Shown: in pieces, positions 1 through 64,000 of the stretch
Position numbering within the stretch: the stretch's first letter is position 1
Layout of the letters: each line of letters begins with the position of its first letter
Assembly (NCBI RefSeq): GCF_000190735.1
Contig: NC_015177.1
Coordinates: 434,001-498,000 of the forward strand
Direction of reading: 5' to 3'
Origin: Pseudopedobacter saltans DSM 12145
GTDB taxonomy: Bacteria; Bacteroidota; Bacteroidia; Sphingobacteriales; Sphingobacteriaceae
DNA: 64,000 nucleotides
Position numbers and translations under genes: made by a program
The notes under the pieces: generated by a model
What the model was told of the DNA's origin: nothing
Databases searched by the model: none
Seen by the model: only the letters and a program-made list of their open reading frames with translations

Positions 1-416
1 AATAGCGATGTTAAGTTATTGATATAGTTTTGCTCGGAATAATCAAAAGGCTGTCCTTCTGAAAAATTGAAATCGAAGCTCTTATCGCTGATACTTAACG
101 AAGTGGAATTATAAGAAGAATTAAATACAGGTCTGGTGCTTATAATTTGAGCTTCGGCTTTGAAATTACTTGAACCATCCCATTCTTTTATGTTCAGTAC
201 AAAACTACAATCTATCCTCTCGTTAGCTTTTATCTGATCATTAGACCATTTGCGATTATTCAAAAAATCGGTGATCGTTTGTTCCAAAATTTCTATCGGT
301 CTTTTATTGGTGTTTTGTATCTGCGGAGTAAGTATCTGTACACGGGCGTTCAGGTCTTGTGCCTGAATATTCACAACAGTAAAAAAACTCAATATAAGGG
401 ATAAACAATATCTCAT
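1..416 (-). CDS. porD: PorD-like type IX secretion protein (DUF4835), N-terminal part
   Basis: This reading frame runs off the left edge; about 138 N-terminal residues are visible. It begins with a signal peptide (MRYCLSLILSFF...IQAQ), followed by a segment with NARVQI, a Q-rich stretch and IDCSFVLNI, typical of the DUF4835 family that NCBI calls type IX secretion system protein PorD. The ATG overlaps the coaBC stop codon (ATGA, four bases), so it is translationally coupled behind coaBC, an arrangement common in Bacteroidota. The protein should act in the periplasm or at the outer membrane. Family assignment rests on recalled sequence pattern and synteny; the C-terminus cannot be judged. Confidence 0.8.
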   Translation of the reverse strand, partial: MRYCLSLILSFFTVVNIQAQDLNARVQILTPQIQNTNKRPIEILEQTITDFLNNRKWSNDQIKANERIDCSFVLNIKEWDGSSNFKAEAQIISTRPVFNSSYNSTSLSISDKSFDFNFSEGQPFDYSEQNYINNLTSL

Positions 417-1606
417 ATCAATTCTTTAATGACAGTTAAAATATCTTGTGCAACAGCATCTTTCGGTTTCAGATCGAAGCTTAATTGCTCTTTATTTTTC
501 TTAATGATAGTTATTTTATTTTCATTCCCCTGAAAACCGGCACCTTTATCATTCAATGAGTTTAGAACAATAAAATCAAGATTCTTGCGCTCTAATTTAC
601 TGATTGCATTAGAAATTTCATTCTGTGTTTCTAATGCGAAGCCAACTAAAATCTGCTTTTGCTTATGCGCACCTAAATAAGCCGCAATATCCTTTGTCTT
701 CTTTAATTCAAGATCAAAAGAGTCACTCGTTTTCTTTATTTTGTTGTCTGCCACAATAACAGGCGTATAGTCAGCAACTGCGGCACTTAGTATACAAATA
801 TCAGTTGAATCGTAATATTTAAGCACTTCATCGAACATTTCTGACGCAGATATAACATCTATTCTTTTTATAGAAGCGTGGTTTTGTTCTAATTGAGTTG
901 GTCCACATATCAGTGTTACTTCTGCACCTTGCTCTGCACAGGCATGCGCCAGAGCTAAACCCATTTTTCCCGAAGAATGATTCCCTATAAATCTAACCGG
1001 GTCAATTGCTTCGTAGGTTGGGCCGGCTGTTACCAGGACTTTTTTTCCTTTCAAAGCTAGATTGTCATTAAAATGATTGGCTATAACGTTGAAAATATCT
1101 GCAGGTTCGGCCATTCTCCCTTTACCAGACAGCCCACTGGCTAGTTCGCCTGTTCCCGGATTTATTAGTTTATTTCCGTAGGATTGTAGTTTTTCTAGAT
1201 TTGCTTTTGTAGAAAAATGTTTCCACATGTCTAAGTCCATGGCAGGAGCAAAATAAACCGGGCATTTTGCAGAAAGGTACGTAGCACTAAGCAGGTTATC
1301 GCACAGTCCGTTTGCAAATTTAGCCATGGTATTTGCTGAAATAGGAGCTATGATAAACACATCAGCCCATAAGGCTAATTCTACATGATTATTCCATTCG
1401 CCTGTATCTTCTTTATAATATTTGCTGTATACCGGATTTTTAGAAAGCGTGGAAAGCGTAAGAGGAGTGATAAAGGATGAAGCATCTTTGGTTAAAATCA
1501 CTTTGACCTGAGCGTCTGCTTTTACAAACAGACGAACTAATTCTGCCGATTTGTAACTTGCAATACTTCCGCATACCCCCAATAGTATGTTTTTCCCTTT
1601 AAGCAT
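413..1606 (-). CDS. coaBC: Bifunctional phosphopantothenoylcysteine decarboxylase/synthase CoaBC (Dfp)
   Basis: The enzyme makes 4'-phosphopantetheine for coenzyme A: the C-terminal CoaB half couples phosphopantothenate to cysteine and the N-terminal flavoprotein CoaC half decarboxylates the product. Visible CoaC marks are GSIASYKS near residue 13, the catalytic His74 in NNHVELA and PAMDLDMW at 121-128. The CoaB half starts near residue 188 with VLVTAGPTYE, then RFIGNHSSGKMG with the conserved Asn209. Length (397 aa) is normal. A Ser (S157, in ELASG) stands where the E. coli protein has its redox-active Cys158 in ELACG. It lies between rpoZ, from which a hairpin separates it, and porD, which it overlaps. 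Confidence 0.95.
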   Translation of the reverse strand: MLKGKNILLGVCGSIASYKSAELVRLFVKADAQVKVILTKDASSFITPLTLSTLSKNPVYSKYYKEDTGEWNNHVELALWADVFIIAPISANTMAKFANGLCDNLLSATYLSAKCPVYFAPAMDLDMWKHFSTKANLEKLQSYGNKLINPGTGELASGLSGKGRMAEPADIFNVIANHFNDNLALKGKKVLVTAGPTYEAIDPVRFIGNHSSGKMGLALAHACAEQGAEVTLICGPTQLEQNHASIKRIDVISASEMFDEVLKYYDSTDICILSAAVADYTPVIVADNKIKKTSDSFDLELKKTKDIAAYLGAHKQKQILVGFALETQNEISNAISKLERKNLDFIVLNSLNDKGAGFQGNENKITIIKKNKEQLSFDLKPKDAVAQDILTVIKELI

Positions 1607-1680
1607 ATTCAGTGTTAAAGTTTAAAAGTAAAAAATAAACTCGATACGCGAGTGATATTTATCGTAAAACAAATAATCAG

Positions 1681-1715
1681 AAAAAGACAAAGCCTGTTTA
1701 TGATAAACAGGCTTT
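1681..1715 (-). terminator. Rho-independent terminator after rpoZ
   Basis: A perfect 12-bp stem pairs 1689-1700 with 1704-1715 around a three-base loop. Read on the minus strand it is followed by GTCTTTTTC, a short U tract. It lies 34 bases past the rpoZ stop and 75 bases before coaBC, so it probably ends or attenuates the bamD-rpoZ transcript. Confidence 0.7.
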
Positions 1716-1748
1716 ACAATCCTTTTAAGGCTGACGCCTAACAAATAT

Positions 1749-2087
1749 TTAGCTATTGTTTTTTTTCTCTTTAGAAGGATTTCTGTGATATACTTTACCA
1801 TTGATAAACTCATCAATCGCAATTAAAGAAGCTTTAGGCATTCTTTCGTAGTGTTTAGAAATCTCGATTTGTTCTCTGTTTTCGAAAACTTCTTCCAGAT
1901 TGTCGTTGCTGCTGGCAAACTCAGCTAATTTAGAATGTAACTCTTCTTTTAAATTAGCAGAAATTTGGTTTGCTCTTTTGCTGATCACTACAATAGACTC
2001 GTATAGATTACCTGTTGCAGGGTCTAATTGTCTTAGATCTCTTGTTACAGTAGTGTTTGCAATTGTAGTTTTATTGTTGTTGCTCAT
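1749..2087 (-). CDS. rpoZ: DNA-directed RNA polymerase omega subunit (Bacteroidota type)
   Basis: A 112-aa protein matching the Bacteroidota RpoZ/RPB6 family: it has LDPATGNLYESIVVISKRA followed by an acidic region and PKASLIAIDEFINGK near the C-terminus. Omega binds the beta' subunit and helps RNA polymerase assembly. Its ATG lies 17 bases inside the end of bamD, so the two are translationally coupled; bamD-rpoZ-coaBC-porD is a recurrent order in Bacteroidota. A terminator-like hairpin follows. Confidence 0.9.
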   Translation of the reverse strand: MSNNNKTTIANTTVTRDLRQLDPATGNLYESIVVISKRANQISANLKEELHSKLAEFASSNDNLEEVFENREQIEISKHYERMPKASLIAIDEFINGKVYHRNPSKEKKNNS

Positions 2088-2940
2088 TTTTTGTGGCCTT
2101 TTTACTTTCTGTATAACTTGCTAATATTTTTTTCGCCTGTTCTATACCTTCTAAACTGGCTTCTTTTAATTTATTTGCGTCTTTAGAATACTTACTGTTT
2201 GGATATCTTTCCATAAAACGGTCGTATTCATCAATCGCTTCCTGATATCTTTCTTCCTGTTTAATCTCGCGGCTATTTTTTGCATATAGATATTGAGCTT
2301 CAATGGTCAGATAATCAATTTGTTCTGCATATTTTGTGTCAGGAAAATCTTTGATAGAATTTCTGAAAGCTATTACTGCAGCCTGATAATCTCCGATATC
2401 AAGAAAAAGTTTTGCATTTGCGAAAGACTTTTGCTCTAATTTATCTCTTAATGATTCGATTAGCTTACTTGCTTCTGCAACCCTGTCGCTTTGTGGATAA
2501 AGGTTAATGAATAATTGAAAAGATTCAATCGCTTTATAAGTGTTGTCCTGATCAAGAGAATAAACCGGCGATTCCAAATACATACAATATGCAGTCATGA
2601 AACGGCATTCTTCTGCTTTTGGACTACTTGGATAAGTGTCTGCGAAAGTTTTGAAGTGATATCTTGCAGATATATAATCCTTTAATTTATAATTCGTATA
2701 CGCGTAATAGTAGTATAAATCCTCAGCCTCAGAACGCCCCCTGTAACGCTGTACCAGATCATCAAATAAAGACAAAGCTTTGGTGTAGTCTTTTTTATTA
2801 TAGAGTTTTATAGCTTCCTGATATTTACGGCCAGTATCTGAGCTTTCTCTAAGCTTTTCAAATTTGCTTTTACAGCCAGTAATGCTCAAGCCAATAATTA
2901 ATATTAAGCCTAATAATGAGAAACCTTTACTCTTTAACAT
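2071..2940 (-). CDS. bamD: Outer membrane assembly lipoprotein BamD (YfiO)
   Basis: A 289-aa lipoprotein of the BAM complex, which inserts beta-barrel proteins into the outer membrane. The N-terminus has a hydrophobic signal and a lipobox (SITGC, lipidated Cys23). Tetratricopeptide-like helical repeats follow, with motifs such as YYYAYTNYKLKDYISARYHF and YPNSKYSKDANKL. The C-terminal end is lysine and glutamine rich. The last 17 bases overlap rpoZ. A good TAnnTTTG box lies only a few bases before the ATG, so the mRNA may have almost no leader. Confidence 0.93.
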   Translation of the reverse strand: MLKSKGFSLLGLILIIGLSITGCKSKFEKLRESSDTGRKYQEAIKLYNKKDYTKALSLFDDLVQRYRGRSEAEDLYYYYAYTNYKLKDYISARYHFKTFADTYPSSPKAEECRFMTAYCMYLESPVYSLDQDNTYKAIESFQLFINLYPQSDRVAEASKLIESLRDKLEQKSFANAKLFLDIGDYQAAVIAFRNSIKDFPDTKYAEQIDYLTIEAQYLYAKNSREIKQEERYQEAIDEYDRFMERYPNSKYSKDANKLKEASLEGIEQAKKILASYTESKKATKNEQQQ

Positions 2941-2944
2941 CTTG

Positions 2945-2975
2945 CAAAGATAGTTTAATAAATAATATATGTCAA
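2945..2975 (-). promoter_or_regulatory. Bacteroidota-type promoter of bamD
   Basis: On the minus strand a -7 box TATCTTTG (2952 to 2945) is preceded, 20 bases upstream, by a TTG -33 element (2975-2973). The box ends four bases before the bamD ATG at 2940, so the expected start of transcription falls at or beside the start codon. Confidence 0.65.
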
Positions 2976-3212
2976 TTTCTATTTTTTCTGTTTTTCAAAC
3001 GGTTCCCTAAGCTAAGAAGCCTCCAAAGCACAGTGAAAAGTTTAACATTCTTTAACAAGTAAAATTGTAGATGCGTCAATTCACTTTGTTAACGGATAAC
3101 AATAGATTAATGAGCAAGTAGTTGATTGACTTCGTGTTAAATAGTGGGTGCGCGGTTTGCTGTAATTTGCTTACGTTTACCGCATTTTGCGATGTTAAGC
3201 TTATATTTCTTC

Positions 3213-3254
3213 GGGACTTCTTCGAGAAAACCCCTGTTTTTCCGAAGAAGTCCC
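3213..3254. repeat. Long imperfect palindrome in the bamD upstream gap
   Basis: GGGACTTCTTCG (3213-3224) pairs perfectly with CGAAGAAGTCCC (3243-3254). Inside it AAAAC pairs with GTTTT around a CCCT loop, separated from the outer stem only by an A/C mismatch and a G-U pair, giving about 18 pairs in 42 bases. No U tract follows on either strand, so it is not a simple terminator. It lies in the 455-base gap 2941-3395, which otherwise holds the bamD promoter and no gene I can support (the small plus-strand frame at 3122-3352 crosses this palindrome and has no recognisable features). A mobile palindrome or a protein-binding site is possible. Confidence 0.6.
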
Positions 3255-3395
3255 CAAGCAGTCTAAGCCTATTTCCTTCTCAAAATAGCCAAAAGCACTA
3301 TAGGACTATCATAAAAAATGGTAATTATAATGATTTCAAAAGCGTACTATAATTCCCTTTAAGTTATTCTGGATTGGAACGATCTGTATTAAAAT

Positions 3396-3989
3396 TTACA
3401 TTGTACTGAAATAACTCACATTACCGTCCATACTTACCATTAGCACAACATTACGTACACCGTTTGATACTTCTACAAAATAGTTATTGGCATCTTCAAA
3501 CTGAGTCCCATACAATAGCATATCTGAATCGTTAGATTCATTGTCATTAAACATAATGACCTTGTTAATTTGATAACCTTCATAATGTTTATTGATGTCG
3601 TTTACAGCAGATGGAGGAAGATCGTTAATCGTTTTATCTACAGTTGTACCTACTAGTTTAGAATCGTAATCATAATAGGCTGTGGTTTTTGCACCGTCTT
3701 TCATGAAAGTAGCTTCATCAAAATTAGTGCTTCTTGCCCATGAAACATCTGAAACTTCGCCAAAATCACTCGCAAAGCTCTGTTTAGATAAATCACTTAC
3801 TTCCGAACCTCTTAGTTCACGCAAGGCTTTTCTTGCGATCTTTTTGTCGGCTTGTATGCGTGCTTCCATTTCCTTTTTTTCTTTTTTAAGCAACATTTCT
3901 TCTGTTTTCTTGTCGCTTTGTGCAGTAGCTGTAGATATAGACAAAGCAACTATAAATGCTACAGACACGATTTTAATTAAACTTTTCAT
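3396..3989 (-). CDS. Secreted protein of unknown function, PepSY-like fold possible
   Basis: A 197-aa protein with a clear signal peptide (residues 1-23, ending TATAQ), then a charged, probably helical stretch rich in Lys and Glu (about 25-60), then a domain with SWARSTNFDEATF, TTAYYDYDSKLVGTT and LPPSAVNDINKHYEGYQI. The last pattern resembles the PepSY-like putative-inhibitor domains that are abundant in Bacteroidota periplasms; that is inference, not identification. It stands alone in its own transcript between bamD and the FUSC gene. Confidence 0.65.
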   Translation of the reverse strand: MKSLIKIVSVAFIVALSISTATAQSDKKTEEMLLKKEKKEMEARIQADKKIARKALRELRGSEVSDLSKQSFASDFGEVSDVSWARSTNFDEATFMKDGAKTTAYYDYDSKLVGTTVDKTINDLPPSAVNDINKHYEGYQINKVIMFNDNESNDSDMLLYGTQFEDANNYFVEVSNGVRNVVLMVSMDGNVSYFSTM

Positions 3990-4318
3990 AATAGTAGATT
4001 TTAAAAATTAAAGATGTTTTTTACTCAAAATATCTTTATTAAAAATACGGATAATTTCTTGTCTTTTTTCAAATTTTTTGTTCTAAAAAAAAAGTGTAAT
4101 TATTTGATTATTAGTTGTTTTTGTGTTTTTATTCAATCCTTTTTTGATGTGAAAAATGCGATTTGAATTTTATATTAATTAAATTTTAGATGTTTTAAAC
4201 TTATTGATAATAAGTGTACGGAGGGATTTTTACAAATCATGTGATTTCTTGATTTTAGATTGAAATTTCTCTCTAAATTTCTATAATGATTTGTTTTTTA
4301 GAAGTCTATTTAATCAGA
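3990..4318. other. AT-rich intergenic stretch
   Basis: This 329-base gap lies between the start of the secreted-protein gene and the end of the FUSC gene. It is very AT-rich with long T and A runs. It must hold the promoter of the 3396-3989 gene, but I cannot fix a convincing -33/-7 pair, and I see no open frame or strong hairpin. Confidence 0.5.
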
Positions 4319-5431
4319 TTATACGTGTTTTCTTTTTCTGAAAAGTACCTTCGCTATTCGTAATCTTCTGAGTGCCTGGTGTCTTATCTGTTCGTTGTGT
4401 ACAAACCAACCGCCAATTGCTCCAATGATACTTCCTAATAGAACATCTAACATTCTAATGGCAATCAATTCTGTAGGATGTTGCATAATTGGGCTTCCTG
4501 CTTCTATCAGCAAAATGGTTAAAGGTGTAATAAATATTACAGCTAAGGCGTAATTTCTGGTCACGACGACTTCTACAATATACTGTAGTATAACAATAAC
4601 GAGATATAAAACAAAAGCATGGTTTACCAAAGACAGTATTACCCAGCAAAAGGCCATTCCCATAAAAGTACCAGCTATTCGGTACAATCCCCTTCTCCAG
4701 GTATGTTTAATTGTTACACCCTGCATAACCGCTATGCAGGAAACAGGAATCCAATATGGCTTTTCTATTTCCAATAAATGGCCAACCAGCATTGCTCCAA
4801 ACATAAACAGGGCGATTATAACAGCTTCTATATGGTTTGCATAGTTCTTTAATCCCGTTATGGATAAATCTCGCTTCTCATGGATAAGTTGTGTATTGGA
4901 AGTTTTAGATTGTATTAAACTATATATTAATGCAAATGTACAGGCTGTCATGGTACCAATGGCAACTAAACCAATGTGATGAGGGATTAGTGCTAAGTTA
5001 AAGGGTATTGCGCTGCCCATAGATGCAAGCATAATGAAAAAGAAATTTCCGGGTGGGGCAAGTCTTAGCCATAGAGATATGTAATGGATAATGCCACATA
5101 AAAGCCCAAATGTTATGCAGGAGATGATGAAGTTGAAACTGAATAGCAATCCAACTGCGTAAGAAACCATGAAACCAAAAGAACACATTAATAGTTTTCC
5201 CATTCTATCTATAAAACTGGATTTTATTGGGATATAAAGTATCACCAAGCCAGAAAAACTAATTATAAGCGCATTGCTAAGCTGATTTAGCAATAACCCG
5301 ATGAATAACGGGGCGCCAATACATAAAGCAGCTAAAACCGGTACAGCCCAATGCCTTCTTTGTGGAGTTAAGCTAAATAGGTTTTTAACTTCTTCGATTA
5401 ATAGCTTTTTTATGTTGGGCCTCATTTTCAT
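4319..5431 (-). CDS. FUSC-family inner-membrane protein
   Basis: A 370-aa membrane protein with about ten hydrophobic segments in two clusters (about 28-160 and 200-330), the usual form of FUSC (fusaric-acid resistance/YccS-like) proteins. A PYWIPVSCIAVMQG motif near residue 225 and a following TWRRGLYRIAGTFMG match the conserved second half of the family. The family is linked to efflux of aromatic acids, but the substrate here is unknown. It is divergent from araB and appears to be a single-gene transcript. Confidence 0.8.
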   Translation of the reverse strand: MKMRPNIKKLLIEEVKNLFSLTPQRRHWAVPVLAALCIGAPLFIGLLLNQLSNALIISFSGLVILYIPIKSSFIDRMGKLLMCSFGFMVSYAVGLLFSFNFIISCITFGLLCGIIHYISLWLRLAPPGNFFFIMLASMGSAIPFNLALIPHHIGLVAIGTMTACTFALIYSLIQSKTSNTQLIHEKRDLSITGLKNYANHIEAVIIALFMFGAMLVGHLLEIEKPYWIPVSCIAVMQGVTIKHTWRRGLYRIAGTFMGMAFCWVILSLVNHAFVLYLVIVILQYIVEVVVTRNYALAVIFITPLTILLIEAGSPIMQHPTELIAIRMLDVLLGSIIGAIGGWFVHNEQIRHQALRRLRIAKVLFRKRKHV

Positions 5432-5716
5432 CTATTCAATGTTTTTTAAAACACATATCGAACTTTTAAATATAGGAATTTGGTATCCATTGGGATAACG
5501 GTTAGGTATAACTATATTAAAAGTTCGCACTTTACAGTTTTAAGCATCAGAGCTATTATGAGATCTTTTTGAGTTTAATAATCGATTTATTTATTTTATT
5601 TTCAATAAGATAGGCAGGAGTATTCTGTTATATACATAATATTTTTTTAAATTATCTTTATTTTTTACCTAAATAAGTGTTAATTTGACATTAATAAGAA
5701 CTGATTATCTAAAATA
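5432..5716. promoter_or_regulatory. Divergent promoter gap between the FUSC gene and araB
   Basis: These 285 AT-rich bases separate two divergent genes and must carry both promoters. I found no perfect TAnnTTTG box and no convincing AraR operator. Bacteroidota arabinose operons are known to be controlled by a NUDIX-type AraR, but no such regulator gene lies in this window. Confidence 0.4.
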
Positions 5717-7357
5717 ATGTTTGTAATAGGAGTAGATTACGGTACGGATTCTGTTAGGTCTGTAGTGGTTAATGCGAAAAATGGGGAAGAGTTGGCTTCT
5801 TCTGTGTTTTACTATCCGAGATGGAAAAAGGGAGAGTTTTGTGATCCGGCAAAAAATCAATTTAGGCAACATCCGCTAGACTATATAGAGGGTTTAGAAA
5901 CTACAATTAAAGATTGTTTAAGCAAAGCTGGGCAAGATATTGCCAGACAAGTTAAAGCCATATCTGTTGATACAACTGGCTCTACTCCGATTGCTGTTGA
6001 TAAAAACGGTACACCCTTATCGCTAAAGCCTGATTTTGAGGATAATCCTAATGCTATGTTCGTTTTATGGAAAGATCATACTTCTATAAAAGAAGCAGAG
6101 GAAATAAATAAGCATGCAGAAAAATTTGATATCAATTACCTGCAATATGTTGGAGGGATTTATTCTTCCGAGTGGTATTGGGCCAAATTACTTCACGTTT
6201 TAAGAGAGGATGAAGCTGTTAGAAATAGTATCTATACTTTTGTTGAGCACTGTGATTGGATTCCGTTTTTATTATCCGGTGGAAATGAAGCTTCCGATTT
6301 GAAAAGAGGTGTTTGTTCTGCGGGACACAAAGCTTTATATGCAGAGGAGTTTGGCGGATTACCTCCGGAAGAGTTTTTTACATCGTTAGACCCGCTTTTA
6401 GCTGGGTTCAGAGGAAAAGCTTTTGATAAGACTTATACATCTGCAGAAGTTGCTGGAACTATTAGTGAGGAATGGGCAGCGAAATTAGGTGTTCCTGTTG
6501 ACGTAAAAATAGGTGTCGGTGCATTTGATTGCCATATGGGTGCTGTTGGAGGACAGATAGAACCATACTATTTAAGTAAAGTAATGGGTACTTCTACCTG
6601 TGATATGCTGGTTGCTCCAATAGATGAAGTAAAAGATACTTTAGTAAAGGGGATTTGTGGTCAGGTGAATGGGTCAATCATTCCAAATATGATAGGTATG
6701 GAAGCAGGGCAATCTGCCTTTGGTGATGCTTATGCTTGGTTTAAAAATGTACTGGCGTGGCCATTGAAAAACCTGGGTACGGATTTGCTGGAAGAGGAGA
6801 TTATCAAAAAAATTGAAGACCAGATTATTCCCGAACTGGCAAAAAGAGCAAATGAATTAGATCCGGAACATGAAGCTGAGTTTGCAATTGAATGGCTAAA
6901 TGGCAGAAGAACTCCGGATGCAAATCAGGCGTTAACGGGTGCTTTGTTTGGTTTAAGCCTGGGAACCGATGCGCCAAACATATTTAGAGCTATTGTAGAA
7001 GCAACTTGTTTTGGAGCCAGAACAATTGTCGAGAGATTTGTAGAACAAGGTATCCCTATTAAAGGTCTGATAGGTTTGGGTGGGGTAGCCAAGAAATCTC
7101 CCTTTATAATGCAAATGATGGCGGATGTCATGAATATGTCTATTAAAATTCATAAATCAGAGCAAACTTGTGCCATCGGTGCAGCAATGTTTGCTGCTAC
7201 TGTTGCAGGAATTTACCCAAAAGTAGAAGATGCCATGGTTGCTATGGGGCAAGGTTTTGATGCTGAATACTTTCCAAATCCGCGAAGGGTTGAAATTTAT
7301 GAAAAGCGATTCCAAAATTACCTTAAAGCAGGCGCTTTTGTAGAGTCAAATAGTTAA
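5717..7357 (+). CDS. araB: Ribulokinase AraB
   Basis: An FGGY-family sugar kinase of 546 aa that phosphorylates L-ribulose to L-ribulose 5-phosphate in arabinose catabolism. The N-terminal nucleotide-binding fold starts GVDYGTDSVRSVV (5-17). Further marks are SVDTTGSTP, GTSTCDM, and in the C-terminal half GLGGVAKKSPFIMQMMAD, the FGGY phosphate-binding signature. It is the first gene of araB-araD-araA, with eight bases to araD. Length and motif order are normal, so the assignment as ribulokinase is firm. Confidence 0.96.
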   Translation: MFVIGVDYGTDSVRSVVVNAKNGEELASSVFYYPRWKKGEFCDPAKNQFRQHPLDYIEGLETTIKDCLSKAGQDIARQVKAISVDTTGSTPIAVDKNGTPLSLKPDFEDNPNAMFVLWKDHTSIKEAEEINKHAEKFDINYLQYVGGIYSSEWYWAKLLHVLREDEAVRNSIYTFVEHCDWIPFLLSGGNEASDLKRGVCSAGHKALYAEEFGGLPPEEFFTSLDPLLAGFRGKAFDKTYTSAEVAGTISEEWAAKLGVPVDVKIGVGAFDCHMGAVGGQIEPYYLSKVMGTSTCDMLVAPIDEVKDTLVKGICGQVNGSIIPNMIGMEAGQSAFGDAYAWFKNVLAWPLKNLGTDLLEEEIIKKIEDQIIPELAKRANELDPEHEAEFAIEWLNGRRTPDANQALTGALFGLSLGTDAPNIFRAIVEATCFGARTIVERFVEQGIPIKGLIGLGGVAKKSPFIMQMMADVMNMSIKIHKSEQTCAIGAAMFAATVAGIYPKVEDAMVAMGQGFDAEYFPNPRRVEIYEKRFQNYLKAGAFVESNS

Positions 7358-7365
7358 GAAGTAAA

Positions 7366-8067
7366 ATGAGTAAATATAAATTCATAAGACAGTCTGCATA
7401 TGAGAGCAATATGCAACTTCCAAAATTAAATTTGGTGTTCTCTACTTTTGGGAATGTGAGTGTAGTAGACAGAATAGAAAAAGTTTTCGCTATAAAGCCA
7501 AGTGGTTTGCCTTACGAGAAGCTTTCACCAGATAATATGGTGATTTGCGATTTTGAAGGAAACGTGGTAGAAGGGGATTTAAGGCCATCTTCTGATACTA
7601 AGACACATGCGGTTTTATATAAGCATTGGGAACATATCGGAGCGGTGGTTCATACGCACTCTAAACATGCTACTGCCTGGGCGCAAGCACAGAGAGATAT
7701 TCCGATTTTTGGAACTACTCATGCAGATTATTTGACTACTGATATTCCTTGTGCGCCACCAATGGATGATGCGAAGATTGTAGGGAACTATGAGTATGAA
7801 ACGGGATTCCAGATTTTAGATCATTTCAAAAATAATAATTTGAAATATGAAGAAGTAGAAATGGTTTTAGTAGGGAATCATGCTCCTTTCACTTGGGGAA
7901 AAACTGGTGAAAAGGCTGTTTTTAACAGCGCTTTATTAGAGTATGTTGCAGAATTAGCTACGTTAACAGAGCAAATTAATCCCAAAGCTCCGAGATTAAA
8001 AGATTCTTTAATCAACAAGCACTGGGAGAGAAAGCATGGTGCTAATTCTTATTACGGACAATGTTAA
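7366..8067 (+). CDS. araD: L-ribulose-5-phosphate 4-epimerase AraD
   Basis: A class II aldolase-fold, zinc-dependent enzyme of 233 aa converting L-ribulose 5-phosphate to D-xylulose 5-phosphate. It shows the substrate-binding SGLPYEKLSPDNMV near residue 45, the metal-binding histidines in VVHTHSKHATAWAQ, and GTTHADYL. A C-terminal KHWERKHGANSYYGQ stretch matches the family end. It is the middle gene of the arabinose operon, which sends its product to the pentose phosphate pathway. Confidence 0.96.
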   Translation: MSKYKFIRQSAYESNMQLPKLNLVFSTFGNVSVVDRIEKVFAIKPSGLPYEKLSPDNMVICDFEGNVVEGDLRPSSDTKTHAVLYKHWEHIGAVVHTHSKHATAWAQAQRDIPIFGTTHADYLTTDIPCAPPMDDAKIVGNYEYETGFQILDHFKNNNLKYEEVEMVLVGNHAPFTWGKTGEKAVFNSALLEYVAELATLTEQINPKAPRLKDSLINKHWERKHGANSYYGQC

Positions 8068-8091
8068 AACGAAAATATCAATATAAAATCA

Positions 8092-9594
8092 ATGATTAGT
8101 TTAAAAGATTTTGAAGTTTGGTTTGTTACAGGAAGCCAGGACTTATATGGAGAAGAAACATTAAAGCAAGTAGCTGTTCATGCAGAAAAAATAGCTCAGT
8201 TTTACAATGAGAATCAAGAGATTCCGGTAAAAGTGATTTATAAACCTATTGTACTTACTCCAGATCAGATTTATAAAACATTAAGTGAAGCTAATGTTGC
8301 AGCAAACTGTGTGGGTATTATCACTTGGATGCATACTTTCTCTCCGGCGAAAATGTGGATCAGAGGTTTAGAGGTACTTAAAAAACCTTTGTTGCACTTG
8401 CATACACAATTCAATCGAGACATTCCTTGGGATTCTATCGATATGGATTTCATGAATCTGAATCAAAGTGCTCATGGCGATAGAGAATTTGGTTTTATGG
8501 TATCCCGCATGAGAAAGAACCGTAAAGTTGTTACAGGTTTCTGGCAGGAAGCAACTGTAATTAAGGATATTGCTATTTGGGCAAGAGCTGCCTCAGCATG
8601 GTACGATTGGCAAGGTGCTAAATTTGCAAGATTTGGCGATAATATGCGTTTTGTAGCTGTAACAGACGGTGATAAGGTAGAAGCAGAACGTAAGTTTGGT
8701 TATGCTGTAAATACCTATGCTGTTGGAGATTTAGTTGCGGTAATCAACGCAATTGAAGAAAAAGATGTTGACGCTTTAATGGCGGAATATGATGCAAGTT
8801 ATACGCTGGCTTCAGATCTACAAGAAGGCGGTAGCAGAAGATCGAGTGTTAGAGATGCTGCAAGAATAGAACTTGGTTTAACGAAATTTCTGAAAGACGG
8901 AGGATTTAAAGGTTATTCTAATACGTTTGAAGATTTACATGGAATGGTTCAATTGCCAGGCATAGCTTCTCAACGTTTGATGGAGCAAGGATACGGTTAT
9001 GCAGGTGAAGGTGACTGGAAAACTGCTGCCCTGGTAAGAGCAGCCAAAGTTATGGGCGCTGGTTTAGATGGTGGTAATGCTTTTATGGAAGATTATACTT
9101 ATCATTTTGATCCAGAAAACTCCATGGTTTTAGGCTCACATATGTTAGAGGTGGATTCTTCTCTAGCAAAAGAAAAACCATCACTGGAAGTTCATCCTTT
9201 AGGTATTGGCGGTAAAGCAGATCCTGCAAGATTGGTATTTAATGTAAGAAAAGGTGCTGCTTTAAATGCTTCGTTGGTAGATATAGGGAATCGTTTCAGA
9301 TTGGTAGTAAATGAGGTTGAAGCCGTTGAAACGGAAAATCAATTGCCAAAACTTCCTGTTGCCAGAGTGTTATGGAAACCACTTCCTGATATGAGAACAG
9401 CTTGTACAGCCTGGATCTATGCAGGTGGTGCGCATCATACCGTTTTTAGTCAGAACTTAACACCTCAATATTTTAAAGATTTTGCTGATATCGCAGGAAT
9501 CGAATATGTAGTTATTGATGCAGAAACAAAATTAGCCCAATTTGAAAATGAGTTGAGATGGAATGATGTTTACTATTCTGTTCTACAGAAATAA
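8092..9594 (+). CDS. araA: L-arabinose isomerase AraA
   Basis: A 500-aa enzyme that converts L-arabinose to L-ribulose, the first step of the pathway although its gene is last in this operon. The N-terminus [15 protein letters not shown] and the internal [18 protein letters not shown] are family signatures, as are [15 protein letters not shown] (catalytic glutamate region) and [10 protein letters not shown] with a metal-site histidine. The length equals that of E. coli AraA. A strong terminator follows. No arabinose transporter or arabinosidase lies next to it. Confidence 0.97.
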
Positions 9595-9618
9595 AGAACT
9601 ATAAGAAAACCAAACCAT

Positions 9619-9647
9619 AGCCCGAAGATTTATCTTTGGGCTTTTTG
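9619..9647 (+). terminator. Rho-independent terminator of the arabinose operon
   Basis: AGCCCGAAGAT (9619-9629) pairs with ATCTTTGGGCT (9632-9642) with one G-U pair, followed by TTTTTG. It ends the araBDA transcript. The rest of the 321-base gap up to 9915 is AT-rich; a near-consensus TAGCTTTTGC box around 9885 may start the protease gene. Confidence 0.85.
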
Positions 9648-9915
9648 TTATTGGCATTTTTAATAAGTATAGAGCTTGTATTCTTGTTTATAGTTTTTCA
9701 TCTGTGGATATTTCGTTTGTGTCTTCCCCTGAAAGTATCATTTTTATGAAACCTAAATCCTAAAGTAGCCCGAACAAATGGACTGAAATCTCGTCCTATT
9801 CTTATTCTTGGTTATCTTGAAGGTGCCATATAGTTAATATATTGTTAAAAGTATTTTAAACTTAGTTCTAAAATAAGATATTCGTAGCTTTTGCATAAAT
9901 TATCAGAAGCACCTA

Positions 9916-11487
9916 ATGAAAAGGATCACCTTTATAACTAAGTCTATTTTTATACTCGCTATATTATTTTTTATTCCTGTTTTATTAATGGCTCAGAAAG
10001 CCAATTGGCAAAATCTAGATTTACATAAAGATGGTGTTTTTGGAATAAGCGCTGAAAAGGCCTACGACGAACTTTTGAAAGGTAAAACAGGGGTAAAGGT
10101 AAAAGTGGCTGTGCTGGATAGTGGGGTAGATATTGATCATGAAGACCTGTCAGCTGTTATCTGGAAAAATCCTTCAGAGGAGAAAAATGGGAAGGACGAT
10201 GATGGAAATGGCTATGTTGATGATGTATATGGCTGGAATTTTCTTGGGTCTTCAATAGGAAACGTGAATTACGACAATTTAGAACTGACCCGCTTGGTGA
10301 GATGTTATGACGAGAAATTCGGAGGTAGGGATTCTGCAGAGATTAAGATTTCTGAACAAAAAGATTACGAAATTTATAAAGACCTGAAAAATAAGCTAAC
10401 AGATAAAAAGCTGGATACTTTTAAGGAATTGGTCAGTATTGGAGCTGTTAAAAATACACTGGACTCTCTTGTTGAAATAATAGGAAAAGACAATCCTAGA
10501 AGCAAAGATTTTAAAAGATTGAAATTAAACGACTTTTCTCAGGAATATTTGGTGTCATTTCTTATTCACGAGCTTAAAAAAGAACCATATTCCTCTTTGT
10601 ACTACAATATGTTTGGTGAAACCATGAGGTATTATAAAGAACAGTTGCAGTATCATCTGAATGAACAGTTTAATTCCCGGGATACCGTTGGAGATAATTA
10701 TAAAAATGTCGAAGAAAGAATTTATGGGAATTCTGACGTTGTTGGGCCGGATGCTTTGCATGGTACGCATGTCGCGGGAATCATAGCTGCTACCCGGAAC
10801 AACAAAAAGGGTATAAATGGTGTAGCAGATAACGTTGAAATTATTTCTGTACGTTGTGTGCCTAACGGTGATGAAAGAGATAAAGATGTAGCAAATTCAA
10901 TTCGTTATGCTGTTGATAAAGGTGCGAAAATCATTAACATGAGCTTTGGGAAATCTTATTCGACCAATAAAAAAGCTGTGGACGAAGCTGTTAAGTATGC
11001 AATGTCAAAAGATGTATTGCTGGTACATGCAGCGGGAAACGATAATAAAAATTTGGAGCAGGAAGCCAACTTTCCAAATCGGCTTTATGAAAGTGGAGGA
11101 AGTGCTGTTGCCTGGTTGGAGGTTGGGGCTTCTTCCTGGAAAGCGGATAGCACATTAAAGGCTCCTTTTTCAAATTATGGAAAGACTAAAGTGGACGTTT
11201 TTGCACCTGGTGCAGCAATAAACAGTACTGTTCCCGGATCTAAATATCAAGTACAGAGCGGAACCAGTATGGCTGCCCCTGTAGTTTCTGGTGCTGCGGC
11301 AATTTTAAGGTCTTACTATCCAAATTTAACCGCTGTACAAGTGAAGGAAGTTATTATGAAATCGGCAATTCCTTTTAACGGAGAAGTAGTTGTTGATAAT
11401 GGTGAAAAAATTAGATTTAGTGATTTGTCCGTTTCTGGTGGGATTGTCAACATTTATGAGGCACTAAAATTGGCGAGTACATATTAA
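9916..11487 (+). CDS. Secreted S8 (subtilisin-like) serine peptidase
   Basis: A 523-aa protease with a signal peptide (about 1-26, ending LLMAQ) and the subtilase catalytic triad: Asp68 in AVLDSGVDIDHED, His282 in HGTHVAG and Ser451 in SGTSMAAPV. About 210 residues separate Asp and His, against about 30 in subtilisin. The extra charged, helical insert (residues 115-270) is typical of a Bacteroidota S8 subgroup but its role is unknown. No C-terminal sorting domain is seen: the chain ends soon after the catalytic domain. It is convergent with the porin gene across a shared terminator. Confidence 0.92.
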   Translation: MKRITFITKSIFILAILFFIPVLLMAQKANWQNLDLHKDGVFGISAEKAYDELLKGKTGVKVKVAVLDSGVDIDHEDLSAVIWKNPSEEKNGKDDDGNGYVDDVYGWNFLGSSIGNVNYDNLELTRLVRCYDEKFGGRDSAEIKISEQKDYEIYKDLKNKLTDKKLDTFKELVSIGAVKNTLDSLVEIIGKDNPRSKDFKRLKLNDFSQEYLVSFLIHELKKEPYSSLYYNMFGETMRYYKEQLQYHLNEQFNSRDTVGDNYKNVEERIYGNSDVVGPDALHGTHVAGIIAATRNNKKGINGVADNVEIISVRCVPNGDERDKDVANSIRYAVDKGAKIINMSFGKSYSTNKKAVDEAVKYAMSKDVLLVHAAGNDNKNLEQEANFPNRLYESGGSAVAWLEVGASSWKADSTLKAPFSNYGKTKVDVFAPGAAINSTVPGSKYQVQSGTSMAAPVVSGAAAILRSYYPNLTAVQVKEVIMKSAIPFNGEVVVDNGEKIRFSDLSVSGGIVNIYEALKLASTY

Positions 11488-11489
11488 TG

Positions 11490-11523
11490 AAACAGGGAGG
11501 TTAATTAAACCTCCCTGTTTTTG
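11490..11523. terminator. Bidirectional terminator between the S8 peptidase and porin genes
   Basis: A perfect 13-bp stem (11490-11502 with 11508-11520) around AATTA is flanked by T on the plus side and A on the other, so it can stop transcription from both convergent genes. Confidence 0.85.
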
Positions 11524-11525
11524 AT

Positions 11526-12572
11526 TTAAAAGGTATAAACTAAAGCAGCCGAAAATTGACAAGCTTTTTTCGTTGGCGTAAGAAAATCATCTTTTAAAAA
11601 CTCACTTTGCTTACTATTATCAAGTCTGATTTCAGGAATAAAGGTTAATCCACCATGTTTAAAATTAGCAGAAAGTGTGAAACTGGTTTTAGCATCACCT
11701 TCAATACCCCCCGCATCTTTTATTTTGAAATATTCGCCTCTTACACCTAAAAGAAAGTTGTTGCTGAATGCGTATTTTGGATAAAGAGCGACTCCCGTAT
11801 AACCGCCATCAGATTTTAATGTATAATCAGCAGCGTTTAAGCCTAAAGCAATCTTATTTGTAATATTATAGGAAGCGACAAGGTCTACTAATGTTCCTGA
11901 GCTGTAGTTTGCTTCACCACCTTCCGATGATCCGGTTAGGAAATTTACGTATATACTGGTATTTTCATTTGGCGTTATTCCTAATTGAGCACCAATATGT
12001 GAAACACCATTAAAGTCCTGATAACTATTCCAGTCGTTAAATAATCCTATCATACCACTTACTTTTTCCGAAAAACTATAATTAGCTTTTATTCCAGCAT
12101 TTTGAAATGGCCCTGCTCCGAATAGATAAGAGGTGGAATAATGAAAGTTTGCTGAAGGCGAGATGACCTCATAACCGATAAATGTGCCCATGAAACCCGC
12201 GGTAACACTCAGTTTGTCTGTAAAGGAATAGACTGCATAGAGGTTTTGGATGTGAAAACTGTTGTCGTTATTCGCGGGCGAGCCATCTCCATTTACAAGG
12301 GACCGATATTGTCCTCTTGGTCCGAAAGAAATCTCTCCAACAAAGGACGCCTTTCCGGTAGATTTTTTAAGCGCTAAGTCAAGCATTCCCAAAGAAATCG
12401 AGTTGTGATCTTCGGTAAAGTAAGTAGGAATGTTGGTTTGTTTAGCAAAATCATACTTCCAGTAAACATCTGCACTTCCAGATAATTCTAAAGGAAGTTT
12501 TTCTGTCTCTTGAGCGAATGTACCGGTACAGGAGAAAACAGATAGTGCGATTAAAAATGTGTTCTTTTTCAT
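11526..12572 (-). CDS. Outer-membrane beta-barrel porin (BBP2/OmpL-like family)
   Basis: A 348-aa protein with a signal peptide (ending GTFAQ), alternating amphipathic strands throughout and a C-terminal aromatic residue (ALVYTF), as expected of an outer-membrane barrel. The start ELSGSADVYWKYDF and the internal GMLDLALKK...FVGEISFGPRG fit the beta-barrel porin-2 family. Such porins often sit beside ammonium transporters in Bacteroidota, and this one is divergent from amt. A role in letting small nitrogen compounds through the outer membrane is an inference from that neighbour only. Confidence 0.78.
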   Translation of the reverse strand: MKKNTFLIALSVFSCTGTFAQETEKLPLELSGSADVYWKYDFAKQTNIPTYFTEDHNSISLGMLDLALKKSTGKASFVGEISFGPRGQYRSLVNGDGSPANNDNSFHIQNLYAVYSFTDKLSVTAGFMGTFIGYEVISPSANFHYSTSYLFGAGPFQNAGIKANYSFSEKVSGMIGLFNDWNSYQDFNGVSHIGAQLGITPNENTSIYVNFLTGSSEGGEANYSSGTLVDLVASYNITNKIALGLNAADYTLKSDGGYTGVALYPKYAFSNNFLLGVRGEYFKIKDAGGIEGDAKTSFTLSANFKHGGLTFIPEIRLDNSKQSEFLKDDFLTPTKKACQFSAALVYTF

Positions 12573-13061
12573 AAAAGTGGTTTTTAGGGTGATATTATGT
12601 TTGTTTTTTAGTGTTATTACTAGTTTTTATCACTTATGAAAAAGATTTGTAGGTTTTTTTGACTGATTTTTTGTTTTTAGTATAAAATTTGTTCTTGTCT
12701 GGTTGTATTTTTTGAATTTTTGTGTAAATATTGGTTTATTTTTTGGTAAAATAAAAATTAATTCACCTAATTTTTCATTATTTGCTTGTTTTTATATGTT
12801 TTTGTTGAATTTTTATTGACTTATTTTTATTTTTTTAGCTTTTATGTTGCGATTATGGTAAAAAATAAGGTGTGTTTTGTTTTTTTAATGAAATAAATAT
12901 AAAAATTTACTTTTTTTTAATTAAAATGATTTTTTAATTTGAATTTGATAATAAAAACTGTTTAAATTTGTGTTATGTTCAATTAAAGTCTTTTTGTTTT
13001 GAATTTTTGTTAATTGAAACTGATTTGTAGGATTAAATTAAAACCATTAAAGTGATTAATT
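12573..13061. other. T-rich, C-poor divergent intergenic region
   Basis: This 489-base gap between the divergent porin and ammonium transporter genes is extremely AT-rich. Its plus strand is full of T runs and G but almost lacks C over several hundred bases. It holds the amt promoter near its right end. I see no frame, no sigma-54 (-24/-12) element and no strong hairpin. Confidence 0.6.
12938..12970 (+). promoter_or_regulatory. Putative promoter of the ammonium transporter gene
   Basis: A TTTG -33 element (12938-12941) and a perfect -7 box TAAATTTG (12963-12970) are 21 bases apart. Transcription would begin near 12977, leaving a leader of about 85 bases before the ATG. Confidence 0.5.
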
Positions 13062-14366
13062 ATGAAAAAGTACTTACCATTTGTTATACTTATTATACTG
13101 TGTGTAATAGGTTTGTTTACAGCTACAGTTCCAACGGGTGGCGGAGAAAATCCTGACTTAAACACAGGAGATACAGCCTGGTTATTAACTTCATCTGCTT
13201 TGGTGTTGATAATGACACCGGGATTGGCATTTTTCTATGGAGGTATGGTGAGTAAAAAGAATGTGATCTCCACTATGTTGCAGAGTTTTATCTGTATGTG
13301 TTTAATAACGGTAATATGGGTTTTTTTTGGTTTCAGTTTGGCTTTTGGAGAAGATATAGGGGGGATTATTGGTAATCCATCAACCTTCTATATGATGAGC
13401 GGAGTACTGGGTAATGCCTCCTGGGTCGCTCTTCCAACTGTTCCAATAGCATTATTTGCAATGTTTCAATTGAAATTTGCTATTATCACACCGGCTTTAA
13501 TCACCGGAGCATTTGCAGAGCGTGTTAAATTCAATTCATTCTTAATTTTTATTACACTTTTCTCAATATTTATATACTCGCCTTTGGCGCATGCAACATG
13601 GCATCCTGAAGGTATATTGGCGAAATTTGGTGTTTTGGATTTTGCGGGAGGAACAGTAGTTCATATGTCAGCAGGTTGGGCTGCGCTGGCTGCAGCAATT
13701 TATTTAAAAGGAAGAATAAATATATCACATAATCCAGCAAGAATAAGCTACGTGATTTTAGGTACTGCCTTACTATGGTTTGGTTGGTTTGGTTTCAATG
13801 CGGGTTCTGCAGGTGGAGCAAATACGTTGGCAGCATATGCTTTTGCAACAACAACTACGGCTTCGTCTGCAGCAGCCTTAGCATGGATATTTTTCGACAT
13901 TGTAAGAGGGAAAAAGCCTTCAGCAATGGGGACTTGTATAGGGGCTGTTGTAGGGTTGGTGGCTATAACTCCGGCAGCTGGATTTGTTAGTATACCTCAT
14001 TCTATTGTAATAGGAGTGGTAGCTGCTATAATCAGTAATCTGGTTGTTATCTGGCGAAGTAAAACTAATATCGATGATACATTAGATGTTTTTCCATGTC
14101 ACGGCGTTGGTGGTATGGTTGGTATGGTCTTAACCGGCGTCTTTGCGCATAATTCTATTAACGGAGTTGTGACTGATAATGGTTTATTTTTTGGTGAAAC
14201 AAAGCTCTTTGTTGCACATCTTGTAGCGCTGGTTGCTGTTTCAGTTTTTGCATTCTTTGGTTCTCTTTTATTGTTGAAAATTACAGACTTGATTTCACCA
14301 ATCAGGGTACATGAAGAAGCAGAGACTGTGGGGTTGGATAGATCTCAACATGACGAAGAACTATGA
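13062..14366 (+). CDS. amtB: Ammonium transporter (Amt family)
   Basis: A 434-aa inner-membrane channel protein with a cleavable-looking N-terminus and eleven predicted membrane spans. Family marks are PGLAFFYGGMV near residue 55, the NAGSAGGANTLAA segment, and the two pore histidines in VVHMSAGWAAL and FPCHGVGGMVG. It brings ammonium or ammonia into the cell for assimilation. No glnK/PII gene is next to it, which is unusual compared with proteobacteria. The C-terminal tail ending HDEEL is cytoplasmic. A strong terminator follows. Confidence 0.95.
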   Translation: MKKYLPFVILIILCVIGLFTATVPTGGGENPDLNTGDTAWLLTSSALVLIMTPGLAFFYGGMVSKKNVISTMLQSFICMCLITVIWVFFGFSLAFGEDIGGIIGNPSTFYMMSGVLGNASWVALPTVPIALFAMFQLKFAIITPALITGAFAERVKFNSFLIFITLFSIFIYSPLAHATWHPEGILAKFGVLDFAGGTVVHMSAGWAALAAAIYLKGRINISHNPARISYVILGTALLWFGWFGFNAGSAGGANTLAAYAFATTTTASSAAALAWIFFDIVRGKKPSAMGTCIGAVVGLVAITPAAGFVSIPHSIVIGVVAAIISNLVVIWRSKTNIDDTLDVFPCHGVGGMVGMVLTGVFAHNSINGVVTDNGLFFGETKLFVAHLVALVAVSVFAFFGSLLLLKITDLISPIRVHEEAETVGLDRSQHDEEL

Positions 14367-14385
14367 TGTAAGCAAATTGTTTTGT

Positions 14386-14418
14386 AAGTCCGGATACATT
14401 ATCCGGACTTTTTTTTAT
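14386..14418. terminator. Rho-independent terminator after amtB
   Basis: A perfect 10-bp stem AAGTCCGGAT/ATCCGGACTT (14386-14395 with 14401-14410) with loop ACATT is followed by eight T residues. It stops amtB and lies directly before the end of the convergent HAD gene. Confidence 0.9.
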
Positions 14419-14420
14419 TT

Positions 14421-15215
14421 TTATATAACACCAAAGTGTTTTAAGGCATTGGCAATTCCATCTCCATCAACAGCGTCGGTAATATAATCTGCAATAGCTT
14501 TAACCTCTCTATTGGCATTTCCCATAGCTATTCCTATACCTGCAGTTTTAAGCATTTCGATGTCATTTCCACCGTCTCCAAAAGCTAACGTTTCAGAAAT
14601 ATCAATATCCAAATGTTTAGTGAAAGCAATTAGCCCGGTACCTTTATTTGAGTTTTTTAAATTCACATCAGCAAAAAGATGGGTCCATCTGCTTGTTTCG
14701 CATTCTGTTAAGGCATTTTGAATTAAATGCTCGTCTTCATCTGGATTGATAAATACATTCATTTGTATTATGTCTTTTTTTAGCCCTTCTTCCATGGTTT
14801 CGGTTTCCATAGTTAGCGGAAGGTTTAGCAGATTGAATACTTCTATCACCTCATTGTCGACATAATTGATTTTATTATCAAATTCGGACATGAATATACA
14901 CGGAAAGCGTTTCACTTCTTTCTGGTATTTTATAAGCGCTTCAATATTTTCTTTAGGGATTGCTCGTTTATGAAAAATTTCTTTGTTGTGGCCCACGCAC
15001 AAATTTCCGTTGAATGTAAGATATCCATCAAAATCTATCTCCTTTAAATGTGAAAGTTGATTGGTTGATCTTCCTGTGGCAACGATTATTTTTATTCCTT
15101 TTTCTTTTAAAGTCTTGATAGCATCTAAGGTCGATTGCGGGATTTTATGAGTTTCAAAACTTATCAGAGTACCATCTACGTCAAAAAATACGGCTTTAAT
15201 CATCTTTTTTTTCAT
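14421..15215 (-). CDS. Cof-type HAD-IIB hydrolase
   Basis: A 264-aa sugar-phosphate-phosphatase-like enzyme of the haloacid dehalogenase superfamily. Motif I is FFDVDGTL with the nucleophile and acid/base aspartates; motif II is IIVATGRS; motif IV is FGDGGNDIEML, and LKTAGIGIAMGNA follows, all typical of the Cof subfamily with a C2B cap (about residues 85-190). The natural substrate cannot be told from sequence. A second in-frame ATG four codons in (MIKAVFF) may be the true start. Confidence 0.88.
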   Translation of the reverse strand: MKKKMIKAVFFDVDGTLISFETHKIPQSTLDAIKTLKEKGIKIIVATGRSTNQLSHLKEIDFDGYLTFNGNLCVGHNKEIFHKRAIPKENIEALIKYQKEVKRFPCIFMSEFDNKINYVDNEVIEVFNLLNLPLTMETETMEEGLKKDIIQMNVFINPDEDEHLIQNALTECETSRWTHLFADVNLKNSNKGTGLIAFTKHLDIDISETLAFGDGGNDIEMLKTAGIGIAMGNANREVKAIADYITDAVDGDGIANALKHFGVI

Positions 15216-15439
15216 CCATGCAAATTTGCTGAATAAAATCTACTGTAATGTTTGTTTTGGGTAAAAGGTGGAATTAATAAACTTAAGGATCAATCGGAAT
15301 TTCTGGGGGGAATGTTGGTAATTTGTTTACTTTGTAAATGAATAACGAAATAACCGCAGAAGTAGTACTGTTATAGCTTAATTAATATAGAAAACCTCTT
15401 AAATGAAAAAAGCCCATCTTTTGATGAGCTTTTCTAGCG

Positions 15440-15513
15440 TAGCGGAGACGGGAGTTGAACCCGTGACCTCAGGGTTATGAATCCTGCGCTCTAACCATCT
15501 GAGCTACCCCGCC
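15440..15513 (-). tRNA. tRNA-Met (anticodon CAT)
   Basis: A complete cloverleaf on the minus strand: acceptor GGCGGGG pairs with CTCCGCT (with G-U at the end pair), the D arm starts TAGCTCAG, the anticodon loop is TTCATAA and the T arm contains GGGTTCAACTCCC. The discriminator is A and no CCA is encoded. The D-arm and acceptor make it an elongator Met tRNA; a lysidine-modified Ile tRNA with the same anticodon cannot be fully excluded. Confidence 0.93.
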
Positions 15514-15537
15514 AGGACACTTTCTTAAAAAGTGATG

Positions 15538-15545
15538 CAAATATA
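15538..15545 (-). promoter_or_regulatory. -7 box of the tRNA-Met gene
   Basis: TATATTTG on the minus strand fits the Bacteroidota -7 consensus and ends 24 bases before the tRNA 5' end. No clear -33 element was found. Confidence 0.5.
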
Positions 15546-15688
15546 AGGTAAAATACTTATCATGGGAAATGGAAAAAAGAAAAATGTAGAAATAATTTGT
15601 AATGTATTCATTCTTAGGCTTAAAATTTTTAGCTTGGAAATAGCAAGCAATTTTAGAATGCTTTTGTTCTTAATGAAAATAAATAGAT

Positions 15689-16210
15689 ATGGAAATGTAC
15701 TTAAATATAGCTTTCAGGTGCTTAGTGGTTTATGTGTTTATGATTTTGGCAATTCGCCTGACAGGGAAGAAAGAACTTACGCAGCTGAATACAATAGATG
15801 TTATTTTGATATTGCTAATAAGTAATGCAGTGCAGAATGCTATGGTTGGTCCCGATTCGAGCTTATCTGGCGGTATAGTAGCGGCAGGCGTTTTGTTCCT
15901 CCTGAATTTTTTGATGAAAAAAGTAATGTTCAGAAGTAAAAGAATCAGACAGTTTATGCTTCAGAAACCACAAGTATTGATTCATGATGGAAAGATGGAT
16001 TTTGAAATGCTACACAAACTGGATATATCTAATGATGAATTGGAAGAAGCTATGCGAGAACATGGTATCGATGAAATAAAAAGTATAAAATTGGCAATGA
16101 TGGAAGTCGATGGCAATATTAGCATTATTACAGGAAAAACAGATTTGAAACGTACGGTCTTTAAAAGAAAGAGAGTGCACAAAACGTTAAGTAAGACCGC
16201 ATTGATGTAA
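15689..16210 (+). CDS. DUF421 (YetF/YcaP-like) membrane protein
   Basis: A 173-aa protein with two or three N-terminal membrane spans (about 8-30, 38-58, 62-80) and a small cytoplasmic C-terminal domain. The N-terminal RLTGKKELTQLNTIDVILILLISNA and PQVLIHDGKMDFEMLHK, with DELEEAMREHGIDEI, are the DUF421/YetF pattern. The function of the family is not established. It seems to be a single gene after the tRNA. Confidence 0.85.
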   Translation: MEMYLNIAFRCLVVYVFMILAIRLTGKKELTQLNTIDVILILLISNAVQNAMVGPDSSLSGGIVAAGVLFLLNFLMKKVMFRSKRIRQFMLQKPQVLIHDGKMDFEMLHKLDISNDELEEAMREHGIDEIKSIKLAMMEVDGNISIITGKTDLKRTVFKRKRVHKTLSKTALM

Positions 16211-16352
16211 AAGGATGGTATATTAGTTTGTGTTAAGTCAGTATTTACCTAGCTTTTATAAAAACTATTGGAAATCTAAACTTAATTACTTTTCTTTAGA
16301 AAAGTAAAGGTGATGCAAGGAGCGATCATCGTAATGTTTATAAACTAAGTGC

Positions 16353-16736
16353 ATGTCAGAGAAAGTACAGTTTACATTGGAATATGAGGTAAAATCATCT
16401 CCTCGCATTTTATACAGTTTTATCAGTGAGCCTAATGGACTTGCTCAATGGTTTGCCGATGAGGTGCATTATAGAGATCAGGTATATAGCTTTAAGTGGG
16501 ATGACGGCGAAGAGAAAAAAGCTAAGAAGGTATTAGCTAAGGAAAATAAGCAAATCCGTTTTGCCTGGTTGGATGGTGACGAAGGATATTATTTTGATAT
16601 GGAAATTAGTAAGGATGAGTTAACCAATGATGTAGCTCTTATTATTACAGATTTTTCCAGACAGGAAAACTTGAAAGACAGACAACTCATTTGGGATAAT
16701 CAGATAGATACTTTGCTAAGTGTAGTTGGAGCCTAA
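16353..16736 (+). CDS. START-like (SRPBCC) domain protein
   Basis: A 127-aa protein of the AHSA1/START-like superfamily, recognised by FTLEYEVKSSPRILYSFISEP at the start, GLAQWFADEV, FKWDDGEEKKAKKV and FAWLDGDE. These helix-grip folds bind hydrophobic ligands, but no ligand is known for this subgroup. It lies 21 bases upstream of the LptF/G-type permease, an association that is conserved in Bacteroidota, so a link to the cell envelope is plausible but inferred. Confidence 0.8.
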   Translation: MSEKVQFTLEYEVKSSPRILYSFISEPNGLAQWFADEVHYRDQVYSFKWDDGEEKKAKKVLAKENKQIRFAWLDGDEGYYFDMEISKDELTNDVALIITDFSRQENLKDRQLIWDNQIDTLLSVVGA

Positions 16737-16745
16737 TTTTTTTTC

Positions 16746-16753
16746 TACTTTTG
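16746..16753 (+). promoter_or_regulatory. -7 box directly before the LptF/G-type gene
   Basis: TACTTTTG fits TAnnTTTG; a TTGG -33-like element lies about 19 bases upstream, at the very end of the START-like gene. The box ends four bases before the GTG start, which would give a leaderless or nearly leaderless mRNA. Confidence 0.5.
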
Positions 16754-16757
16754 CAGA

Positions 16758-18188
16758 GTGAAAAAAATACATCTTTTAATCGTAAAAGCATTTATTAAGC
16801 CATTTTTCGTCACTTTTTTTATAGTGATGTTTGTCTTGCTGATGCTTTTTTTGTTTAAATATATAGATGATTTAATAGGCAAAGGTTTTGAATGGTATGT
16901 GATACTCCAGTTACTTGGATATGCTGCAGCAACAAATGTTGCGATGGCCTTACCTTTGGCCGTTCTGCTTTCGTCTATTATGACCTTTGGAAATTTGGGC
17001 GAAAATTATGAGCTTGTTGCCATAAAATCAGCCGGAATTTCTTTACAGAGAGCCATGGCACCGCTTTTTATAATGGTGACAGGACTTAGTATAGCTGCGT
17101 TTATATTTTCCGATTATATGCTACCAGTAGCCAATTTAAAAATGGGCTCACTTTTATATGATGTTAGGAACCAAAAAGCAGCTTTTCTTATTGAGGAAGG
17201 AGTGTTTAATAACAGTATTCCGGGTTATTCTATTCGTGTAGAGCAAAAGGATAAAGACGGAAAAACTTTAAAAGATGTTGTTATATACGATCATACAAAA
17301 GGTTCAGGAAATACGAATGTCCTTATGGCCGATACGGGCGAAATGTATAAAACAGACGACGAGAAATATTTAGTTTTGGTTTTAAAACATGGAGTAAGAT
17401 ACGAGGAGTCTGCCGGACAACGAACCTATAACCCAAGAGAACGTTTGGTACGATATAAGTTTGATGAAACTATGCAGAAATTCGATCTTTCTTCCTTTAA
17501 CTTTAAAAGAGAAGATGAAAATCTGTTTAAAAATAATTATCAGATGCTGAATCTGAAAGAGTTGGATTCTGCGAAACTGGCGAGTATTAAATATTTTGAT
17601 AGTTTAGCCAATGATCTTTTCAGACAAATAAAACCCAGCTATAAAATATTCTACCAAACTGCAAACTTCAGGAAAGCTAAAGGTGAAGCTAAGTTAAACT
17701 TGAAAAAAGATGGTGTTCTCGCGGGTATTACAGCAGAACAACAGGAAATGGTAGTTGAAAATGCTACTCAAACGGTTCGGTCTGTGAAAGAAACCATTGA
17801 AACGAGAAGTACAGAAACACAGGATCTTTTTAAAGTTATTACCAGATATATTATAGAATATAATAGGAAATTTACGTTGTCGGTTTCCTGTTTGGTATTG
17901 TTTTTTATTGGGGCTCCATTAGGAGCTATTATTCGAAAGGGCGGACTAGGGCTTCCGGTGGTCGTTTCTGTGATTTTTTTTCTGATTTATCATATTATCA
18001 GCACAATAGGTGAGAAGATGGCCAGGGACGGAACTATATCTCCTTTATTAGGAATGTGGATTGCTATTTTTGTGTTGACACCACTTGGTTTATTCTTAAC
18101 CTATAAAGCAACTGCTGATTCGGCCTTATTTGATGTCGAATATTATAAAAACATTATAAAAAGATTCTTTAAAAAGAAAGAAAAGTAA
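16758..18188 (+). CDS. LptF/LptG-family lipopolysaccharide export permease (YjgP/YjgQ)
   Basis: A 476-aa inner-membrane permease. Three N-terminal membrane spans (about 12-35, 50-75, 95-118) and three C-terminal ones (about 378-470) flank a large periplasmic domain, as in LptF and LptG, which move LPS out of the inner membrane with LptB. Family marks are NVAMALPLAVLLSSIMTFG and LFFIGAPLGAIIRKGGLGLPVV. The start codon is GTG. The periplasmic domain carries a long helical insert (about 270-365) typical of Bacteroidota members. Whether it is LptF or LptG cannot be settled. Confidence 0.87.
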   Translation: MKKIHLLIVKAFIKPFFVTFFIVMFVLLMLFLFKYIDDLIGKGFEWYVILQLLGYAAATNVAMALPLAVLLSSIMTFGNLGENYELVAIKSAGISLQRAMAPLFIMVTGLSIAAFIFSDYMLPVANLKMGSLLYDVRNQKAAFLIEEGVFNNSIPGYSIRVEQKDKDGKTLKDVVIYDHTKGSGNTNVLMADTGEMYKTDDEKYLVLVLKHGVRYEESAGQRTYNPRERLVRYKFDETMQKFDLSSFNFKREDENLFKNNYQMLNLKELDSAKLASIKYFDSLANDLFRQIKPSYKIFYQTANFRKAKGEAKLNLKKDGVLAGITAEQQEMVVENATQTVRSVKETIETRSTETQDLFKVITRYIIEYNRKFTLSVSCLVLFFIGAPLGAIIRKGGLGLPVVVSVIFFLIYHIISTIGEKMARDGTISPLLGMWIAIFVLTPLGLFLTYKATADSALFDVEYYKNIIKRFFKKKEK

Positions 18189-18257
18189 TAGTACCAATAT
18201 CATCCAGATGTTACATAAATATGGCTTTTCATTCAAAATAGCCCGAGTAAAATTGGT

Positions 18258-18265
18258 TAACTTTG
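18258..18265 (+). promoter_or_regulatory. -7 box upstream of ribBA
   Basis: TAACTTTG fits the Bacteroidota -7 consensus 47 bases before the ribBA start. No clear -33 element and no FMN riboswitch fold were seen in the 124-base gap. Confidence 0.45.
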
Positions 18266-18312
18266 AATAGTTTTTTTGAGAATCAAAAAATCTTATTTAA
18301 TAACATGTCTGT

Positions 18313-19518
18313 ATGTTAAATACTATAGAAGAAGCGATACAAGATATAAAAGAAGGAAAAATCATTATTGTTGTAGATGATGAAGATCGGGAAAATGAAG
18401 GTGATTTTTTAATAGCTGCCAGATTTGCCACACCCGAGGTTATCAATTTTATGGCAAAAGAGGGTAGAGGATTAATCTGTGTACCCATAACCGAACAGAG
18501 AGGGAAAGAGCTGGAGTTGGAGCTTATGGTCGGTAAGAACACCGCGACATTAGAAACTAATTTTACAGTAACTGTAGATTTATTGGGTAAAGGATGTACA
18601 ACAGGTATATCTGCGTCAGATAGGTCTAAAACGGTACTTTCTCTTATCGATCCAGCAACGAAGCCTTCTGATTTAGGCCGACCAGGTCATATATTCCCAC
18701 TTATAGCAAAAAATGGAGGGGTTTTACGTAGAACAGGTCATACAGAAGCGGCTATTGATTTAGCTGTTTTAGCGGGGCTTGAACCAGCGGGTGTGATATG
18801 TGAAGTTATGAATGAAGAAGGTGAAATGGCGCGTTTACCAGAATTGTTAGAAATGGCTAAGAAATGGAACATGAAAGTGGTTTCAATTCAAGATTTAATA
18901 TCATACCGTTTAGAAAAAGAATCGTTGATAAAAAGAGAGGTTTCCGTTAATCTTCCTACAGAATGGGGCGAATTTCAAATGGTTGCCTTTACGCAAATCA
19001 ATACCGGAGAACATCATTTAGCTATCACGAAGGGATCCTGGGAACCCAATGAACCTGTATTGGCAAGAGTGCACAGCTCCTGTGTAACAGGAGATATTTT
19101 TGGTTCATGTAAATGTGATTGCGGACCTCAATTGCATAGGTCAATGGAAATGGTTGAGAAAGAGGGTAAAGGAATAATCGTATACATGAATCAGGAAGGT
19201 AGAGGAATTGGGTTGATTAATAAACTAAAAAGCTATAATCTGCAAGAACAGGGTTTAGATACTTACGAAGCAAACATTGCCTTAGGATTTAAAATGGATG
19301 AACGGGATTACGGTGTCGGTGCTCAGATTTTAAGAGAAATGGGAGTCAGAAAAATGCGCTTAATGTCTAATAATCCTACAAAACGAGCTGGTTTGATTGG
19401 CTACGGTTTAGAGGTCGTAGAAAATGTACCGATTGAAATAACGTCTAATAAGCATAATGAAAAGTATTTGAAAGCTAAAAGAGATAAAGCTGGACATACC
19501 ATAATGAAGAATTTATAA
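18313..19518 (+). CDS. ribBA: Bifunctional DHBP synthase / GTP cyclohydrolase II RibBA
   Basis: A 401-aa enzyme catalysing two entry steps of riboflavin synthesis. The RibB half (about 1-200) makes 3,4-dihydroxy-2-butanone 4-phosphate and shows [11 protein letters not shown] and [11 protein letters not shown]. The RibA half (about 205-401) opens GTP and shows the zinc site [17 protein letters not shown], then [10 protein letters not shown] and [13 protein letters not shown]. Both halves look complete. It stands alone, as is common in Bacteroidota, and ends in a strong terminator. Confidence 0.96.
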
Positions 19519-19537
19519 TTTATCTTCAGCAAAAAGG

Positions 19538-19562
19538 CTTCCGGTCAAACGGAAGTTTTTTT
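19538..19562. terminator. Terminator after ribBA
   Basis: CTTCCG (19538-19543) pairs with CGGAAG (19550-19555) and is followed by seven T residues. It lies between ribBA and the convergent thioesterase gene. Confidence 0.75.
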
Positions 19563-19571
19563 GTTTTATAG

Positions 19572-19955
19572 CTATTCGATTCTGATAGGTTTCATATTAT
19601 CACCTACCGCTACCAATGTGAACTCTCCGGTAGAAGCTTTCTCTCTGTAATCAGAATACATGTCTTCGACGTATGCTTCGACTAAAACCTTTATACTAGT
19701 ATTTCCAATATGAATGATAGAACCTATCAACTCTACAAAGCTTCCGGCGGGAATCGGTTTAATAAAACTTATTTTTTCTGAGCCAACGGTGACAAATGCT
19801 TTTCGGGCATACCGTGTTGCGGTAATAAAAGCAATTTCGTCCATCATAGCCATTACCGCGCCACCGAACATGGTATTATGATGATTGGTGATATCAGGAA
19901 AAACTGTTTTGAAAACACTGGTTTTACAGGCTGCGATTTTTTCTTCTCTGGTCAT
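19572..19955 (-). CDS. Acyl-CoA thioesterase, hotdog fold
   Basis: A 127-aa hotdog-fold protein of the YciA/acyl-CoA thioesterase type. The family pattern is visible as NHHNTMFGGAVMAMMDEIAFITATRYA, with Asp as likely catalytic residue, then FVTVGSEKISFIKPIPAG and FTLVAVGD. It hydrolyses acyl-CoA to free acid and CoA; chain-length preference is unknown. I chose the ATG at 19955; an upstream TTG at 19961 is also in frame. Confidence 0.87.
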   Translation of the reverse strand: MTREEKIAACKTSVFKTVFPDITNHHNTMFGGAVMAMMDEIAFITATRYARKAFVTVGSEKISFIKPIPAGSFVELIGSIIHIGNTSIKVLVEAYVEDMYSDYREKASTGEFTLVAVGDNMKPIRIE

Positions 19956-20026
19956 TATCAAATATACTGATAATGATTGTCAATGATTTTCAATAAGATA
20001 TTTCTGTCGACTTTTTTACAAAAGGA

Positions 20027-20166
20027 GGGCTGTCTCAAATATCATTTTAGACGACTTTGGGTTGACGATTTTCTAAAGTAACGCTTCTAAATTGCGAAAT
20101 ACTCAATTTGCCCTATTAACTTGAGTTGTTTATTGAAGAAGTTGAAATGAAAAAGGGGCTGTCTCA
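20027..20166 (+). repeat. Pair of 11-bp direct repeats GGGCTGTCTCA
   Basis: GGGCTGTCTCA occurs at 20027-20037 and again at 20156-20166, each preceded by A and G runs. Similar strings form the ends of some insertion sequences, so the 129 bases between could be a decayed remnant. No transposase frame is present. The second copy is also one arm of the terminator hairpin of the next gene. Confidence 0.4.
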
Positions 20167-20183
20167 TAAATAGAAACAGCCCC
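20155..20183 (-). terminator. Terminator after the 20207-20740 gene
   Basis: GGGGCTGT (20155-20162) pairs with ACAGCCCC (20176-20183). On the minus strand it is followed by TTTTTCATTTC. It lies 23 bases past the stop of the gene. Confidence 0.75.
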
Positions 20184-20206
20184 TCATCTTTGATAAATAA
20201 GAATAA

Positions 20207-20740
20207 TTACTTTTTGAAGAACCCACCCAGTATATTTCCCAATCCGCCTTTGCCGCCTAGAGCGGAAATTGCATCCTGTATATTTACCTGTCCATCTCCG
20301 TTCTGATCAAGACCTTTCAGCGAATCCAGGATTCCCCCACCTTGCCCTCCCGATAAGGAAGAAATGATATCTGCAATATTAAACCCTCCGTTACCATCTT
20401 TTGCTTTTGAAAATATAGTGCTTAATATCTGAGGAATTACAGACTGGGAAAAGTTCACTGCAGCTTGTGTATCAATACCAAAATTACTACTTAGTTTTCC
20501 TGTAAGACTATTCACGATATTTTGAACTACAGGATTAGAAGAGATAGCGGATGCGTTTATATTCATTAATCCCATAATATCATTCACCTGGCCATTAGAT
20601 AAAGCATCCTTAAAGCCGGAAACGATAGAATTACCTGTTTCTTTAGCAACATCTGAGCTAAGGTTGTTAGAAATACCACTGGTATTCTCTACTTTTTGTT
20701 GAGCAATCTGTTCGATAAGCTCTTTTACTTTTTCCACCAT
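20207..20740 (-). CDS. Glycine-rich protein of unknown function with one EF-hand-like loop
   Basis: A 177-aa protein without signal peptide or membrane span. The first two thirds are helical with many Ser, Asn and Val residues (DUF937-like pattern, an inference). Near the C-terminus DQNGDGQVNIQDA (about 144-156) matches the DxNxDGxVxxxD calcium-loop pattern of an EF hand or dockerin-like repeat. It ends in glycine-rich GGKGGLGNILGGFFKK. It forms its own transcript with a terminator. Confidence 0.65.
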   Translation of the reverse strand: MVEKVKELIEQIAQQKVENTSGISNNLSSDVAKETGNSIVSGFKDALSNGQVNDIMGLMNINASAISSNPVVQNIVNSLTGKLSSNFGIDTQAAVNFSQSVIPQILSTIFSKAKDGNGGFNIADIISSLSGGQGGGILDSLKGLDQNGDGQVNIQDAISALGGKGGLGNILGGFFKK

Positions 20741-20839
20741 GATAGACGTTTTTATGATTTGTACTTTGAAGTTACAAAAAACTTTTTTAGGAATTATATA
20801 CTGTTGAAATGACCTTAAGGAAGTTTATAAGGGAGAAAA

Positions 20840-20867
20840 AGAAAGGTCGCTATAAAGCGACCCTTTC
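20840..20867 (-). terminator. Terminator after the carbonic anhydrase gene
   Basis: GGTCGC (20845-20850) pairs with GCGACC (20857-20862), with flanking GAAA/TTTC extending the stem; on the minus strand TTTCTTTTTC follows. It ends the SulP-carbonic anhydrase operon. Confidence 0.75.
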
Positions 20868-20881
20868 TCAACATATATCAA

Positions 20882-21526
20882 CTAAGCAATTTTAAAAACT
20901 TTGTCGAAAGCGGCATTACTGCTACAGGTTACTTTCAAATCATTAATAAGTCCCGTTTTTAAATCAAGAACCCACCCATGTAATTGAAGATCCTGACCTT
21001 GTGCCCATGCATTTTGTACAATGGCAGTAGCACTTAATTTATGTACACCCTCTATTACATTTAAATCAACCATCCTCCTTATTTTGGCTTCCTCGTCTTC
21101 AATCGCATCTACTTCTTTTTTATGCAATCTGTATACATCTTTAATACTCCTTAGCCAGTTGTCAATTAAGCCGAACTGTTTATCGGACATGGCTGCAGCT
21201 ACACCGCCGCATCCATAATGACCGTTGATAATAACGTGATTAACTTTTAAAACGTTAACAGCGTAATCCAATACACTTAGCATGTTTAAATCGTTATGAG
21301 CAATAACATTTGCAACATTTCTATGTACAAATATTTCTCCCGGAAGCGTACCTGTAACCTGATTTGCAGGTACGCGGCTATCTGAACAGCCAATCCATAA
21401 TACCGGTGGTTTTTGCCCTGCGGCTAATCTGTCAAAATAATTAGGATCTTCCTTTAAGGTCTTTGCAACCCATTCTTTATTTCCTGATAATAGCGATTCG
21501 TATGTTATATGATTTGTTTCAACCAT
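20882..21526 (-). CDS. can: Beta-class carbonic anhydrase
   Basis: A 214-aa zinc enzyme that interconverts CO2 and bicarbonate in the cytoplasm. The zinc ligands are Cys47 in GCSDSRVP, His103 and Cys106 in NGHYGCGG; the Asp49-Arg51 dyad is present. The length and the LHGWVLDLKTGLI motif agree with the beta class. It lies 20 bases downstream of the SulP transporter gene, which strongly suggests that the pair handles bicarbonate supply or pH. Confidence 0.95.
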   Translation of the reverse strand: MVETNHITYESLLSGNKEWVAKTLKEDPNYFDRLAAGQKPPVLWIGCSDSRVPANQVTGTLPGEIFVHRNVANVIAHNDLNMLSVLDYAVNVLKVNHVIINGHYGCGGVAAAMSDKQFGLIDNWLRSIKDVYRLHKKEVDAIEDEEAKIRRMVDLNVIEGVHKLSATAIVQNAWAQGQDLQLHGWVLDLKTGLINDLKVTCSSNAAFDKVFKIA

Positions 21527-21546
21527 GACTTTTATATTTTAATATT

Positions 21547-23169
21547 TTATTGTTCTAAAACTTCTTTTAATTCATTTCTGTTTGGTACCACCTCATCTAA
21601 TTTTGGTAGCTGATAAATTGGTTTGATGTTAATCAGATCAACTTCTATCTTGTTTTTATATGCGTTTTGATGGAAGTTTTCGATAATTTCTAATACATCT
21701 CTGTCGATATATTTAGAGTTGGAACCGTCGATTATCACTTTTGCGCCCTGAGGTATGTGAGTTAAGGTATATCGTATCGCCCCTTTGTTAAGGAATGAAA
21801 CTTCTTCTGATAATCTAAGCTTGAGTGTTTTCTGCTTACCTTCATTTTCCAGTTTGTAAAAATACGGATTTCTCATATTCGCTCTTAACAAATAAAAAAC
21901 TCCTATAAGCATTCCGATGGCTACACCCATTAGAAGATCGGTAAATACGATAGCTAAAACTGTAACAGAGAAGGGAATAAACTGGTCTTTTCCATGTTTC
22001 CACATTTTTTTAAACAGTAAAATATTCGCCAGTTTATAACCGGTAAACAGTAATATAGCGGCCAAACAAGCTAATGGAATCATGTTGATAATCGAGGGAA
22101 TAGCAAGTAAGGCAACCAAAAGCAAGATTCCGTGAAAAATTGCTGAAAGTTTGGTTTGTCCTCCCGAATTTACATTTGCAGATGAACGTACAATAACAGA
22201 AGTAAGTGGTAATCCACCAAGTAACCCACTAACACTATTACCAATTCCCTGTGCAATTAATTCTCTGTTGGTTGGAGAAACTCTTTTTTGTTTGTCAATT
22301 TTATCAACCGCCTCGATACTCAGGAGAGTTTCTAATGACGCTACAACAGCTATTGTAATTGCTACTGTCCATACATCCGGATTTAAGATTTGTGAAAATT
22401 TAGGGAAAGTAAAAAGCCCAACAAATTCTCCAAAACTGGACACAATAGGTATTTGAACCAAATGCTCGGAGGTTAATGCATAATCAGATTTACTGAATAA
22501 CTGAGCTAATAGCACCCCTAATACAACAACAATCAGAGGTGCAGGAATTGCACTTAACTTTTTAAGCTTTGGCCAAAAAATTAAAACAACTAAAGAAACC
22601 AGGGTAATAATTAATGCGCCCGTCTGAAAGTTCTGAAAAGCGGTTACTATGGCTTCTAAGGCCCCTTGTTTCTCTATAGATGTATTTTCATCCGCAAAAT
22701 AGCTGATATCATAACCCAAGGCATGTGGAATCTGCTTTAGAATAAGAATAATACCTATTGCTGCCAACATACCTTCTATAACGGAAGAAGGGAAATAATT
22801 TCCTATCGTTCCTGCCCGGGCAAGTCCGAGTATAATCTGAAACATACCGGCAATAACGACAGCTAACAGGAAAGTTTCAAAGGCCCCTAATTGGGTAATT
22901 GCGTTTACAACAATTACAGTTAGCCCAGCGGCAGGTCCGCTTACGCTCAATTGAGATCCACTAAAAGAAGCTACTACAATTCCTCCGATAACACCTGTTA
23001 ACAATCCTGCAAATAATGGCGCCCCCGAAGCAAGAGCTATCCCCAGACATAAGGGCAGCGCAACTAAAAAGACTACTATACTTGAAGTCAAGTCTTTTTT
23101 CATTGTTCCAGGGTTTAAATATTTGGATATATTAAACGTTGGAAATAACGAATCTTTTTCTTTTTTCAT
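21547..23169 (-). CDS. SulP-family anion transporter with STAS domain
   Basis: A 540-aa membrane protein of the SulP (SLC26) family. The N-terminal part has about 12-14 spans and the signatures PLCLGIALASGAPLFAGLL and GIVVASFSGSQLSVSGPAAG; the C-terminal 110 residues form a cytoplasmic STAS domain (VIIDGSNSKYIDRDVLEIIE). SulP proteins carry sulfate, bicarbonate or other anions. Coupling to carbonic anhydrase 20 bases downstream points to bicarbonate, as for cyanobacterial BicA; this is inference from context. Confidence 0.88.
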   Translation of the reverse strand: MKKEKDSLFPTFNISKYLNPGTMKKDLTSSIVVFLVALPLCLGIALASGAPLFAGLLTGVIGGIVVASFSGSQLSVSGPAAGLTVIVVNAITQLGAFETFLLAVVIAGMFQIILGLARAGTIGNYFPSSVIEGMLAAIGIILILKQIPHALGYDISYFADENTSIEKQGALEAIVTAFQNFQTGALIITLVSLVVLIFWPKLKKLSAIPAPLIVVVLGVLLAQLFSKSDYALTSEHLVQIPIVSSFGEFVGLFTFPKFSQILNPDVWTVAITIAVVASLETLLSIEAVDKIDKQKRVSPTNRELIAQGIGNSVSGLLGGLPLTSVIVRSSANVNSGGQTKLSAIFHGILLLVALLAIPSIINMIPLACLAAILLFTGYKLANILLFKKMWKHGKDQFIPFSVTVLAIVFTDLLMGVAIGMLIGVFYLLRANMRNPYFYKLENEGKQKTLKLRLSEEVSFLNKGAIRYTLTHIPQGAKVIIDGSNSKYIDRDVLEIIENFHQNAYKNKIEVDLINIKPIYQLPKLDEVVPNRNELKEVLEQ

Positions 23170-23302
23170 TTTATAAATAAGAATAAAAATGGTCTGTACT
23201 AAATGGATTGACTTTTTAAATCCAATAGCATCTCATATACAAAAAACAATGTGACTATTTGATTGATACACCTAATTGTTGTGTAGCAAAGGCTAAATGA
23301 TT

Positions 23303-23629
23303 TTAGCTTAAGTTAGGAGGAGGCGTTGGTACAGCGGGGAAAAAAGATTTGACGTAATTTCTCGGCTTTATATGATATTTAGGTTTAATATCTAATTCGA
23401 TACGTAATAAATGCAAGTCGAAAATACTACATATATCGGCTGCTTTCTTTGCTTTACCGTCTTTAGCTGTCTCATGCGTTTCGTTTTCCAACTCCAGTTG
23501 TAAGATAACGGCATTGACTGTTGTTCTGTCTATATCCACAAAAAGCGGAGCAATAGAAAGAATCATCTTGGTAGAAAAGACCAATAAGAAGATAAATGCG
23601 ATTCTCTTTTTTACTATTGCTTTAGACAT
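23303..23629 (-). CDS. Small exported or membrane-anchored protein, unknown function
   Basis: A 108-aa protein with an N-terminal hydrophobic segment (about 10-30, KKRIAFIFLLVFSTKMILSI) that may be a signal or anchor. The rest is polar, with KPKYHIKPRNYVKSFFPA and a proline-rich end (PTPPPNLS). I recognise no family. I used the ATG at 23629; a TTG at 23638 is also in frame. It lies upstream of SulP on the same strand, 133 bases away, and divergent from the cbb3 operon. Confidence 0.55.
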   Translation of the reverse strand: MSKAIVKKRIAFIFLLVFSTKMILSIAPLFVDIDRTTVNAVILQLELENETHETAKDGKAKKAADICSIFDLHLLRIELDIKPKYHIKPRNYVKSFFPAVPTPPPNLS

Positions 23630-23718
23630 AAATGTCAAGTCTTTGATATTTTATTTTTTTTCAAAAATATTTTTTATACACAAAAAGTGCAAGAAAAAAA
23701 TGAAGGGAAGATAAAAAT

Positions 23719-23732
23719 ATGACATTCCTCAT
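23719..23732. promoter_or_regulatory. Weak FNR/CRP-like palindrome upstream of ccoNO
   Basis: ATGACATTCCTCAT keeps the TGA-N6-TCA core of FNR/CRP sites, with poor outer bases. Its centre (23725.5) lies 51.5 bases before the first base of the -7 box at 23777. That is exactly the spacing of the better site upstream of the dehydrogenase-hemN operon. On its own the match would be weak; the spacing is what makes it credible. Confidence 0.4.
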
Positions 23733-23776
23733 ATTTCTTAAAGATTCAAGTCATTCTATTGTCATCGGGGTTAGAA

Positions 23777-23784
23777 TAGCTTTG
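23777..23784 (+). promoter_or_regulatory. -7 box of the cbb3 oxidase operon
   Basis: TAGCTTTG is a perfect TAnnTTTG, 23 bases before the ccoNO ATG, predicting a start near 23791. No good -33 element was found at the usual spacing, which fits a promoter that needs an activator. Confidence 0.5.
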
Positions 23785-23807
23785 GAGTATCAAAAAAGCT
23801 ATATTTT

Positions 23808-25922
23808 ATGCAACCTGACAAATTTTATTACGACAACAAAATTGTAAGGGATTTTGCCATTGCCACAATGGTTTGGGGGATTATTGGTATGCTTGTAGGG
23901 GTACTTGCAGCAACTCAATTATTCAATCCAGCGGCAAATTTAGGATCCCAATACACAACTTTTGGTAGAATCAGACCATTACATACAAATGCTGTGATTT
24001 TTGCATTTGTGGGTAACGCAATCTTTATGGGAGTTTATTATTCTCTGCAAAGATTGTTAAAAGCAAGGATGTTTAGTGACGTTTTAAGTAAGATCCATTT
24101 TTGGGGTTGGCAACTTGTTATCCTCTTAGCTGCTGTTACATTGCCTTTAGGATTGACCACTTCGCATGAATATGCTGAGTTAGAATGGCCGATAGATATT
24201 TTATTGACCTTAGTGTGGGTAACTTTCGGTATAAACATGTTTGGAACTATTTTTAAACGTAGAGAAAAACATTTGTATGTAGCTATTTGGTTCTATATCG
24301 CAACATTTGTTACCGTAGCTGTTTTGCATATTGTGAACTCAATTCAAATTCCGGTATCAGCTTTCAAAAGTTATTATTTATACGCAGGAGTGCAGGATGC
24401 ATTGGTACAATGGTGGTATGGACATAATGCGGTAGCATTTTTCTTAACAACACCTTATTTGGGTCTTATGTATTATTTCCTGCCGAAAATGGCAAATAGA
24501 CCTATTTATTCATATAAATTAAGTATACTACACTTTTGGTCTTTGATATTCATTTATATCTGGGCAGGGCCACACCACTTATTATATACTTCGTTGCCAG
24601 GATGGGCGCAGTCTTTAGGCGTTGCATTTTCTGTGATGTTAATTGCACCGAGTTGGGGAGGTATGATTAATGGGTTATTAACTTTAAGAGGTGCATGGGA
24701 TAAAGTGAGAGATAATGTAACCTTAAAATTTATGGTTGTTGCGCTTACTTGTTATGGTATGGCAACTTTCGAAGGTCCCTTACTTTCATTGAAAGAGGTA
24801 AATGCCATAGGTCACTTTACAGATTGGATTGTAGCTCACGTACATGTTGGCGCCTTGGGTTGGAATGGATTTTTAACCTTTGGCGTAATGTATTGGTTAA
24901 TACCTAGAATTTATAAGACAGAGCTTTATTCTAAAAAATTAGCATCTACCCACTTCTGGATTGGCACACTGGGTATCCTTTTTTATGCTATTCCAATGTA
25001 TTGGAGTGGTTTTACCCAAGGCTTAATGTGGAAGGAATTCACTGAAGAGGGTATGCTTAAGTATCCGGGATTCATTGAAACTACTTTGAGAATTATTCCA
25101 ATGCATATGTTAAGAGCTTTAGGAGGAGTAATGTATCTAAGTGGTGTGATTATAATGGCTTATAACCTGGTTAAAACTGCAAAATCTGGAAATCTGGTTC
25201 AACAAGAGTATGCAGAAGCGTTACCGTTGGTGGAAGAGAATCCTAAAGGCGAAACTGCACATAAAAAACTAGAGCGTAAACCAATTGCGATGTTGATAAT
25301 TAGCTTGGTGGTTATTTTAATCGGTGGAGTAGTAGAGATGGTACCTACCTTCTTTATCAGTTCCAACGTACCAACTATCTCAAGTGTAAAGCCTTATACA
25401 GCTTTAGAAATTCAAGGCCGTGATTTATATATTAAAGAGGGCTGTGTGAACTGTCACTCCCAAACGGTGAGACCTTTTAGAAGTGAAACAGAAAGGTACG
25501 GAGAATACAGTAAAGCTGGAGAATTTGTCTATGACCATCCGTTCCTATGGGGCTCTAAACGTACCGGACCGGATTTGCATAGGGTAGGAGGTAAATATAG
25601 TCATGCATGGCATTATAATCACTTAATAGATCCAGCTAGCATGACCCCTGGTAGTATCATGCCTTCTTATGAATGGTTGGCTGAACAGGAAATCGATACA
25701 ACTACAACGGCTCCTAAAATTAAAGCACTTAGAAGAATTGGAGTCCCATACGAGGAGGGTTTTGAGAAAATTGCAAATCAGGACTTATTGAAGCAGGCTG
25801 AAAAAATTGCTGCGGGATTAAAAGCAGACAATATCGAAGTGTCTCCGACATCAGAAATGGTTGCAATAATTGCTTACCTGCAAAGATTGGGAGTAGATAT
25901 TAAAGCAGAAAAGAAAAATTAG
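23808..25922 (+). CDS. ccoNO: cbb3-type cytochrome c oxidase, fused subunits I and II (CcoN-CcoO)
   Basis: A 704-aa fusion typical of Bacteroidota. Residues 1-460 are CcoN, with twelve membrane spans and the histidine ligands of haem b and the b3-CuB centre (RPLHTNAVIF, WWYGHNAVAFFL, GPHHLLYT, AHVHVGALGWNG). After another span (about 493-515), the CcoO part carries one covalent haem c site, CVNCHSQ near residue 547, and a methionine-rich MPSYEWL. The enzyme is a high-affinity terminal oxidase that reduces oxygen at low tension and pumps protons. It heads the operon. Confidence 0.95.
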   Translation: MQPDKFYYDNKIVRDFAIATMVWGIIGMLVGVLAATQLFNPAANLGSQYTTFGRIRPLHTNAVIFAFVGNAIFMGVYYSLQRLLKARMFSDVLSKIHFWGWQLVILLAAVTLPLGLTTSHEYAELEWPIDILLTLVWVTFGINMFGTIFKRREKHLYVAIWFYIATFVTVAVLHIVNSIQIPVSAFKSYYLYAGVQDALVQWWYGHNAVAFFLTTPYLGLMYYFLPKMANRPIYSYKLSILHFWSLIFIYIWAGPHHLLYTSLPGWAQSLGVAFSVMLIAPSWGGMINGLLTLRGAWDKVRDNVTLKFMVVALTCYGMATFEGPLLSLKEVNAIGHFTDWIVAHVHVGALGWNGFLTFGVMYWLIPRIYKTELYSKKLASTHFWIGTLGILFYAIPMYWSGFTQGLMWKEFTEEGMLKYPGFIETTLRIIPMHMLRALGGVMYLSGVIIMAYNLVKTAKSGNLVQQEYAEALPLVEENPKGETAHKKLERKPIAMLIISLVVILIGGVVEMVPTFFISSNVPTISSVKPYTALEIQGRDLYIKEGCVNCHSQTVRPFRSETERYGEYSKAGEFVYDHPFLWGSKRTGPDLHRVGGKYSHAWHYNHLIDPASMTPGSIMPSYEWLAEQEIDTTTTAPKIKALRRIGVPYEEGFEKIANQDLLKQAEKIAAGLKADNIEVSPTSEMVAIIAYLQRLGVDIKAEKKN

Positions 25923-25944
25923 CTAACATTAAAATTAAAAGGTC

Positions 25945-26118
25945 ATGTTTAAGCAAATAAGTAACCTGGCGGGAAATGAGATTTATTTATTGGTATCTCT
26001 GCTCATATTCATAGTTTTTTTCATAATAGCAACTTTTATGCTGTTCAGAATGAAAAAAACGCATATAGCCTATATGAGCGAGCTTCCGGTTGAAAATGAC
26101 AATCAGACAAATGCTTAA
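25945..26118 (+). CDS. ccoQ: Small membrane subunit, CcoQ-like
   Basis: A 57-codon frame exactly between ccoNO and ccoP: MFKQISNLAGNEIYLL, a single membrane span (about 14-36) and a short charged tail (FRMKKTHIAYMSELP). Position, size and topology match CcoQ/FixQ, the non-catalytic subunit that stabilises cbb3 oxidase. Sequence similarity is low, as always for CcoQ, so the name rests on context. It is 22 bases after ccoNO and 10 bases before ccoP. Confidence 0.75.
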   Translation: MFKQISNLAGNEIYLLVSLLIFIVFFIIATFMLFRMKKTHIAYMSELPVENDNQTNA

Positions 26119-26128
26119 AAAATAAAAT

Positions 26129-27055
26129 ATGAAAAAATTAAGTTCAATATTTTTACTGTCAGCGTTAACTCTTAGTGCGGGAAATGCATTTGCAGAGGAA
26201 GAAGTGAAGATGGCAACAACGGAGTTGATGAACTATATAGGAGTGGCAGCGATTATTTCGACACTAGTGTTGGTGTTGATTGTTTGCCTTGTGTTATTGA
26301 AAACTTTCAGGGTGATGGCATCTATTTTATTGAAGGATGTAAAAGTGTCTGAAGTGAGTCCTATTCAAGAGCAATCATCGGTACAAGCAGTGCAGGAAAA
26401 ACGTACTTTTTGGCAAAAAGTACTTTCTTTGAGACCATTGTCAGAAGAAAAGGATTTGGTAATAGAACACGAGTTTGATGGAATCAGAGAGCTGGATAAT
26501 CCGACACCAGGGTGGTTTATGTATTTGTTCTATGCTACTATCATATTTGCAGTTGTTTATCTGTTAAATTTCCATGTGTTTAAATTAGGTAAGTTGCAGG
26601 ATGAGGAATACGTTGCAGAAATGGAGCAGGCGGAAGCTGCTAAAGAGGCTTTTCTGGCTAAATCTGCTAACAGGGTAGACGAAACAACCGTTACTTATTC
26701 GAATGATCCGGCGGTTATAAGTGCAGGGCAGGCCATTTTTAATAAAAATTGTGTAGCCTGTCACGGAGATAAAGCACAAGGCACCGTTGGACCGAATCTT
26801 ACAGACGATTACTGGTTACATGGGGGAACAATAAAAAATATCTTTAAAACCATTAAATATGGTGTTCCTGATAAAGGTATGATTTCGTGGGAAAAGCAAT
26901 TGACTCCTAAAGAAATAGCCGAAGTGTCAACTTATATAAAATCTCTTAGAGGATCTAACCCAAGCGGAGCGAAAGAGCCTCAGGGAGTGGAAGATAAGGG
27001 TGAGGAACTTGCCGGTGATGCAGCTGCACAGACAGAAACCGTAAAAGAAATATGA
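26129..27055 (+). CDS. ccoP: cbb3-type oxidase cytochrome c subunit III (CcoP), monohaem
   Basis: A 308-aa protein with a signal-like start, a membrane span at about 36-62, a linker, a second span near 128-150 after DNPTPGWFMYLFYATI (the FixP_N signature), and one cytochrome c domain with CVACHGD near residue 209 and GMISWEKQL supplying the methionine ligand. Proteobacterial CcoP has two haems; this one has a single CxxCH, as is usual in Bacteroidota. It passes electrons to the CcoNO core. Confidence 0.92.
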   Translation: MKKLSSIFLLSALTLSAGNAFAEEEVKMATTELMNYIGVAAIISTLVLVLIVCLVLLKTFRVMASILLKDVKVSEVSPIQEQSSVQAVQEKRTFWQKVLSLRPLSEEKDLVIEHEFDGIRELDNPTPGWFMYLFYATIIFAVVYLLNFHVFKLGKLQDEEYVAEMEQAEAAKEAFLAKSANRVDETTVTYSNDPAVISAGQAIFNKNCVACHGDKAQGTVGPNLTDDYWLHGGTIKNIFKTIKYGVPDKGMISWEKQLTPKEIAEVSTYIKSLRGSNPSGAKEPQGVEDKGEELAGDAAAQTETVKEI

Positions 27056-27060
27056 AAAAG

Positions 27061-27096
27061 ATCAGTGTGCTTTATCAGGTGCACTGATTTTGTTTT
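27061..27096 (+). terminator. Hairpin with U tract between ccoP and ccoG
   Basis: A 10-bp stem with two G-U pairs joins 27061-27070 to 27079-27088, followed by TTTGTTTT. It may reduce read-through from the oxidase structural genes into the assembly genes. Confidence 0.6.
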
Positions 27097-27131
27097 AAGG
27101 TTCTCTCTTTATAGAGACTAAAAATCAAAAA

Positions 27132-28523
27132 GTGGAAGAGATACAATATCATAGTACCGTACAGGCAGATGGAAAGAGAAGATGGTTATATCCATTAGTG
27201 AGAAAAGACAAGTTTTATACTTATCGTAGTTTGTTGGGATATAGTCTACTGGCATTCTTATTTGTAGCTCCTTTTGTAAAGATTAAGGGTAATCAGTTAT
27301 TGCTGATCAATATCATCGAAAGAAAGTTTATCATTTTTGGACAGGTTATCTGGCCTCAAGACTTTTTTATATTCGTATTGGCCTCTTTACTGGCATTAAT
27401 TAGTATTGTACTCTTTACCATCGCATTCGGTAGAGTCTTCTGCGGATGGGTTTGTCCTCAAACTATTTTTTTAGAGCTCGTATTTCGTAGAATAGAAATT
27501 TGGATAGAAGGTGAACCAGCAGCAAGAAAAAAGCTGGACGAAAGTCCATGGACAGCAGAGAAGATCTGGAAGAAATCTTTAAAACATGGTCTATATATTC
27601 TGATTTCCTTTTTAATTGCTAACACTTTTTTAGCATATGTCATCGGAAGTGATGAGCTGATTAAAATTATGACTTCTCCGCCACAAGATCATCTGGTTGG
27701 TTTTATAAGTATATGGTTGTTCACTTTTACTTTTTATGCTGTTTTTAGTCATGTAAGAGAAATTGTTTGTACAGTTATTTGCCCTTATGGTAGATTACAA
27801 GGGGTTTTATTGGATAAAAATTCATTAACCGTAGCCTATAATTATGTAAGAGGAGAGCCAAGAGGTAAGTTAAAAAAGGGGATTGATACTGAAACAAAAG
27901 GAGATTGTGTTGATTGTAATCTATGCGTGGCTGTTTGCCCAACCGGAATAGATATCAGACAGGGTACACAGCTGGAATGTGTGAACTGTACAGCATGTAT
28001 CGATGCATGTAATCAGGTAATGGATAAGATAAATAAACCGAGAAACCTGATTGGCTACTATTCTGAAGAAATGATCAAAACGAATAAGAAACCGGAGTTT
28101 TCTTTTAGAATGAAAGCTTACTCTTTTGTTATTTTGGTTATGGTAGGTGTGATAGCGTATTTTATCTGGAATCAAAAAAATGTTGATGTTATTGTCCTGA
28201 GAGCTGGTGGAACACTTTACCAGGAGCAACAGGATGGTTACATCAGTAATCTGTACAATGGGGAATTTGTAAATAAGACTACCAAACCCGTAAAAGTCGA
28301 TATTGAGGGAGTGGATAAGAATGTCAAGATTAAATGGATCCAACCGGTGGATAGTTTAGCAAGAGAGAGTTCTAAAAAGGGAACCTTCTTCTTACTGATG
28401 CCTAAAAACAAAATTAACCAGGCTAAAAATGTAATCAAATTAAGGGTTTTAGAAAACGGACAAGAAACTTACGAGATAAAAACTAACTTTCTGGGACCTG
28501 TATCAAGAAAAATTAAAAAATAG
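27132..28523 (+). CDS. ccoG: Cytochrome oxidase assembly ferredoxin-like protein CcoG (RdxA/FixG)
   Basis: A 463-aa membrane protein needed for cbb3 assembly; in other bacteria CcoG reduces copper for the oxidase. It has four or five spans, a NosR/NapH-like VFCGWVCPQTIFLE and EIVCTVICPYGRLQG, and two four-cysteine iron-sulfur clusters (CVDCNLCVAVCPTGID and CVNCTACIDACNQ, about 257-300). A periplasmic Ig-like domain ends the protein. The start codon is GTG. It is followed three bases later by fixH. Confidence 0.94.
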   Translation: MEEIQYHSTVQADGKRRWLYPLVRKDKFYTYRSLLGYSLLAFLFVAPFVKIKGNQLLLINIIERKFIIFGQVIWPQDFFIFVLASLLALISIVLFTIAFGRVFCGWVCPQTIFLELVFRRIEIWIEGEPAARKKLDESPWTAEKIWKKSLKHGLYILISFLIANTFLAYVIGSDELIKIMTSPPQDHLVGFISIWLFTFTFYAVFSHVREIVCTVICPYGRLQGVLLDKNSLTVAYNYVRGEPRGKLKKGIDTETKGDCVDCNLCVAVCPTGIDIRQGTQLECVNCTACIDACNQVMDKINKPRNLIGYYSEEMIKTNKKPEFSFRMKAYSFVILVMVGVIAYFIWNQKNVDVIVLRAGGTLYQEQQDGYISNLYNGEFVNKTTKPVKVDIEGVDKNVKIKWIQPVDSLARESSKKGTFFLLMPKNKINQAKNVIKLRVLENGQETYEIKTNFLGPVSRKIKK

Positions 28524-28525
28524 TT

Positions 28526-28939
28526 ATGAATTGGGGAAAAGGTATTGTAATCGGGCTGGCTGCCTTTATGAGTTTTGTTCTGTGCCTGGTAATACTAATG
28601 TTTAGGGCTCCGGACGATAGCTACGATGAAGATTACTATGAAAAAGGTTTGTCTTATGACAAGGAATATGGGCAAAAGCAGAATGTATTAGATGATAATG
28701 CTAAACCAAAAGTTATCATAGAAGATAAAAAGATAACCGTATCTTTTAATGGTCTGGATTCTGGAAAATTAACTTTTTATCGGCCTGCTAATAATAAATT
28801 GGATAGGATATACAAATTAAGTGAGGTACAAACGGAAATAGCCACAAATAATCTGGAAAAAGGCGAATGGAAGTTAATTTCTGAATGGCATTACAAAGGA
28901 AAGCCATATTTATACGAACAAAGTGTATTTATTCAATGA
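28526..28939 (+). CDS. fixH: FixH family protein
   Basis: A 137-aa protein with one N-terminal membrane span (about 5-27) and a small periplasmic beta domain. NWGKGIVIGLAAFMSFV and APDDSYDEDYYEKGLSYDKEY are characteristic of FixH/CcoH, which takes part in cbb3 oxidase assembly. It starts two bases after ccoG and its stop codon overlaps the next start (ATGA). Length is normal for Bacteroidota FixH. Confidence 0.88.
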   Translation: MNWGKGIVIGLAAFMSFVLCLVILMFRAPDDSYDEDYYEKGLSYDKEYGQKQNVLDDNAKPKVIIEDKKITVSFNGLDSGKLTFYRPANNKLDRIYKLSEVQTEIATNNLEKGEWKLISEWHYKGKPYLYEQSVFIQ

Positions 28940-29610
28940 ATCATTTGCAGTTAGCATTTATTATAGGACTTTTTGGAAGTTTACACTGTGTTGGAATGTG
29001 TGGGCCGTTGGCGTTTGCAATTCCTAATACAGGCAGTAGTAGATGGAGATTGGTGCTTAATAAATTTATTTACCAGATAGGGAGGGCGTTTAGCTATGCT
29101 ATTTTAGGCTTTCTAATTGGTATCATCGGTAAAAAGCTCTGGATAGCAGGATTTCAACAAACTTTAAGTGTACTATGCGGAGCTTTTATTGTCGTATATT
29201 CTATAATTAGATTGATTCCTTTGAGACGGAAATTCAATTCGAATTTTTCAATTATAAACGACTGGATTTCTAAAGCGATTCAGAAGCGTTACGGGCATTT
29301 TGTAGTTGGTTTATTGAACGGAATTTTGCCATGTGCTTTTGTCTATGTTGCATTAGCCACGGCGGTTAATACTACAAGCCCTGTTCAGTCTGCCTTATTC
29401 ATGTTCTTTTTTGGTTTAGGAACACTGCCTTTAATGTTCTCTGCTGCTGTAGGAGTAAGTTTTGCCGGACATAATTTGCGACGGTCAATTAACAATATTT
29501 TGCCAATATTATCGCTTCTTTTGGGAATTTGGTTTATCCTAAGAGGTTCGTCTTTAGATATCCCATTCCTAAGTCCTGTGTTAACCGGGGATTCTGCTAT
29601 TTGCAGGTAG
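28936..29610 (+). CDS. TauE/SafE-like (DsbD-type) membrane protein of the cbb3 operon
   Basis: A 224-aa membrane protein with six spans. The N-terminal GLFGSLHCVGMCGPLAFAIP and the mid-chain NGILPCAFVYVALA, each with a cysteine or cysteine pair, are the pattern of the sulfite-exporter TauE/SafE-like group found at the end of cbb3 clusters. It probably helps copper or thiol handling in assembly. I set the start at 28936, overlapping the fixH stop, rather than the longer frame from 28885. ccoI and ccoS, often beside these genes, are absent here. Confidence 0.82.
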   Translation: MNHLQLAFIIGLFGSLHCVGMCGPLAFAIPNTGSSRWRLVLNKFIYQIGRAFSYAILGFLIGIIGKKLWIAGFQQTLSVLCGAFIVVYSIIRLIPLRRKFNSNFSIINDWISKAIQKRYGHFVVGLLNGILPCAFVYVALATAVNTTSPVQSALFMFFFGLGTLPLMFSAAVGVSFAGHNLRRSINNILPILSLLLGIWFILRGSSLDIPFLSPVLTGDSAICR

Positions 29611-29859
29611 TTTCTTTAGTGATAAGTTATAAGTTCGTTCATTGGGAGCCAAAGCTATTAAGTTAGAGAAGTTACGGTTGGCAATTAAACCATATCCCAG
29701 GCCACAGTTTCCTCTTTCCAAGAGGATCCTGTAATCCTCAAATACTTACATTTAAAGCGTCTATTTTCTTCTTTCCGGATGTTATAGGTGTTGTTTGTAA
29801 TGTATTGTAAATCTTTTTATTATATTTTTTTTGCAAATATAGTGTACGTTACCGATATT

Positions 29860-29867
29860 TAAGTTTG
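29860..29867 (+). promoter_or_regulatory. -7 box upstream of the beta-helix lipoprotein gene
   Basis: TAAGTTTG fits the -7 consensus 20 bases before the ATG. The remainder of the 277-base gap from 29611 has a small GC-rich hairpin at 29711-29725 without a U tract and nothing else I can name. Confidence 0.45.
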
Positions 29868-29887
29868 TCAATTTAAACCCATTTATT

Positions 29888-31096
29888 ATGAAAAAATGTA
29901 TTTTATTATTGGGAGTTACGTCCATCTTCCTTTTTTCTTGTGGCAAACAAGATATCCACCAACCATTGGAAGCCCTTAATGGTAAAGAAAAAGTAAAATC
30001 AGAATCTTCTACATTGGCTACAACCATTGTAAATGTAACACCATCTACAACTTTCAACAGTGCATTTTGGAGTAATATTCAAACTCTATTGCAATCAAAC
30101 CCTGTAGATGTGGTTTTTGCGGATGGTACTTATAATTTAACATCCACTATTTCTTTAAGTAATATCGGCCATGCTACTAACAGATTGCAATTGAAATGCA
30201 ATACCATAGGTTCGGCGATTATTACCGGTTCCATTTCAAAGCTAATGGGATTAAGTTACTGTCAGAATATTCTTATACATCGACTTAAATTTACGGGACC
30301 AGTAACTGATTACGGGCTTACTATACAAAGAAGCCAAAATGTAACAGTCGCATATTGTAGATTTGAAGATATGCCAAATGTTTACTACGGTGCGTTAGGA
30401 GCTCATTATGCAACTTCAGACAATATAATTGTTCGACAAAATCAGTTTGCAAATGTTGGCGTCGGATCCACAGCGCATATGGTTTATGGTGCTTATGGAG
30501 TTACCAGACTTAAAGTTATTGATAACACTTTTACTGATTGCGCAGGTTCTTTTGTGAGATTTAGAGGAGATAATTCAACGCATGGAGTCGTTTATGGTAA
30601 TACATTTACATCCACAGGAACATATTTAACCGGAGTTAATCCAATATTTGTAGAAGTACCTGTATTTAACGATGTCAATCCGGGTGACGAGAAATTTGGT
30701 ACAAGCTTTATGATAACTAAAAATAATTTTAACTACAGTACTTCAGGAAATCAAAGTACCAGATATGCTTTAGTTTTTCACCATAGCGGATATAACCCTA
30801 CAGGAAGGACACACCTGATTAGTGCTGCAGATGCAGCAACGTTAGGAAGTGGAAGTAGTACCGTTGCTGCAAAACGAGCGATAATGTCATCAAATTTAGG
30901 CTTAGACGGAACAAAAATTCTTTTTGGTGGAAATACCAATACAAACGTGGCGGCTAATGTATCTTACAGATGTCAGGGAGGATACGGTGCTGTAGCGCCT
31001 TGGACTGGGATTGTAAGTATAGGAACAGCAGTTACTGCTACCGGTTTAGCAAGCACTTATGAAGAAGCCCTGGCTTTTTATGATGATCTATATTAG
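29888..31096 (+). CDS. Lipoprotein with right-handed parallel beta-helix
   Basis: A 402-aa protein with a signal ending LFSCGK, so probably lipidated at Cys18. Repeating strand patterns (SQNVTVAYCRFEDM, SDNIIVRQNQFANVG, VTRLKVIDNTFTDC, THGVVYGNTFTSTG) are the coils of a right-handed parallel beta helix, as in polysaccharide lyase 6 and related surface enzymes. Chondroitinase-B or alginate-lyase-like activity is possible, but I could not identify catalytic residues. It is monocistronic; a hairpin (31133-31154) and a strong terminator follow. Confidence 0.75.
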   Translation: MKKCILLLGVTSIFLFSCGKQDIHQPLEALNGKEKVKSESSTLATTIVNVTPSTTFNSAFWSNIQTLLQSNPVDVVFADGTYNLTSTISLSNIGHATNRLQLKCNTIGSAIITGSISKLMGLSYCQNILIHRLKFTGPVTDYGLTIQRSQNVTVAYCRFEDMPNVYYGALGAHYATSDNIIVRQNQFANVGVGSTAHMVYGAYGVTRLKVIDNTFTDCAGSFVRFRGDNSTHGVVYGNTFTSTGTYLTGVNPIFVEVPVFNDVNPGDEKFGTSFMITKNNFNYSTSGNQSTRYALVFHHSGYNPTGRTHLISAADAATLGSGSSTVAAKRAIMSSNLGLDGTKILFGGNTNTNVAANVSYRCQGGYGAVAPWTGIVSIGTAVTATGLASTYEEALAFYDDLY

Positions 31097-31192
31097 ATAG
31101 TCTCGAATGGTTGCTTAACTGATTGAGTAGCTGTTGCTAACCCATGTTAGCAACGGTCTCTCGATGAGAATTCTGTAATTTAGGATTTAAAC

Positions 31193-31235
31193 AAATCAAA
31201 CAGCCTAATTAATACAATTAGGCTGTTTGATTTTT
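31193..31235. terminator. Strong bidirectional terminator
   Basis: A perfect 18-bp stem (31193-31210 with 31216-31233) with a five-base loop is followed by T residues on the plus strand and preceded by A residues. It separates the lipoprotein gene from the convergent hemN. Confidence 0.9.
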
Positions 31236-31284
31236 AAGCACACAATATCCATATCTGGTTAATCATTCAGTAGGTTTGTTAGGT

Positions 31285-32646
31285 TTAACCTATACTGAAT
31301 AATTGTCTTTCCGGCTGCTTTCTCCAAAGTCTCATATCAAAGGCAGCGCAAATATTTCTAAGGAAACGTGTTCCTCTTTTGGTTACTTTTAGTGTGTAAT
31401 CATGTTTTTCGACCAATCCATCTTTTACAACTTCCTCCAGATTATCGAATGCTAAAGAAAATGAGTCATTCAATAAATCGATGTCATTCCATGTGGTTTC
31501 CCCATGACACATTATGTTTAAAATATGTTTTCGCATCAATAAATCCTCTGAATCTAATAAATGGCCTTTAAATACAGGAATAGTATCCTCAGCTATCAAT
31601 TGTTTATATTCTTCCACCGTTTTAACATTCTGTGCAAATGCATTCCAGGTATCACTGATTGATGACACACCGAGACCAATCATCAATTCTGTGTATTGAT
31701 GCGTATAACCCATAAAGTTTCTATGTAGGGTTTTGTTTTCCTGGGCATTAAATAAAGAATCAGATTTTAATGCAAAGTGATCCATTCCAACTTCTTCATA
31801 ACCGGCTTCGATAAAAAGTTTCCTACCAGTCTCATACAATTCCTGCTTGGCTTCTGTGTCCGGAAGATCAAGTTCTGTAAACATTCTTTGTCCCGGTTTA
31901 ATCCAGGGAACGTGAGCATAACTATAAAATGCAATACGATCGGGGCGAAGCTGATTTACCTGTGTAATAGTTTGGATCAATCCGCTTAGCTTTTGCAGTG
32001 GCAAGCCATAAATCAAATCGTAATTGATAGAAGTATATCCTATTTTTCTGGCGGTATTCGTAACATATTCAACCTGTTCATAACTTTGCATTCTATTGAT
32101 AACTTTCTGTACCTCTTTGTCAAAATCCTGAATACCCAGACTTAATCTTTTAAAACCTAATTTATAAAGTGTTTCGAGGTGTTGTTCTGTGGTATTTGCC
32201 GGATGTGCCTCGAAACTAAATTCGGCGTTGGAATGCAACTCACAATTTGTAAGTATTCCATTAATAAGCAGATTCAAATTTTCAGAAGAAAAGAAAGTTG
32301 GAGTCCCTCCACCTAGGTGGAGTTCTTTTACAATAGGTTTCTCATCGAAATTTAGTTTGTAAAGCTCCCATTCTCTGATTACTGCATTGATATATGGTAT
32401 TTCAACACTATGATTTTTTGTGATTCTGGTATTGCAGCCGCAATACGTACACAGATTTTCACAAAAAGGAAGATGGATGTATAAACTGATTCCAGATTCT
32501 TTATTGCTGGCAGTAAACGATTCTCTTACCGAGTTTATCCATTTATCGTAAGAAAAAGTGGTTTCATCCCAATAAGGAACTGTCGGATAGCTGGTATATC
32601 TGGGTACAGGAACACTATACTTTTTTATAAGTTCTGCTGTTTCCAT
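31285..32646 (-). CDS. hemN: Oxygen-independent coproporphyrinogen III oxidase HemN
   Basis: A 453-aa radical-SAM enzyme that decarboxylates coproporphyrinogen III in haem synthesis without oxygen. The 4Fe-4S site is C62-x3-C66-x2-C69 in PFCENLCTYCGCN; the glycine-rich LHLGGGTPTF and a HemN-type C-terminal domain follow. The length and the extra cysteine after the cluster (CGCN) favour true HemN over HemW. It is 13 bases downstream of the dehydrogenase gene, and the pair shares an FNR-like site, as expected for a gene used at low oxygen. Confidence 0.95.
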   Translation of the reverse strand: METAELIKKYSVPVPRYTSYPTVPYWDETTFSYDKWINSVRESFTASNKESGISLYIHLPFCENLCTYCGCNTRITKNHSVEIPYINAVIREWELYKLNFDEKPIVKELHLGGGTPTFFSSENLNLLINGILTNCELHSNAEFSFEAHPANTTEQHLETLYKLGFKRLSLGIQDFDKEVQKVINRMQSYEQVEYVTNTARKIGYTSINYDLIYGLPLQKLSGLIQTITQVNQLRPDRIAFYSYAHVPWIKPGQRMFTELDLPDTEAKQELYETGRKLFIEAGYEEVGMDHFALKSDSLFNAQENKTLHRNFMGYTHQYTELMIGLGVSSISDTWNAFAQNVKTVEEYKQLIAEDTIPVFKGHLLDSEDLLMRKHILNIMCHGETTWNDIDLLNDSFSLAFDNLEEVVKDGLVEKHDYTLKVTKRGTRFLRNICAAFDMRLWRKQPERQLFSIG

Positions 32647-32659
32647 AATTTAATGAAAT

Positions 32660-33661
32660 TTAATGTTTAGTAGCGCAATCATTAGGACACGCACATGCTT
32701 TGCCAACGCATTTTCTGGCTTGCCAATTGTCTAGATTTCTGATTGTCTGGAAAGCAATTTCTTCTATTGTTTCTTTAGTCAGGAGAGCCTGCCTGGGTGT
32801 AATAATGACATTTGATAAGCTAAGAAGTTCTTCATAAATGGGGTTGCGGACAGTATTACCTTTGTCTTCTGAAAATATAAATATATCATTTTCAAAAATG
32901 TCGGCACCCAGATAACCCAACTGTCCGCTTTTTAAAGCATCTAAAACGTCTGAGATATTTAATAACCCGCCCCGACTCGTGTTAATAAGCATTACCCCAG
33001 ATTTCATTTTATAAATGCTTTCCCTATTTATAATTTTATCTATCTTGTTTTTGAATGAAACATGCAGAGATATTATATCTGAATTTTCGAGTAGATAATC
33101 CAGATCACAGACTTCCCCATACTCAGGCATTTTTAATAAAGTTTTATCAGCAATCAGTACCCTGCATCCAACATTATGAAATAATTTTGAAGTCGCTAGA
33201 CCTGTATCACTATAGCCTATTAAGCCAATAGTTTTACCTTTTAGATTAAAGCCGGTTAACCCCTCGAGATTGAAATCTGAATGAGATATTCTTTCAATAG
33301 TGGTAATTAGATTTCTACTTAAAGCCAAAACTAAAGTTAGTACATGTTCTGCAACGCTATCAGATGTGTAAGGCACATGAGCTATTTTTATTCCGTATTT
33401 TGCAGCGGTGTCCCGGTTTATATTTTCCACATCGCCAGAGCGTGTGGAAATGTATTTGATTCCAAACTCAGCAAGCTTATCTATTACCGGGGTGGATAAA
33501 TCATCATTACAGGATACAATAACAGCGTCTTTACCTTCTGCATAAGAAACTGTTTCGATATTCAGCGGATTTGAAATAAGCGTAATATCGTGTTTCTTAA
33601 AATTAGCTTTAGCTAATAGTTCTTTCTCAAAAGTTTTAGTGCTGTAAACGATAGCTTTCAT
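32660..33661 (-). CDS. D-2-hydroxyacid dehydrogenase (D-lactate dehydrogenase-like) with Cys-rich tail
   Basis: A 333-aa NAD-dependent enzyme of the D-isomer 2-hydroxyacid dehydrogenase family. It shows SVAEHVLTLVLALSRN, the nucleotide-binding GKTIGLIGYSDTG, LHVSFKNK and MLINTSRGGLLN; the overall pattern is closest to D-lactate dehydrogenase (LdhA). The normal domain ends near residue 310. The last 16 residues hold four cysteines (C318, C323, C325, C329), unusual in this family. It is first in the operon with hemN, under an FNR-like site, so a fermentative role at low oxygen is inferred. Confidence 0.85.
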   Translation of the reverse strand: MKAIVYSTKTFEKELLAKANFKKHDITLISNPLNIETVSYAEGKDAVIVSCNDDLSTPVIDKLAEFGIKYISTRSGDVENINRDTAAKYGIKIAHVPYTSDSVAEHVLTLVLALSRNLITTIERISHSDFNLEGLTGFNLKGKTIGLIGYSDTGLATSKLFHNVGCRVLIADKTLLKMPEYGEVCDLDYLLENSDIISLHVSFKNKIDKIINRESIYKMKSGVMLINTSRGGLLNISDVLDALKSGQLGYLGADIFENDIFIFSEDKGNTVRNPIYEELLSLSNVIITPRQALLTKETIEEIAFQTIRNLDNWQARKCVGKACACPNDCATKH

Positions 33662-33681
33662 TCTCTTACATGTATGATATG

Positions 33682-33689
33682 CAAATCTA
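33682..33689 (-). promoter_or_regulatory. -7 box of the dehydrogenase-hemN operon
   Basis: TAGATTTG on the minus strand matches TAnnTTTG; transcription would start near 33675, 14 bases before the ATG. A normal -33 element is not evident, consistent with activator dependence. Confidence 0.55.
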
Positions 33690-33733
33690 TTTACAGGGAT
33701 ACCTTTTTTTAATGAGAGCTGTCAGTACGAAAT

Positions 33734-33747
33734 GTGATAAATATCAA
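33734..33747. promoter_or_regulatory. FNR-like operator upstream of the dehydrogenase-hemN operon
   Basis: GTGATAAATATCAA matches the FNR consensus TTGAT-N4-ATCAA at 9 of 10 defined bases. Its centre is 51.5 bases upstream of the first base of the -7 box, about 65 bases from the predicted start, a class I activator position. The likely binder is the receiver-CRP fusion encoded next door. It lies in the 325-base gap 33662-33986. Confidence 0.6.
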
Positions 33748-33961
33748 TTATTGAAAATTATCTCAAAGTCGATGTGAAAAAAAGCGGCACTAGGTACTTG
33801 TAATTTACTTTTTTTAGTTAAGTATTTGAGAATAAGGTGGGCGATTGAGGAGTTTTGTGCAGTTATACAATATTTTTTAGTGCTATCAAGAATAATTCAA
33901 GAGTAAGATAAGCACAAGTTAGGTATATAAGGAAAGGCTTTGGCTTATGTCTTCGAAGAAA

Positions 33962-33988
33962 TAAAAAAAACGGTACACAGGTACCGTT
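33962..33988 (-). terminator. Terminator overlapping the stop of the receiver-CRP gene
   Basis: AACGGTAC (33969-33976) pairs with GTACCGTT (33981-33988) around ACAG. On the minus strand seven T residues follow. The stem begins inside the stop codon of the regulator gene. Confidence 0.85.
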
Positions 33989-35036
33989 AATTTTTTAGAT
34001 TTTTCAGTTTTTCTATGTTTAGGAGGTTGATTTCTGAACCTTTCTTTTCTATAAGCTTCTCTTCTTTAAAATCACTTAAAGTGCGGCTTACTGTTTCTGT
34101 TGCCATGCCGGCCATCCCTGCCAGATCATCTCTGGATATTTTAAATACATTACTTTGCTGATGGATATCGTTTATCCGCAAAAGCGTTTCGGCCAATCTC
34201 TTTCTTACAGAATGATAAGCCAATTGCACCAGTTGCTCGTCTTTTTCCTTCAATGTTTCCGCTAAAAGATGAATGAACTGCATGGCTATCATGGGATGCT
34301 TATTGATCATTTCATTAACCTGGTCCTTATCTAACAAGCAAATAGAACTGTTCTCAAGTGCTTCGGCAGTTTCTGAATGCGATCGGCCAATCAAAGCGTC
34401 ATAAATTCCAAAGTATTCATCCGCATGGTGAATATCTATTAAAAGTTCCCTGCCATCTTTACTTAATTTTACTATTTTAACACTGCCACTCAGCACAAGG
34501 TATACACCCTGAGAGTTGTCTCCATCATAATAAATAACCTGGCCTTTCTTAATGTTCCTTATTTTTTTATGCGAAATTAACTCTGTCAGTTCTTTTTGCT
34601 GGTTATTCTTTTTAGCAAAATCTTCTAAAGATTGTAACCCTTTTGAATAGAAGTCTTTTTGCTGTTTTCTTTTCTTTAATCGGCTTTCAATGGCATTTAA
34701 TAGTTCGATATCATCAAACGGCTTTGTTAAATAGTCATCAGCACCCATTTCCATACCTTTTCTAAGGTCAATCCTTTCAGCCTTAGCTGTCAGGAATATA
34801 AATGGAATAGATGCTGTGTCCGGATTTTTTCCTAAAAGGTATAAAACACCATAACCATCCAATTCAGGCATCATAATATCGCAGATAATTAAATCCGGAA
34901 GATTATTTTGTGCCATTTCAACCCCTGCTTTTCCGTTTGGAGCTGTCAATACTTCATAACCGGCAAGTTCCAGTATTTCTGCTGTGCCTTCTCTGATATC
35001 CAGATTATCTTCTATGATAAGTATTTTATTCTTCAT
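33987..35036 (-). CDS. Response regulator fused to a CRP/FNR transcription factor
   Basis: A 349-aa single chain. Residues 1-120 are a CheY-like receiver with phospho-acceptor Asp53 (LIICDIMMPELDG), T83 in FLTAKAE and K105 in LTKPFDD. After a linker (125-150), a cyclic-nucleotide-binding fold follows (about 160-275, GQVIYYDGDNSQGVYLVLSGSVKI) and a CRP-type winged helix (about 290-345, ISRDDLAGMAGMATETVSRTLSDFKEE). It thus joins FixJ-like input to FixK/FNR-like output. No FNR-type cysteine cluster is present at the N-terminus. It overlaps the kinase gene by 11 bases, so it is its likely phosphorylation partner. Confidence 0.92.
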   Translation of the reverse strand: MKNKILIIEDNLDIREGTAEILELAGYEVLTAPNGKAGVEMAQNNLPDLIICDIMMPELDGYGVLYLLGKNPDTASIPFIFLTAKAERIDLRKGMEMGADDYLTKPFDDIELLNAIESRLKKRKQQKDFYSKGLQSLEDFAKKNNQQKELTELISHKKIRNIKKGQVIYYDGDNSQGVYLVLSGSVKIVKLSKDGRELLIDIHHADEYFGIYDALIGRSHSETAEALENSSICLLDKDQVNEMINKHPMIAMQFIHLLAETLKEKDEQLVQLAYHSVRKRLAETLLRINDIHQQSNVFKISRDDLAGMAGMATETVSRTLSDFKEEKLIEKKGSEINLLNIEKLKNLKN

Positions 35037-36222
35037 GGTGGTTTAGCGTGATAGTAAATGTTGTTCCTTTATTTTCTGCACTTTCAAAAGAGATTGTGCC
35101 ATTCATCAATTGTACATATCTGTCAACAATATTCAGACCTAAGCCCGTACCGGGAATGCTACCAGTATTGTGCGCTCTAAAAAAAGCTTCAAACAAATGT
35201 TTCTGCTCCGTTGCAGGAATACCTATTCCATTGTCCTTTATCATAATAATACATTTTTTATTAAGCATTTCGGTATTAAATTCGATAAAAGTATTTTCTC
35301 CAGAGTATTTTATCGCATTTCCGATTAAATTGACGATACAGTTTTTAAGAAGGTTGAGATCTGTCGTGATTTTGCTTTTTGTACCCGTATGCTGATAAAT
35401 GATATTTTGGTTCTGTTTTGCAACCATTTGCATTTCTTCAGTAATTTCTTCAGCAAATTTTACAATATCGAAAGTACTTATTTGAGTCTCAATTTTTCCG
35501 GCCTCCAGCCTTTCCAGCGAAAGGAAATCGTTTAAAATATTTGTTAAATTTCCAACGTTAGATTTAATCTTGCTAACATGTTTGCTAATACTGTCATTTC
35601 CATATTGGGAGTTGTATTTCTCGATTAAAGAAGCAGACAGTTGTATCGCACTTAAAGGAGTTCTGAACTCATGCGAAGCCATCGAAACAAACCTGCTTTT
35701 TAACTGATTAAGCTCTTTTTCTTTTTCCAGTGAATTGCTAACTTCTTCTTTAGCGTGTTGTAACTGTTTAATTAAAGACTGAAGCGTTAAAGTTCTTTCT
35801 TCAACCAAATGCTCTAATCTGTTGGTATATTTTTTTAGCTGTTGTTCAGCGTCTTTTTCTCTGCTTAGGTCATGAATAAAGCCTGTATAAATTATCCTTC
35901 CATGAAATTGAACCTCACTCACAGCAAGCCGGAAAGGGAAGAGAGAGCCATCTTTTCTAAGCCCTTTTACTTCACGGCCTATTCCGATAATATGTGGCTC
36001 TCCAGTCTTTTGATAACGATGAAGATAGCCGTCATGTCTGGACCGGTCAGGTTCAGGCATTAGCATGCTGATATTATTGCCTATTACTTCAGAGGGTGTA
36101 TATCTGAATAAACTGCAAGCCGAAGGATTAATCGATTCGACAATTCCGTTGGAGTCTATAGTGATAATTCCATCTATTGCGGTGTCGATGATTGCGTTAA
36201 GTAAAGAAATCTGATCCATCAT
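35026..36222 (-). CDS. FixL-like haem-PAS oxygen-sensor histidine kinase
   Basis: A 398-aa soluble kinase. The PAS domain (about 8-125) strongly resembles that of rhizobial FixL: SRHDGYLHRY, then EPHIIGIGREV and GLRKDGSLFPF. His63 aligns with the haem ligand His200 of Bradyrhizobium FixL, and His77, Ile78 and Arg83 align with distal-pocket His214, Ile215 and Arg220. A coiled coil (125-175) leads to the HisKA domain with His184 (ASHEFRTPL) and a HATPase domain (NLIGNAIKYSG, DNGIGIP, GTGLGL). No membrane span. It overlaps the receiver-CRP gene, forming a two-gene operon. Confidence 0.9.
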   Translation of the reverse strand: MMDQISLLNAIIDTAIDGIITIDSNGIVESINPSACSLFRYTPSEVIGNNISMLMPEPDRSRHDGYLHRYQKTGEPHIIGIGREVKGLRKDGSLFPFRLAVSEVQFHGRIIYTGFIHDLSREKDAEQQLKKYTNRLEHLVEERTLTLQSLIKQLQHAKEEVSNSLEKEKELNQLKSRFVSMASHEFRTPLSAIQLSASLIEKYNSQYGNDSISKHVSKIKSNVGNLTNILNDFLSLERLEAGKIETQISTFDIVKFAEEITEEMQMVAKQNQNIIYQHTGTKSKITTDLNLLKNCIVNLIGNAIKYSGENTFIEFNTEMLNKKCIIMIKDNGIGIPATEQKHLFEAFFRAHNTGSIPGTGLGLNIVDRYVQLMNGTISFESAENKGTTFTITLNHHEE

Positions 36223-36260
36223 GAATGGCTAAAATAAATGCGAATATCTCTATTATTTAC

Positions 36261-36268
36261 CAAAATTA
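36261..36268 (-). promoter_or_regulatory. -7 box of the sensor kinase operon
   Basis: TAATTTTG on the minus strand fits TAnnTTTG, 39 bases before the kinase ATG. The FNR-like palindrome lies just upstream over the -33 region, so binding there could repress the kinase operon. Confidence 0.45.
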
Positions 36269-36277
36269 CATGTTTAA

Positions 36278-36291
36278 GTGATCTTGATCAT
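36278..36291. promoter_or_regulatory. FNR-like operator in the divergent gap
   Basis: GTGATCTTGATCAT has the palindromic GTGAT-N4-ATCA(T) form, 8 of 10 defined FNR positions. It lies between the kinase operon and the divergent 593-aa gene. For the plus-strand gene a near-consensus box TTTATTTG (36314-36321) is placed so that the site centre is about 43 bases before the predicted start, the usual class II activator position. Confidence 0.55.
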
Positions 36292-36333
36292 ATTTTATTT
36301 TCATGATTTCCGATTTATTTGTGTCATAGTTTA

Positions 36334-38115
36334 ATGATTATGTCACATACTTTCCATATCCCCGTTTTAGGTTTAGCATTTTCTGTTGATACGCCACTTA
36401 AAGTTGCTAAGTACGGAATTTCTTCTGTAGCATCAATTGTAGATGATCAATTGGTCGAGCGAATGAGAAAATATCATTTAGAAAAAAATGGTAAGGTTTA
36501 TCAGGAAATCAGTTTAAAAGAACCCGATTTCCGTTCAAAAAGAATTACGGAATATCTTAATATGATGGATGATTTTGTAAATGAACAGTTCGAAAACCTA
36601 AAAGCTGAAAACTTTGAAAACGGAAAAGACATCAATCATTATTTCAATCTACTGCCGGATCGGTCTTCTTTAAAGCAGGCATATATCGATATGATGAAAG
36701 AGAAAGACCTGGTATTGAAACATCGATTACAGTTAAGGCTGAAAGAAAGCATGCAAAAAGGCGCTATAGATGTAAATATTATGGCCAAAGTGGACAAATT
36801 AAACTTTAATAAGAGCGGAGAAGAAGTTAATTCTGATGCTTTAGAAGCGTTAAAAGGCTTTGCGTTAAGTAAGCTAAATTCTTCTGTTGTATTATCCGCG
36901 GGAATGAATCAGCGTTTGTATGCTTATATCGAAAACTTTAGGGATTTCTACCCCGATTTGGTTGGAAATATCAGAAAACGGGTCATTTTGAAAGTAAGTG
37001 ATTTCAGATCGGCTCTTATCCAGGGTAAAATGCTGGCAAAAAAAGGGCTATGGATTTCGGAATTTAGAATAGAGTCCGGACTAAATTGTGGAGGCCACGC
37101 GTTTGCAACTGAAGGCTATTTACTGGGCCCCATCCTGGAAGAATTTAAGCAAAAGAAAGATAGCATGCTGCAGGAGCTTTTTGCTATTTATGAGAAGGCG
37201 CTTGAAGAAAAAAATATAAAAATAGAGTCGAGGCCTATGTCTAAAATCAGCGTTCAGGGAGGAATTGGTACTGCAGAAGAAGATAATTTCCTGTTAGAGC
37301 ATTATCAGCTAGATGCAACAGGATGGGGGAGTCCGTTTCTATTAGTGCCAGAGGCGACAAATGTTGATGAACAAACATTAAAAGATCTGATCTGTGCCGA
37401 CAGGAACGATTTTTATATCAGCGGATCTTCTCCATTAGGAGTGCCTTTTAACAATTTCAGACTAAGCTCTGTAGAAAAACTACGTCAGGAAAGAATAGAA
37501 AAGGGGAGACCTGGAAGTCCTTGTACAAAGAAATACCTTGTATCAAATACCGAGTTTACAGAGGAACCAATATGCACTGCTTCAAGGGAATATCAAAACT
37601 TAAAAATAAAGTCTCTGAAAGAATCAGACTTGTCAGAAGAGGAGTACCAACGGGAATTTCAACAGGTAACAGAAAAAATCTGTCTGTGTGAAGGTCTGGT
37701 GACTTCCGCTTACATAAAAAATGATATGTTAAAGCCCAAAGAAAATAAGGCAGTAGCCATATGTCCGGGACCGAATATCGCTTATTTCTCAGGAGAATTC
37801 ACCTTAGAAGAAATGGTTAAGCATATCTATGGTAAAGTGAATTTACTAAGCGGTTCCAATAGATCTAATATTTTTATTAACGAATTAAGTCTTTATGTAG
37901 ACTACCTGAAAAAGGATATTAGTAATAGTCTCAAAGATTTAAACGACAAAAAGGTAAAGTATTTTTCTAAGTTTCAGCAACAATTAGAAAATGGGATTGA
38001 TTATTATAAATCATTAATCCCTGCTATTCATAATCAAACGGATATTTATAAGAAGAGAATGATGGATGAATTGCTGGAGTTGGAGACAAAACTGCTGAAA
38101 ATGAAATTGGCCTAA
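36334..38115 (+). CDS. Large cysteine-rich protein of unknown function, possible TIM-barrel flavoenzyme
   Basis: A 593-aa soluble protein that I cannot assign to a named family. The N-terminus (IPVLGLAFSVDTPLKVAKYG) and a later SVQGGIGTAEED (about 306-317), with ATGWGSPFLLVPEAT after it, recall nitronate monooxygenase-like FMN TIM barrels, but a 200-residue helical section lies between. Cysteines cluster in the second half (C397, C414, C450, C452, C477; also C252 in LNCGGHAF). The C-terminal 90 residues are helical. It is divergent from the FixL-type kinase across an FNR-like site, so it is probably made at low oxygen. The start could also be 36340. Confidence 0.7.
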   Translation: MIMSHTFHIPVLGLAFSVDTPLKVAKYGISSVASIVDDQLVERMRKYHLEKNGKVYQEISLKEPDFRSKRITEYLNMMDDFVNEQFENLKAENFENGKDINHYFNLLPDRSSLKQAYIDMMKEKDLVLKHRLQLRLKESMQKGAIDVNIMAKVDKLNFNKSGEEVNSDALEALKGFALSKLNSSVVLSAGMNQRLYAYIENFRDFYPDLVGNIRKRVILKVSDFRSALIQGKMLAKKGLWISEFRIESGLNCGGHAFATEGYLLGPILEEFKQKKDSMLQELFAIYEKALEEKNIKIESRPMSKISVQGGIGTAEEDNFLLEHYQLDATGWGSPFLLVPEATNVDEQTLKDLICADRNDFYISGSSPLGVPFNNFRLSSVEKLRQERIEKGRPGSPCTKKYLVSNTEFTEEPICTASREYQNLKIKSLKESDLSEEEYQREFQQVTEKICLCEGLVTSAYIKNDMLKPKENKAVAICPGPNIAYFSGEFTLEEMVKHIYGKVNLLSGSNRSNIFINELSLYVDYLKKDISNSLKDLNDKKVKYFSKFQQQLENGIDYYKSLIPAIHNQTDIYKKRMMDELLELETKLLKMKLA

Positions 38116-38150
38116 ATCATTCAACTTTAATGTGTTTTTTGTTTGATGTT

Positions 38151-38178
38151 AAAGCGCTCTTTTTAAGAGCGCTTTTTT
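38151..38178. terminator. Terminator between the 593-aa gene and alkB
   Basis: AAAGCGCTCTT (38151-38161) pairs perfectly with AAGAGCGCTTT (38165-38175) around TTT, followed by TTTA. It serves the two convergent genes. Confidence 0.85.
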
Positions 38179-38179
38179 A

Positions 38180-38791
38180 TTATACAATTGTCCTGAAAGT
38201 AAGGTTAACTCTCGGAGTCACTACTTTTTTTGTTGGGGGAAGCCGATGGAGCCAGTTGCTTTGTGTGGTGCCTTTCATAAGTAAAAGACTGCCGTTTTCT
38301 AAGAATGTGGATATTGTCTCTTTCGTCTGTTTATGTTTGAAAGAAAATTTTCTCTCCGCTCCAAAGCTTAAAGAAGCAATGGCACCATCTTTTTTTAAAT
38401 CTCTTTCAGCATCGCTGTGCCAGCTCATGCCCTCATCTCCATTGTGATAAAGATTAAGCAGGCAGGAGTTAAATGTTTCTCCTGTTTCTGATTCCGTTAG
38501 ACGTTTCAATTCAAGGAGAGGGGCTGTCCAGGGTAAAGCTTTTTTGGTAATTTTCGAATACATGTATTCATAAGGTTCATCACCATACCAGGCAACCATG
38601 CGTTTGGTAGTAATGTGTTTACCAAAAATAATGGCCTCATCGTGTTTCCAGTCAATCGTTTCTAAAAGTGTTTTTAAGTATAGATTTGCCTGTTGGTTCC
38701 CCATTATTTTTCCGTAATAGTAGACCTCACCATCATAAGGCAAAAGATTTTTTTCAGATGAAGTTTCTTCAAATAAATTCATGATCTCCAT
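38180..38791 (-). CDS. alkB: AlkB-type alkylated DNA repair dioxygenase
   Basis: A 203-aa Fe(II)/2-oxoglutarate dioxygenase that removes methyl groups from damaged bases by oxidation. The iron ligands are in WHSDAE (HxD) and the distal His in HRLPPTKK; the 2-oxoglutarate-binding arginines are in PRVNLTFR. NSCLLNLYHNGDEGMSWHSD and LSFGAERKFSFKHK are family signatures of the ALKBH2/AlkB type. It overlaps the end of the ada-like gene by about 20 bases, so the two repair genes are one operon. A second ATG three codons in is an alternative start. Confidence 0.93.
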   Translation of the reverse strand: MEIMNLFEETSSEKNLLPYDGEVYYYGKIMGNQQANLYLKTLLETIDWKHDEAIIFGKHITTKRMVAWYGDEPYEYMYSKITKKALPWTAPLLELKRLTESETGETFNSCLLNLYHNGDEGMSWHSDAERDLKKDGAIASLSFGAERKFSFKHKQTKETISTFLENGSLLLMKGTTQSNWLHRLPPTKKVVTPRVNLTFRTIV

Positions 38792-39638
38792 ATTTTTTAG
38801 AAGCTTCCCAGCCTATTATAGCAGTTTTTCTGGTATTGCCCCACATATATCCACCTATTATTCCTGATGTTTGTATAACGCGGTGACAAGGAATAACAAA
38901 AGCAATGGGGTTTGAACCTATCGCGGTCCCTACCGCCCGGGATGCATTTGCATTTCCAATTTTCTTTGCAATTTGGTTGTAGGTAGTTAAGCTGCCATTC
39001 GGAACCTGTAACAATGTTTCCCATACCTTCAGCTGAAAATCGGTTCCCTTTAAATGCAGCTTAATTTCTTGTAAATCAGTCCAGTCATTTTTGAATATAG
39101 CCAACGCATTTTCCTGAAACTGATCAGTTTTCTTCTGATATCCCGCTGCGGGAAATTTGTTTTTCAGAGCCGTAAAAGCCTCTTCCTCATCTGTATAAAA
39201 AGCCATGTAGCACACCCCTTTTAAAGTAGAAGCGATAATCAGATTACCAAAAGGACTCTCTTCAAAAGAATAGTTAATATTTAGATTTTCTCCACCATTT
39301 TTATATTCAGCAGGTGTCATACCTTCAATATTCACAAATAGATCATGAAGCCTCCCAGTACCGGAAAGCCCGGTTTCAAAGGCCGTATCGAACAGACTTA
39401 TATTCTTTTGCCCACCTAATAACTGTTTGGCGTATTGAATATTAATGTATTGCAAAAACTTTTTAGGGCTGGTTCCGGCCCATTCTTTAAAAAGTCGTTG
39501 AAAATGAAACGGACTTAAATTTATATGTGAAGCAATATCCTCAAGACTTGGCTGTTGTTTAAAGTTCGCCTTTATAAATTCAATTGCTTTTGCAATTCTG
39601 TTATAATTCAATATATTTTGCGTTTCCTTTATTTTCAT
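38769..39638 (-). CDS. ada: Ada-like AraC regulator / O6-methylguanine-DNA methyltransferase
   Basis: A 289-aa fusion. Residues about 10-105 are an AraC-type double helix-turn-helix (LEDIASHINLSPFHFQRLFKEWAGTSP), followed by an O6-alkylguanine methyltransferase (about 125-285) with acceptor cysteine in IPCHRVI and helix-binding SRAVGTAIGSNP. It lacks the N-terminal zinc-cysteine Ada domain that senses methyl phosphotriesters in E. coli Ada, so activation must differ. It is the first gene of an operon with alkB, the classic adaptive response pair. I used the ATG at 39638; a TTG at 39641 precedes it. Confidence 0.92.
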   Translation of the reverse strand: MKIKETQNILNYNRIAKAIEFIKANFKQQPSLEDIASHINLSPFHFQRLFKEWAGTSPKKFLQYINIQYAKQLLGGQKNISLFDTAFETGLSGTGRLHDLFVNIEGMTPAEYKNGGENLNINYSFEESPFGNLIIASTLKGVCYMAFYTDEEEAFTALKNKFPAAGYQKKTDQFQENALAIFKNDWTDLQEIKLHLKGTDFQLKVWETLLQVPNGSLTTYNQIAKKIGNANASRAVGTAIGSNPIAFVIPCHRVIQTSGIIGGYMWGNTRKTAIIGWEASKKYGDHEFI

Positions 39639-39699
39639 CAATACAAAATTGCAGTTCTGTTTCTTTTAATAAAACCCAAAACTTGCTAAATATTAAAAA

Positions 39700-39737
39700 T
39701 TAAAAAGCCATATCAACACTTAAGGCAGATATGGCTT
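39700..39737 (-). terminator. Terminator after yegP
   Basis: AAGCCATAT (39705-39713) pairs with ATATGGCTT (39729-39737); on the minus strand TTTTTAATTTTT follows. Confidence 0.7.
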
Positions 39738-39758
39738 CTTGTTTATGGGATCAGATAA

Positions 39759-40091
39759 TTAAGCCGATTGATCGTCTATCTCCGCGTCTTTAGCATTTGT
39801 AGCTACAGATTTAATTCCATTTTCTCTGGAAGCTTCACTTTCGTACATTTCGCTACTGCCGATAATTTGTCCGTTACTAGCTTTTAGATTAAAATAAAAT
39901 TTCCCATTTGTAGATGTTTTTCTTTCAAATCTGGAATCTGTTTGAGAATTCGTCCTTACAGATTCTATTCCATTCTCACAATTTGATTTGGTAGTATATC
40001 CTTCGCTAACGAGAATTACTTGTCCATTGCTTGCTTTTAAATTGAATTGGAACTCTCCGTTTTTCCTTTTCGAAATTACAAATTTACCCAT
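39759..40091 (-). CDS. yegP: YegP family protein (two DUF1508 repeats)
   Basis: A 110-aa protein made of two copies of the DUF1508/YegP motif: GEFQFNLKASNGQVILVSEGY with a following NCENGIESV, and KFYFNLKASNGQIIGSSEMY with RENGIKSV. The tandem arrangement matches E. coli YegP. The domain forms a small beta fold; its function is not known. It is monocistronic with a terminator behind it. Confidence 0.92.
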   Translation of the reverse strand: MGKFVISKRKNGEFQFNLKASNGQVILVSEGYTTKSNCENGIESVRTNSQTDSRFERKTSTNGKFYFNLKASNGQIIGSSEMYESEASRENGIKSVATNAKDAEIDDQSA

Positions 40092-40293
40092 AATTCGTTT
40101 TTTTAGATGTTACATTCCTAAATATAAAAAATTCAATTGAAGAAAAACATGAATACGCTTTTATTGTGAATACTTTCAATAGAATAAATAAAATAAGCAG
40201 GACAAATATTCTGAGGTAAGTTACCTATTTATGAGTAAGAAAAGCAGCCATTATGCATTCTAACTCGCTAGAGAACGTCTATAAATCCAAATT

Positions 40294-41475
40294 TTAACTT
40301 GTTTTAGTCTTATCAGTTGATAAATTTTTAAGAACCAGAAAACCTACCAAACCTGATATACAGGAGGCAATCAAAATAGAAAATTTGGCTTGCGTCTGAT
40401 ATTCGGGATTTTTAAATGATAACAAAGCAATGAAAATAGACATCGTAAAGCCAATTCCACCCAAAATACCCAATGCATAAATCTGTTTCCATGAGGTTCC
40501 ATTAGGCAGAGAACAGATATTTAGTTTTACAGCAATGTAAGATAATAGGGTAATCCCAATTGGTTTCCCCAGAAACAATCCTAAAATAATTCCTAAGCTA
40601 AGTCCTTCAAATACGCCTTCCAGCATGATAGGCTCAAACTTAATGTTGGTATTTGCGAAAGCAAACAAAGGCATTATAAGAAAATTTACCGGTTTAGATA
40701 AGAGATGTTCCAGTTTTTCCAAAGGAGACTCTGTAGCATCGGGAGTAGTAGGTAAGAAAAAAGCCGTTACAACTCCGGCAATTGTCGCATGTACCCCAAA
40801 GGAATGAACAAAGTACCAAAGAAAAGCTCCCGGAATCAGATACAGATAGACCTTTTTTACATTAAAATAATTTAAAATACCCAGAACAAGTATTAATCCA
40901 GCTATATAAGGAAGGTAATGGGTATGTAACTCGGAGGTGTAAAACACAGCAACTACAATTATAGCGCCTAGATCATCTACAATAGCTAAAGCCGTCAGGA
41001 AAACTTTAAGAGCCAAAGGAACGCGGTTTCCCAAGACTGAAAGAATTGCGATAGCAAAAGCAATATCAGTAGCCATTGGAATACCCCAGCCGTGTGAAGC
41101 ATCGGTCTGGCTATTAAAAATTGTGTATATACCAGCCGGAATCAGCATTCCGCCTATTGCAGCAAAAATGGGTAAAAGAGCCTTCTTAACAGAGGATAAT
41201 TCTCCTTCCACCAATTCCCGTTTTATTTCCAGTCCAACCAACAGAAAGAAAATAGCCATTAAACCATCATTTATCCAAAGTAATATCGGATACTTTAAAT
41301 GCAGATTATCAGAATGGTAGCCGATTTCTGTTTCCAACAGATTTTCAAAAGGTTTTCCCAGCGGAGAATTGGCAATGGCTAATGATAAAATAACACAACA
41401 AATAAGTATAATTCCGCCCGCAGATTGAGACTTGAAAAAATTCCGGAAAGCTGACAGATTGATTAATTTGGACAT
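40294..41475 (-). CDS. nhaA: Na+/H+ antiporter NhaA
   Basis: A 393-aa inner-membrane antiporter with about 12 spans, which exports sodium in exchange for protons. Key marks are FFLLVGLEIKRELVEGELSS, PMATDIAFAIAILSVLG (the unwound-helix region) and LTALAIVDDLGAIIVVAVFY, whose Asp pair is the ion site (Asp163/164 in E. coli). The ending GGIGFTMSIFIALLSF is also conserved. It precedes the TsaC-family gene in map order but the gap is small and they run in the same direction, so co-transcription is possible. Confidence 0.95.
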   Translation of the reverse strand: MSKLINLSAFRNFFKSQSAGGIILICCVILSLAIANSPLGKPFENLLETEIGYHSDNLHLKYPILLWINDGLMAIFFLLVGLEIKRELVEGELSSVKKALLPIFAAIGGMLIPAGIYTIFNSQTDASHGWGIPMATDIAFAIAILSVLGNRVPLALKVFLTALAIVDDLGAIIVVAVFYTSELHTHYLPYIAGLILVLGILNYFNVKKVYLYLIPGAFLWYFVHSFGVHATIAGVVTAFFLPTTPDATESPLEKLEHLLSKPVNFLIMPLFAFANTNIKFEPIMLEGVFEGLSLGIILGLFLGKPIGITLLSYIAVKLNICSLPNGTSWKQIYALGILGGIGFTMSIFIALLSFKNPEYQTQAKFSILIASCISGLVGFLVLKNLSTDKTKTS

Positions 41476-41502
41476 TTCGCAAGATACAAAATATCCAAAT
41501 TT

Positions 41503-42123
41503 TTAAAGGTATTCTTCTAAATTTCCGAGGCCCTGTCTTACAATTTCAAAATCTCCTTCTGTGCAATCAACAACGGTAGAAGCAACATTGTTACCATAAC
41601 CACCATCAACAACCACATCTACCAGATCTTTGTATTTCTCGTAAATCAATTCAGGATCAGTTGAATATTCGATAATTTCGTCATCATCTCTGATAGAAGT
41701 TGAAAGGATCGGATTTCCCAGCATACGTACTATTTCTCTAGCGATATTATTATCCGGAACCCTGATACCAACGGTTTTCTTTTTGCTGGCAAGCAATTTA
41801 GGAACATTACTGTTTGCCTCGAATATAAAAGTAAATGCTCCCGGTAGCGCTTTCTTCAACAATCTGAAGGTAGAATTATCTAAAGGTTTTACATATTGGG
41901 ATATATGGCTAAGGTCGTGACAAACAAAAGAAAAATTTGCTTTTTCAGGTTTTATCCCCTTTAGTTGAGCTATTTTTTCAATGGCCTTTTGATTCGTGAT
42001 ATCACAGCCCATACCGTAAATGGTATCAGTAGGATAGATGATAATTCCTCCTTTTTTTAAAATATCAACAACTTGCTGGACTTGTTTTTCATTCGGATTT
42101 TCCTCGTAAATACGCAATAGCAT
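41503..42123 (-). CDS. Sua5/YciO/YrdC family protein (threonylcarbamoyl-AMP synthase-like)
   Basis: A 206-aa protein with the YrdC-type fold: [23 protein letters not shown], then [30 protein letters not shown] and [11 protein letters not shown]. The length and details fit E. coli YciO more closely than TsaC. The family makes threonylcarbamoyl-adenylate for the t6A modification of tRNA; YciO itself has a less certain role. If no other family member exists in the genome, this would be the TsaC enzyme. Confidence 0.88.
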
Positions 42124-42299
42124 AGTTAACAGTTTTAATGATAAGACGATTTTTTAGATCAATAGCCGATGCTAAGCTACGTTTTTCTTATAACTAATAA
42201 AAAAGCCAAAGGTTTGCTGGTTCCCCTGATAAAATTTTTGGCACAATATTAGTTATATCCTTAAATGTAACAAATTTGGTAACTAAAACTGATAAAACT

Positions 42300-42533
42300 A
42301 TGAAGAACATCTTGTCCCAATCAGAACTTGAAATTATTAACAAATTTGACAGCGAATTATTGAAATTGCTTAAGGCAGATTTGAAACAATACAAAGAAAC
42401 ACAATCACATAGAGAAGCCAGCTTGATTGATTTTACTACCAGAAGATATGATTTCGAACTTTTAGCTGCTTTAAAAGAAGAGATTGCGGCTTTAAGAAAT
42501 TTAGGGAAAGTTACTCTTGCAAAAGTGGTTTAG
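42300..42533 (+). CDS. Small helical protein, unknown function
   Basis: A 77-aa protein, MKNILSQSELEIINKFDSEL at the start, almost entirely charged amphipathic helix, without membrane span or signal. I recognise no family. The frame could start at 42276, but the ATG at 42300 looks better. It has its own terminator (42563 onward) and is divergent from the TsaC-family gene, which supports a real gene. Confidence 0.6.
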   Translation: MKNILSQSELEIINKFDSELLKLLKADLKQYKETQSHREASLIDFTTRRYDFELLAALKEEIAALRNLGKVTLAKVV

Positions 42534-42562
42534 GAAAATTTCATTTAAATCTTTATATACAA

Positions 42563-42600
42563 AAAAAGGAGAGATTCTATAGATTCTCTCCTTTTTCTTT
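42563..42600. terminator. Bidirectional terminator between the small protein gene and asnS
   Basis: A-rich 12-base arm 42563-42574 (with GGAGAGA) pairs with 42585-42596 (TCTCTCC then T residues). The A/T flanks make it work in both directions. Confidence 0.8.
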
Positions 42601-42609
42601 TATATTATT

Positions 42610-44058
42610 TTAGAACTCAGCGTTCTTAGGATATCTTGGGAAAGGAATAACATCTCTGATGTTAGTCATCCCGGTAACAAAAACTACCAGTCTTTCGAAG
42701 CCTAGTCCAAATCCCGCATGCGGAGCTGTACCAAATCTGCGTGTATCCAAGTACCAGTAAAGTTCGTCTTTTGGAATACCTATTTCATCCATTCGGGCTT
42801 CCAGTCTTTCCAGTCTCTCTTCACGTTGCGAACCTCCAACAATTTCTCCAATTCCCGGGAAGAGTATATCCATAGCAGAAACTGTTTGTTTGCCTTCGGC
42901 ACAATTATCATCTTGTCTCATGTAGAACGATTTAATCTCCGCCGGATAGTTAGTCAGGATAACGGGTTTCTTAAAGTGTTTTTCAACCAGATAACGCTCA
43001 TGCTCACTTTGTAAATCAGCACCCCACTCATCAATCAGGTAATTAAACTGTTTTTTCTGATTAGGTTTAGATCTCTTTAAGATTTCTATAGCTTCTGTAT
43101 AAGTTATTCTTTCGAAGTCGTTATCTAAACAGAAATTAAGCTTTTCAATTAAAGAAAGTTCGCTTCTATCTTTCTGAGCTTTGTTCTTTTCTTCGTCCAG
43201 TAGCCTGGTGTTTAGGAATTCAATCTCTTCAGCGCAATTATCAAGAGCATATTTAATAACATACTTCAGCATATCTTCCGCTAAATCCATATTGTCTTCC
43301 AGATCAGCAAAAGCAACCTCAGGTTCAATCATCCAAAACTCAGCAAGATGTCTCGTCGTGTTAGAATTTTCAGCTCTGAAAGTTGGTCCGAAAGTATATA
43401 TTTCACCTAAGGCCATTGCGCCAAGCTCACCTTCAAGCTGTCCGGAAACAGTTAAGTTAGTTGATCTTCCAAAGAAGTCCTCTTTAAAATTGATGTTTCC
43501 CTGCTCATCTCTTGGTGGATTTCCAAGCTCAAGCGTTGTTACTCTAAACATTTCTCCTGCACCTTCTGCATCAGATGCTGTAATAATAGGCGTATGTAAA
43601 TAGGTAAAACCTCTTTCGTTAAAAAATTTATGTATAGCAAAAGCCAGCGCATGTCTAACTTTGAAAACAGCATTGAAAGTTGTTGTTCTAAAACGTAAGT
43701 GTGCTTTTTCACGTAAGAATTCCAGACTGTGTTTTTTAGGTTGTAAAGGATATTTTTCCGCATCACTCTCACCTAAAATCTCTACAGTATTTGCTTTTAC
43801 CTCAACAGTTTGGCCCTTACCTACAGATTCTACCAAAGTACCAATAGCTTTAACAGCAGCACCTGTAGTTATTTTTTTTAGAATATCACCCGATGTATTT
43901 TCGAAGTCAACAACAACTTGAAGATTGGATAATGTCGAACCGTCATTTAATGCAATGAACTGATTATTTCTGAAGGTTTTTACCCATCCCATAACAATTA
44001 CCTCTTTCCCAAATTCTGTTGACTTTAGTAAGTCTCTAACTTTGTTTCTTTTAATCAT
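42610..44058 (-). CDS. asnS: Asparaginyl-tRNA synthetase
   Basis: A 482-aa class IIb aminoacyl-tRNA synthetase. The N-terminal OB fold (about 15-110) is followed by the catalytic domain: motif 1 near [16 protein letters not shown], motif 2 in [22 protein letters not shown] and motif 3 in [16 protein letters not shown]. The RAENSNT version of motif 2 distinguishes AsnRS from AspRS. It charges tRNA-Asn directly. Length is normal and it is apparently a single-gene transcript. Confidence 0.97.
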
Positions 44059-44394
44059 AATAACAATCGGAGTATTTTATCAATGTCAAAAATACAAACC
44101 TTTCTGCTAATTATAGTAATTATCATAAAATAAGCTCTGTCACATTTTTAATTTTGAAATTTAATCCTTAGAACCTTCTAAAATTTACTTGATAACGCGA
44201 CCTCCATTTAAAATACAATTTGATTTCAATTTTCAGATGAAGTACTGATACCAGAGAAACTGTGAATAAAGCCTTGAGGAATATGTATAAGTGCTTTCGC
44301 TTTATAAATTAATAGGTTCCTGATCTTTTTTAAAGAAATAGCACACCAATTCTTTTTACAGCTGTTTAGAATGAATAATAGTTAGATTTGTGTC
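44059..44394. other. Divergent intergenic gap
   Basis: This 336-base gap between divergent asnS and trmN6 must hold both promoters. I see the trmN6 -7 box at its right end, no frame and no notable hairpin. Confidence 0.5.
44383..44390 (+). promoter_or_regulatory. -7 box directly before trmN6
   Basis: TAGATTTG fits TAnnTTTG and ends only four bases before the ATG at 44395, again predicting a leaderless or nearly leaderless mRNA. Confidence 0.5.
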
Positions 44395-45108
44395 ATGTCG
44401 ATATTTCGTTTTAAAGAGTTTGTGGTGAGCCAGGAAAGTTGCCCGATGAAGATTAATACAGATGGAGTGCTTTTGGGAGCTTTGGCTAATGTGAGTAACG
44501 CCAAGCATATTTGCGACATAGGAACGGGAACTGGTGTGATTGCCCTGATGTTGGCGCAAAGAAATAAAAATGCTAAAATAGATGCCTTGGATATAGATTA
44601 TCGGGCGGTTGATACGGCGACTAAAAACTTTGAAAATTCGCTTTTTCATGCTCGTTTAAAATGTTATCACCATTCCTTTGTTGAATTTTTCGAGATGAAT
44701 CCATTAAAGAAATATGATGTAATTGTTAGCAATCCTCCATTTTTTTTAAATGCGCTTAAAGCAGATTCCGAGATGAAGAATCTGGCCAGGCATACCGATA
44801 TTAGTTTTTTTCTCGACTTACTTCGTGTTGCAGCAACCCATTTAGAAGTCAGAGGTTCTATTCAGTTAATTATACCTCTGGATGTTTCACAGGCTATTCA
44901 GCAACTGGCTTCAGATTATCATTTATCCATATCCGAGGTTATTAATATTAAGTCTTTTGTCGACAAAGAAGCTTTCAGACAAATTATAAGATTATCAAAA
45001 GAGCAGGCACAGATCTGTAAGAACTCCGATTTTGTAATTTATTCCAGAGAAAAGGAACATTCTATGGAATATCGAGCCGCTTTAAAAGACTTTTTTACCA
45101 TTTTTTGA
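44395..45108 (+). CDS. trmN6: tRNA1(Val) A37 N6-methyltransferase TrmN6 (YfiC)
   Basis: A 237-aa SAM-dependent methyltransferase. It has the characteristic N-terminus FRFKEFVVSQESCPMKINTDGVLLGA, motif I ICDIGTGTGVIALMLAQR (about 38-55) and the N6-adenine motif VSNPPFF (about 113). These identify YfiC/TrmN6, which methylates A37 of tRNA-Val in E. coli. It appears alone with its own promoter. Confidence 0.92.
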   Translation: MSIFRFKEFVVSQESCPMKINTDGVLLGALANVSNAKHICDIGTGTGVIALMLAQRNKNAKIDALDIDYRAVDTATKNFENSLFHARLKCYHHSFVEFFEMNPLKKYDVIVSNPPFFLNALKADSEMKNLARHTDISFFLDLLRVAATHLEVRGSIQLIIPLDVSQAIQQLASDYHLSISEVINIKSFVDKEAFRQIIRLSKEQAQICKNSDFVIYSREKEHSMEYRAALKDFFTIF

Positions 45109-45295
45109 TTAGATGCGAGATTTTAGATTTGATACGTGAGATATAATTGCCGCTTGAAAAATTGGTGAATCGCCTAATATTGAGTTAAATAATACATGTT
45201 TCAGTAGTCTATTACGTCAGGAATGCCCTTTTTGGAAAATGGAGTTGAGCTTTTATTAAATAACCAATGACTAGTGAACAAAAAGAACTAAAAGT

Positions 45296-45790
45296 ATGAA
45301 GAAAATAGGATTATTGTCAGATACTCACGGATATCTCGACGATAAGATTTTTAAGTATTTTGAAGACCGTGATGAGATCTGGCATGCTGGAGATTTTGGA
45401 ACATTGGAATTGGCCGAACAATTTGCCTCTTTTAAACCGCTGAGAGGAGTGTATGGTAATATTGATGGCAAAGATATCAGAGCAATGTATCCTGAACATT
45501 TACGGTTTAAATGTGAAGAAGTAGACGTTTGGATGACGCATATCGGCGGATATCCTGATAGGTATAGTTCAAAAGTGAAGCCTGATATATACACTAAGTC
45601 TCCTGATTTGTTTATTTGCGGACACTCGCATATTTTAAAAGTAATTTATGATCAGAAAATACAATGCTTGCATATCAACCCTGGTGCTGCTGGTAAACAA
45701 GGCTGGCATAAGCAAAGAACTTTAATTAGATTTTGCATTTCAGAAAAAAAAATTCATACATTGGAGGTCGTGGAATTGATAGATAGATAA
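45296..45790 (+). CDS. YfcE/MJ0936-family metallophosphoesterase
   Basis: A 164-aa metal-dependent phosphodiesterase: LLSDTHGYLD at the start, WHAGDFGT, VYGNIDGKD and FICGHSHILKV with GAAGKQG are the metal-binding motifs of the calcineurin-like fold in the short YfcE/MJ0936 form. Its physiological substrate is unknown. It ends 22 bases before fbp, so the two are probably co-transcribed. Confidence 0.9.
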   Translation: MKKIGLLSDTHGYLDDKIFKYFEDRDEIWHAGDFGTLELAEQFASFKPLRGVYGNIDGKDIRAMYPEHLRFKCEEVDVWMTHIGGYPDRYSSKVKPDIYTKSPDLFICGHSHILKVIYDQKIQCLHINPGAAGKQGWHKQRTLIRFCISEKKIHTLEVVELIDR

Positions 45791-45812
45791 TGTATAAAGT
45801 ACACTAAGGTAT

Positions 45813-46853
45813 ATGACAGTAGTAAAAACACTAGGGCAGTTCATTATAGAGAAACAAGCAGACTTCCCATATGCAAAAGGAGAGCTTTCCAGGTTATTGA
45901 GAGATATAGGAATTGCCGCTAAAATTGTAAACCGAGAAATTAATAAGGCAGGTTTGGTAGATATTTTGGGAGAAGCAGGAACGGTAAACGTTCAGGGCGA
46001 ATCGCAAAAGAAATTAGATATCTATGCAAATGAGCAGTTTATTTCCGCATTGGAAAGTGGGGGAGAGTGCTGCCTGGTAGCATCCGAAGAGAATGAGGAA
46101 GTTGTATTGTTGAATTCTAAATTTTCTAAAAACGGAAAATATATTGTAGCAATTGACCCTTTAGACGGTTCTTCCAATATAGAAGTAAACGTTGCGGTGG
46201 GAACAACCTTTTCGATTTACAGAAGAAAGACCGACGTAAGCGAAGAACCTAACGAAAGTGATGTATTACAAAAAGGAACCGAGCAGGTAGCTGCGGGTTA
46301 TATTGTTTACGGATCATCAACTATGCTGGTTTATACCACGGGTAAAGGAGTAAACGGATTTACATTAGATCCATCTATTGGAGAATTCTGTCTTTCCCAT
46401 CCAAATATGAGGATACCCGAAGATGGTACAATTTACAGTATTAACGAAGGTTACTATACGCATTTTCCTGAAGGTGTAAAAAAATACATTAAATATTGTC
46501 AGGTTCATGATAAAGAAACCAACCGCCCTTATACTTCCAGATATATAGGCTCTATGGTTGCAGATTTGCACAGAAATTTGATCAGAGGAGGGATATTTAT
46601 CTATCCAACAACAGCGGCCAATCCCCAGGGAAAATTAAGATTGGTGTATGAATGCAACCCTTTGGCATTTATCATAGAGCAGGCAGGAGGTTTAGCGACA
46701 AATGGAGTAAAACGTATTCTGGATATTGAAGTAAACAAAGTACATCAGCGTTCATGTATTTTTATAGGTTCTAAAAATATGGTTCTGAAAGCCGAAGAGA
46801 TGATGCGTGAATATTCGCCAGTTGCAGATACAGAAGCTAGCGTGGCTGTCTAA
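45813..46853 (+). CDS. fbp: Class 1 fructose-1,6-bisphosphatase
   Basis: A 346-aa gluconeogenic enzyme that hydrolyses fructose 1,6-bisphosphate to fructose 6-phosphate. Marks are VASEENEE, the metal-binding [33 protein letters not shown] and the C-terminal [20 protein letters not shown] signature with catalytic lysine environment. The length is normal. It follows the phosphodiesterase gene closely and is convergent with rnhA across a shared terminator. Confidence 0.96.
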
Positions 46854-46854
46854 C

Positions 46855-46886
46855 AAAAAGCAGCCTATATCAGGCTGCTTTTTTTA
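46855..46886. terminator. Terminator between fbp and rnhA
   Basis: AAAAAGCAGCC (46855-46865) pairs with GGCTGCTTTTT (46873-46883), followed by more T residues. The hairpin overlaps the last codons of rnhA, which ends on the other strand at 46865. Confidence 0.85.
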
Positions 46887-47335
46887 TTTTCCATTTCGAA
46901 AACACTGTCTATTTTTAAATTACTTCCTTTGCTTGCCTGTACCGCTAGCTGATCGCAGCGTTCGTTTTCAGGATGTCCGGCATGACCCTTTACCCAAACC
47001 AATTTGATGTGATGCAAGCGGTAGGAGTTTAAAAGCCTAAGCCATAAATCTTTATTTTTCTTTCCTTCGAATCCTTTTTTTACCCAGCCAAATACCCATT
47101 TTTTGTCTATTGCATCTATTACATATTTGGAATCGGAGTAAATGGTAACATTTTGCCCTGGCTTTTTTATAGCCTCAAGACCAATGCACACAGCAAGAAG
47201 CTCCATTCTATTGTTGGTTGTTAATCTAAAACCGTCCGAAATTTCTTTATAATGAGGTCCGGAACGAAGTATAACTCCGTATCCTCCCGGACCAGGATTC
47301 CCACTCGCAGCGCCGTCTGTGAACAATTCAATCAT
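46865..47335 (-). CDS. rnhA: Ribonuclease HI
   Basis: A 156-aa nuclease that cuts the RNA strand of RNA-DNA hybrids. The catalytic carboxylates are in FTDGAASGNPG (D), MELLAV (E), YSDSKYVIDAI (D) and the C-terminal NERCDQLA (D); the loop histidine is in KGHAGHPENE. The basic protrusion WVFGWVKKGFEGKKNKDLW is present as in E. coli RNase HI. Length is normal. Confidence 0.95.
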   Translation of the reverse strand: MIELFTDGAASGNPGPGGYGVILRSGPHYKEISDGFRLTTNNRMELLAVCIGLEAIKKPGQNVTIYSDSKYVIDAIDKKWVFGWVKKGFEGKKNKDLWLRLLNSYRLHHIKLVWVKGHAGHPENERCDQLAVQASKGSNLKIDSVFEMENKKSSLI

Positions 47336-47435
47336 GCGACTAAGGTAAGCATTGCCATTAAAATCTTAATGATAAAAAATTTTCAGTCTTATAATCAGAT
47401 AATTAATTGAAAAATCTAAAAAAAAGCGTTAAAAG

Positions 47436-47466
47436 TTGCTTAATCTGCTTTTTTGTTATACTTTTG
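47436..47466 (+). promoter_or_regulatory. Promoter of the tRNA-His gene
   Basis: A TTG -33 element (47436-47438) and -7 box TACTTTTG (47459-47466) are about 20 bases apart, with the tRNA beginning 15 bases later. It is one of the clearest promoters in the window. Confidence 0.65.
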
Positions 47467-47480
47467 TCCTCACAAAACAC

Positions 47481-47555
47481 GGTAGGCATAGCTCAGTTGG
47501 TTAGAGCATCAGATTGTGGTTCTGAGGGTCGTGGGTTCGAGCCCCATTGCTTACC
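47481..47555 (+). tRNA. tRNA-His (anticodon GTG)
   Basis: A complete cloverleaf with the extra 5' G (position -1, 47481) opposite C73, the hallmark of histidine tRNAs. The acceptor GTAGGCA pairs with TGCTTAC, the D arm begins TAGCTCAG, the anticodon loop is TTGTGGT and the T arm has GGGTTCGAGCCCC. The next three bases are CCA, so a CCA end may be encoded, unlike the tRNA-Met in this window. A terminator follows. Confidence 0.95.
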
Positions 47556-47564
47556 CCAAAAATT

Positions 47565-47597
47565 AAAGCCTTTAGCGATTAGCTAAGGGCTTTTTTT
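47565..47597 (+). terminator. Terminator of the tRNA-His gene
   Basis: AAAGCCTTTAGC (47565-47576) pairs with the reverse arm starting at 47581 (one G-U), followed by seven T residues. The rest of the 331-base gap up to 47886 has one small hairpin (47852-47870) just before the next gene and no supported frame. Confidence 0.85.
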
Positions 47598-47886
47598 ATG
47601 GCTCTACACTTCATTTTAAGCCTTTTAAGATTTACAAATATTTGTTTGCTGAAAATATTAGCATTAAGTTTGACAGGAATTTCTGTCGAACTATGCTGTT
47701 TTGACTTTACAAATACTTTACAAAAAAAATAATGGTTACTGTAAGTATTGTTGTGCTTAAACTCACTGGCTCAAGTCTTTGAACGAAAGATTAGAGTAAG
47801 AGAAGACTTTGGCCTTTATATCTCTGTACAAGACAGGCTTACCTTAAGTTCGAAGTTGCACTGGAACTTCAAAAAAACAATTAGTT

Positions 47887-48327
47887 ATGATAAAATCAAT
47901 TTACTTTTTAACAATTGTGTTGTTAGTTCTTTTTTTTGGTTGTAAAAAAGAAAATAAAACTTCATCGGTAGAGATAAGGTTATTATATAAATCTAAAACT
48001 GGTTCGAACTATCTGCCTGATGTTGATGCAGGTGTTTATTTATATAAACAAAAAGGAAAAGCTATGATTATGTCCGCAAGAAATAGAATGGGCATGGTAA
48101 TATTTGAAGGGGATCAAGATTATACTAGACCTGATTATTCAGGCAAAGCAGATGTTAATGGAGTTGTAAGTATAAGCGGAGTGGAAGACGGAAACTATAA
48201 TATTGTTGTAGGCAGTAAAGCGAGAATTGTTTGGAGTTATAAAAATATCGATATTAATGGCGATATAAGTCTTGTGAAAAACTTCTCAGATTCAGATGAG
48301 TATAGTGATAAATCCCAATCATGGTAA
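47887..48327 (+). CDS. Small lipoprotein of unknown function
   Basis: A 146-aa protein with an N-terminal signal and lipobox (LLVLFFGCKK, lipidated Cys19). The mature part looks like a small beta domain, with VEIRLLYKSKTGSNYLPD, ADVNGVVSISGVEDGNYNIVV and a polar C-terminus (DSDEYSDKSQSW). The GVVSISGVEDGNYNI phrase resembles carboxypeptidase-regulatory or prealbumin-like repeats, but no family is firm. It lies alone downstream of tRNA-His. Confidence 0.65.
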   Translation: MIKSIYFLTIVLLVLFFGCKKENKTSSVEIRLLYKSKTGSNYLPDVDAGVYLYKQKGKAMIMSARNRMGMVIFEGDQDYTRPDYSGKADVNGVVSISGVEDGNYNIVVGSKARIVWSYKNIDINGDISLVKNFSDSDEYSDKSQSW

Positions 48328-48625
48328 AATAAACAATCTAAGATTAGAGAAAGGAGACTTAGGCTTTTAAAAATTAGATACTACTTTTCGTTTAAGTATT
48401 CCGGCCGATGACTTAAATCCTCTTTTAAATTAAAAACGAAAGAATCCGTCCGAAATATGTGATACTACCCTTAATTCAGTGTCATTACCGTTTGATGACC
48501 GCAGTCTTCTGTTTTTATTAACAATTTAAGTGTTCCTATTAGAAGGTTTAAATAATAGTTTTGTATTTAATGTGTTGTAAATAAGGTTTTTGTGGTTGAT
48601 TTTATAATCTTTATTTACCCTCATG
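48328..48625. other. Intergenic gap between convergent genes
   Basis: About 300 bases between the lipoprotein gene and the convergent secreted-protein gene. I see no frame, strong hairpin or promoter here. Confidence 0.4.
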
Positions 48626-49063
48626 TTAAATTAAATTGGATTTAAGGAATGCTATCAAAGGTTCATAATATTTCGGCTTTTTAGCTACGCCATTGTCATC
48701 GGTGTATCCCCTGTTGCTATTTACTCCTACAGAACGGATTGTTTGTTTAAGGTTGGCTTGTATATATATTCGTATACCTTTATCTTGGTTGTTTCGTGTC
48801 AGCAGATTGTATTCGAGAATATCTACTTCTAACTTTGTGAATACCTTACTGTCATCCATAACGATTTTACATTGTATAAGCCCCGAACTTTTATCCGCAG
48901 AAACGACAAAATAATCGCTCGAAAGAAGTAGATGCAGTACCTTTTCAAAAGTAGTATCCTGATTGGTTGAGGGTAGGTCTAAAAAGTAGCTTTTGTCTGT
49001 TTGGGCATTGGCTATTCCCAATCCAATAAAAAAGATAAACAGCAATGATCCGAATACTTTCAT
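48626..49063 (-). CDS. Secreted protein of unknown function (DUF4468-like pattern)
   Basis: A 145-aa protein with a signal peptide ending IANAQ. The mature part has FEKVLHLLLSSDYFVVSADKSSGLIQC and LTRNNQDKGIRIYI, the alternating pattern of small Bacteroidota periplasmic proteins similar to DUF4468, with a short helical end. Similarity is by pattern only. It has no close neighbour on its strand. Confidence 0.6.
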   Translation of the reverse strand: MKVFGSLLFIFFIGLGIANAQTDKSYFLDLPSTNQDTTFEKVLHLLLSSDYFVVSADKSSGLIQCKIVMDDSKVFTKLEVDILEYNLLTRNNQDKGIRIYIQANLKQTIRSVGVNSNRGYTDDNGVAKKPKYYEPLIAFLKSNLI

Positions 49064-49454
49064 AATTTATAATGTTAATGCCGAGTTGGTGCTGCCAACT
49101 TGATTCTGTACGAAAAACACCCAATTTAAAGATTTCTCAGTTGCTTTCCCAATTATTCGGTTATCCTTTCTTAATTAACATTGTAAAATAAATCCTCATC
49201 CCATTGATATTTCGCTCCATTTGCAATCAATAGTCAGTGAAAAGAGAGAGCAAAAAATGGGAGTCTTTTAAAATTTATATTGTGAAATTTTTTAGGCTAT
49301 CTGGTTCAAGTCTTAGAGCTAACGTACCGAGCTAAGCCTTACTAACCTGAGCTTATATCTTTTTTCCGAATACCCTAAGGATAGATTTTATGCATATCTG
49401 CGAGAGACGAACTGATGAGTCTCTGTAAACAGTTTTTTATACCTTTAACATATT
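49064..49454. other. Intergenic gap upstream of the GNAT gene
   Basis: A 391-base gap between divergent genes. It holds a 6-bp hairpin (AGAGAC at 49403-49408 with GTCTCT at 49419-49424) close to the GNAT start and a short sequence (49301-49314) that repeats one found at 47766-47779. No frame or clear promoter was recognised. Confidence 0.45.
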
Positions 49455-49991
49455 ATGGCGCTAAAAATAAGAAAGGAGAAAAAGGGAGATTTCAGAGTAG
49501 TTTTTAAACTGGTACAAAATGCCTTTAGAAATGAAGAATTAAGTGACCATAAAGAACAGTACTTAGTTGAAAGGTTGAGGAGTTCTGATGCTTTTATACC
49601 TGAATTATCACTGGTTGCAGAGGAGGATAGTCAAATTGTCGGTTATATTTTGCTTACAAAAATTAACATCATTGATGCCGGCAGTAATATGCATGTTTCA
49701 CTTGCTATGGCTCCAGTTGCTGTTTTACCAGAGTTTCAGGGGAAAGGAATTGGTACAAAACTGATCAGGTATGCACATGATAAAGCGAAAGAACTAGGTT
49801 TTGGTTCTGTGGTAGTATTAGGACATGAGAACTACTATCCTAAATTTGGGTATAAGCTCACCAAAGAGTTTGGAATAAAGCTACCTTTTGAAGTTCCTGA
49901 AGCTAACTGTATCGCTATAGAACTAACCGAGAATTCATTGAAAAATGTGACCGGTACCGTTAAATACCCTAAAGAGTTTGAAATTGAATAA
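49455..49991 (+). CDS. GNAT-family N-acetyltransferase (YhbS-like)
   Basis: A 178-aa acetyltransferase with the GNAT fold. Acetyl-CoA-binding motif A is visible as VAVLPEFQGKGIGTKLIRYAHDKAKELGF (Q/RxxGxG/A), preceded by VGYILLTKI and followed by VVLGHENYYPKFGYK, which is the YhbS/predicted N-acetyltransferase subgroup pattern. The substrate is unknown. It is a single gene in an accessory-looking segment. Confidence 0.87.
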   Translation: MALKIRKEKKGDFRVVFKLVQNAFRNEELSDHKEQYLVERLRSSDAFIPELSLVAEEDSQIVGYILLTKINIIDAGSNMHVSLAMAPVAVLPEFQGKGIGTKLIRYAHDKAKELGFGSVVVLGHENYYPKFGYKLTKEFGIKLPFEVPEANCIAIELTENSLKNVTGTVKYPKEFEIE

Positions 49992-50054
49992 AACTTCACC
50001 CAGTTTCTCTTATCTATTACCACTCTCGACCATTGTTATGTATTGACTAATTGG

Positions 50055-50078
50055 AAAAAAGTTCTGTCAAATGAACTT
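50055..50078 (-). terminator. Possible terminator downstream of the DUF6266-like gene
   Basis: AAGTTC (50059-50064) pairs with GAACTT (50073-50078); on the minus strand TTTTTTCC follows. It is about 100 bases past the stop of the 50177-51166 gene. Confidence 0.5.
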
Positions 50079-50176
50079 ACATCCAAAAGTAATGAATATT
50101 AAATGAAATCTATCTCTGCCGATAGATTACTGGACAAAATAAAAAGCAAAAAAATCAGAAAAAAGTCCCTTCCAGT

Positions 50177-51166
50177 CTATTCCTTCTTATAAAACACTTT
50201 TCCCATTGCAGGCAGCTTCATTCCATCCACAACGGTTTCTTCTTCGCTTGTCCAGATCTTCTCCCGAGCAAGGCGTTCCTGGTACTTTTTGTCCCGCTTA
50301 CGTTTTCTCGCTATCTCCTTCAATATCTCTTCCCCGCGGTAATTGGTCAAGCGATGGCGGTTAGGAAAAGCCTTCTCTGGTACTGTCTGATCGGCTGTCC
50401 CACCCCTAACCTTGGCCTCAACCTCCACTTTAACCTCATCATCTATCCTGTAAGCTCCTATAATCTCCGCCGGGCTGTATTCCTTGCCGTTCAGGCTCAG
50501 CGGCTCCCCGTCAATACCTTTCATCCCGAAACAGTGCAGCGAAGCGCTCACCAGAACGATGCTTCCCGCAGGCAGCGCAACATCAGATAACCATTCCTGT
50601 TCCGTTATAACCTTTCCATACTGCAAAGGGATATCCTTATAGTCCAGGTATTCGTAAAAACCTTCCCTGAAACTTATGGCAGCCACCATCAGGCGAAGGA
50701 CGGCATTCTTGGTATATTTAGGCAGTAGCAGATCTTCAGATACATTAAGAGCAGGTATCTGTACCATGATCCCTCCATCCACCATGGAACATACCGGCCG
50801 AACGGCAAGCGCTTCAGTCAGCGGTGAATTGATATTGAACTGTAATCCCTTTAAATGTTGCGGGTTGCCGTCATGCAGATCCCGTTCGCCACGTGGCTTT
50901 TCGGTATCCTTCAGGCTCTTCAGCAGCGCTACATTCATACGGTTAAGCAGTCTGCCATCGCTGTGACAGGCAAACGATGAGTATAAGTTCCGCAGGATGC
51001 GCCCGCAATTACTTACCAGTCCGAATTCCAGTGCACTTTCTTTGGTAGAGAGCGTTTGCCTTACCCTGGCAGGTTTGGCCTGTACTATGCTCATATCGCC
51101 CACGGTACGGTAAACCACATTGCCGACTTTCCCGTGAAGCCTTCCTCTGCTGTCTATTATTGCCAT
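50177..51166 (-). CDS. DUF6266-like protein, GC-rich
   Basis: A 329-aa protein without signal or membrane span. Its start, DSRGRLHGKVGNVVYRTVGD followed by VQAKPARVRQTLSTKESA, is the pattern of DUF6266 proteins, which are frequent and variable in Bacteroidota and of unknown function. A lysine-arginine-rich helical region (RKRKRDKKYQERLAREK) lies near the C-terminus. Its base composition (about half G+C) is clearly higher than that of every neighbour, suggesting recent transfer. The gene is isolated, with long non-coding gaps on both sides. Confidence 0.7.
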   Translation of the reverse strand: MAIIDSRGRLHGKVGNVVYRTVGDMSIVQAKPARVRQTLSTKESALEFGLVSNCGRILRNLYSSFACHSDGRLLNRMNVALLKSLKDTEKPRGERDLHDGNPQHLKGLQFNINSPLTEALAVRPVCSMVDGGIMVQIPALNVSEDLLLPKYTKNAVLRLMVAAISFREGFYEYLDYKDIPLQYGKVITEQEWLSDVALPAGSIVLVSASLHCFGMKGIDGEPLSLNGKEYSPAEIIGAYRIDDEVKVEVEAKVRGGTADQTVPEKAFPNRHRLTNYRGEEILKEIARKRKRDKKYQERLAREKIWTSEEETVVDGMKLPAMGKVFYKKE

Positions 51167-51273
51167 GTTGGTCTAATTGGTTAATAATAAACCTAATATA
51201 TACAATTTATCCCTTAATTCACCTTAGCTGATACTGCTTTTTATAAATATTTACTTAATATCAAAGCATATAA

Positions 51274-51303
51274 AGTCCATGTTTTTTAACTAAAACATGG
51301 ACT
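51274..51303. terminator. Perfect 12-bp hairpin between two orphan genes
   Basis: AGTCCATGTTTT (51274-51285) pairs perfectly with AAAACATGGACT (51292-51303). On the minus strand TTTATATG follows, so it may end the transcript of the 71-aa gene about 210 bases upstream. It lies in the otherwise empty 348-base gap 51167-51514. Confidence 0.5.
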
Positions 51304-51514
51304 CTAATTGGATTTATTATAGATAATATTTGGATTTATAAAGAATCAGTTAGCGTGAAGATCAAGGGAAGGAGAAGGAATGTTTGGTTTGATTCAACTC
51401 AATATTTATGGCTTTTATCGGTAGCAAGTAAAACCACGGAGAGTATACATATTATCAATATGTTAAGGAATTGCAATATCGGCTTGTTCTTGTAGTAGTG
51501 AAGCGTTCTTCAGC

Positions 51515-51730
51515 CTAATTTAAATTAACTTTGTCATAGTCTGTTCTGTTCCCGGTTTCCAAATCTATTTCCGCAATAAGTTCGCCTATTACTTTTAAAT
51601 AGGGTTTATGTCTATTGCAGTACTGCTGAGCAAGATTAAAGCTGGGGGCTTCTATATATTCGCCCATATACGTTTTTATTTCGCCGGTTGTATATTCCGT
51701 TAGCTGAAACTGTGTTACCCACTTTCTCAT
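51515..51730 (-). CDS. Small protein of unknown function
   Basis: A 71-aa protein beginning MRKWVTQFQLTEYTTGEIKT, with no signal or membrane span, then YIEAPSFNLAQQYCNRHKPYLKVIGELIAEI. Codon use is like the host's and the frame is well formed, but I recognise no family. I chose the ATG at 51730; a TTG at 51739 is in frame. It sits between two hairpin-containing gaps. Confidence 0.55.
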   Translation of the reverse strand: MRKWVTQFQLTEYTTGEIKTYMGEYIEAPSFNLAQQYCNRHKPYLKVIGELIAEIDLETGNRTDYDKVNLN

Positions 51731-51901
51731 AATCTCCAAGCATTTAATTTATACAAACTTCTAAGCATAAACTTTCATAGAATATGCCATTCCAGGTTGT
51801 TTAAATACCTGACTTTATGCAATTATTACTGGTTTTATACCGGAAATAATCCTGAATAATCAAGAATTTACTTCGGTTAGTGGTTAGTGGATATAATGGA
51901 T

Positions 51902-52058
51902 GGTGATAAACACCATTTTACATTTAAGGTGGTATTTGAAAGTGTTAATTATAAGGATATTACAGGGAATTATAACGATTTATCCTACATAATATTCCCT
52001 GTAATACCCGAATAAGGTCTTTATAAAATTCGTATTATAAAGAACGCTTGTTTATAAG
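51902..52058. repeat. Cluster of four inverted repeats
   Basis: In 157 bases: GGTG/CACC (51902-51905 with 51911-51914, and a competing GGTG at 51928-51931); a perfect 12-bp repeat ATTACAGGGAAT (51959-51970) with its complement at 51994-52005; TCTTTATAA (52018-52026) with TTATAAAGA (52035-52043); and CGCTT/AAGCG (from 52046). They fill the 356-base gap between the 71-aa gene and the end of the DUF2809 gene. The last could be part of a terminator for the creD operon; the rest is unexplained. Confidence 0.5.
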
Positions 52059-52086
52059 CGATAAGGACATATCTATTTTTTTAAAT

Positions 52087-52479
52087 TTAATTCATAGTCA
52101 TCCTGGTATTTTTGGTCCGTTTAAAGTTTTCGACAGTTAGGATAATTGCTGTTCCTACTGTATAAGCTAATATGTCTATCCATGAAAAATGGGTGCCGAT
52201 GATAATATTGGCAATTTTTGAATGCGATAATCCCAATAATCTCACTATATTGAAATATTGAAGCGTTTCTATGCAGTAAGCAAATAGAAGCACAGCAATT
52301 GCTGTTTTTACAGGAGGAAAATCGAAAAAGCTTTTTGCCATATAATAGAGTAATATGACTACCAATACGTCTCCAATATAGGGTCTGATGATATTATCAT
52401 TTATAAAAAGAGCAATAAATACTTCTATTAAAAATAACAAAATGGCTATTGCAAGGTTTATTCTACTGAACTTGAACAT
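52087..52479 (-). CDS. DUF2809 membrane protein
   Basis: A 130-aa protein with four predicted spans. FLIEVFIALFINDNIIRPYIGDVLVVILLY and IIIGTHFSWIDILAYTVG are the DUF2809 signatures. The function of the family is unknown (a distant VanZ-like topology). It follows creD by 11 bases and is the last gene of that operon. Confidence 0.85.
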   Translation of the reverse strand: MFKFSRINLAIAILLFLIEVFIALFINDNIIRPYIGDVLVVILLYYMAKSFFDFPPVKTAIAVLLFAYCIETLQYFNIVRLLGLSHSKIANIIIGTHFSWIDILAYTVGTAIILTVENFKRTKNTRMTMN

Positions 52480-52490
52480 ATTTATAATTT

Positions 52491-53879
52491 TTAAGAAGGT
52501 TCCGATGCCGTTTTAGTTTCCCAATTAAGTTTTGTAGAAAGATACATCATGGTTGCAATGATGATAAACAAACCTACACTTCCGAAGATCAGGGAAAAGT
52601 CCTGCAGTTGAATAATCACAAAAATGAAGCTGTAGAATATAGACAGTATCATTCCGAATACCAGAGCTGGCTTTTTGCTTTTTAACAAACCCAAGAGGAA
52701 AAGTACAATCAGAACAATAGTAGCTAAAGAAGCAATTAAGTAAGCAATATTAAAACCTATTTGCTCACTAAAAGATAACAGTAACGTATAATAAATGATC
52801 ATAGCTGCCCCTATTAAAGCATATTGTAATAAATGAATTTTTCTTTTGTTTAACAATTCAGTGAAAAACAGAGATATAAAAGTGAGAAGAATGATGAGCA
52901 TAGCGTACTTGGCCGATCTCATGGTTTTCTGATATTGATCTACCGGCACAATAAATTTCACTCCGAAAGTAGTGTCATTATTATCGGTTTCGTTATATGT
53001 CTGGTTGGGTTTTGTTACCAATGATGCATCTTTTTCTACCCATTGCTGCGGATAAGAACGATTGAAGTAAGGTATTTTCCAGACAGCCTTAAAGTCAGAT
53101 TCTGTAATATTTCTTTCTTCCGGTAGGTAACGTCCCGTAAAGCTGGGATTTCCCCAGGTCCCATTCATTTTAACTAATGTGGTTTTCCCGACATGAAGAA
53201 AATTCAGCTCACTGCTGCCCCGAATGTCCAGGTTGAAGTTAAACGGAATAGCTGTGTTCTTATCAGCACTTAAATCCAAAAGAGCGATTAAATTATTACG
53301 AAATAATTTCACATCGGTGAGGTCAGGCTCAACTTCGTAGCTTTTTCCTGCTAGATTTATACTCGGATTATTTTTTAAACCTTTTAAATCAGTTAGTCCA
53401 ATAGCTACTTTTACCTTGTCCCATAAAATGAGTTCGGGCTTTATACCAGATTTTTTTAATTCTAATGGACTAAATCTCCCATTCACATTTATTTTCGAGT
53501 TATATACTACGGCCTCAAAAATTCCCCGATATAGGGTTTCTGGGTCTACATTGCTATTTATGTTAAGTTCTTCTGGCAGAATGTATATATTCTGTAACTC
53601 TTCTTTGTACGTTATTATGCCTTTATCATTTTTTTCTGCAATTGTATTTAAATATGGTAAAATTAATACCGGACCTTCTACTAATTGTTTACCCGACCAT
53701 TTGTCTGATATTTCATCAACTACTTCATTTTGTCTAAGCTGTCTTTCACTGATAAGACTTTGCACCCAGGTGGAAGGAATCAGCAGCAGGAGCGTAAGGA
53801 ATCCGATAAAGCAAAGCTTAACCAGCATTGATTCTCTGAACCAATGCGCTGTTTTTGAATAATTGTTTTCTGTTAGCAT
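52491..53879 (-). CDS. creD: CreD-family inner-membrane protein
   Basis: A 462-aa protein of the CreD (Cet) family, linked in enterobacteria to colicin E2 tolerance and envelope integrity. One N-terminal span (about 18-38) is followed by a large periplasmic domain (RQNEVVDEISDKWSGKQLVEGPVLILPY, SFTGRYLPEERNI, FNRSYPQQWVE) and five or six C-terminal spans (from about 325). KFIVPVDQYQKTMRSAKYAMLIILLTF is conserved. It is preceded by a small HTH regulator gene, the standard Bacteroidota arrangement. Confidence 0.92.
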   Translation of the reverse strand: MLTENNYSKTAHWFRESMLVKLCFIGFLTLLLLIPSTWVQSLISERQLRQNEVVDEISDKWSGKQLVEGPVLILPYLNTIAEKNDKGIITYKEELQNIYILPEELNINSNVDPETLYRGIFEAVVYNSKINVNGRFSPLELKKSGIKPELILWDKVKVAIGLTDLKGLKNNPSINLAGKSYEVEPDLTDVKLFRNNLIALLDLSADKNTAIPFNFNLDIRGSSELNFLHVGKTTLVKMNGTWGNPSFTGRYLPEERNITESDFKAVWKIPYFNRSYPQQWVEKDASLVTKPNQTYNETDNNDTTFGVKFIVPVDQYQKTMRSAKYAMLIILLTFISLFFTELLNKRKIHLLQYALIGAAMIIYYTLLLSFSEQIGFNIAYLIASLATIVLIVLFLLGLLKSKKPALVFGMILSIFYSFIFVIIQLQDFSLIFGSVGLFIIIATMMYLSTKLNWETKTASEPS

Positions 53880-53938
53880 GTTTTAGTTTTTAAAAGTACT
53901 TTGTTTTTCAAAGTAAGTGATTAAAAAAATTTAGTTGG

Positions 53939-54247
53939 TTAAATATTGTTTTTTTGTTGTTTGATTAAATTTTCCAAAGCTTCCAGATGTTTTTTAAATG
54001 CCTCCCTGCCTTTAGCAGATGCCGCATATTGGGTGTTAGGCTTGCGGCCTATAAAACTTTTGGTAACAATAATATATTCTTCCTTTTCCAGTGCTTTAAG
54101 ATGGGATGCAAGATTACCGTCTGTAGCGTTTAGCAGTTCTTTCAGAGCATTGAAATCATAATACTCATTGGCAACCAGAACGCTCATAACCTGTAACCTC
54201 AAACGGTTTTCAAAAGCTTTATCAAATTGTTCTAACGAAATCTTCAC
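53939..54247 (-). CDS. Winged-helix transcriptional regulator (HTH_34 type) of the creD operon
   Basis: A 102-aa winged-helix protein: LRLQVMSVLVANEYYDFNALKELLNATDGNLASHLKALEKEEYI is the helix-turn-helix, followed by a wing (TKSFIGRKPNTQYAAS) and a dimerisation helix. This ArsR/MarR-like type regularly precedes creD in Bacteroidota and probably represses its own operon. The start codon is GTG and overlaps the stop of the upstream membrane protein by four bases. Confidence 0.87.
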   Translation of the reverse strand: MKISLEQFDKAFENRLRLQVMSVLVANEYYDFNALKELLNATDGNLASHLKALEKEEYIIVTKSFIGRKPNTQYAASAKGREAFKKHLEALENLIKQQKNNI

Positions 54248-54864
54248 TTGTTGTATTTAAAATGCATCATAGAACCATATATAATATGCAGGATGCCAAA
54301 ACCTATTGTCCAAAAAATGATACCGTAACCGGGAAATAAAGCCGAAAGTAAACCCAGTGCAATTTCACAGAACCCTAACCATTTCACATCAGAGAAAGTA
54401 TAATTGCTTCCTGATATTAAAGCCAGTCCATAAAATAAAAGGCAAGCGGAAGCTATTATACTATAGTCCCCACGATAAATTAATATTAAAATAAACAGTC
54501 CGCCTGTAAATAGGGGAATGGCCAGACTTGTTAATAGGCGTTTGCTTACGGGATTCCAGAAATTTTCACCTTTTTTTCGAACCTGTCTGATGGTAAGCCA
54601 AACTCCGGTAGCCAACGAAAGTATAAGGACTGCAAAGGCAACTAAAAATAGTTGACCTAATACTTTAGGATCGTTGACGTAATGATTTCTGTATTCCAGA
54701 GCTGAATGCGGGACATAAACAATTTTATATCCGAGGAAAGCACCAATTAAGGCATAAACACCAGCCATTATACCAGATAACCCACTTAATGAAATGAATT
54801 TGGAGGAACGCTCCATTAAGTTCCTGATAGAACTAAGCTCTGAATAAATATCTTTTTCTTGCAT
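54244..54864 (-). CDS. Integral membrane protein of the creD operon
   Basis: A 206-aa protein with a short cytoplasmic N-terminus (SSIRNLMERSSKFISLSGLSGIMAGVYAL) and six predicted spans. It is the recurrent partner of the HTH regulator and creD in Bacteroidota, but I know no function. It is first in the operon and overlaps the regulator gene by four bases, so translation is coupled. Confidence 0.75.
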   Translation of the reverse strand: MQEKDIYSELSSIRNLMERSSKFISLSGLSGIMAGVYALIGAFLGYKIVYVPHSALEYRNHYVNDPKVLGQLFLVAFAVLILSLATGVWLTIRQVRKKGENFWNPVSKRLLTSLAIPLFTGGLFILILIYRGDYSIIASACLLFYGLALISGSNYTFSDVKWLGFCEIALGLLSALFPGYGIIFWTIGFGILHIIYGSMMHFKYNK

Positions 54865-54988
54865 TTGAAAAGAACTTTGAATTGCAAAGTAAAATATAAT
54901 ATTTTAATAATCCAATAAGGTATTTAAAAAAATGTATTACAAAATGACGTAATAAAGTATCTTGCTTTATTAAAAAATAAGGGAATAA

Positions 54989-55459
54989 ATGCTCTATATC
55001 ATAGCCGGTGTATCCGGATCGGGGAAGACTACTTTAGGGAAATTGTTAGCAAAGCGTTTAGGCTTGTCTTTTTATGATGCGGATGATTTTCATCCGCATT
55101 CTAACATTGAAAAAATGAAAAGTGGGCAGGCATTAACTGATGAGGATCGGTTTCCGTGGCTGCTAACTTTGCATGATAACCTGTTAACATGGGATAAACA
55201 GGGGGGAGCAGTTTTAGCCTGCTCTGCATTGAAAGAGAAGTATCGTAGCATTTTAAGCGGATATAATGAAGTCGAGATAAAATGGATCTTTATAGTAGCA
55301 GATAACTTATTACTAAAACAGCGTTTGGAAAGCAGAAAGAATCATTTCTTTAATCCAATTTTACTTGAATCGCAATTGAAGGTGCTGGAATTACCGGATT
55401 ATGGGCTTAAAATACCTGCCGATTTAGATTTGGAGAAACAGTTGGATATGATTATTTGA
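54989..55459 (+). CDS. gntK: Gluconokinase
   Basis: A 156-aa P-loop kinase that phosphorylates D-gluconate. The Walker A motif is GVSGSGKTTLG (7-17), followed by the family-specific FYDADDFHPHSNIEKMKSGQ and LTDEDRFPWL, then ACSALKEKYR. Length fits the GntK family. No gluconate transporter or Entner-Doudoroff genes lie nearby. A promoter-like TATCTTG stretch precedes it in the divergent gap. Confidence 0.93.
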   Translation: MLYIIAGVSGSGKTTLGKLLAKRLGLSFYDADDFHPHSNIEKMKSGQALTDEDRFPWLLTLHDNLLTWDKQGGAVLACSALKEKYRSILSGYNEVEIKWIFIVADNLLLKQRLESRKNHFFNPILLESQLKVLELPDYGLKIPADLDLEKQLDMII

Positions 55460-55496
55460 TATCGTTTACAACCTGTTTTTTGAATTTTTATAATTC

Positions 55497-55504
55497 TATA
55501 TTTG
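55497..55504 (+). promoter_or_regulatory. -7 box directly before the 34-aa gene
   Basis: TATATTTG matches TAnnTTTG and ends four bases before the ATG at 55509. A TTTG lies 14 bases upstream, somewhat closer than usual for a -33 element. Confidence 0.45.
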
Positions 55505-55508
55505 CGTT

Positions 55509-55613
55509 ATGAAATCTGATGAAAAGAAACTGCTGAAAGTAATTGCTATTTTTCTTGTATTCTTCCTCGTTTTGGGATATGTGTTTTTCTACTTTATGAA
55601 AAGTTATCTCTAA
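55509..55613 (+). CDS. 34-aa single-span membrane microprotein
   Basis: The frame reads MKSDEKKLLKVIAIFLVF and continues with a hydrophobic span (about 9-31) ending FMKSYL. A charged cytoplasmic head and one membrane helix form a plausible microprotein. A perfect -7 box just upstream supports expression. No family is known to me, and chance cannot be ruled out for so short a frame. Confidence 0.45.
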   Translation: MKSDEKKLLKVIAIFLVFFLVLGYVFFYFMKSYL

Positions 55614-55660
55614 ATATTAAGTGTCAAGTATCAAGAAATTCTGAATCTTTCCTTTTTAGT

Positions 55661-56161
55661 CTATGGTTTTTTCTGTCTAAAAGAAAAATTCCTTTGGCTT
55701 AGATAGCTGAAAGCTGTAACCAATACATTTGTAATAATAAAAGATATGGTTGGATACCAATGCAAATGTTCAACAAAAAGCTTCATGAACATGTAGTTTA
55801 ACAAAATACAGATCATTACCACAGCAAAATACCTGAATAACTGGATTCTCTTTTTTAAATAGGAACCATTGAATACTACAGCAAAGCTTAAATAAAAACC
55901 GATAGGAGTGGTAATCATAAATGCTATCAGCCATGCTGCAATATGTGGGCTTATAGCTATAAAAGGTAAGTGGATAATTTCTTTTTTTAGTATAAAATTA
56001 TACGAAATAAAATAGATGAATATATTCAAAACCTGATTTCCGCCTCCGCAAGCCGCATATCTAAAGGTTTGCAAAGGCATAAAACGTTTGAACAGCGGAT
56101 AAAAACTGTCTATTATCGCAATAAGTACAGATCTGATAAAAAGATGGAGGTTCTTTAACAT
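55661..56161 (-). CDS. GtrA-family membrane protein
   Basis: A 166-aa protein with four spans. FRYAACGGGNQVLNIFIYFISYNF at the first span and the C-terminal SFIITNVLVTAFSYLSQRNFSF are GtrA signatures. GtrA proteins are thought to help move lipid-linked sugars across the membrane. I used the ATG at 56161 instead of the TTG at 56173. It ends close to the 34-aa gene and follows the amidohydrolase gene by 29 bases, so they may be co-transcribed. Confidence 0.82.
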   Translation of the reverse strand: MLKNLHLFIRSVLIAIIDSFYPLFKRFMPLQTFRYAACGGGNQVLNIFIYFISYNFILKKEIIHLPFIAISPHIAAWLIAFMITTPIGFYLSFAVVFNGSYLKKRIQLFRYFAVVMICILLNYMFMKLFVEHLHWYPTISFIITNVLVTAFSYLSQRNFSFRQKKP

Positions 56162-56190
56162 TTGTTCCGGCAAATATACAATTCAAATGA

Positions 56191-59100
56191 TTATTCGCAA
56201 TCAGGAACAGAGAAGGTCCATGTTTCCGCATTTTTACTGAAATCCATGTAGTTCTCGCTATTATTGAATTGCCACCAGAATTTGTTTATCGGTTTGATAT
56301 CCTGTCCAAGCTCATTCATCGATTCAGCATCATAAAGTCTGCCATTTACCATTACATACTTGATGCTTTCTGTATTTCTGATATCCTGAAGGGGGTCTCT
56401 GTTTAAAACAATTAAATCTGCTAATTTTCCTTTTTCCAACGAACCTAATTCTCTATCCATTCCCAGATATTCGGCACCATTAATAGTAGCGACTTTTAGA
56501 ATGTCGTGGGGCTTCATTCCACCTTGTCCAAGCATCCAAAGTTCCCAATGTGCACCAAGCCCCTGTAACCTTCCGTTTGAACCTAGATTGACTTTTGTTC
56601 CGCCGTTAGCTATTTGATTCACTACTCGGGAAATGTCGATATGGCCATAATCTCCATATTCAGAAGTTGTTCTTCTTCTTGATTTGCTATCTACTAAATG
56701 TCTGGGTATAAAGTTCAAAAGCTTTTGATTCTCCCAAACGTTGATGCGATCGTACCAATAGTTTTCGCCAAACTGACTTCCGTTGGCAATAATTAAAGTT
56801 GGTGTATAAGAAGTTTTGCTGGCGTTCCAGAACTGCGATACATCTTTATAAACCGGTAATACAGGAATGTTATGTTCAATACTGCTATGTCCATCGGCAA
56901 TCATATTCATGCTTGTGAAAAAGTCGTATTCTCCTTCGGGGATGATCATCATTTTTTGTTCTCGGGCAGCCTGAACAAGTTGTTGTCTCTGATCTCTTCT
57001 GTACAAACCACTGGATTTTAAAGTAAAGGTTCCAATAGCCTGCATTCTTTTCAGGTGAGATTTTATTTCTGCCAAATTCTGAAACCCGGTTTTAATTTCG
57101 GTGTCCTTATCTCCGGTAATGGAACCTGCTGCAAAAAGACGGGGACCAACCAATCTACCGGCTTTAATCATTTCTGCCTGGCTAGATGCCATTTCCATAT
57201 TGGTAGAAGGATCATGAGCTGTGGTTATTCCATAAGCGAGATTTGCATAATATGCCCAGTTTTGCTGTGGAATAATTCCGTCGGGACTGGTTTTTAGATG
57301 TGCATGTACATCTATAAAGCCAGGTATTATTGTTTTTCCGTAAGCAGGATAAACAATTGCATCGTCCGGAATGTTTACTTCGTTATCTTTTCCGATTGCT
57401 ACTATTTTGTTCTGATCAATAAGGATCGTTCCATTAGGGATAATTTCGTTATCCTTCATGGTGATGATTGTCGCTCCTTTAAAAGCTATTTTATGTTGCG
57501 GTACATCAGTTTTTAATGTAAGTGCTATTTCTAGACCAAGCGTATCCGATTTATCCTTCGTATCATTAGAAAAGGCTAAAGCATCTTTAATTTCTTTGGT
57601 GTAATATCTGGAACCTAAAGTCCAATGCAAAGCCTTGCTTTCTTTGTTCCAATGGATGTAGTTTCCAACATCGCCAGACACCTTTTTAACAGGGAACGAT
57701 TTTGTGTTGGAAGCCAACTCTGTACCATTCGCTGTCGCAATAAATGGGGTTAAATAAATATCAAAAAGCTCGCTAAATGCTAACCAACGGTTATCAGGAC
57801 TTAAAATAAATTCTGTTCCCAATTTGGTAGTATAATGCGTTCTGATATTATTGCCGGAAAGATCACAACTTTTAAGCGCATTCTTTCCGTCTTCTTTTGC
57901 CGTATAGAATATCCTATTGTCTGATTTATTGAATTGCGGTTTAAGGCCTTCTTTTAAGATCAATTTAGGTTCTCCGCCATTAGCAGATATGGTGTAAATG
58001 CCTGGGTTTTTAGAAAAGGTGAAGCCCAGCAAATCATTTCCTACACCTTTTCTATAAACGATCAAATCTCCTTTGTTGCTGAATTTTGGTGTGTAATAGA
58101 ATCCTCCTCGCGGCGTAAGCTTATCGATTTTTTTACTGCTAAGATCTATTTTCATAATAGAACCTTTTAGTTCATCGTTCCAGCTTGTATAAATAATAAA
58201 GTTACCGTCGGGGCTAAAACAAGGATCAAATTCCCAGTCTGTTTCTGTCGTTAACCTTTCCGGTTTTCCGTCGGGAAGGTTTTTTACATAAATATATCCA
58301 CCAGCACTAAAAGCTACTTTTTTCAGGTCTGGCGAAGTTACCAATTGCCTGATCATTTTAGCGTCAAACTCCTCGTTAAATACTTTTTGATCGTAATGTA
58401 AAGCCTCGGAAATAGTTTGTTTTACATTTACCTTAAACGGTATTTCCTGTACCATCTGGTAAAGGATATCTATTTTATTGATCTTTCCTTTTGCATAAAA
58501 TATTACTGTTTTATTGTCTGGGAGCCAATTGAAGTTAGGATAAAGTCCGTACGAAGCTTTAGATTCCTGAAGATCTCTTGATAAATCGTCATACAAGATA
58601 AATTCCTCACCAGTTTCTAAATCTTGTATCATTAAATTGGTCTTTAGCTTATTCCGTTTTACATAAGCCAAATATTTTCCATTTGGAGAAACCTGAGGCC
58701 TTACTGCTCCACCAGTGCCGCCGGCAACATTTTCTACCGTTTCATCCTCCAGAATCAATCTTTTGATTTGATAGATTTCTCCATTTGGATCTTTGTTGTA
58801 CTGTAAATAGGCGGGGCTAATGTCTTCGCTATAATATAATTCTTTGCCTGATTTTGAGACAAAAGGTTCTCCCAGATTTCGTTGCCCTCTTTTTCTTTGT
58901 GTCAGTTGGGTTCCTTCAAATCCGCCAGAAACATGATACATCCAAAGTTCGCCAGCTGCATTCGTTCTTCTGCCTAGGAAATTCTTTCTTGCAACTAAAT
59001 ACTGGCCATCGGGTGTCCAAACGGCATTATTCAATAAATTGATGTTTTCTTTTGTAATGGCTCTTTTACCCGAACCATCTGCATTCATGATCCATATATT

Positions 59101-59418
59101 ATCTGCTCCGTCTTTATCGCTGGTATATGAAATCAGTTTGCCATCAGGCGAAAAGCGGGGTTGTACTTCCCAGGCCAGACCACCGGCAAGTAATTCCGCA
59201 TCGCCGCCAGTTACAGGCATTTTGTAAATATCACCCAATAAATCAAATACGATGAATTTTCCGTCAGGACTTACATCCAAATTCATCCATGTACCTTCAT
59301 TGGTGCTGAAATTTGTTGTTTTGGTAGGACCAGAGGGCTTTTCTATATTCCATTGTGCATGTAAACCGGAACTTATCAGCACAAAAAGTATAATTCTAAA
59401 AAAAGTATTCATCGGCAT
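56191..59418 (-). CDS. Secreted TolB-like propeller fused to an amidohydrolase
   Basis: A 1075-aa exported protein with a signal peptide (ending SGLHAQ). Residues about 40-620 hold repeated PD40/TolB-like blades (SPDGKFIVFDLLGD, SPDGKLISYTSDKDG, SPDGNFIIYTSWNDE). Residues about 650-1060 are an amidohydrolase TIM barrel with GFIDVHAHL as first metal site and the usual C-terminal LEKGKLADLIVLNRDP. Such fusions are known in Bacteroidota and thought to be peptidase- or prolidase-like, but the substrate is unknown. Divergent from recQ. Confidence 0.88.
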   Translation of the reverse strand: MPMNTFFRIILFVLISSGLHAQWNIEKPSGPTKTTNFSTNEGTWMNLDVSPDGKFIVFDLLGDIYKMPVTGGDAELLAGGLAWEVQPRFSPDGKLISYTSDKDGADNIWIMNADGSGKRAITKENINLLNNAVWTPDGQYLVARKNFLGRRTNAAGELWMYHVSGGFEGTQLTQRKRGQRNLGEPFVSKSGKELYYSEDISPAYLQYNKDPNGEIYQIKRLILEDETVENVAGGTGGAVRPQVSPNGKYLAYVKRNKLKTNLMIQDLETGEEFILYDDLSRDLQESKASYGLYPNFNWLPDNKTVIFYAKGKINKIDILYQMVQEIPFKVNVKQTISEALHYDQKVFNEEFDAKMIRQLVTSPDLKKVAFSAGGYIYVKNLPDGKPERLTTETDWEFDPCFSPDGNFIIYTSWNDELKGSIMKIDLSSKKIDKLTPRGGFYYTPKFSNKGDLIVYRKGVGNDLLGFTFSKNPGIYTISANGGEPKLILKEGLKPQFNKSDNRIFYTAKEDGKNALKSCDLSGNNIRTHYTTKLGTEFILSPDNRWLAFSELFDIYLTPFIATANGTELASNTKSFPVKKVSGDVGNYIHWNKESKALHWTLGSRYYTKEIKDALAFSNDTKDKSDTLGLEIALTLKTDVPQHKIAFKGATIITMKDNEIIPNGTILIDQNKIVAIGKDNEVNIPDDAIVYPAYGKTIIPGFIDVHAHLKTSPDGIIPQQNWAYYANLAYGITTAHDPSTNMEMASSQAEMIKAGRLVGPRLFAAGSITGDKDTEIKTGFQNLAEIKSHLKRMQAIGTFTLKSSGLYRRDQRQQLVQAAREQKMMIIPEGEYDFFTSMNMIADGHSSIEHNIPVLPVYKDVSQFWNASKTSYTPTLIIANGSQFGENYWYDRINVWENQKLLNFIPRHLVDSKSRRRTTSEYGDYGHIDISRVVNQIANGGTKVNLGSNGRLQGLGAHWELWMLGQGGMKPHDILKVATINGAEYLGMDRELGSLEKGKLADLIVLNRDPLQDIRNTESIKYVMVNGRLYDAESMNELGQDIKPINKFWWQFNNSENYMDFSKNAETWTFSVPDCE

Positions 59419-59449
59419 TTCAAAATAGCCTGCAATTTAATAAATTTTA

Positions 59450-59457
59450 TAGCTTTG
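59450..59457 (+). promoter_or_regulatory. -7 box of recQ
   Basis: TAGCTTTG is a perfect TAnnTTTG, 16 bases before the recQ ATG, in the short divergent gap. Confidence 0.5.
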
Positions 59458-59473
59458 AGACGATTCTCTAAAT

Positions 59474-61357
59474 ATGTCTATACATCAAATATTAAAACAA
59501 TATTGGGGCTACGACCATTTTAGACCATTGCAGGAAGATATTATAACGTCTGTAATGGAAAATTATGATACATTAGCTCTTTTACCAACCGGTGGCGGCA
59601 AATCTATTTGTTTTCAGGTACCGGCATTGGCTAAAGAAGGAATATGTATTGTAGTGTCTCCGTTGATTGCTTTGATGAAAGATCAGGTAGAAAACCTGCA
59701 AAAAAGAGGAATTAAAGCCCTGGCGATTATATCTGGCATGGGCAAACGGGAAATTGATATTGCTTTGGATAATTGTGTTTATGGAGATATCAAATTTTTA
59801 TACATTTCCCCAGAAAGATTGATGACAGATCTGGTTCGCGAAAGAATCAGGTACATGAAAGTAAACCTTTTTGCAATAGACGAATCGCATTGTATTTCGC
59901 AGTGGGGGTATGATTTCAGGCCGCCCTATCTGCATATTCATGAAGTTAGATCCTTACACCCTAAAGTCCCTGTTATTGCGCTTACTGCTTCCGCAACGGC
60001 TATCGTTCAGCGTGATATTGTAGAGAAACTGCATTTTAAGGATGCTAAAATCTTTAAACAAAGTTTTGCGAGAGAAAACCTTTCTTATTCGGTTTTAATA
60101 CTGGAGAATAAATTGCAGAAAATGGTTCAGATCTGTAATAATCTGAAGGGGAGTGGAATTGTTTACGTAAGGACAAGAAAGGACACTGTAGAGCTCTCTA
60201 AATTTCTAAGTCAGTATGGTATTTCGGCAGCTTTTTATCATGCAGGATTAGATGCGGAAAGCAGAAACCTTACACAGAAAAAATGGATTAGTGATGAGGT
60301 TAGGGTTATTGTAGCTACAAATGCTTTCGGTATGGGGATAGATAAGCCAAATGTGCGTTTTGTTATCCATTACGAGATGCCCGAAAGTCCGGAGGCTTAT
60401 TATCAGGAGGCGGGAAGGGGAGGCCGGGATGGGCAAAAGGCTTATGCGGTTATGTTTTACCAGGAACAGGATGGCCTTATTTTTCGGAAGCGATTTGATC
60501 AAAGTTTTCCACCTATAGACGAGATAAAAAAAGTCTATCATTGCTTGTGTAACTATCTGCAAATTCCTTTTGGTGCCGGTAATGGTGTCTCTTATAACTT
60601 TAATATAGCCGAGTTCTCCTCCAGATTTCAATTGGATGTTATTATGGCAATCAGTGCGATAAAAACGTTAGAAGCGAATGATTATCTGGTAATGAGCGAA
60701 AATGCATTATTGCCTTCGCGTGTGCAGTTTCTGGTTGGTGGCGAAGATCTTTACAAATTTCAGGTAGAAAATTATAAATACGATTTTTTTATCAAAAGCC
60801 TGTTGCGTATTTACGGAGGGGTGTTTGAAAGTTTTGTAGCAATTAAAGAATCCGAAATAGCTAAACGAACCTCTTTTTCGACTACAGAAGTGACAGCGAT
60901 ACTAAGAGAGTTGAATAAACTGGAAGTAATTACTTATGTAGAGAAAACGGATCAGCCTTTGCTGACTTTTATGCAACCAAGATATGGTCTTGAAAATCTT
61001 TATATAGATGCTGCTTATTACAAACAGCGAAAAGAGGTTTATCAGGCTAAGATGGATGCCATGTTTGGTTACGTAGAGAGGAATGAATGCAGAAGCCAGC
61101 AATTGCTTCGCTATTTTGACGAGGATAATGCGACAGAATGTGGTATTTGTGATGTATGTATCGATAATAAGAGAGCATTACAATTGAAGAGCAAAATTAT
61201 AGAGGAATTGCTGGAAGCATTGCGTATTGCTCCTCTGGATTTGGAGCAATTGGTAACTGCTTCGAAATTAGGAACAGATAATTATAGGTTAGAAGTTATA
61301 CGCGTTTTGCTGGATGCAGGGGAAATTAAGCTTACAGATGGAAAATACTATTTGTGA
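59474..61357 (+). CDS. recQ: ATP-dependent DNA helicase RecQ
   Basis: A 627-aa SF2 helicase. Motif 0 FRPLQEDII, Walker A LPTGGGKSICFQVPAL (about 36-51), the aromatic-rich AIDESHCISQWGYDFRP, and motif VI QEAGRGGRDG are present. The zinc-binding RQC region has four cysteines (about 535-560, ECRSQQ, TECGICDVC), and a short winged helix ends the protein. No HRDC domain is seen. It is a short RecQ form common in Bacteroidota that unwinds DNA in recombination and repair. The gene may have a paralogue elsewhere. Confidence 0.93.
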   Translation: MSIHQILKQYWGYDHFRPLQEDIITSVMENYDTLALLPTGGGKSICFQVPALAKEGICIVVSPLIALMKDQVENLQKRGIKALAIISGMGKREIDIALDNCVYGDIKFLYISPERLMTDLVRERIRYMKVNLFAIDESHCISQWGYDFRPPYLHIHEVRSLHPKVPVIALTASATAIVQRDIVEKLHFKDAKIFKQSFARENLSYSVLILENKLQKMVQICNNLKGSGIVYVRTRKDTVELSKFLSQYGISAAFYHAGLDAESRNLTQKKWISDEVRVIVATNAFGMGIDKPNVRFVIHYEMPESPEAYYQEAGRGGRDGQKAYAVMFYQEQDGLIFRKRFDQSFPPIDEIKKVYHCLCNYLQIPFGAGNGVSYNFNIAEFSSRFQLDVIMAISAIKTLEANDYLVMSENALLPSRVQFLVGGEDLYKFQVENYKYDFFIKSLLRIYGGVFESFVAIKESEIAKRTSFSTTEVTAILRELNKLEVITYVEKTDQPLLTFMQPRYGLENLYIDAAYYKQRKEVYQAKMDAMFGYVERNECRSQQLLRYFDEDNATECGICDVCIDNKRALQLKSKIIEELLEALRIAPLDLEQLVTASKLGTDNYRLEVIRVLLDAGEIKLTDGKYYL

Positions 61358-61391
61358 TTCTAATAGGAAAACATAATTCGATATTAAAGGA

Positions 61392-61496
61392 TTAATCCTC
61401 CAGTCTGACCCTATAATTAATTTTGAAGCGTTGTTCCAAAGGTTTTCCATATACTACAGTTGGTTTCCATCTTTTTAGGGCCTTCAATAAAGTGCT
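61392..61496 (-). pseudogene. C-terminal remnant of a TonB-domain protein
   Basis: Read on the minus strand these 34 codons give STLLKALKRWKPTVVYGKP and end KINYRVRLED-stop. This is the last part of a TonB C-terminal domain (the W-x-P...GKP pattern followed by a final strand). It has no start of its own and begins exactly where the transposase element ends. It is probably the tail of the gene whose N-terminal half lies at 62199-62568. Confidence 0.7.
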
Positions 61497-61526
61497 GTTC
61501 GACATGTTCCGCAGGGCATGTCGAAC
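61497..61526. repeat. REP-like hairpin, downstream side of the transposase gene
   Basis: GTTCGACATG (61497-61506) pairs perfectly with CATGTCGAAC (61517-61526) around a ten-base loop. It forms the left end of the element. Confidence 0.7.
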
Positions 61527-61538
61527 TATTAAATAATA

Positions 61539-61553
61539 TGGATTTGCAATCCA
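61539..61553. repeat. GGATTTGCAATCC hairpin next to the transposase
   Basis: TGGATT (61539-61544) pairs with AATCCA (61548-61553) around TGC. Small GGATT-loop-AATCC palindromes of this sort accompany RAYT genes in Bacteroidota and may be recognised by the enzyme; a sister copy lies on the other side of the gene. Confidence 0.6.
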
Positions 61554-61564
61554 CATCAGATTCT

Positions 61565-62095
61565 CTATATAAAAGTTGTCAATTCCAGTAATCCTTTTCT
61601 AACTCCATAAATTTCCCCACAGCTACTGTATAAATAATCCTCTTCTTTTTCTACTAAACCTGCCCTCACAGGATTATGATGGATATAATCTTGTTTAATA
61701 TTAAAGAAATCCAATCCAGTGATTTCTTCGGCGTGATAACCATTCTGCCAAAAAAAAACATTCTCTTGTTTACTCAATAGCCATAACAACCAATTCCTTC
61801 TGCTTTCTTTTTTATTATCTCTTATTGCTGCAATTATTTTAGAGGAAGTGAACTTTTTAAAGTCTCTGATAATATCACTCAAATTATTTTTATTCGTCCC
61901 AATGATTAAATGGATGTGATTTGTCATTACAACCCATGAAAATATCTCAAGTCCTTTGTGTCTTTGGCAATACTTTAGACTTTCCAGTAAAATTTCAACA
62001 TATTCCTTTCTCGTGAAGACATCAACCCACTGATTTACTGTACATGTAATAAAATAAATACCTTGTTGATCGTATATCCGATAAGTGAGAGCCAT
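61565..62095 (-). CDS. rayT: REP-associated tyrosine transposase (Y1/IS200-like)
   Basis: A 176-aa HUH-type single-strand transposase of the RAYT group. It starts YDQQGIYFITCTVNQWVDVF, has the metal-binding HUH pair in WVVMTNHIHLIIG (about 72-84) and the catalytic tyrosine region KQDYIHHNPVRAGLVEKEEDY (about 140-160). A conserved YLYSS follows. These enzymes cut and join short palindromes flanking them. I used the ATG at 62095; a longer frame from a TTG at 62128 exists. It is intact. Confidence 0.92.
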   Translation of the reverse strand: MALTYRIYDQQGIYFITCTVNQWVDVFTRKEYVEILLESLKYCQRHKGLEIFSWVVMTNHIHLIIGTNKNNLSDIIRDFKKFTSSKIIAAIRDNKKESRRNWLLWLLSKQENVFFWQNGYHAEEITGLDFFNIKQDYIHHNPVRAGLVEKEEDYLYSSCGEIYGVRKGLLELTTFI

Positions 62096-62138
62096 TATCA
62101 AATATTGTTTTTTATTTTTGAGTTGCAATAGTTGTTAG

Positions 62139-62156
62139 GAGGATTAAGAAATCCTC
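62139..62156. repeat. GGATT-type hairpin upstream of the transposase
   Basis: GAGGATT (62139-62145) pairs with AATCCTC (62150-62156) around AAGA, extended by TGTT/AACA outside a two-base bulge. It mirrors the hairpin at 61539-61553. Confidence 0.6.
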
Positions 62157-62167
62157 AACATTTTTAA

Positions 62168-62198
62168 GTTCGAGATGCGCTATGCTAACATCTCAAAC
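62168..62198. repeat. REP-like hairpin, upstream side of the transposase gene
   Basis: GTTCGAGATG (62168-62177) pairs with CATCTCAAAC (62189-62198) with one mismatch. It is the counterpart of the 61497-61526 hairpin and forms the right end of the element. Confidence 0.65.
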
Positions 62199-62568
62199 AG
62201 CAAAGATGTATTCTTTTTTCAGTTTTTTCTAAGGGAGGCAATTCAAAATAGTATTGAGGAATTACTATATCTATAAATCTTGAGCCCTTATAAGGAAAAT
62301 TAGGCTTTGAAGCTGGGCCTATTAATAATGTATCTTGAAAAAGTGCATTTTTCAAGGTGAATTTACCTAGATTATCTGTAAAAGTTTGAATGTTATCGGG
62401 ATGGGTTTTTGAACGAATGTAAAGATTTGTTGCGGGCGTATTATCAAGGTATCTGATCGTACCGTGAATTTGTATCGTATCTTTTAAAACTACTTTTATC
62501 GTATCCTGAGCGTTTACGTTTAGAACGTTTAAAATAAAGGGTAACCAAAAAATATATTTAAAGGCCAT
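62199..62568 (-). pseudogene. N-terminal part of a TonB-type envelope protein, broken by the RAYT element
   Basis: The fragment starts MAFKYIFWLPFILNVLNVNA (signal peptide) and continues with a carboxypeptidase-regulatory-like domain (GTIRYLDNTPATNLYIRSKT...DNLGKFTLKNA, then GSRFIDIVIPQYYFELPPLEK). The reading frame enters the element and stops there after a few foreign codons (frame ends at 62185). A matching TonB C-terminal end lies on the far side of the element. About 40-60 residues of a normal TonB domain are missing, so a deletion accompanied the insertion. Confidence 0.65.
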
Positions 62569-62651
62569 TATAATATTGAAAATTTTTAGTTACTTGAAAT
62601 TGCTTTAAATAAAGATATATATTTACAGTTGATTATCAATTCATCATAATA

Positions 62652-63887
62652 TTGAACTTCGAAGAATTTAATTTTGTCCCTGAGCTGCAGGAAGGTTTAG
62701 ACAGCATGGGATTTTCAAAAGCAACCCCGATTCAGGAACAAACTATCCCACTTGTTCTGCAGAATAAAGATATTATAGCTTGTGCACAGACCGGAACCGG
62801 AAAAACGGCGTCCTATTTACTGCCTGTGCTGAATAAAATTTATCAGAAACAAACGGAAAAGATAAATACGCTTATTCTTGTGCCCACAAGAGAGCTGGCT
62901 TTACAAATCGACCAGCAAATTATGGGACTGGCTTATTTTACTCAAGCTACTTCTATAGCCGTTTATGGAGGCGGGGATGGTGTTGACTACGAGCAGCAAA
63001 AGCGATCCTTAAGGGAAGGTGTAAATATTATTGTTGCTACTCCAGGCAGAATAATAGCACACTTGACTTCCGGTAAAATCAAATTTGATAGCCTGGAGCA
63101 TTTGATTCTGGATGAAGCCGATAGAATGCTGGATATGGGTTTTTATGATGATATCGTCAGGATTATCAGTTATTTACCTCAGAAAAGACAAAACCTGTTA
63201 TTTTCTGCCACTATGCCACCACGGATTCGTGGTTTGGCAAAGAAGATTTTAAAGCATCCGGCCGAAGTAAATATTGCTATATCTAAACCGTCTGAAGGTA
63301 TTAATCAATTGGCTTATATGGCTTTCGATAATCAGAAAGGAAGGTTGCTGATGTCTATACTGAAAGATGGAGGTTTTAAAAGTATAATCATATTTGCTTC
63401 TAAGAAAGAAACGGTTAAGTCTATAAACAGCGAACTGAACAAGAAAGGAATCAAGTCCGAAGCATTTCATTCCGATTTAGAACAGCATCAAAGAGAGGAA
63501 ATCATGAATCGGTTTAAGGGCGGACAGTTATCTGTACTGGTTGGTACAGATGTTATTTCAAGAGGTATTGATGTAGTGGGAATTGATCTGGTTGTTAACT
63601 ATGATGTGCCGCCGGATCCTGAAGATTATATCCATAGAATTGGCAGAACTGCCAGGGCAGAAGCAACCGGAACGGCTATTACTTTTATTAACGATAAAGA
63701 CCAGAATAAATTCCATAGGATTGAAAAACTGATTGAAAGAGAGATAGAGAAAATCCCTTTGCCTGAAGAACTGGGAGAAGCACCCGGTTATGAGCCGACA
63801 AAAAAGAAAAAGAGTAAAACTCACTTTAAAAAGAAGCCCACCAATAAAAAATGGGGTAAAAATAAAAAGGAAAAAAAAGTGGAATGA
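62652..63887 (+). CDS. DEAD-box RNA helicase (RhlE-like)
   Basis: A 411-aa SF2 RNA helicase. Q motif FSKATPIQEQTIPL, motif I AQTGTGKTASYLLP, motif Ia PTRELALQ, motif II VLDEADRMLD, motif III FSATMPP, motif V TDVISRGIDV and motif VI YIHRIGRTARA are all present. The C-terminus is lysine-rich (KKKKSKTHFKKKP), as in RhlE-type proteins, and binds RNA nonspecifically. The start codon appears to be TTG, since the family N-terminus MNFEEFNF begins there. Probable role in ribosome assembly or RNA turnover. Confidence 0.93.
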   Translation: MNFEEFNFVPELQEGLDSMGFSKATPIQEQTIPLVLQNKDIIACAQTGTGKTASYLLPVLNKIYQKQTEKINTLILVPTRELALQIDQQIMGLAYFTQATSIAVYGGGDGVDYEQQKRSLREGVNIIVATPGRIIAHLTSGKIKFDSLEHLILDEADRMLDMGFYDDIVRIISYLPQKRQNLLFSATMPPRIRGLAKKILKHPAEVNIAISKPSEGINQLAYMAFDNQKGRLLMSILKDGGFKSIIIFASKKETVKSINSELNKKGIKSEAFHSDLEQHQREEIMNRFKGGQLSVLVGTDVISRGIDVVGIDLVVNYDVPPDPEDYIHRIGRTARAEATGTAITFINDKDQNKFHRIEKLIEREIEKIPLPEELGEAPGYEPTKKKKSKTHFKKKPTNKKWGKNKKEKKVE

Positions 63888-63909
63888 GTCGGTGATTTAT
63901 CTGATTCTA

Positions 63910-63993
63910 CCCGACTTAAAGTCGGGACAGGGTTCAGTACTCGTTTATAACTTATCTGAAACCGCTTCTGCGAGCTGTCCCGGACGTAAACTA
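63910..63993. repeat. Palindrome and inverted pair at the right edge
   Basis: CCCGAC (63910-63915) pairs with GTCGGG (63921-63926). The adjoining GGGACAG is repeated in inverted form as CTGTCCC about 50 bases later, near the window end. No U tract follows. It could be an interspersed palindromic element or part of a terminator for the helicase gene; it resembles neither flank of the RAYT element. Confidence 0.4.
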
Positions 63994-64000
63994 TTTTACT

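Follow-up and report, generated by a model that had tools for sequence, protein, structure and literature searches.

In rhizobia, the targets of the FixL-FixJ-FixK pathway include the cbb3 oxidase and hemN genes. The recognition helix of FNR reads E..SR, and receiver-Crp proteins are a known, rare output type among response regulators. In Bradyrhizobium, FixL-FixJ-FixK targets include nos genes, as one report states (PMC6710368). A further described arrangement, the hFixL-FxkR-FixKf cascade, is reported as a FixL-type sensor working with a response regulator other than FixJ, FxkR, which acts via a separate FixK (PMC4999443). A search of mostly open-access papers turned up no account of a FixL-type kinase that is paired, in Bacteroidota, with a receiver-Crp protein. 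Here we analyze such a pair in a 64,000-nucleotide stretch of the genome of Pseudopedobacter saltans DSM 12145 (hereafter the window, in whose numbering coordinates are given). On strong sequence evidence, one gene of the overlapping pair appears to encode a haem-based oxygen sensor and the other a fused switch able to bind DNA directly; the two would accomplish in one step what takes three proteins in root-nodule bacteria.

The kinase, its receiver-Crp partner and their neighbors

The sensor kinase (398 aa; 35026-36222, minus strand) and the receiver-cNMP fold-Crp fusion (349 aa; 33987-35036, minus strand) overlap by 11 bp, as an earlier note on this DNA had described. Pfam matches in the kinase are PAS (1.8e-18, from residue 8), HisKA (8e-15) and HATPase_c (3.5e-26), and its phospho-acceptor is His184, in the motif SHEFRTPL. 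The fusion matches Response_reg (4.6e-28), cNMP_binding (6e-20) and HTH_Crp_2 (3e-17), confirming that a receiver with Asp53, a cNMP-like fold and a CRP helix-turn-helix are joined in one chain. These E-values and the conservation of the pair exclude chance as the source of the gene-pair pattern.

Pfam and alignment delimit the receiver (34686-35024, minus strand; Asp53 codon at 34878-34880) and the Crp-type helix-turn-helix (33996-34202, minus strand). Residues D10, D53, T83 and K105 of the receiver site are invariant in 23/23 aligned fusions, the window's included, and provide the Asp/Thr/Lys set of a two-component response regulator, with Asp53 as the acceptor. E314 and R318 of the FNR-like recognition helix ETVSR (E314, S317, R318) are also kept in 23/23. 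The FNR-type cysteine set is absent from the fusion and, because the 23 aligned proteins carry 1-4 Cys each, one being receiver C52, no FNR cluster is expected in it. The protein has the features of a FixK-like regulator (Crp/FNR family without iron-sulphur cysteines, FNR-like helix) and lacks the [4Fe-4S] cysteine ligands of FNR, in contrast to the stand-alone FNRs of relatives. In an AlphaFold model (mean pLDDT 81, pTM 0.41), the receiver ends in a long helix and is joined by a Crp fold, which has a long helix of its own (residues 248-291), and by the helix-turn-helix; the pTM makes the relative placement of these parts unreliable. Among the best 80 of 584 matches, the nearest named relatives of the fusion are from Pedobacter psychrophilus (66% identity) and a Sphingobacteriales MAG (64%). 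The genome of the window encodes a second receiver-Crp protein (G000:C1:1046604-1047656), 39% identical and with an E..IR helix; neither of the two open frames of at least 150 aa in the 3.2 kb around it is a kinase. Across relatives, the recognition helix is E..SR in 51/52 pairs whose kinase has a FixL-type PAS versus 0/41 other pairs, 40 of which have E..IR. This association may reflect a single event inherited by one clade.

All within 13 kb of the pair are the genes for a fused CcoN-CcoO of cbb3 oxidase (23808-25922), CcoP (FixP; 26129-27055), CcoG (FixG; 27132-28523), FixH (28526-28939) and, at the end of the cbb3 cluster, a DsbD_2 membrane protein (28936-29610), each on the plus strand, and for HemN, the oxygen-independent coproporphyrinogen III oxidase (31285-32646, minus strand; TIGR00538, 433 bits against a cut-off of 325). 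A 2-hydroxyacid dehydrogenase-like gene (32660-33661, minus strand) is the first of the predicted operon before hemN. Its motifs mark it as decaying, with TPR in place of TPH and an eroded nucleotide motif. At loci L246 and L248-L251 this gene encodes just 134-158 aa, with both ends kept and the NAD-binding middle gone, and some of these shortened versions have a Cys-rich tail like KCxGKACAC. Divergent from the kinase is a gene for a 591 aa protein (36340-38115, plus strand), a predicted regulon member with several Cys motifs; searches of Pfam and NCBIfam gave no hit for it, and the PDB none with an E-value below 0.06. Among the named loci from the best 80 of 584 matches (flanks of up to 10 kb), cbb3 genes lie near 18/37 FixL-type versus 15/32 other pairs, and hemN near 25/37 versus 4/32. 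The gene for the 591 aa protein is near the pair in 14/37 FixL-type and 0/32 other named loci of this set.

Promoter dyads and their candidate readers

FNR-type dyads (TGA-N6-TCA) are positioned 29 and/or 51 bp before TAnnTTTG ahead of the cbb3 oxidase, hemN and nosZ operons, the last located elsewhere in the genome. We take TAnnTTTG to be the Bacteroidota -7 element, which would place the near dyad at about -41, a class II position. The predicted tandem promoter at 33682-33746 (minus strand), 20 bp before the dehydrogenase-like gene, has two dyads 22 bp apart followed by TAGATTTG. At the predicted cbb3 operon promoter (23720-23784, plus strand), a dyad lies 51 bp upstream of TAGCTTTG and the near dyad matches incompletely. 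The predicted promoter of the divergent gene (36279-36321, plus strand) has its dyad 29 bp upstream of TTTATTTG, a variant -7 element; the same dyad also precedes the kinase gene, about 56 bp from its start. Thus, the 29/51 geometry is present at the cbb3 and dehydrogenase-hemN operons of the window, with a variant element at the divergent gene, and is absent before its kinase gene.

To compare promoters across loci, we split the named loci (best 80 of 584) by recognition helix into 44 with E..SR plus the window and 36 others. For the E..SR group, an unbiased search of 2304 dyads, scored when present in at least 4 regions, ranked TGAT-N4-ATCA first upstream of the kinase, where it is in 18/39 regions against 0.4 expected, and upstream of the dehydrogenase-hemN genes, with 12/36 against 0; for ccoN, where it is in 2/13, it did not rank first. 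In the same group, TGA-N6-TCA precedes ccoN in 11/13 regions (shuffled mean 1.6), the dehydrogenase gene in 30/36 (4.3), the kinase in 27/39 (4.9) and the divergent gene in 13/15 (2.0); for internal genes, the counts are 4/19 for ccoG, 2/14 for DsbD_2, 6/28 for hemN and 11/44 for the fusion (shuffled means 1.7, 1.3, 3.3 and 4.8). Pairs of dyads at 22-bp spacing occur in 25/88 E..SR regions and 16/46 others (shuffled means 0.02 and 0); of the 13 E..SR regions before ccoN, none has such a pair. Dyad centers 28-30 or 50-52 bp before TAnnTTTG gave 66 pairs against a shuffled mean of 0.10, in 43/103 upstream regions of the E..SR group. These 103 regions are not independent, since the kinase and the gene divergent from it have a single intergenic stretch between them and the genomes are relatives of one another. 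The same geometry was found in 0/105 internal-gene regions of this group and 1/60 of the other; it precedes the kinase in 6/39 regions of the E..SR group. Loci with the E..SR helix and the other loci do not differ clearly in the sequence of their sites. The strict FNR box TTGAT-N4-ATCAA, tried as a candidate site, shows no enrichment in the window (8 found against 7.1 expected) and is at most weakly enriched before the kinase (6/39 with one mismatch allowed, 2.1 expected).

Searched against the whole genome, the 65-bp distal pattern has 4 matches and its reversed control 0; the matches are the cbb3 and dehydrogenase-hemN promoters and two sites that fall within opposite-strand open frames of 391 and 153 aa. 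The 43-bp proximal pattern, with 5 matches against 3 in the control, is noisier; it marks sites before dehydrogenase-hemN, hemA, a pirin gene and a cytochrome c gene followed by Sec-type nosZ, and one inside an open frame. In a scan of relatives that may have read loci ended by contig ends at the wrong offset, the nosZ site recurred in 6/17 genomes having nosZ (control 0), and hemA was rejected as a conserved target (site in 1/30 genomes). The full tandem pattern has 36 matches in 41 genomes and 0 in the reversed control. Within the family, it is found in 14/17 genomes with a FixL-type PAS versus 0/8 without; one match in each of the 14 precedes the dehydrogenase gene (G007 has three more), and in 14/17 FixL-type members the tandem promoter follows a fusion gene at a distance of no more than about 300 bp.

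Upstream of ccoN, 23/24 genomes examined have a dyad no more than 500 bp away, with the exact geometry in 9/24. Among the 23 are three genomes without a full fusion at E<=1e-30 (G021, G026 and G028), the ccoN region of G026 carrying both tandem and composite. All three have stand-alone FNRs, with CX2CX8C N-termini in G021 and G026. Dyads are therefore best seen as sites of FNR-type proteins in general, and neither they nor the tandem composites prove that the fusion is the regulator. Receiver bridging as the sole cause of the 22-bp tandems is likewise unsupported, because G026 and G040 have tandem composites and no full receiver fusion was found in them. Given that such sites occur in relatives with stand-alone FNRs and no fusion, the switch may have taken over an existing FNR regulon.

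These genomes also bear on who reads the dyads in P. saltans. That another Crp/FNR-family protein is the main reader, leaving the fusion with other targets, we consider rather unlikely. The three fusion-less genomes would be compatible with it, as would further short Crp-like proteins in the genome of the window, three with E..SR near the end. However, a stand-alone FNR query returned from that genome only the two receiver fusions at E<=1e-20, making the fusion the best candidate reader, and the tandem promoter that accompanies the fusion in most FixL-type family members is missing in 8/8 members without a FixL-type PAS.

Sensor domain, kinase core and spread of the pair

The PAS domain of the kinase (residues 8-118; 35869-36201, minus strand; His63 codon at 36034-36036) has as its closest PDB match the haem PAS of Bradyrhizobium FixL (chain 1dp6, E 1.9e-33, gapless); the haem PAS of DosP is among the weaker matches. 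The earlier note had equated His63, His77, Ile78 and Arg83 with the FixL haem residues His200, His214, Ile215 and Arg220, and all four do align without gaps, in the FixL numbering that we take to apply to this chain. Arg69, Leu99 and Val101 likewise match Arg206, Leu236 and Ile238 in that numbering. His77 was nonetheless ruled out as a haem marker, being His in only 30/52 FixL-type kinases and Arg or Lys in 6/6 alphaproteobacterial FixL-like kinases examined. Conservation in the FixL-type kinases, a set of 52 that includes the window's and counts one genome twice (L020, L039), is 51/52 for H63, 50/52 for I78, 50/52 for I79 and 52/52 for R83, which makes these four a better diagnostic set than His77. 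L99 and V101 are invariant in 32 aligned rows, 4 of them alpha FixL-like. The domain thus has the axial His, distal Ile/Leu/Val and Arg of a FixL-type PAS. The axial His alone is no proof of haem, because related kinases with a non-FixL PAS (41 in all) keep it too, in 34/36 aligned.

In the RxMG-type PAS of non-FixL partners such as L099, the axial His is conserved and residue 79 is Met in 33/36 aligned; among PDB entries, 10jx matches the L099 PAS best. At locus L060 (Dyadobacter sp. CECT 9623) a FixL-type PAS has Gln for the axial His, and the E..SR partner is kept. In L014 (G013) the kinase reading frame is broken right behind the PAS; the interruption may be genuine or may stem from a sequencing error.

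The conserved pocket also weighs on what the kinase senses. A haem-binding PAS that responds to NO, CO or haem redox state, the pair controlling nitrogen-oxide or redox responses, would accord with nosZ as a predicted target in 6 of the 17 genomes having it and with the presence of the pair in G018 and G019, which have no full-length FixO; this is improbable, however, in view of the conserved FixL distal pocket and Arg220 equivalent, and of best conserved targets (cbb3 and hemN) that are classic low-oxygen genes. That the PAS lacks haem, and senses something else or merely dimerizes the kinase, is very improbable: it would suit the axial His of the non-FixL class and the Gln of the Dyadobacter pair, but runs against the pocket-wide identity to FixL, the retention of H63 together with I78, I79 and R83, and the PAS tree.

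In that tree (91 rows) the window PAS groups with alpha FixL-like PAS domains (SH-aLRT 100), and in the core tree (99 rows) the window core groups with other Bacteroidota kinases, the alpha FixL-like kinases standing apart (SH-aLRT 100); both trees were quick, the first from few columns and the second with long branches. Identities follow the same division. The window PAS shares 41-54% identity with the PAS domains of six alphaproteobacterial FixL-like kinases and 4-37% with those of 41 other Bacteroidota kinases (the lowest values are failed alignments), and the core is 22-24% identical to the six alpha FixL-like kinases and 42-58% to other Bacteroidota receiver-Crp partners. Against the FixL equivalog NF041777 the kinase scores 176 bits, far below the cut-off of 850. 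The simplest reading, leaving aside its direction, is a sensor-domain swap that made the kinase a mosaic. With only its sensor domain of FixL type and a Bacteroidota core, the kinase would work like FixL without being its orthologue.

Fusion matches at E<=1e-30 occur in 31/41 relatives and reach class level; those of G028 and G040 are partial, so the full fusion is in 29/41. A FixL-type PAS (threshold, E about 1e-42 or better) was found in 18/41, with the fusion present in 18/18 and adjacent by coordinates in 17/18; G032, whose PAS matched only weakly (30% identity, E 9e-20), was left out. In G025 the FixL-type PAS is, by eye, on another kinase core within the same gene run as the fusion. This operon-like run (L143) encodes two universal stress proteins (by eye), the FixL-type PAS on the other core, a single receiver, a receiver-kinase and the receiver-Crp protein. 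Of the best 80 of 584 fusion matches in named records, 37 adjoin a FixL-type PAS kinase and 32 another kinase; the 11 with no usable adjacent kinase were dropped before counts, as were 6/30 loci of the 41-relative scan. The kinase is directly upstream of the fusion in 99/110 loci, the window's own included. Named FixL-type hosts in the best 80 include Pedobacter, Mucilaginibacter, Arcticibacter, Daejeonella, Parapedobacter, Sphingobacterium and some Flavobacterium. The fusion is thus more widely spread than the FixL-type kinase, and the partner PAS differs in many relatives. Within the family, 14 genomes have both a FixL-type PAS and full-length FixO (partial matches were not scored as cbb3), three have the FixL-type PAS without full-length FixO, 1 has FixO alone and 7 have neither (p 0.0017). 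We found no mutual exclusion of stand-alone FNR and the FixL-type pair, several genomes carrying both.

Relation to described oxygen-sensing systems

Together, these observations make it likely that the pair is a two-gene oxygen switch, in which a haem PAS kinase and a receiver-FNR fusion would activate microaerobic genes at low oxygen. We infer that the kinase PAS holds haem and that bound oxygen turns the kinase off. At low oxygen, the kinase would autophosphorylate at His184 and pass the phosphate to Asp53 of its partner. Once its receiver is phosphorylated, the fusion would be licensed to bind TGA-N6-TCA dyads through its FNR-like domain, a domain that lacks an iron-sulphur cluster. With the dyads placed as for a class II activator, the phosphorylated fusion would turn on the cbb3 oxidase and hemN genes, nitrous oxide reductase being a probable further target.

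A broader scenario is also conceivable, if unlikely as a whole. Receiver-FNR fusions with haem-PAS kinases would have replaced iron-sulphur FNR across much of Bacteroidota, the older His-bearing PAS class also being a haem oxygen sensor; in one lineage a FixL PAS would have been exchanged for the older domain, the recognition helix changing with it; and phosphorylated receivers would bridge two dimers on 22-bp-spaced dyads, so that respiration and nitrous oxide removal come under steep, one-step control by oxygen. If the two-gene switch holds, genes, sites and promoter geometry can be named for a concrete circuit of low-oxygen control in Bacteroidota, one that would link oxygen with the cbb3 oxidase and, in certain genomes, with nitrous oxide reductase of the Sec type. 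Such a circuit would also be a natural single-step oxygen switch usable for engineering and a case of sensor-domain swapping coinciding with a change of the DNA-recognition helix.

The view of the earlier note that the pair is a condensed FixL-FixJ-FixK circuit is supported in silico by the pocket, the pairing, the FNR-like helix, the cbb3/hemN linkage and the promoter geometry. It needs qualifying in that only the sensor domain is FixL, on a Bacteroidota core, and in that the dyads are not exclusive to genomes with the fusion. Like the pathway of rhizobia and Caulobacter, the pair has a FixL-type haem PAS on a histidine kinase, by sequence, and an FNR-like output without an iron-sulphur cluster, with cbb3, hemN and nos as predicted targets. 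It differs in the distance of its kinase core from six alpha FixL-like cores (22-24% identity) and in a single fusion that would cover the roles of both FixJ and FixK. Its partner is a receiver-cNMP-Crp protein rather than the receiver and LuxR-type helix-turn-helix of FixJ, and the Crp part is fused to the receiver instead of being a separate FixJ-controlled FixK gene. Given this partner and core, the pair is not a member of the FixL-FixJ-FixK system despite its similar predicted working. The hFixL-FxkR-FixKf cascade, as far as its report outlines it (PMC4999443), shares the FixL-type sensor and a response regulator other than FixJ, but in the window the Crp/FNR domain sits inside the response regulator. 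FNR and FnrN share the Crp fold, the E..SR helix and sites of the TGA-N6-TCA type with the fusion, which lacks the FNR cysteine set and would receive its oxygen signal as phosphate from the haem kinase. Closest in architecture are the Bacteroidota receiver-Crp regulators with RxMG-type PAS kinases, which have the same fusion design (42-55% identity), the same kinase core class and similar dyads, and differ in their PAS (4-37% identity, the lowest values being failed alignments) and in the E..IR helix of 40/41.
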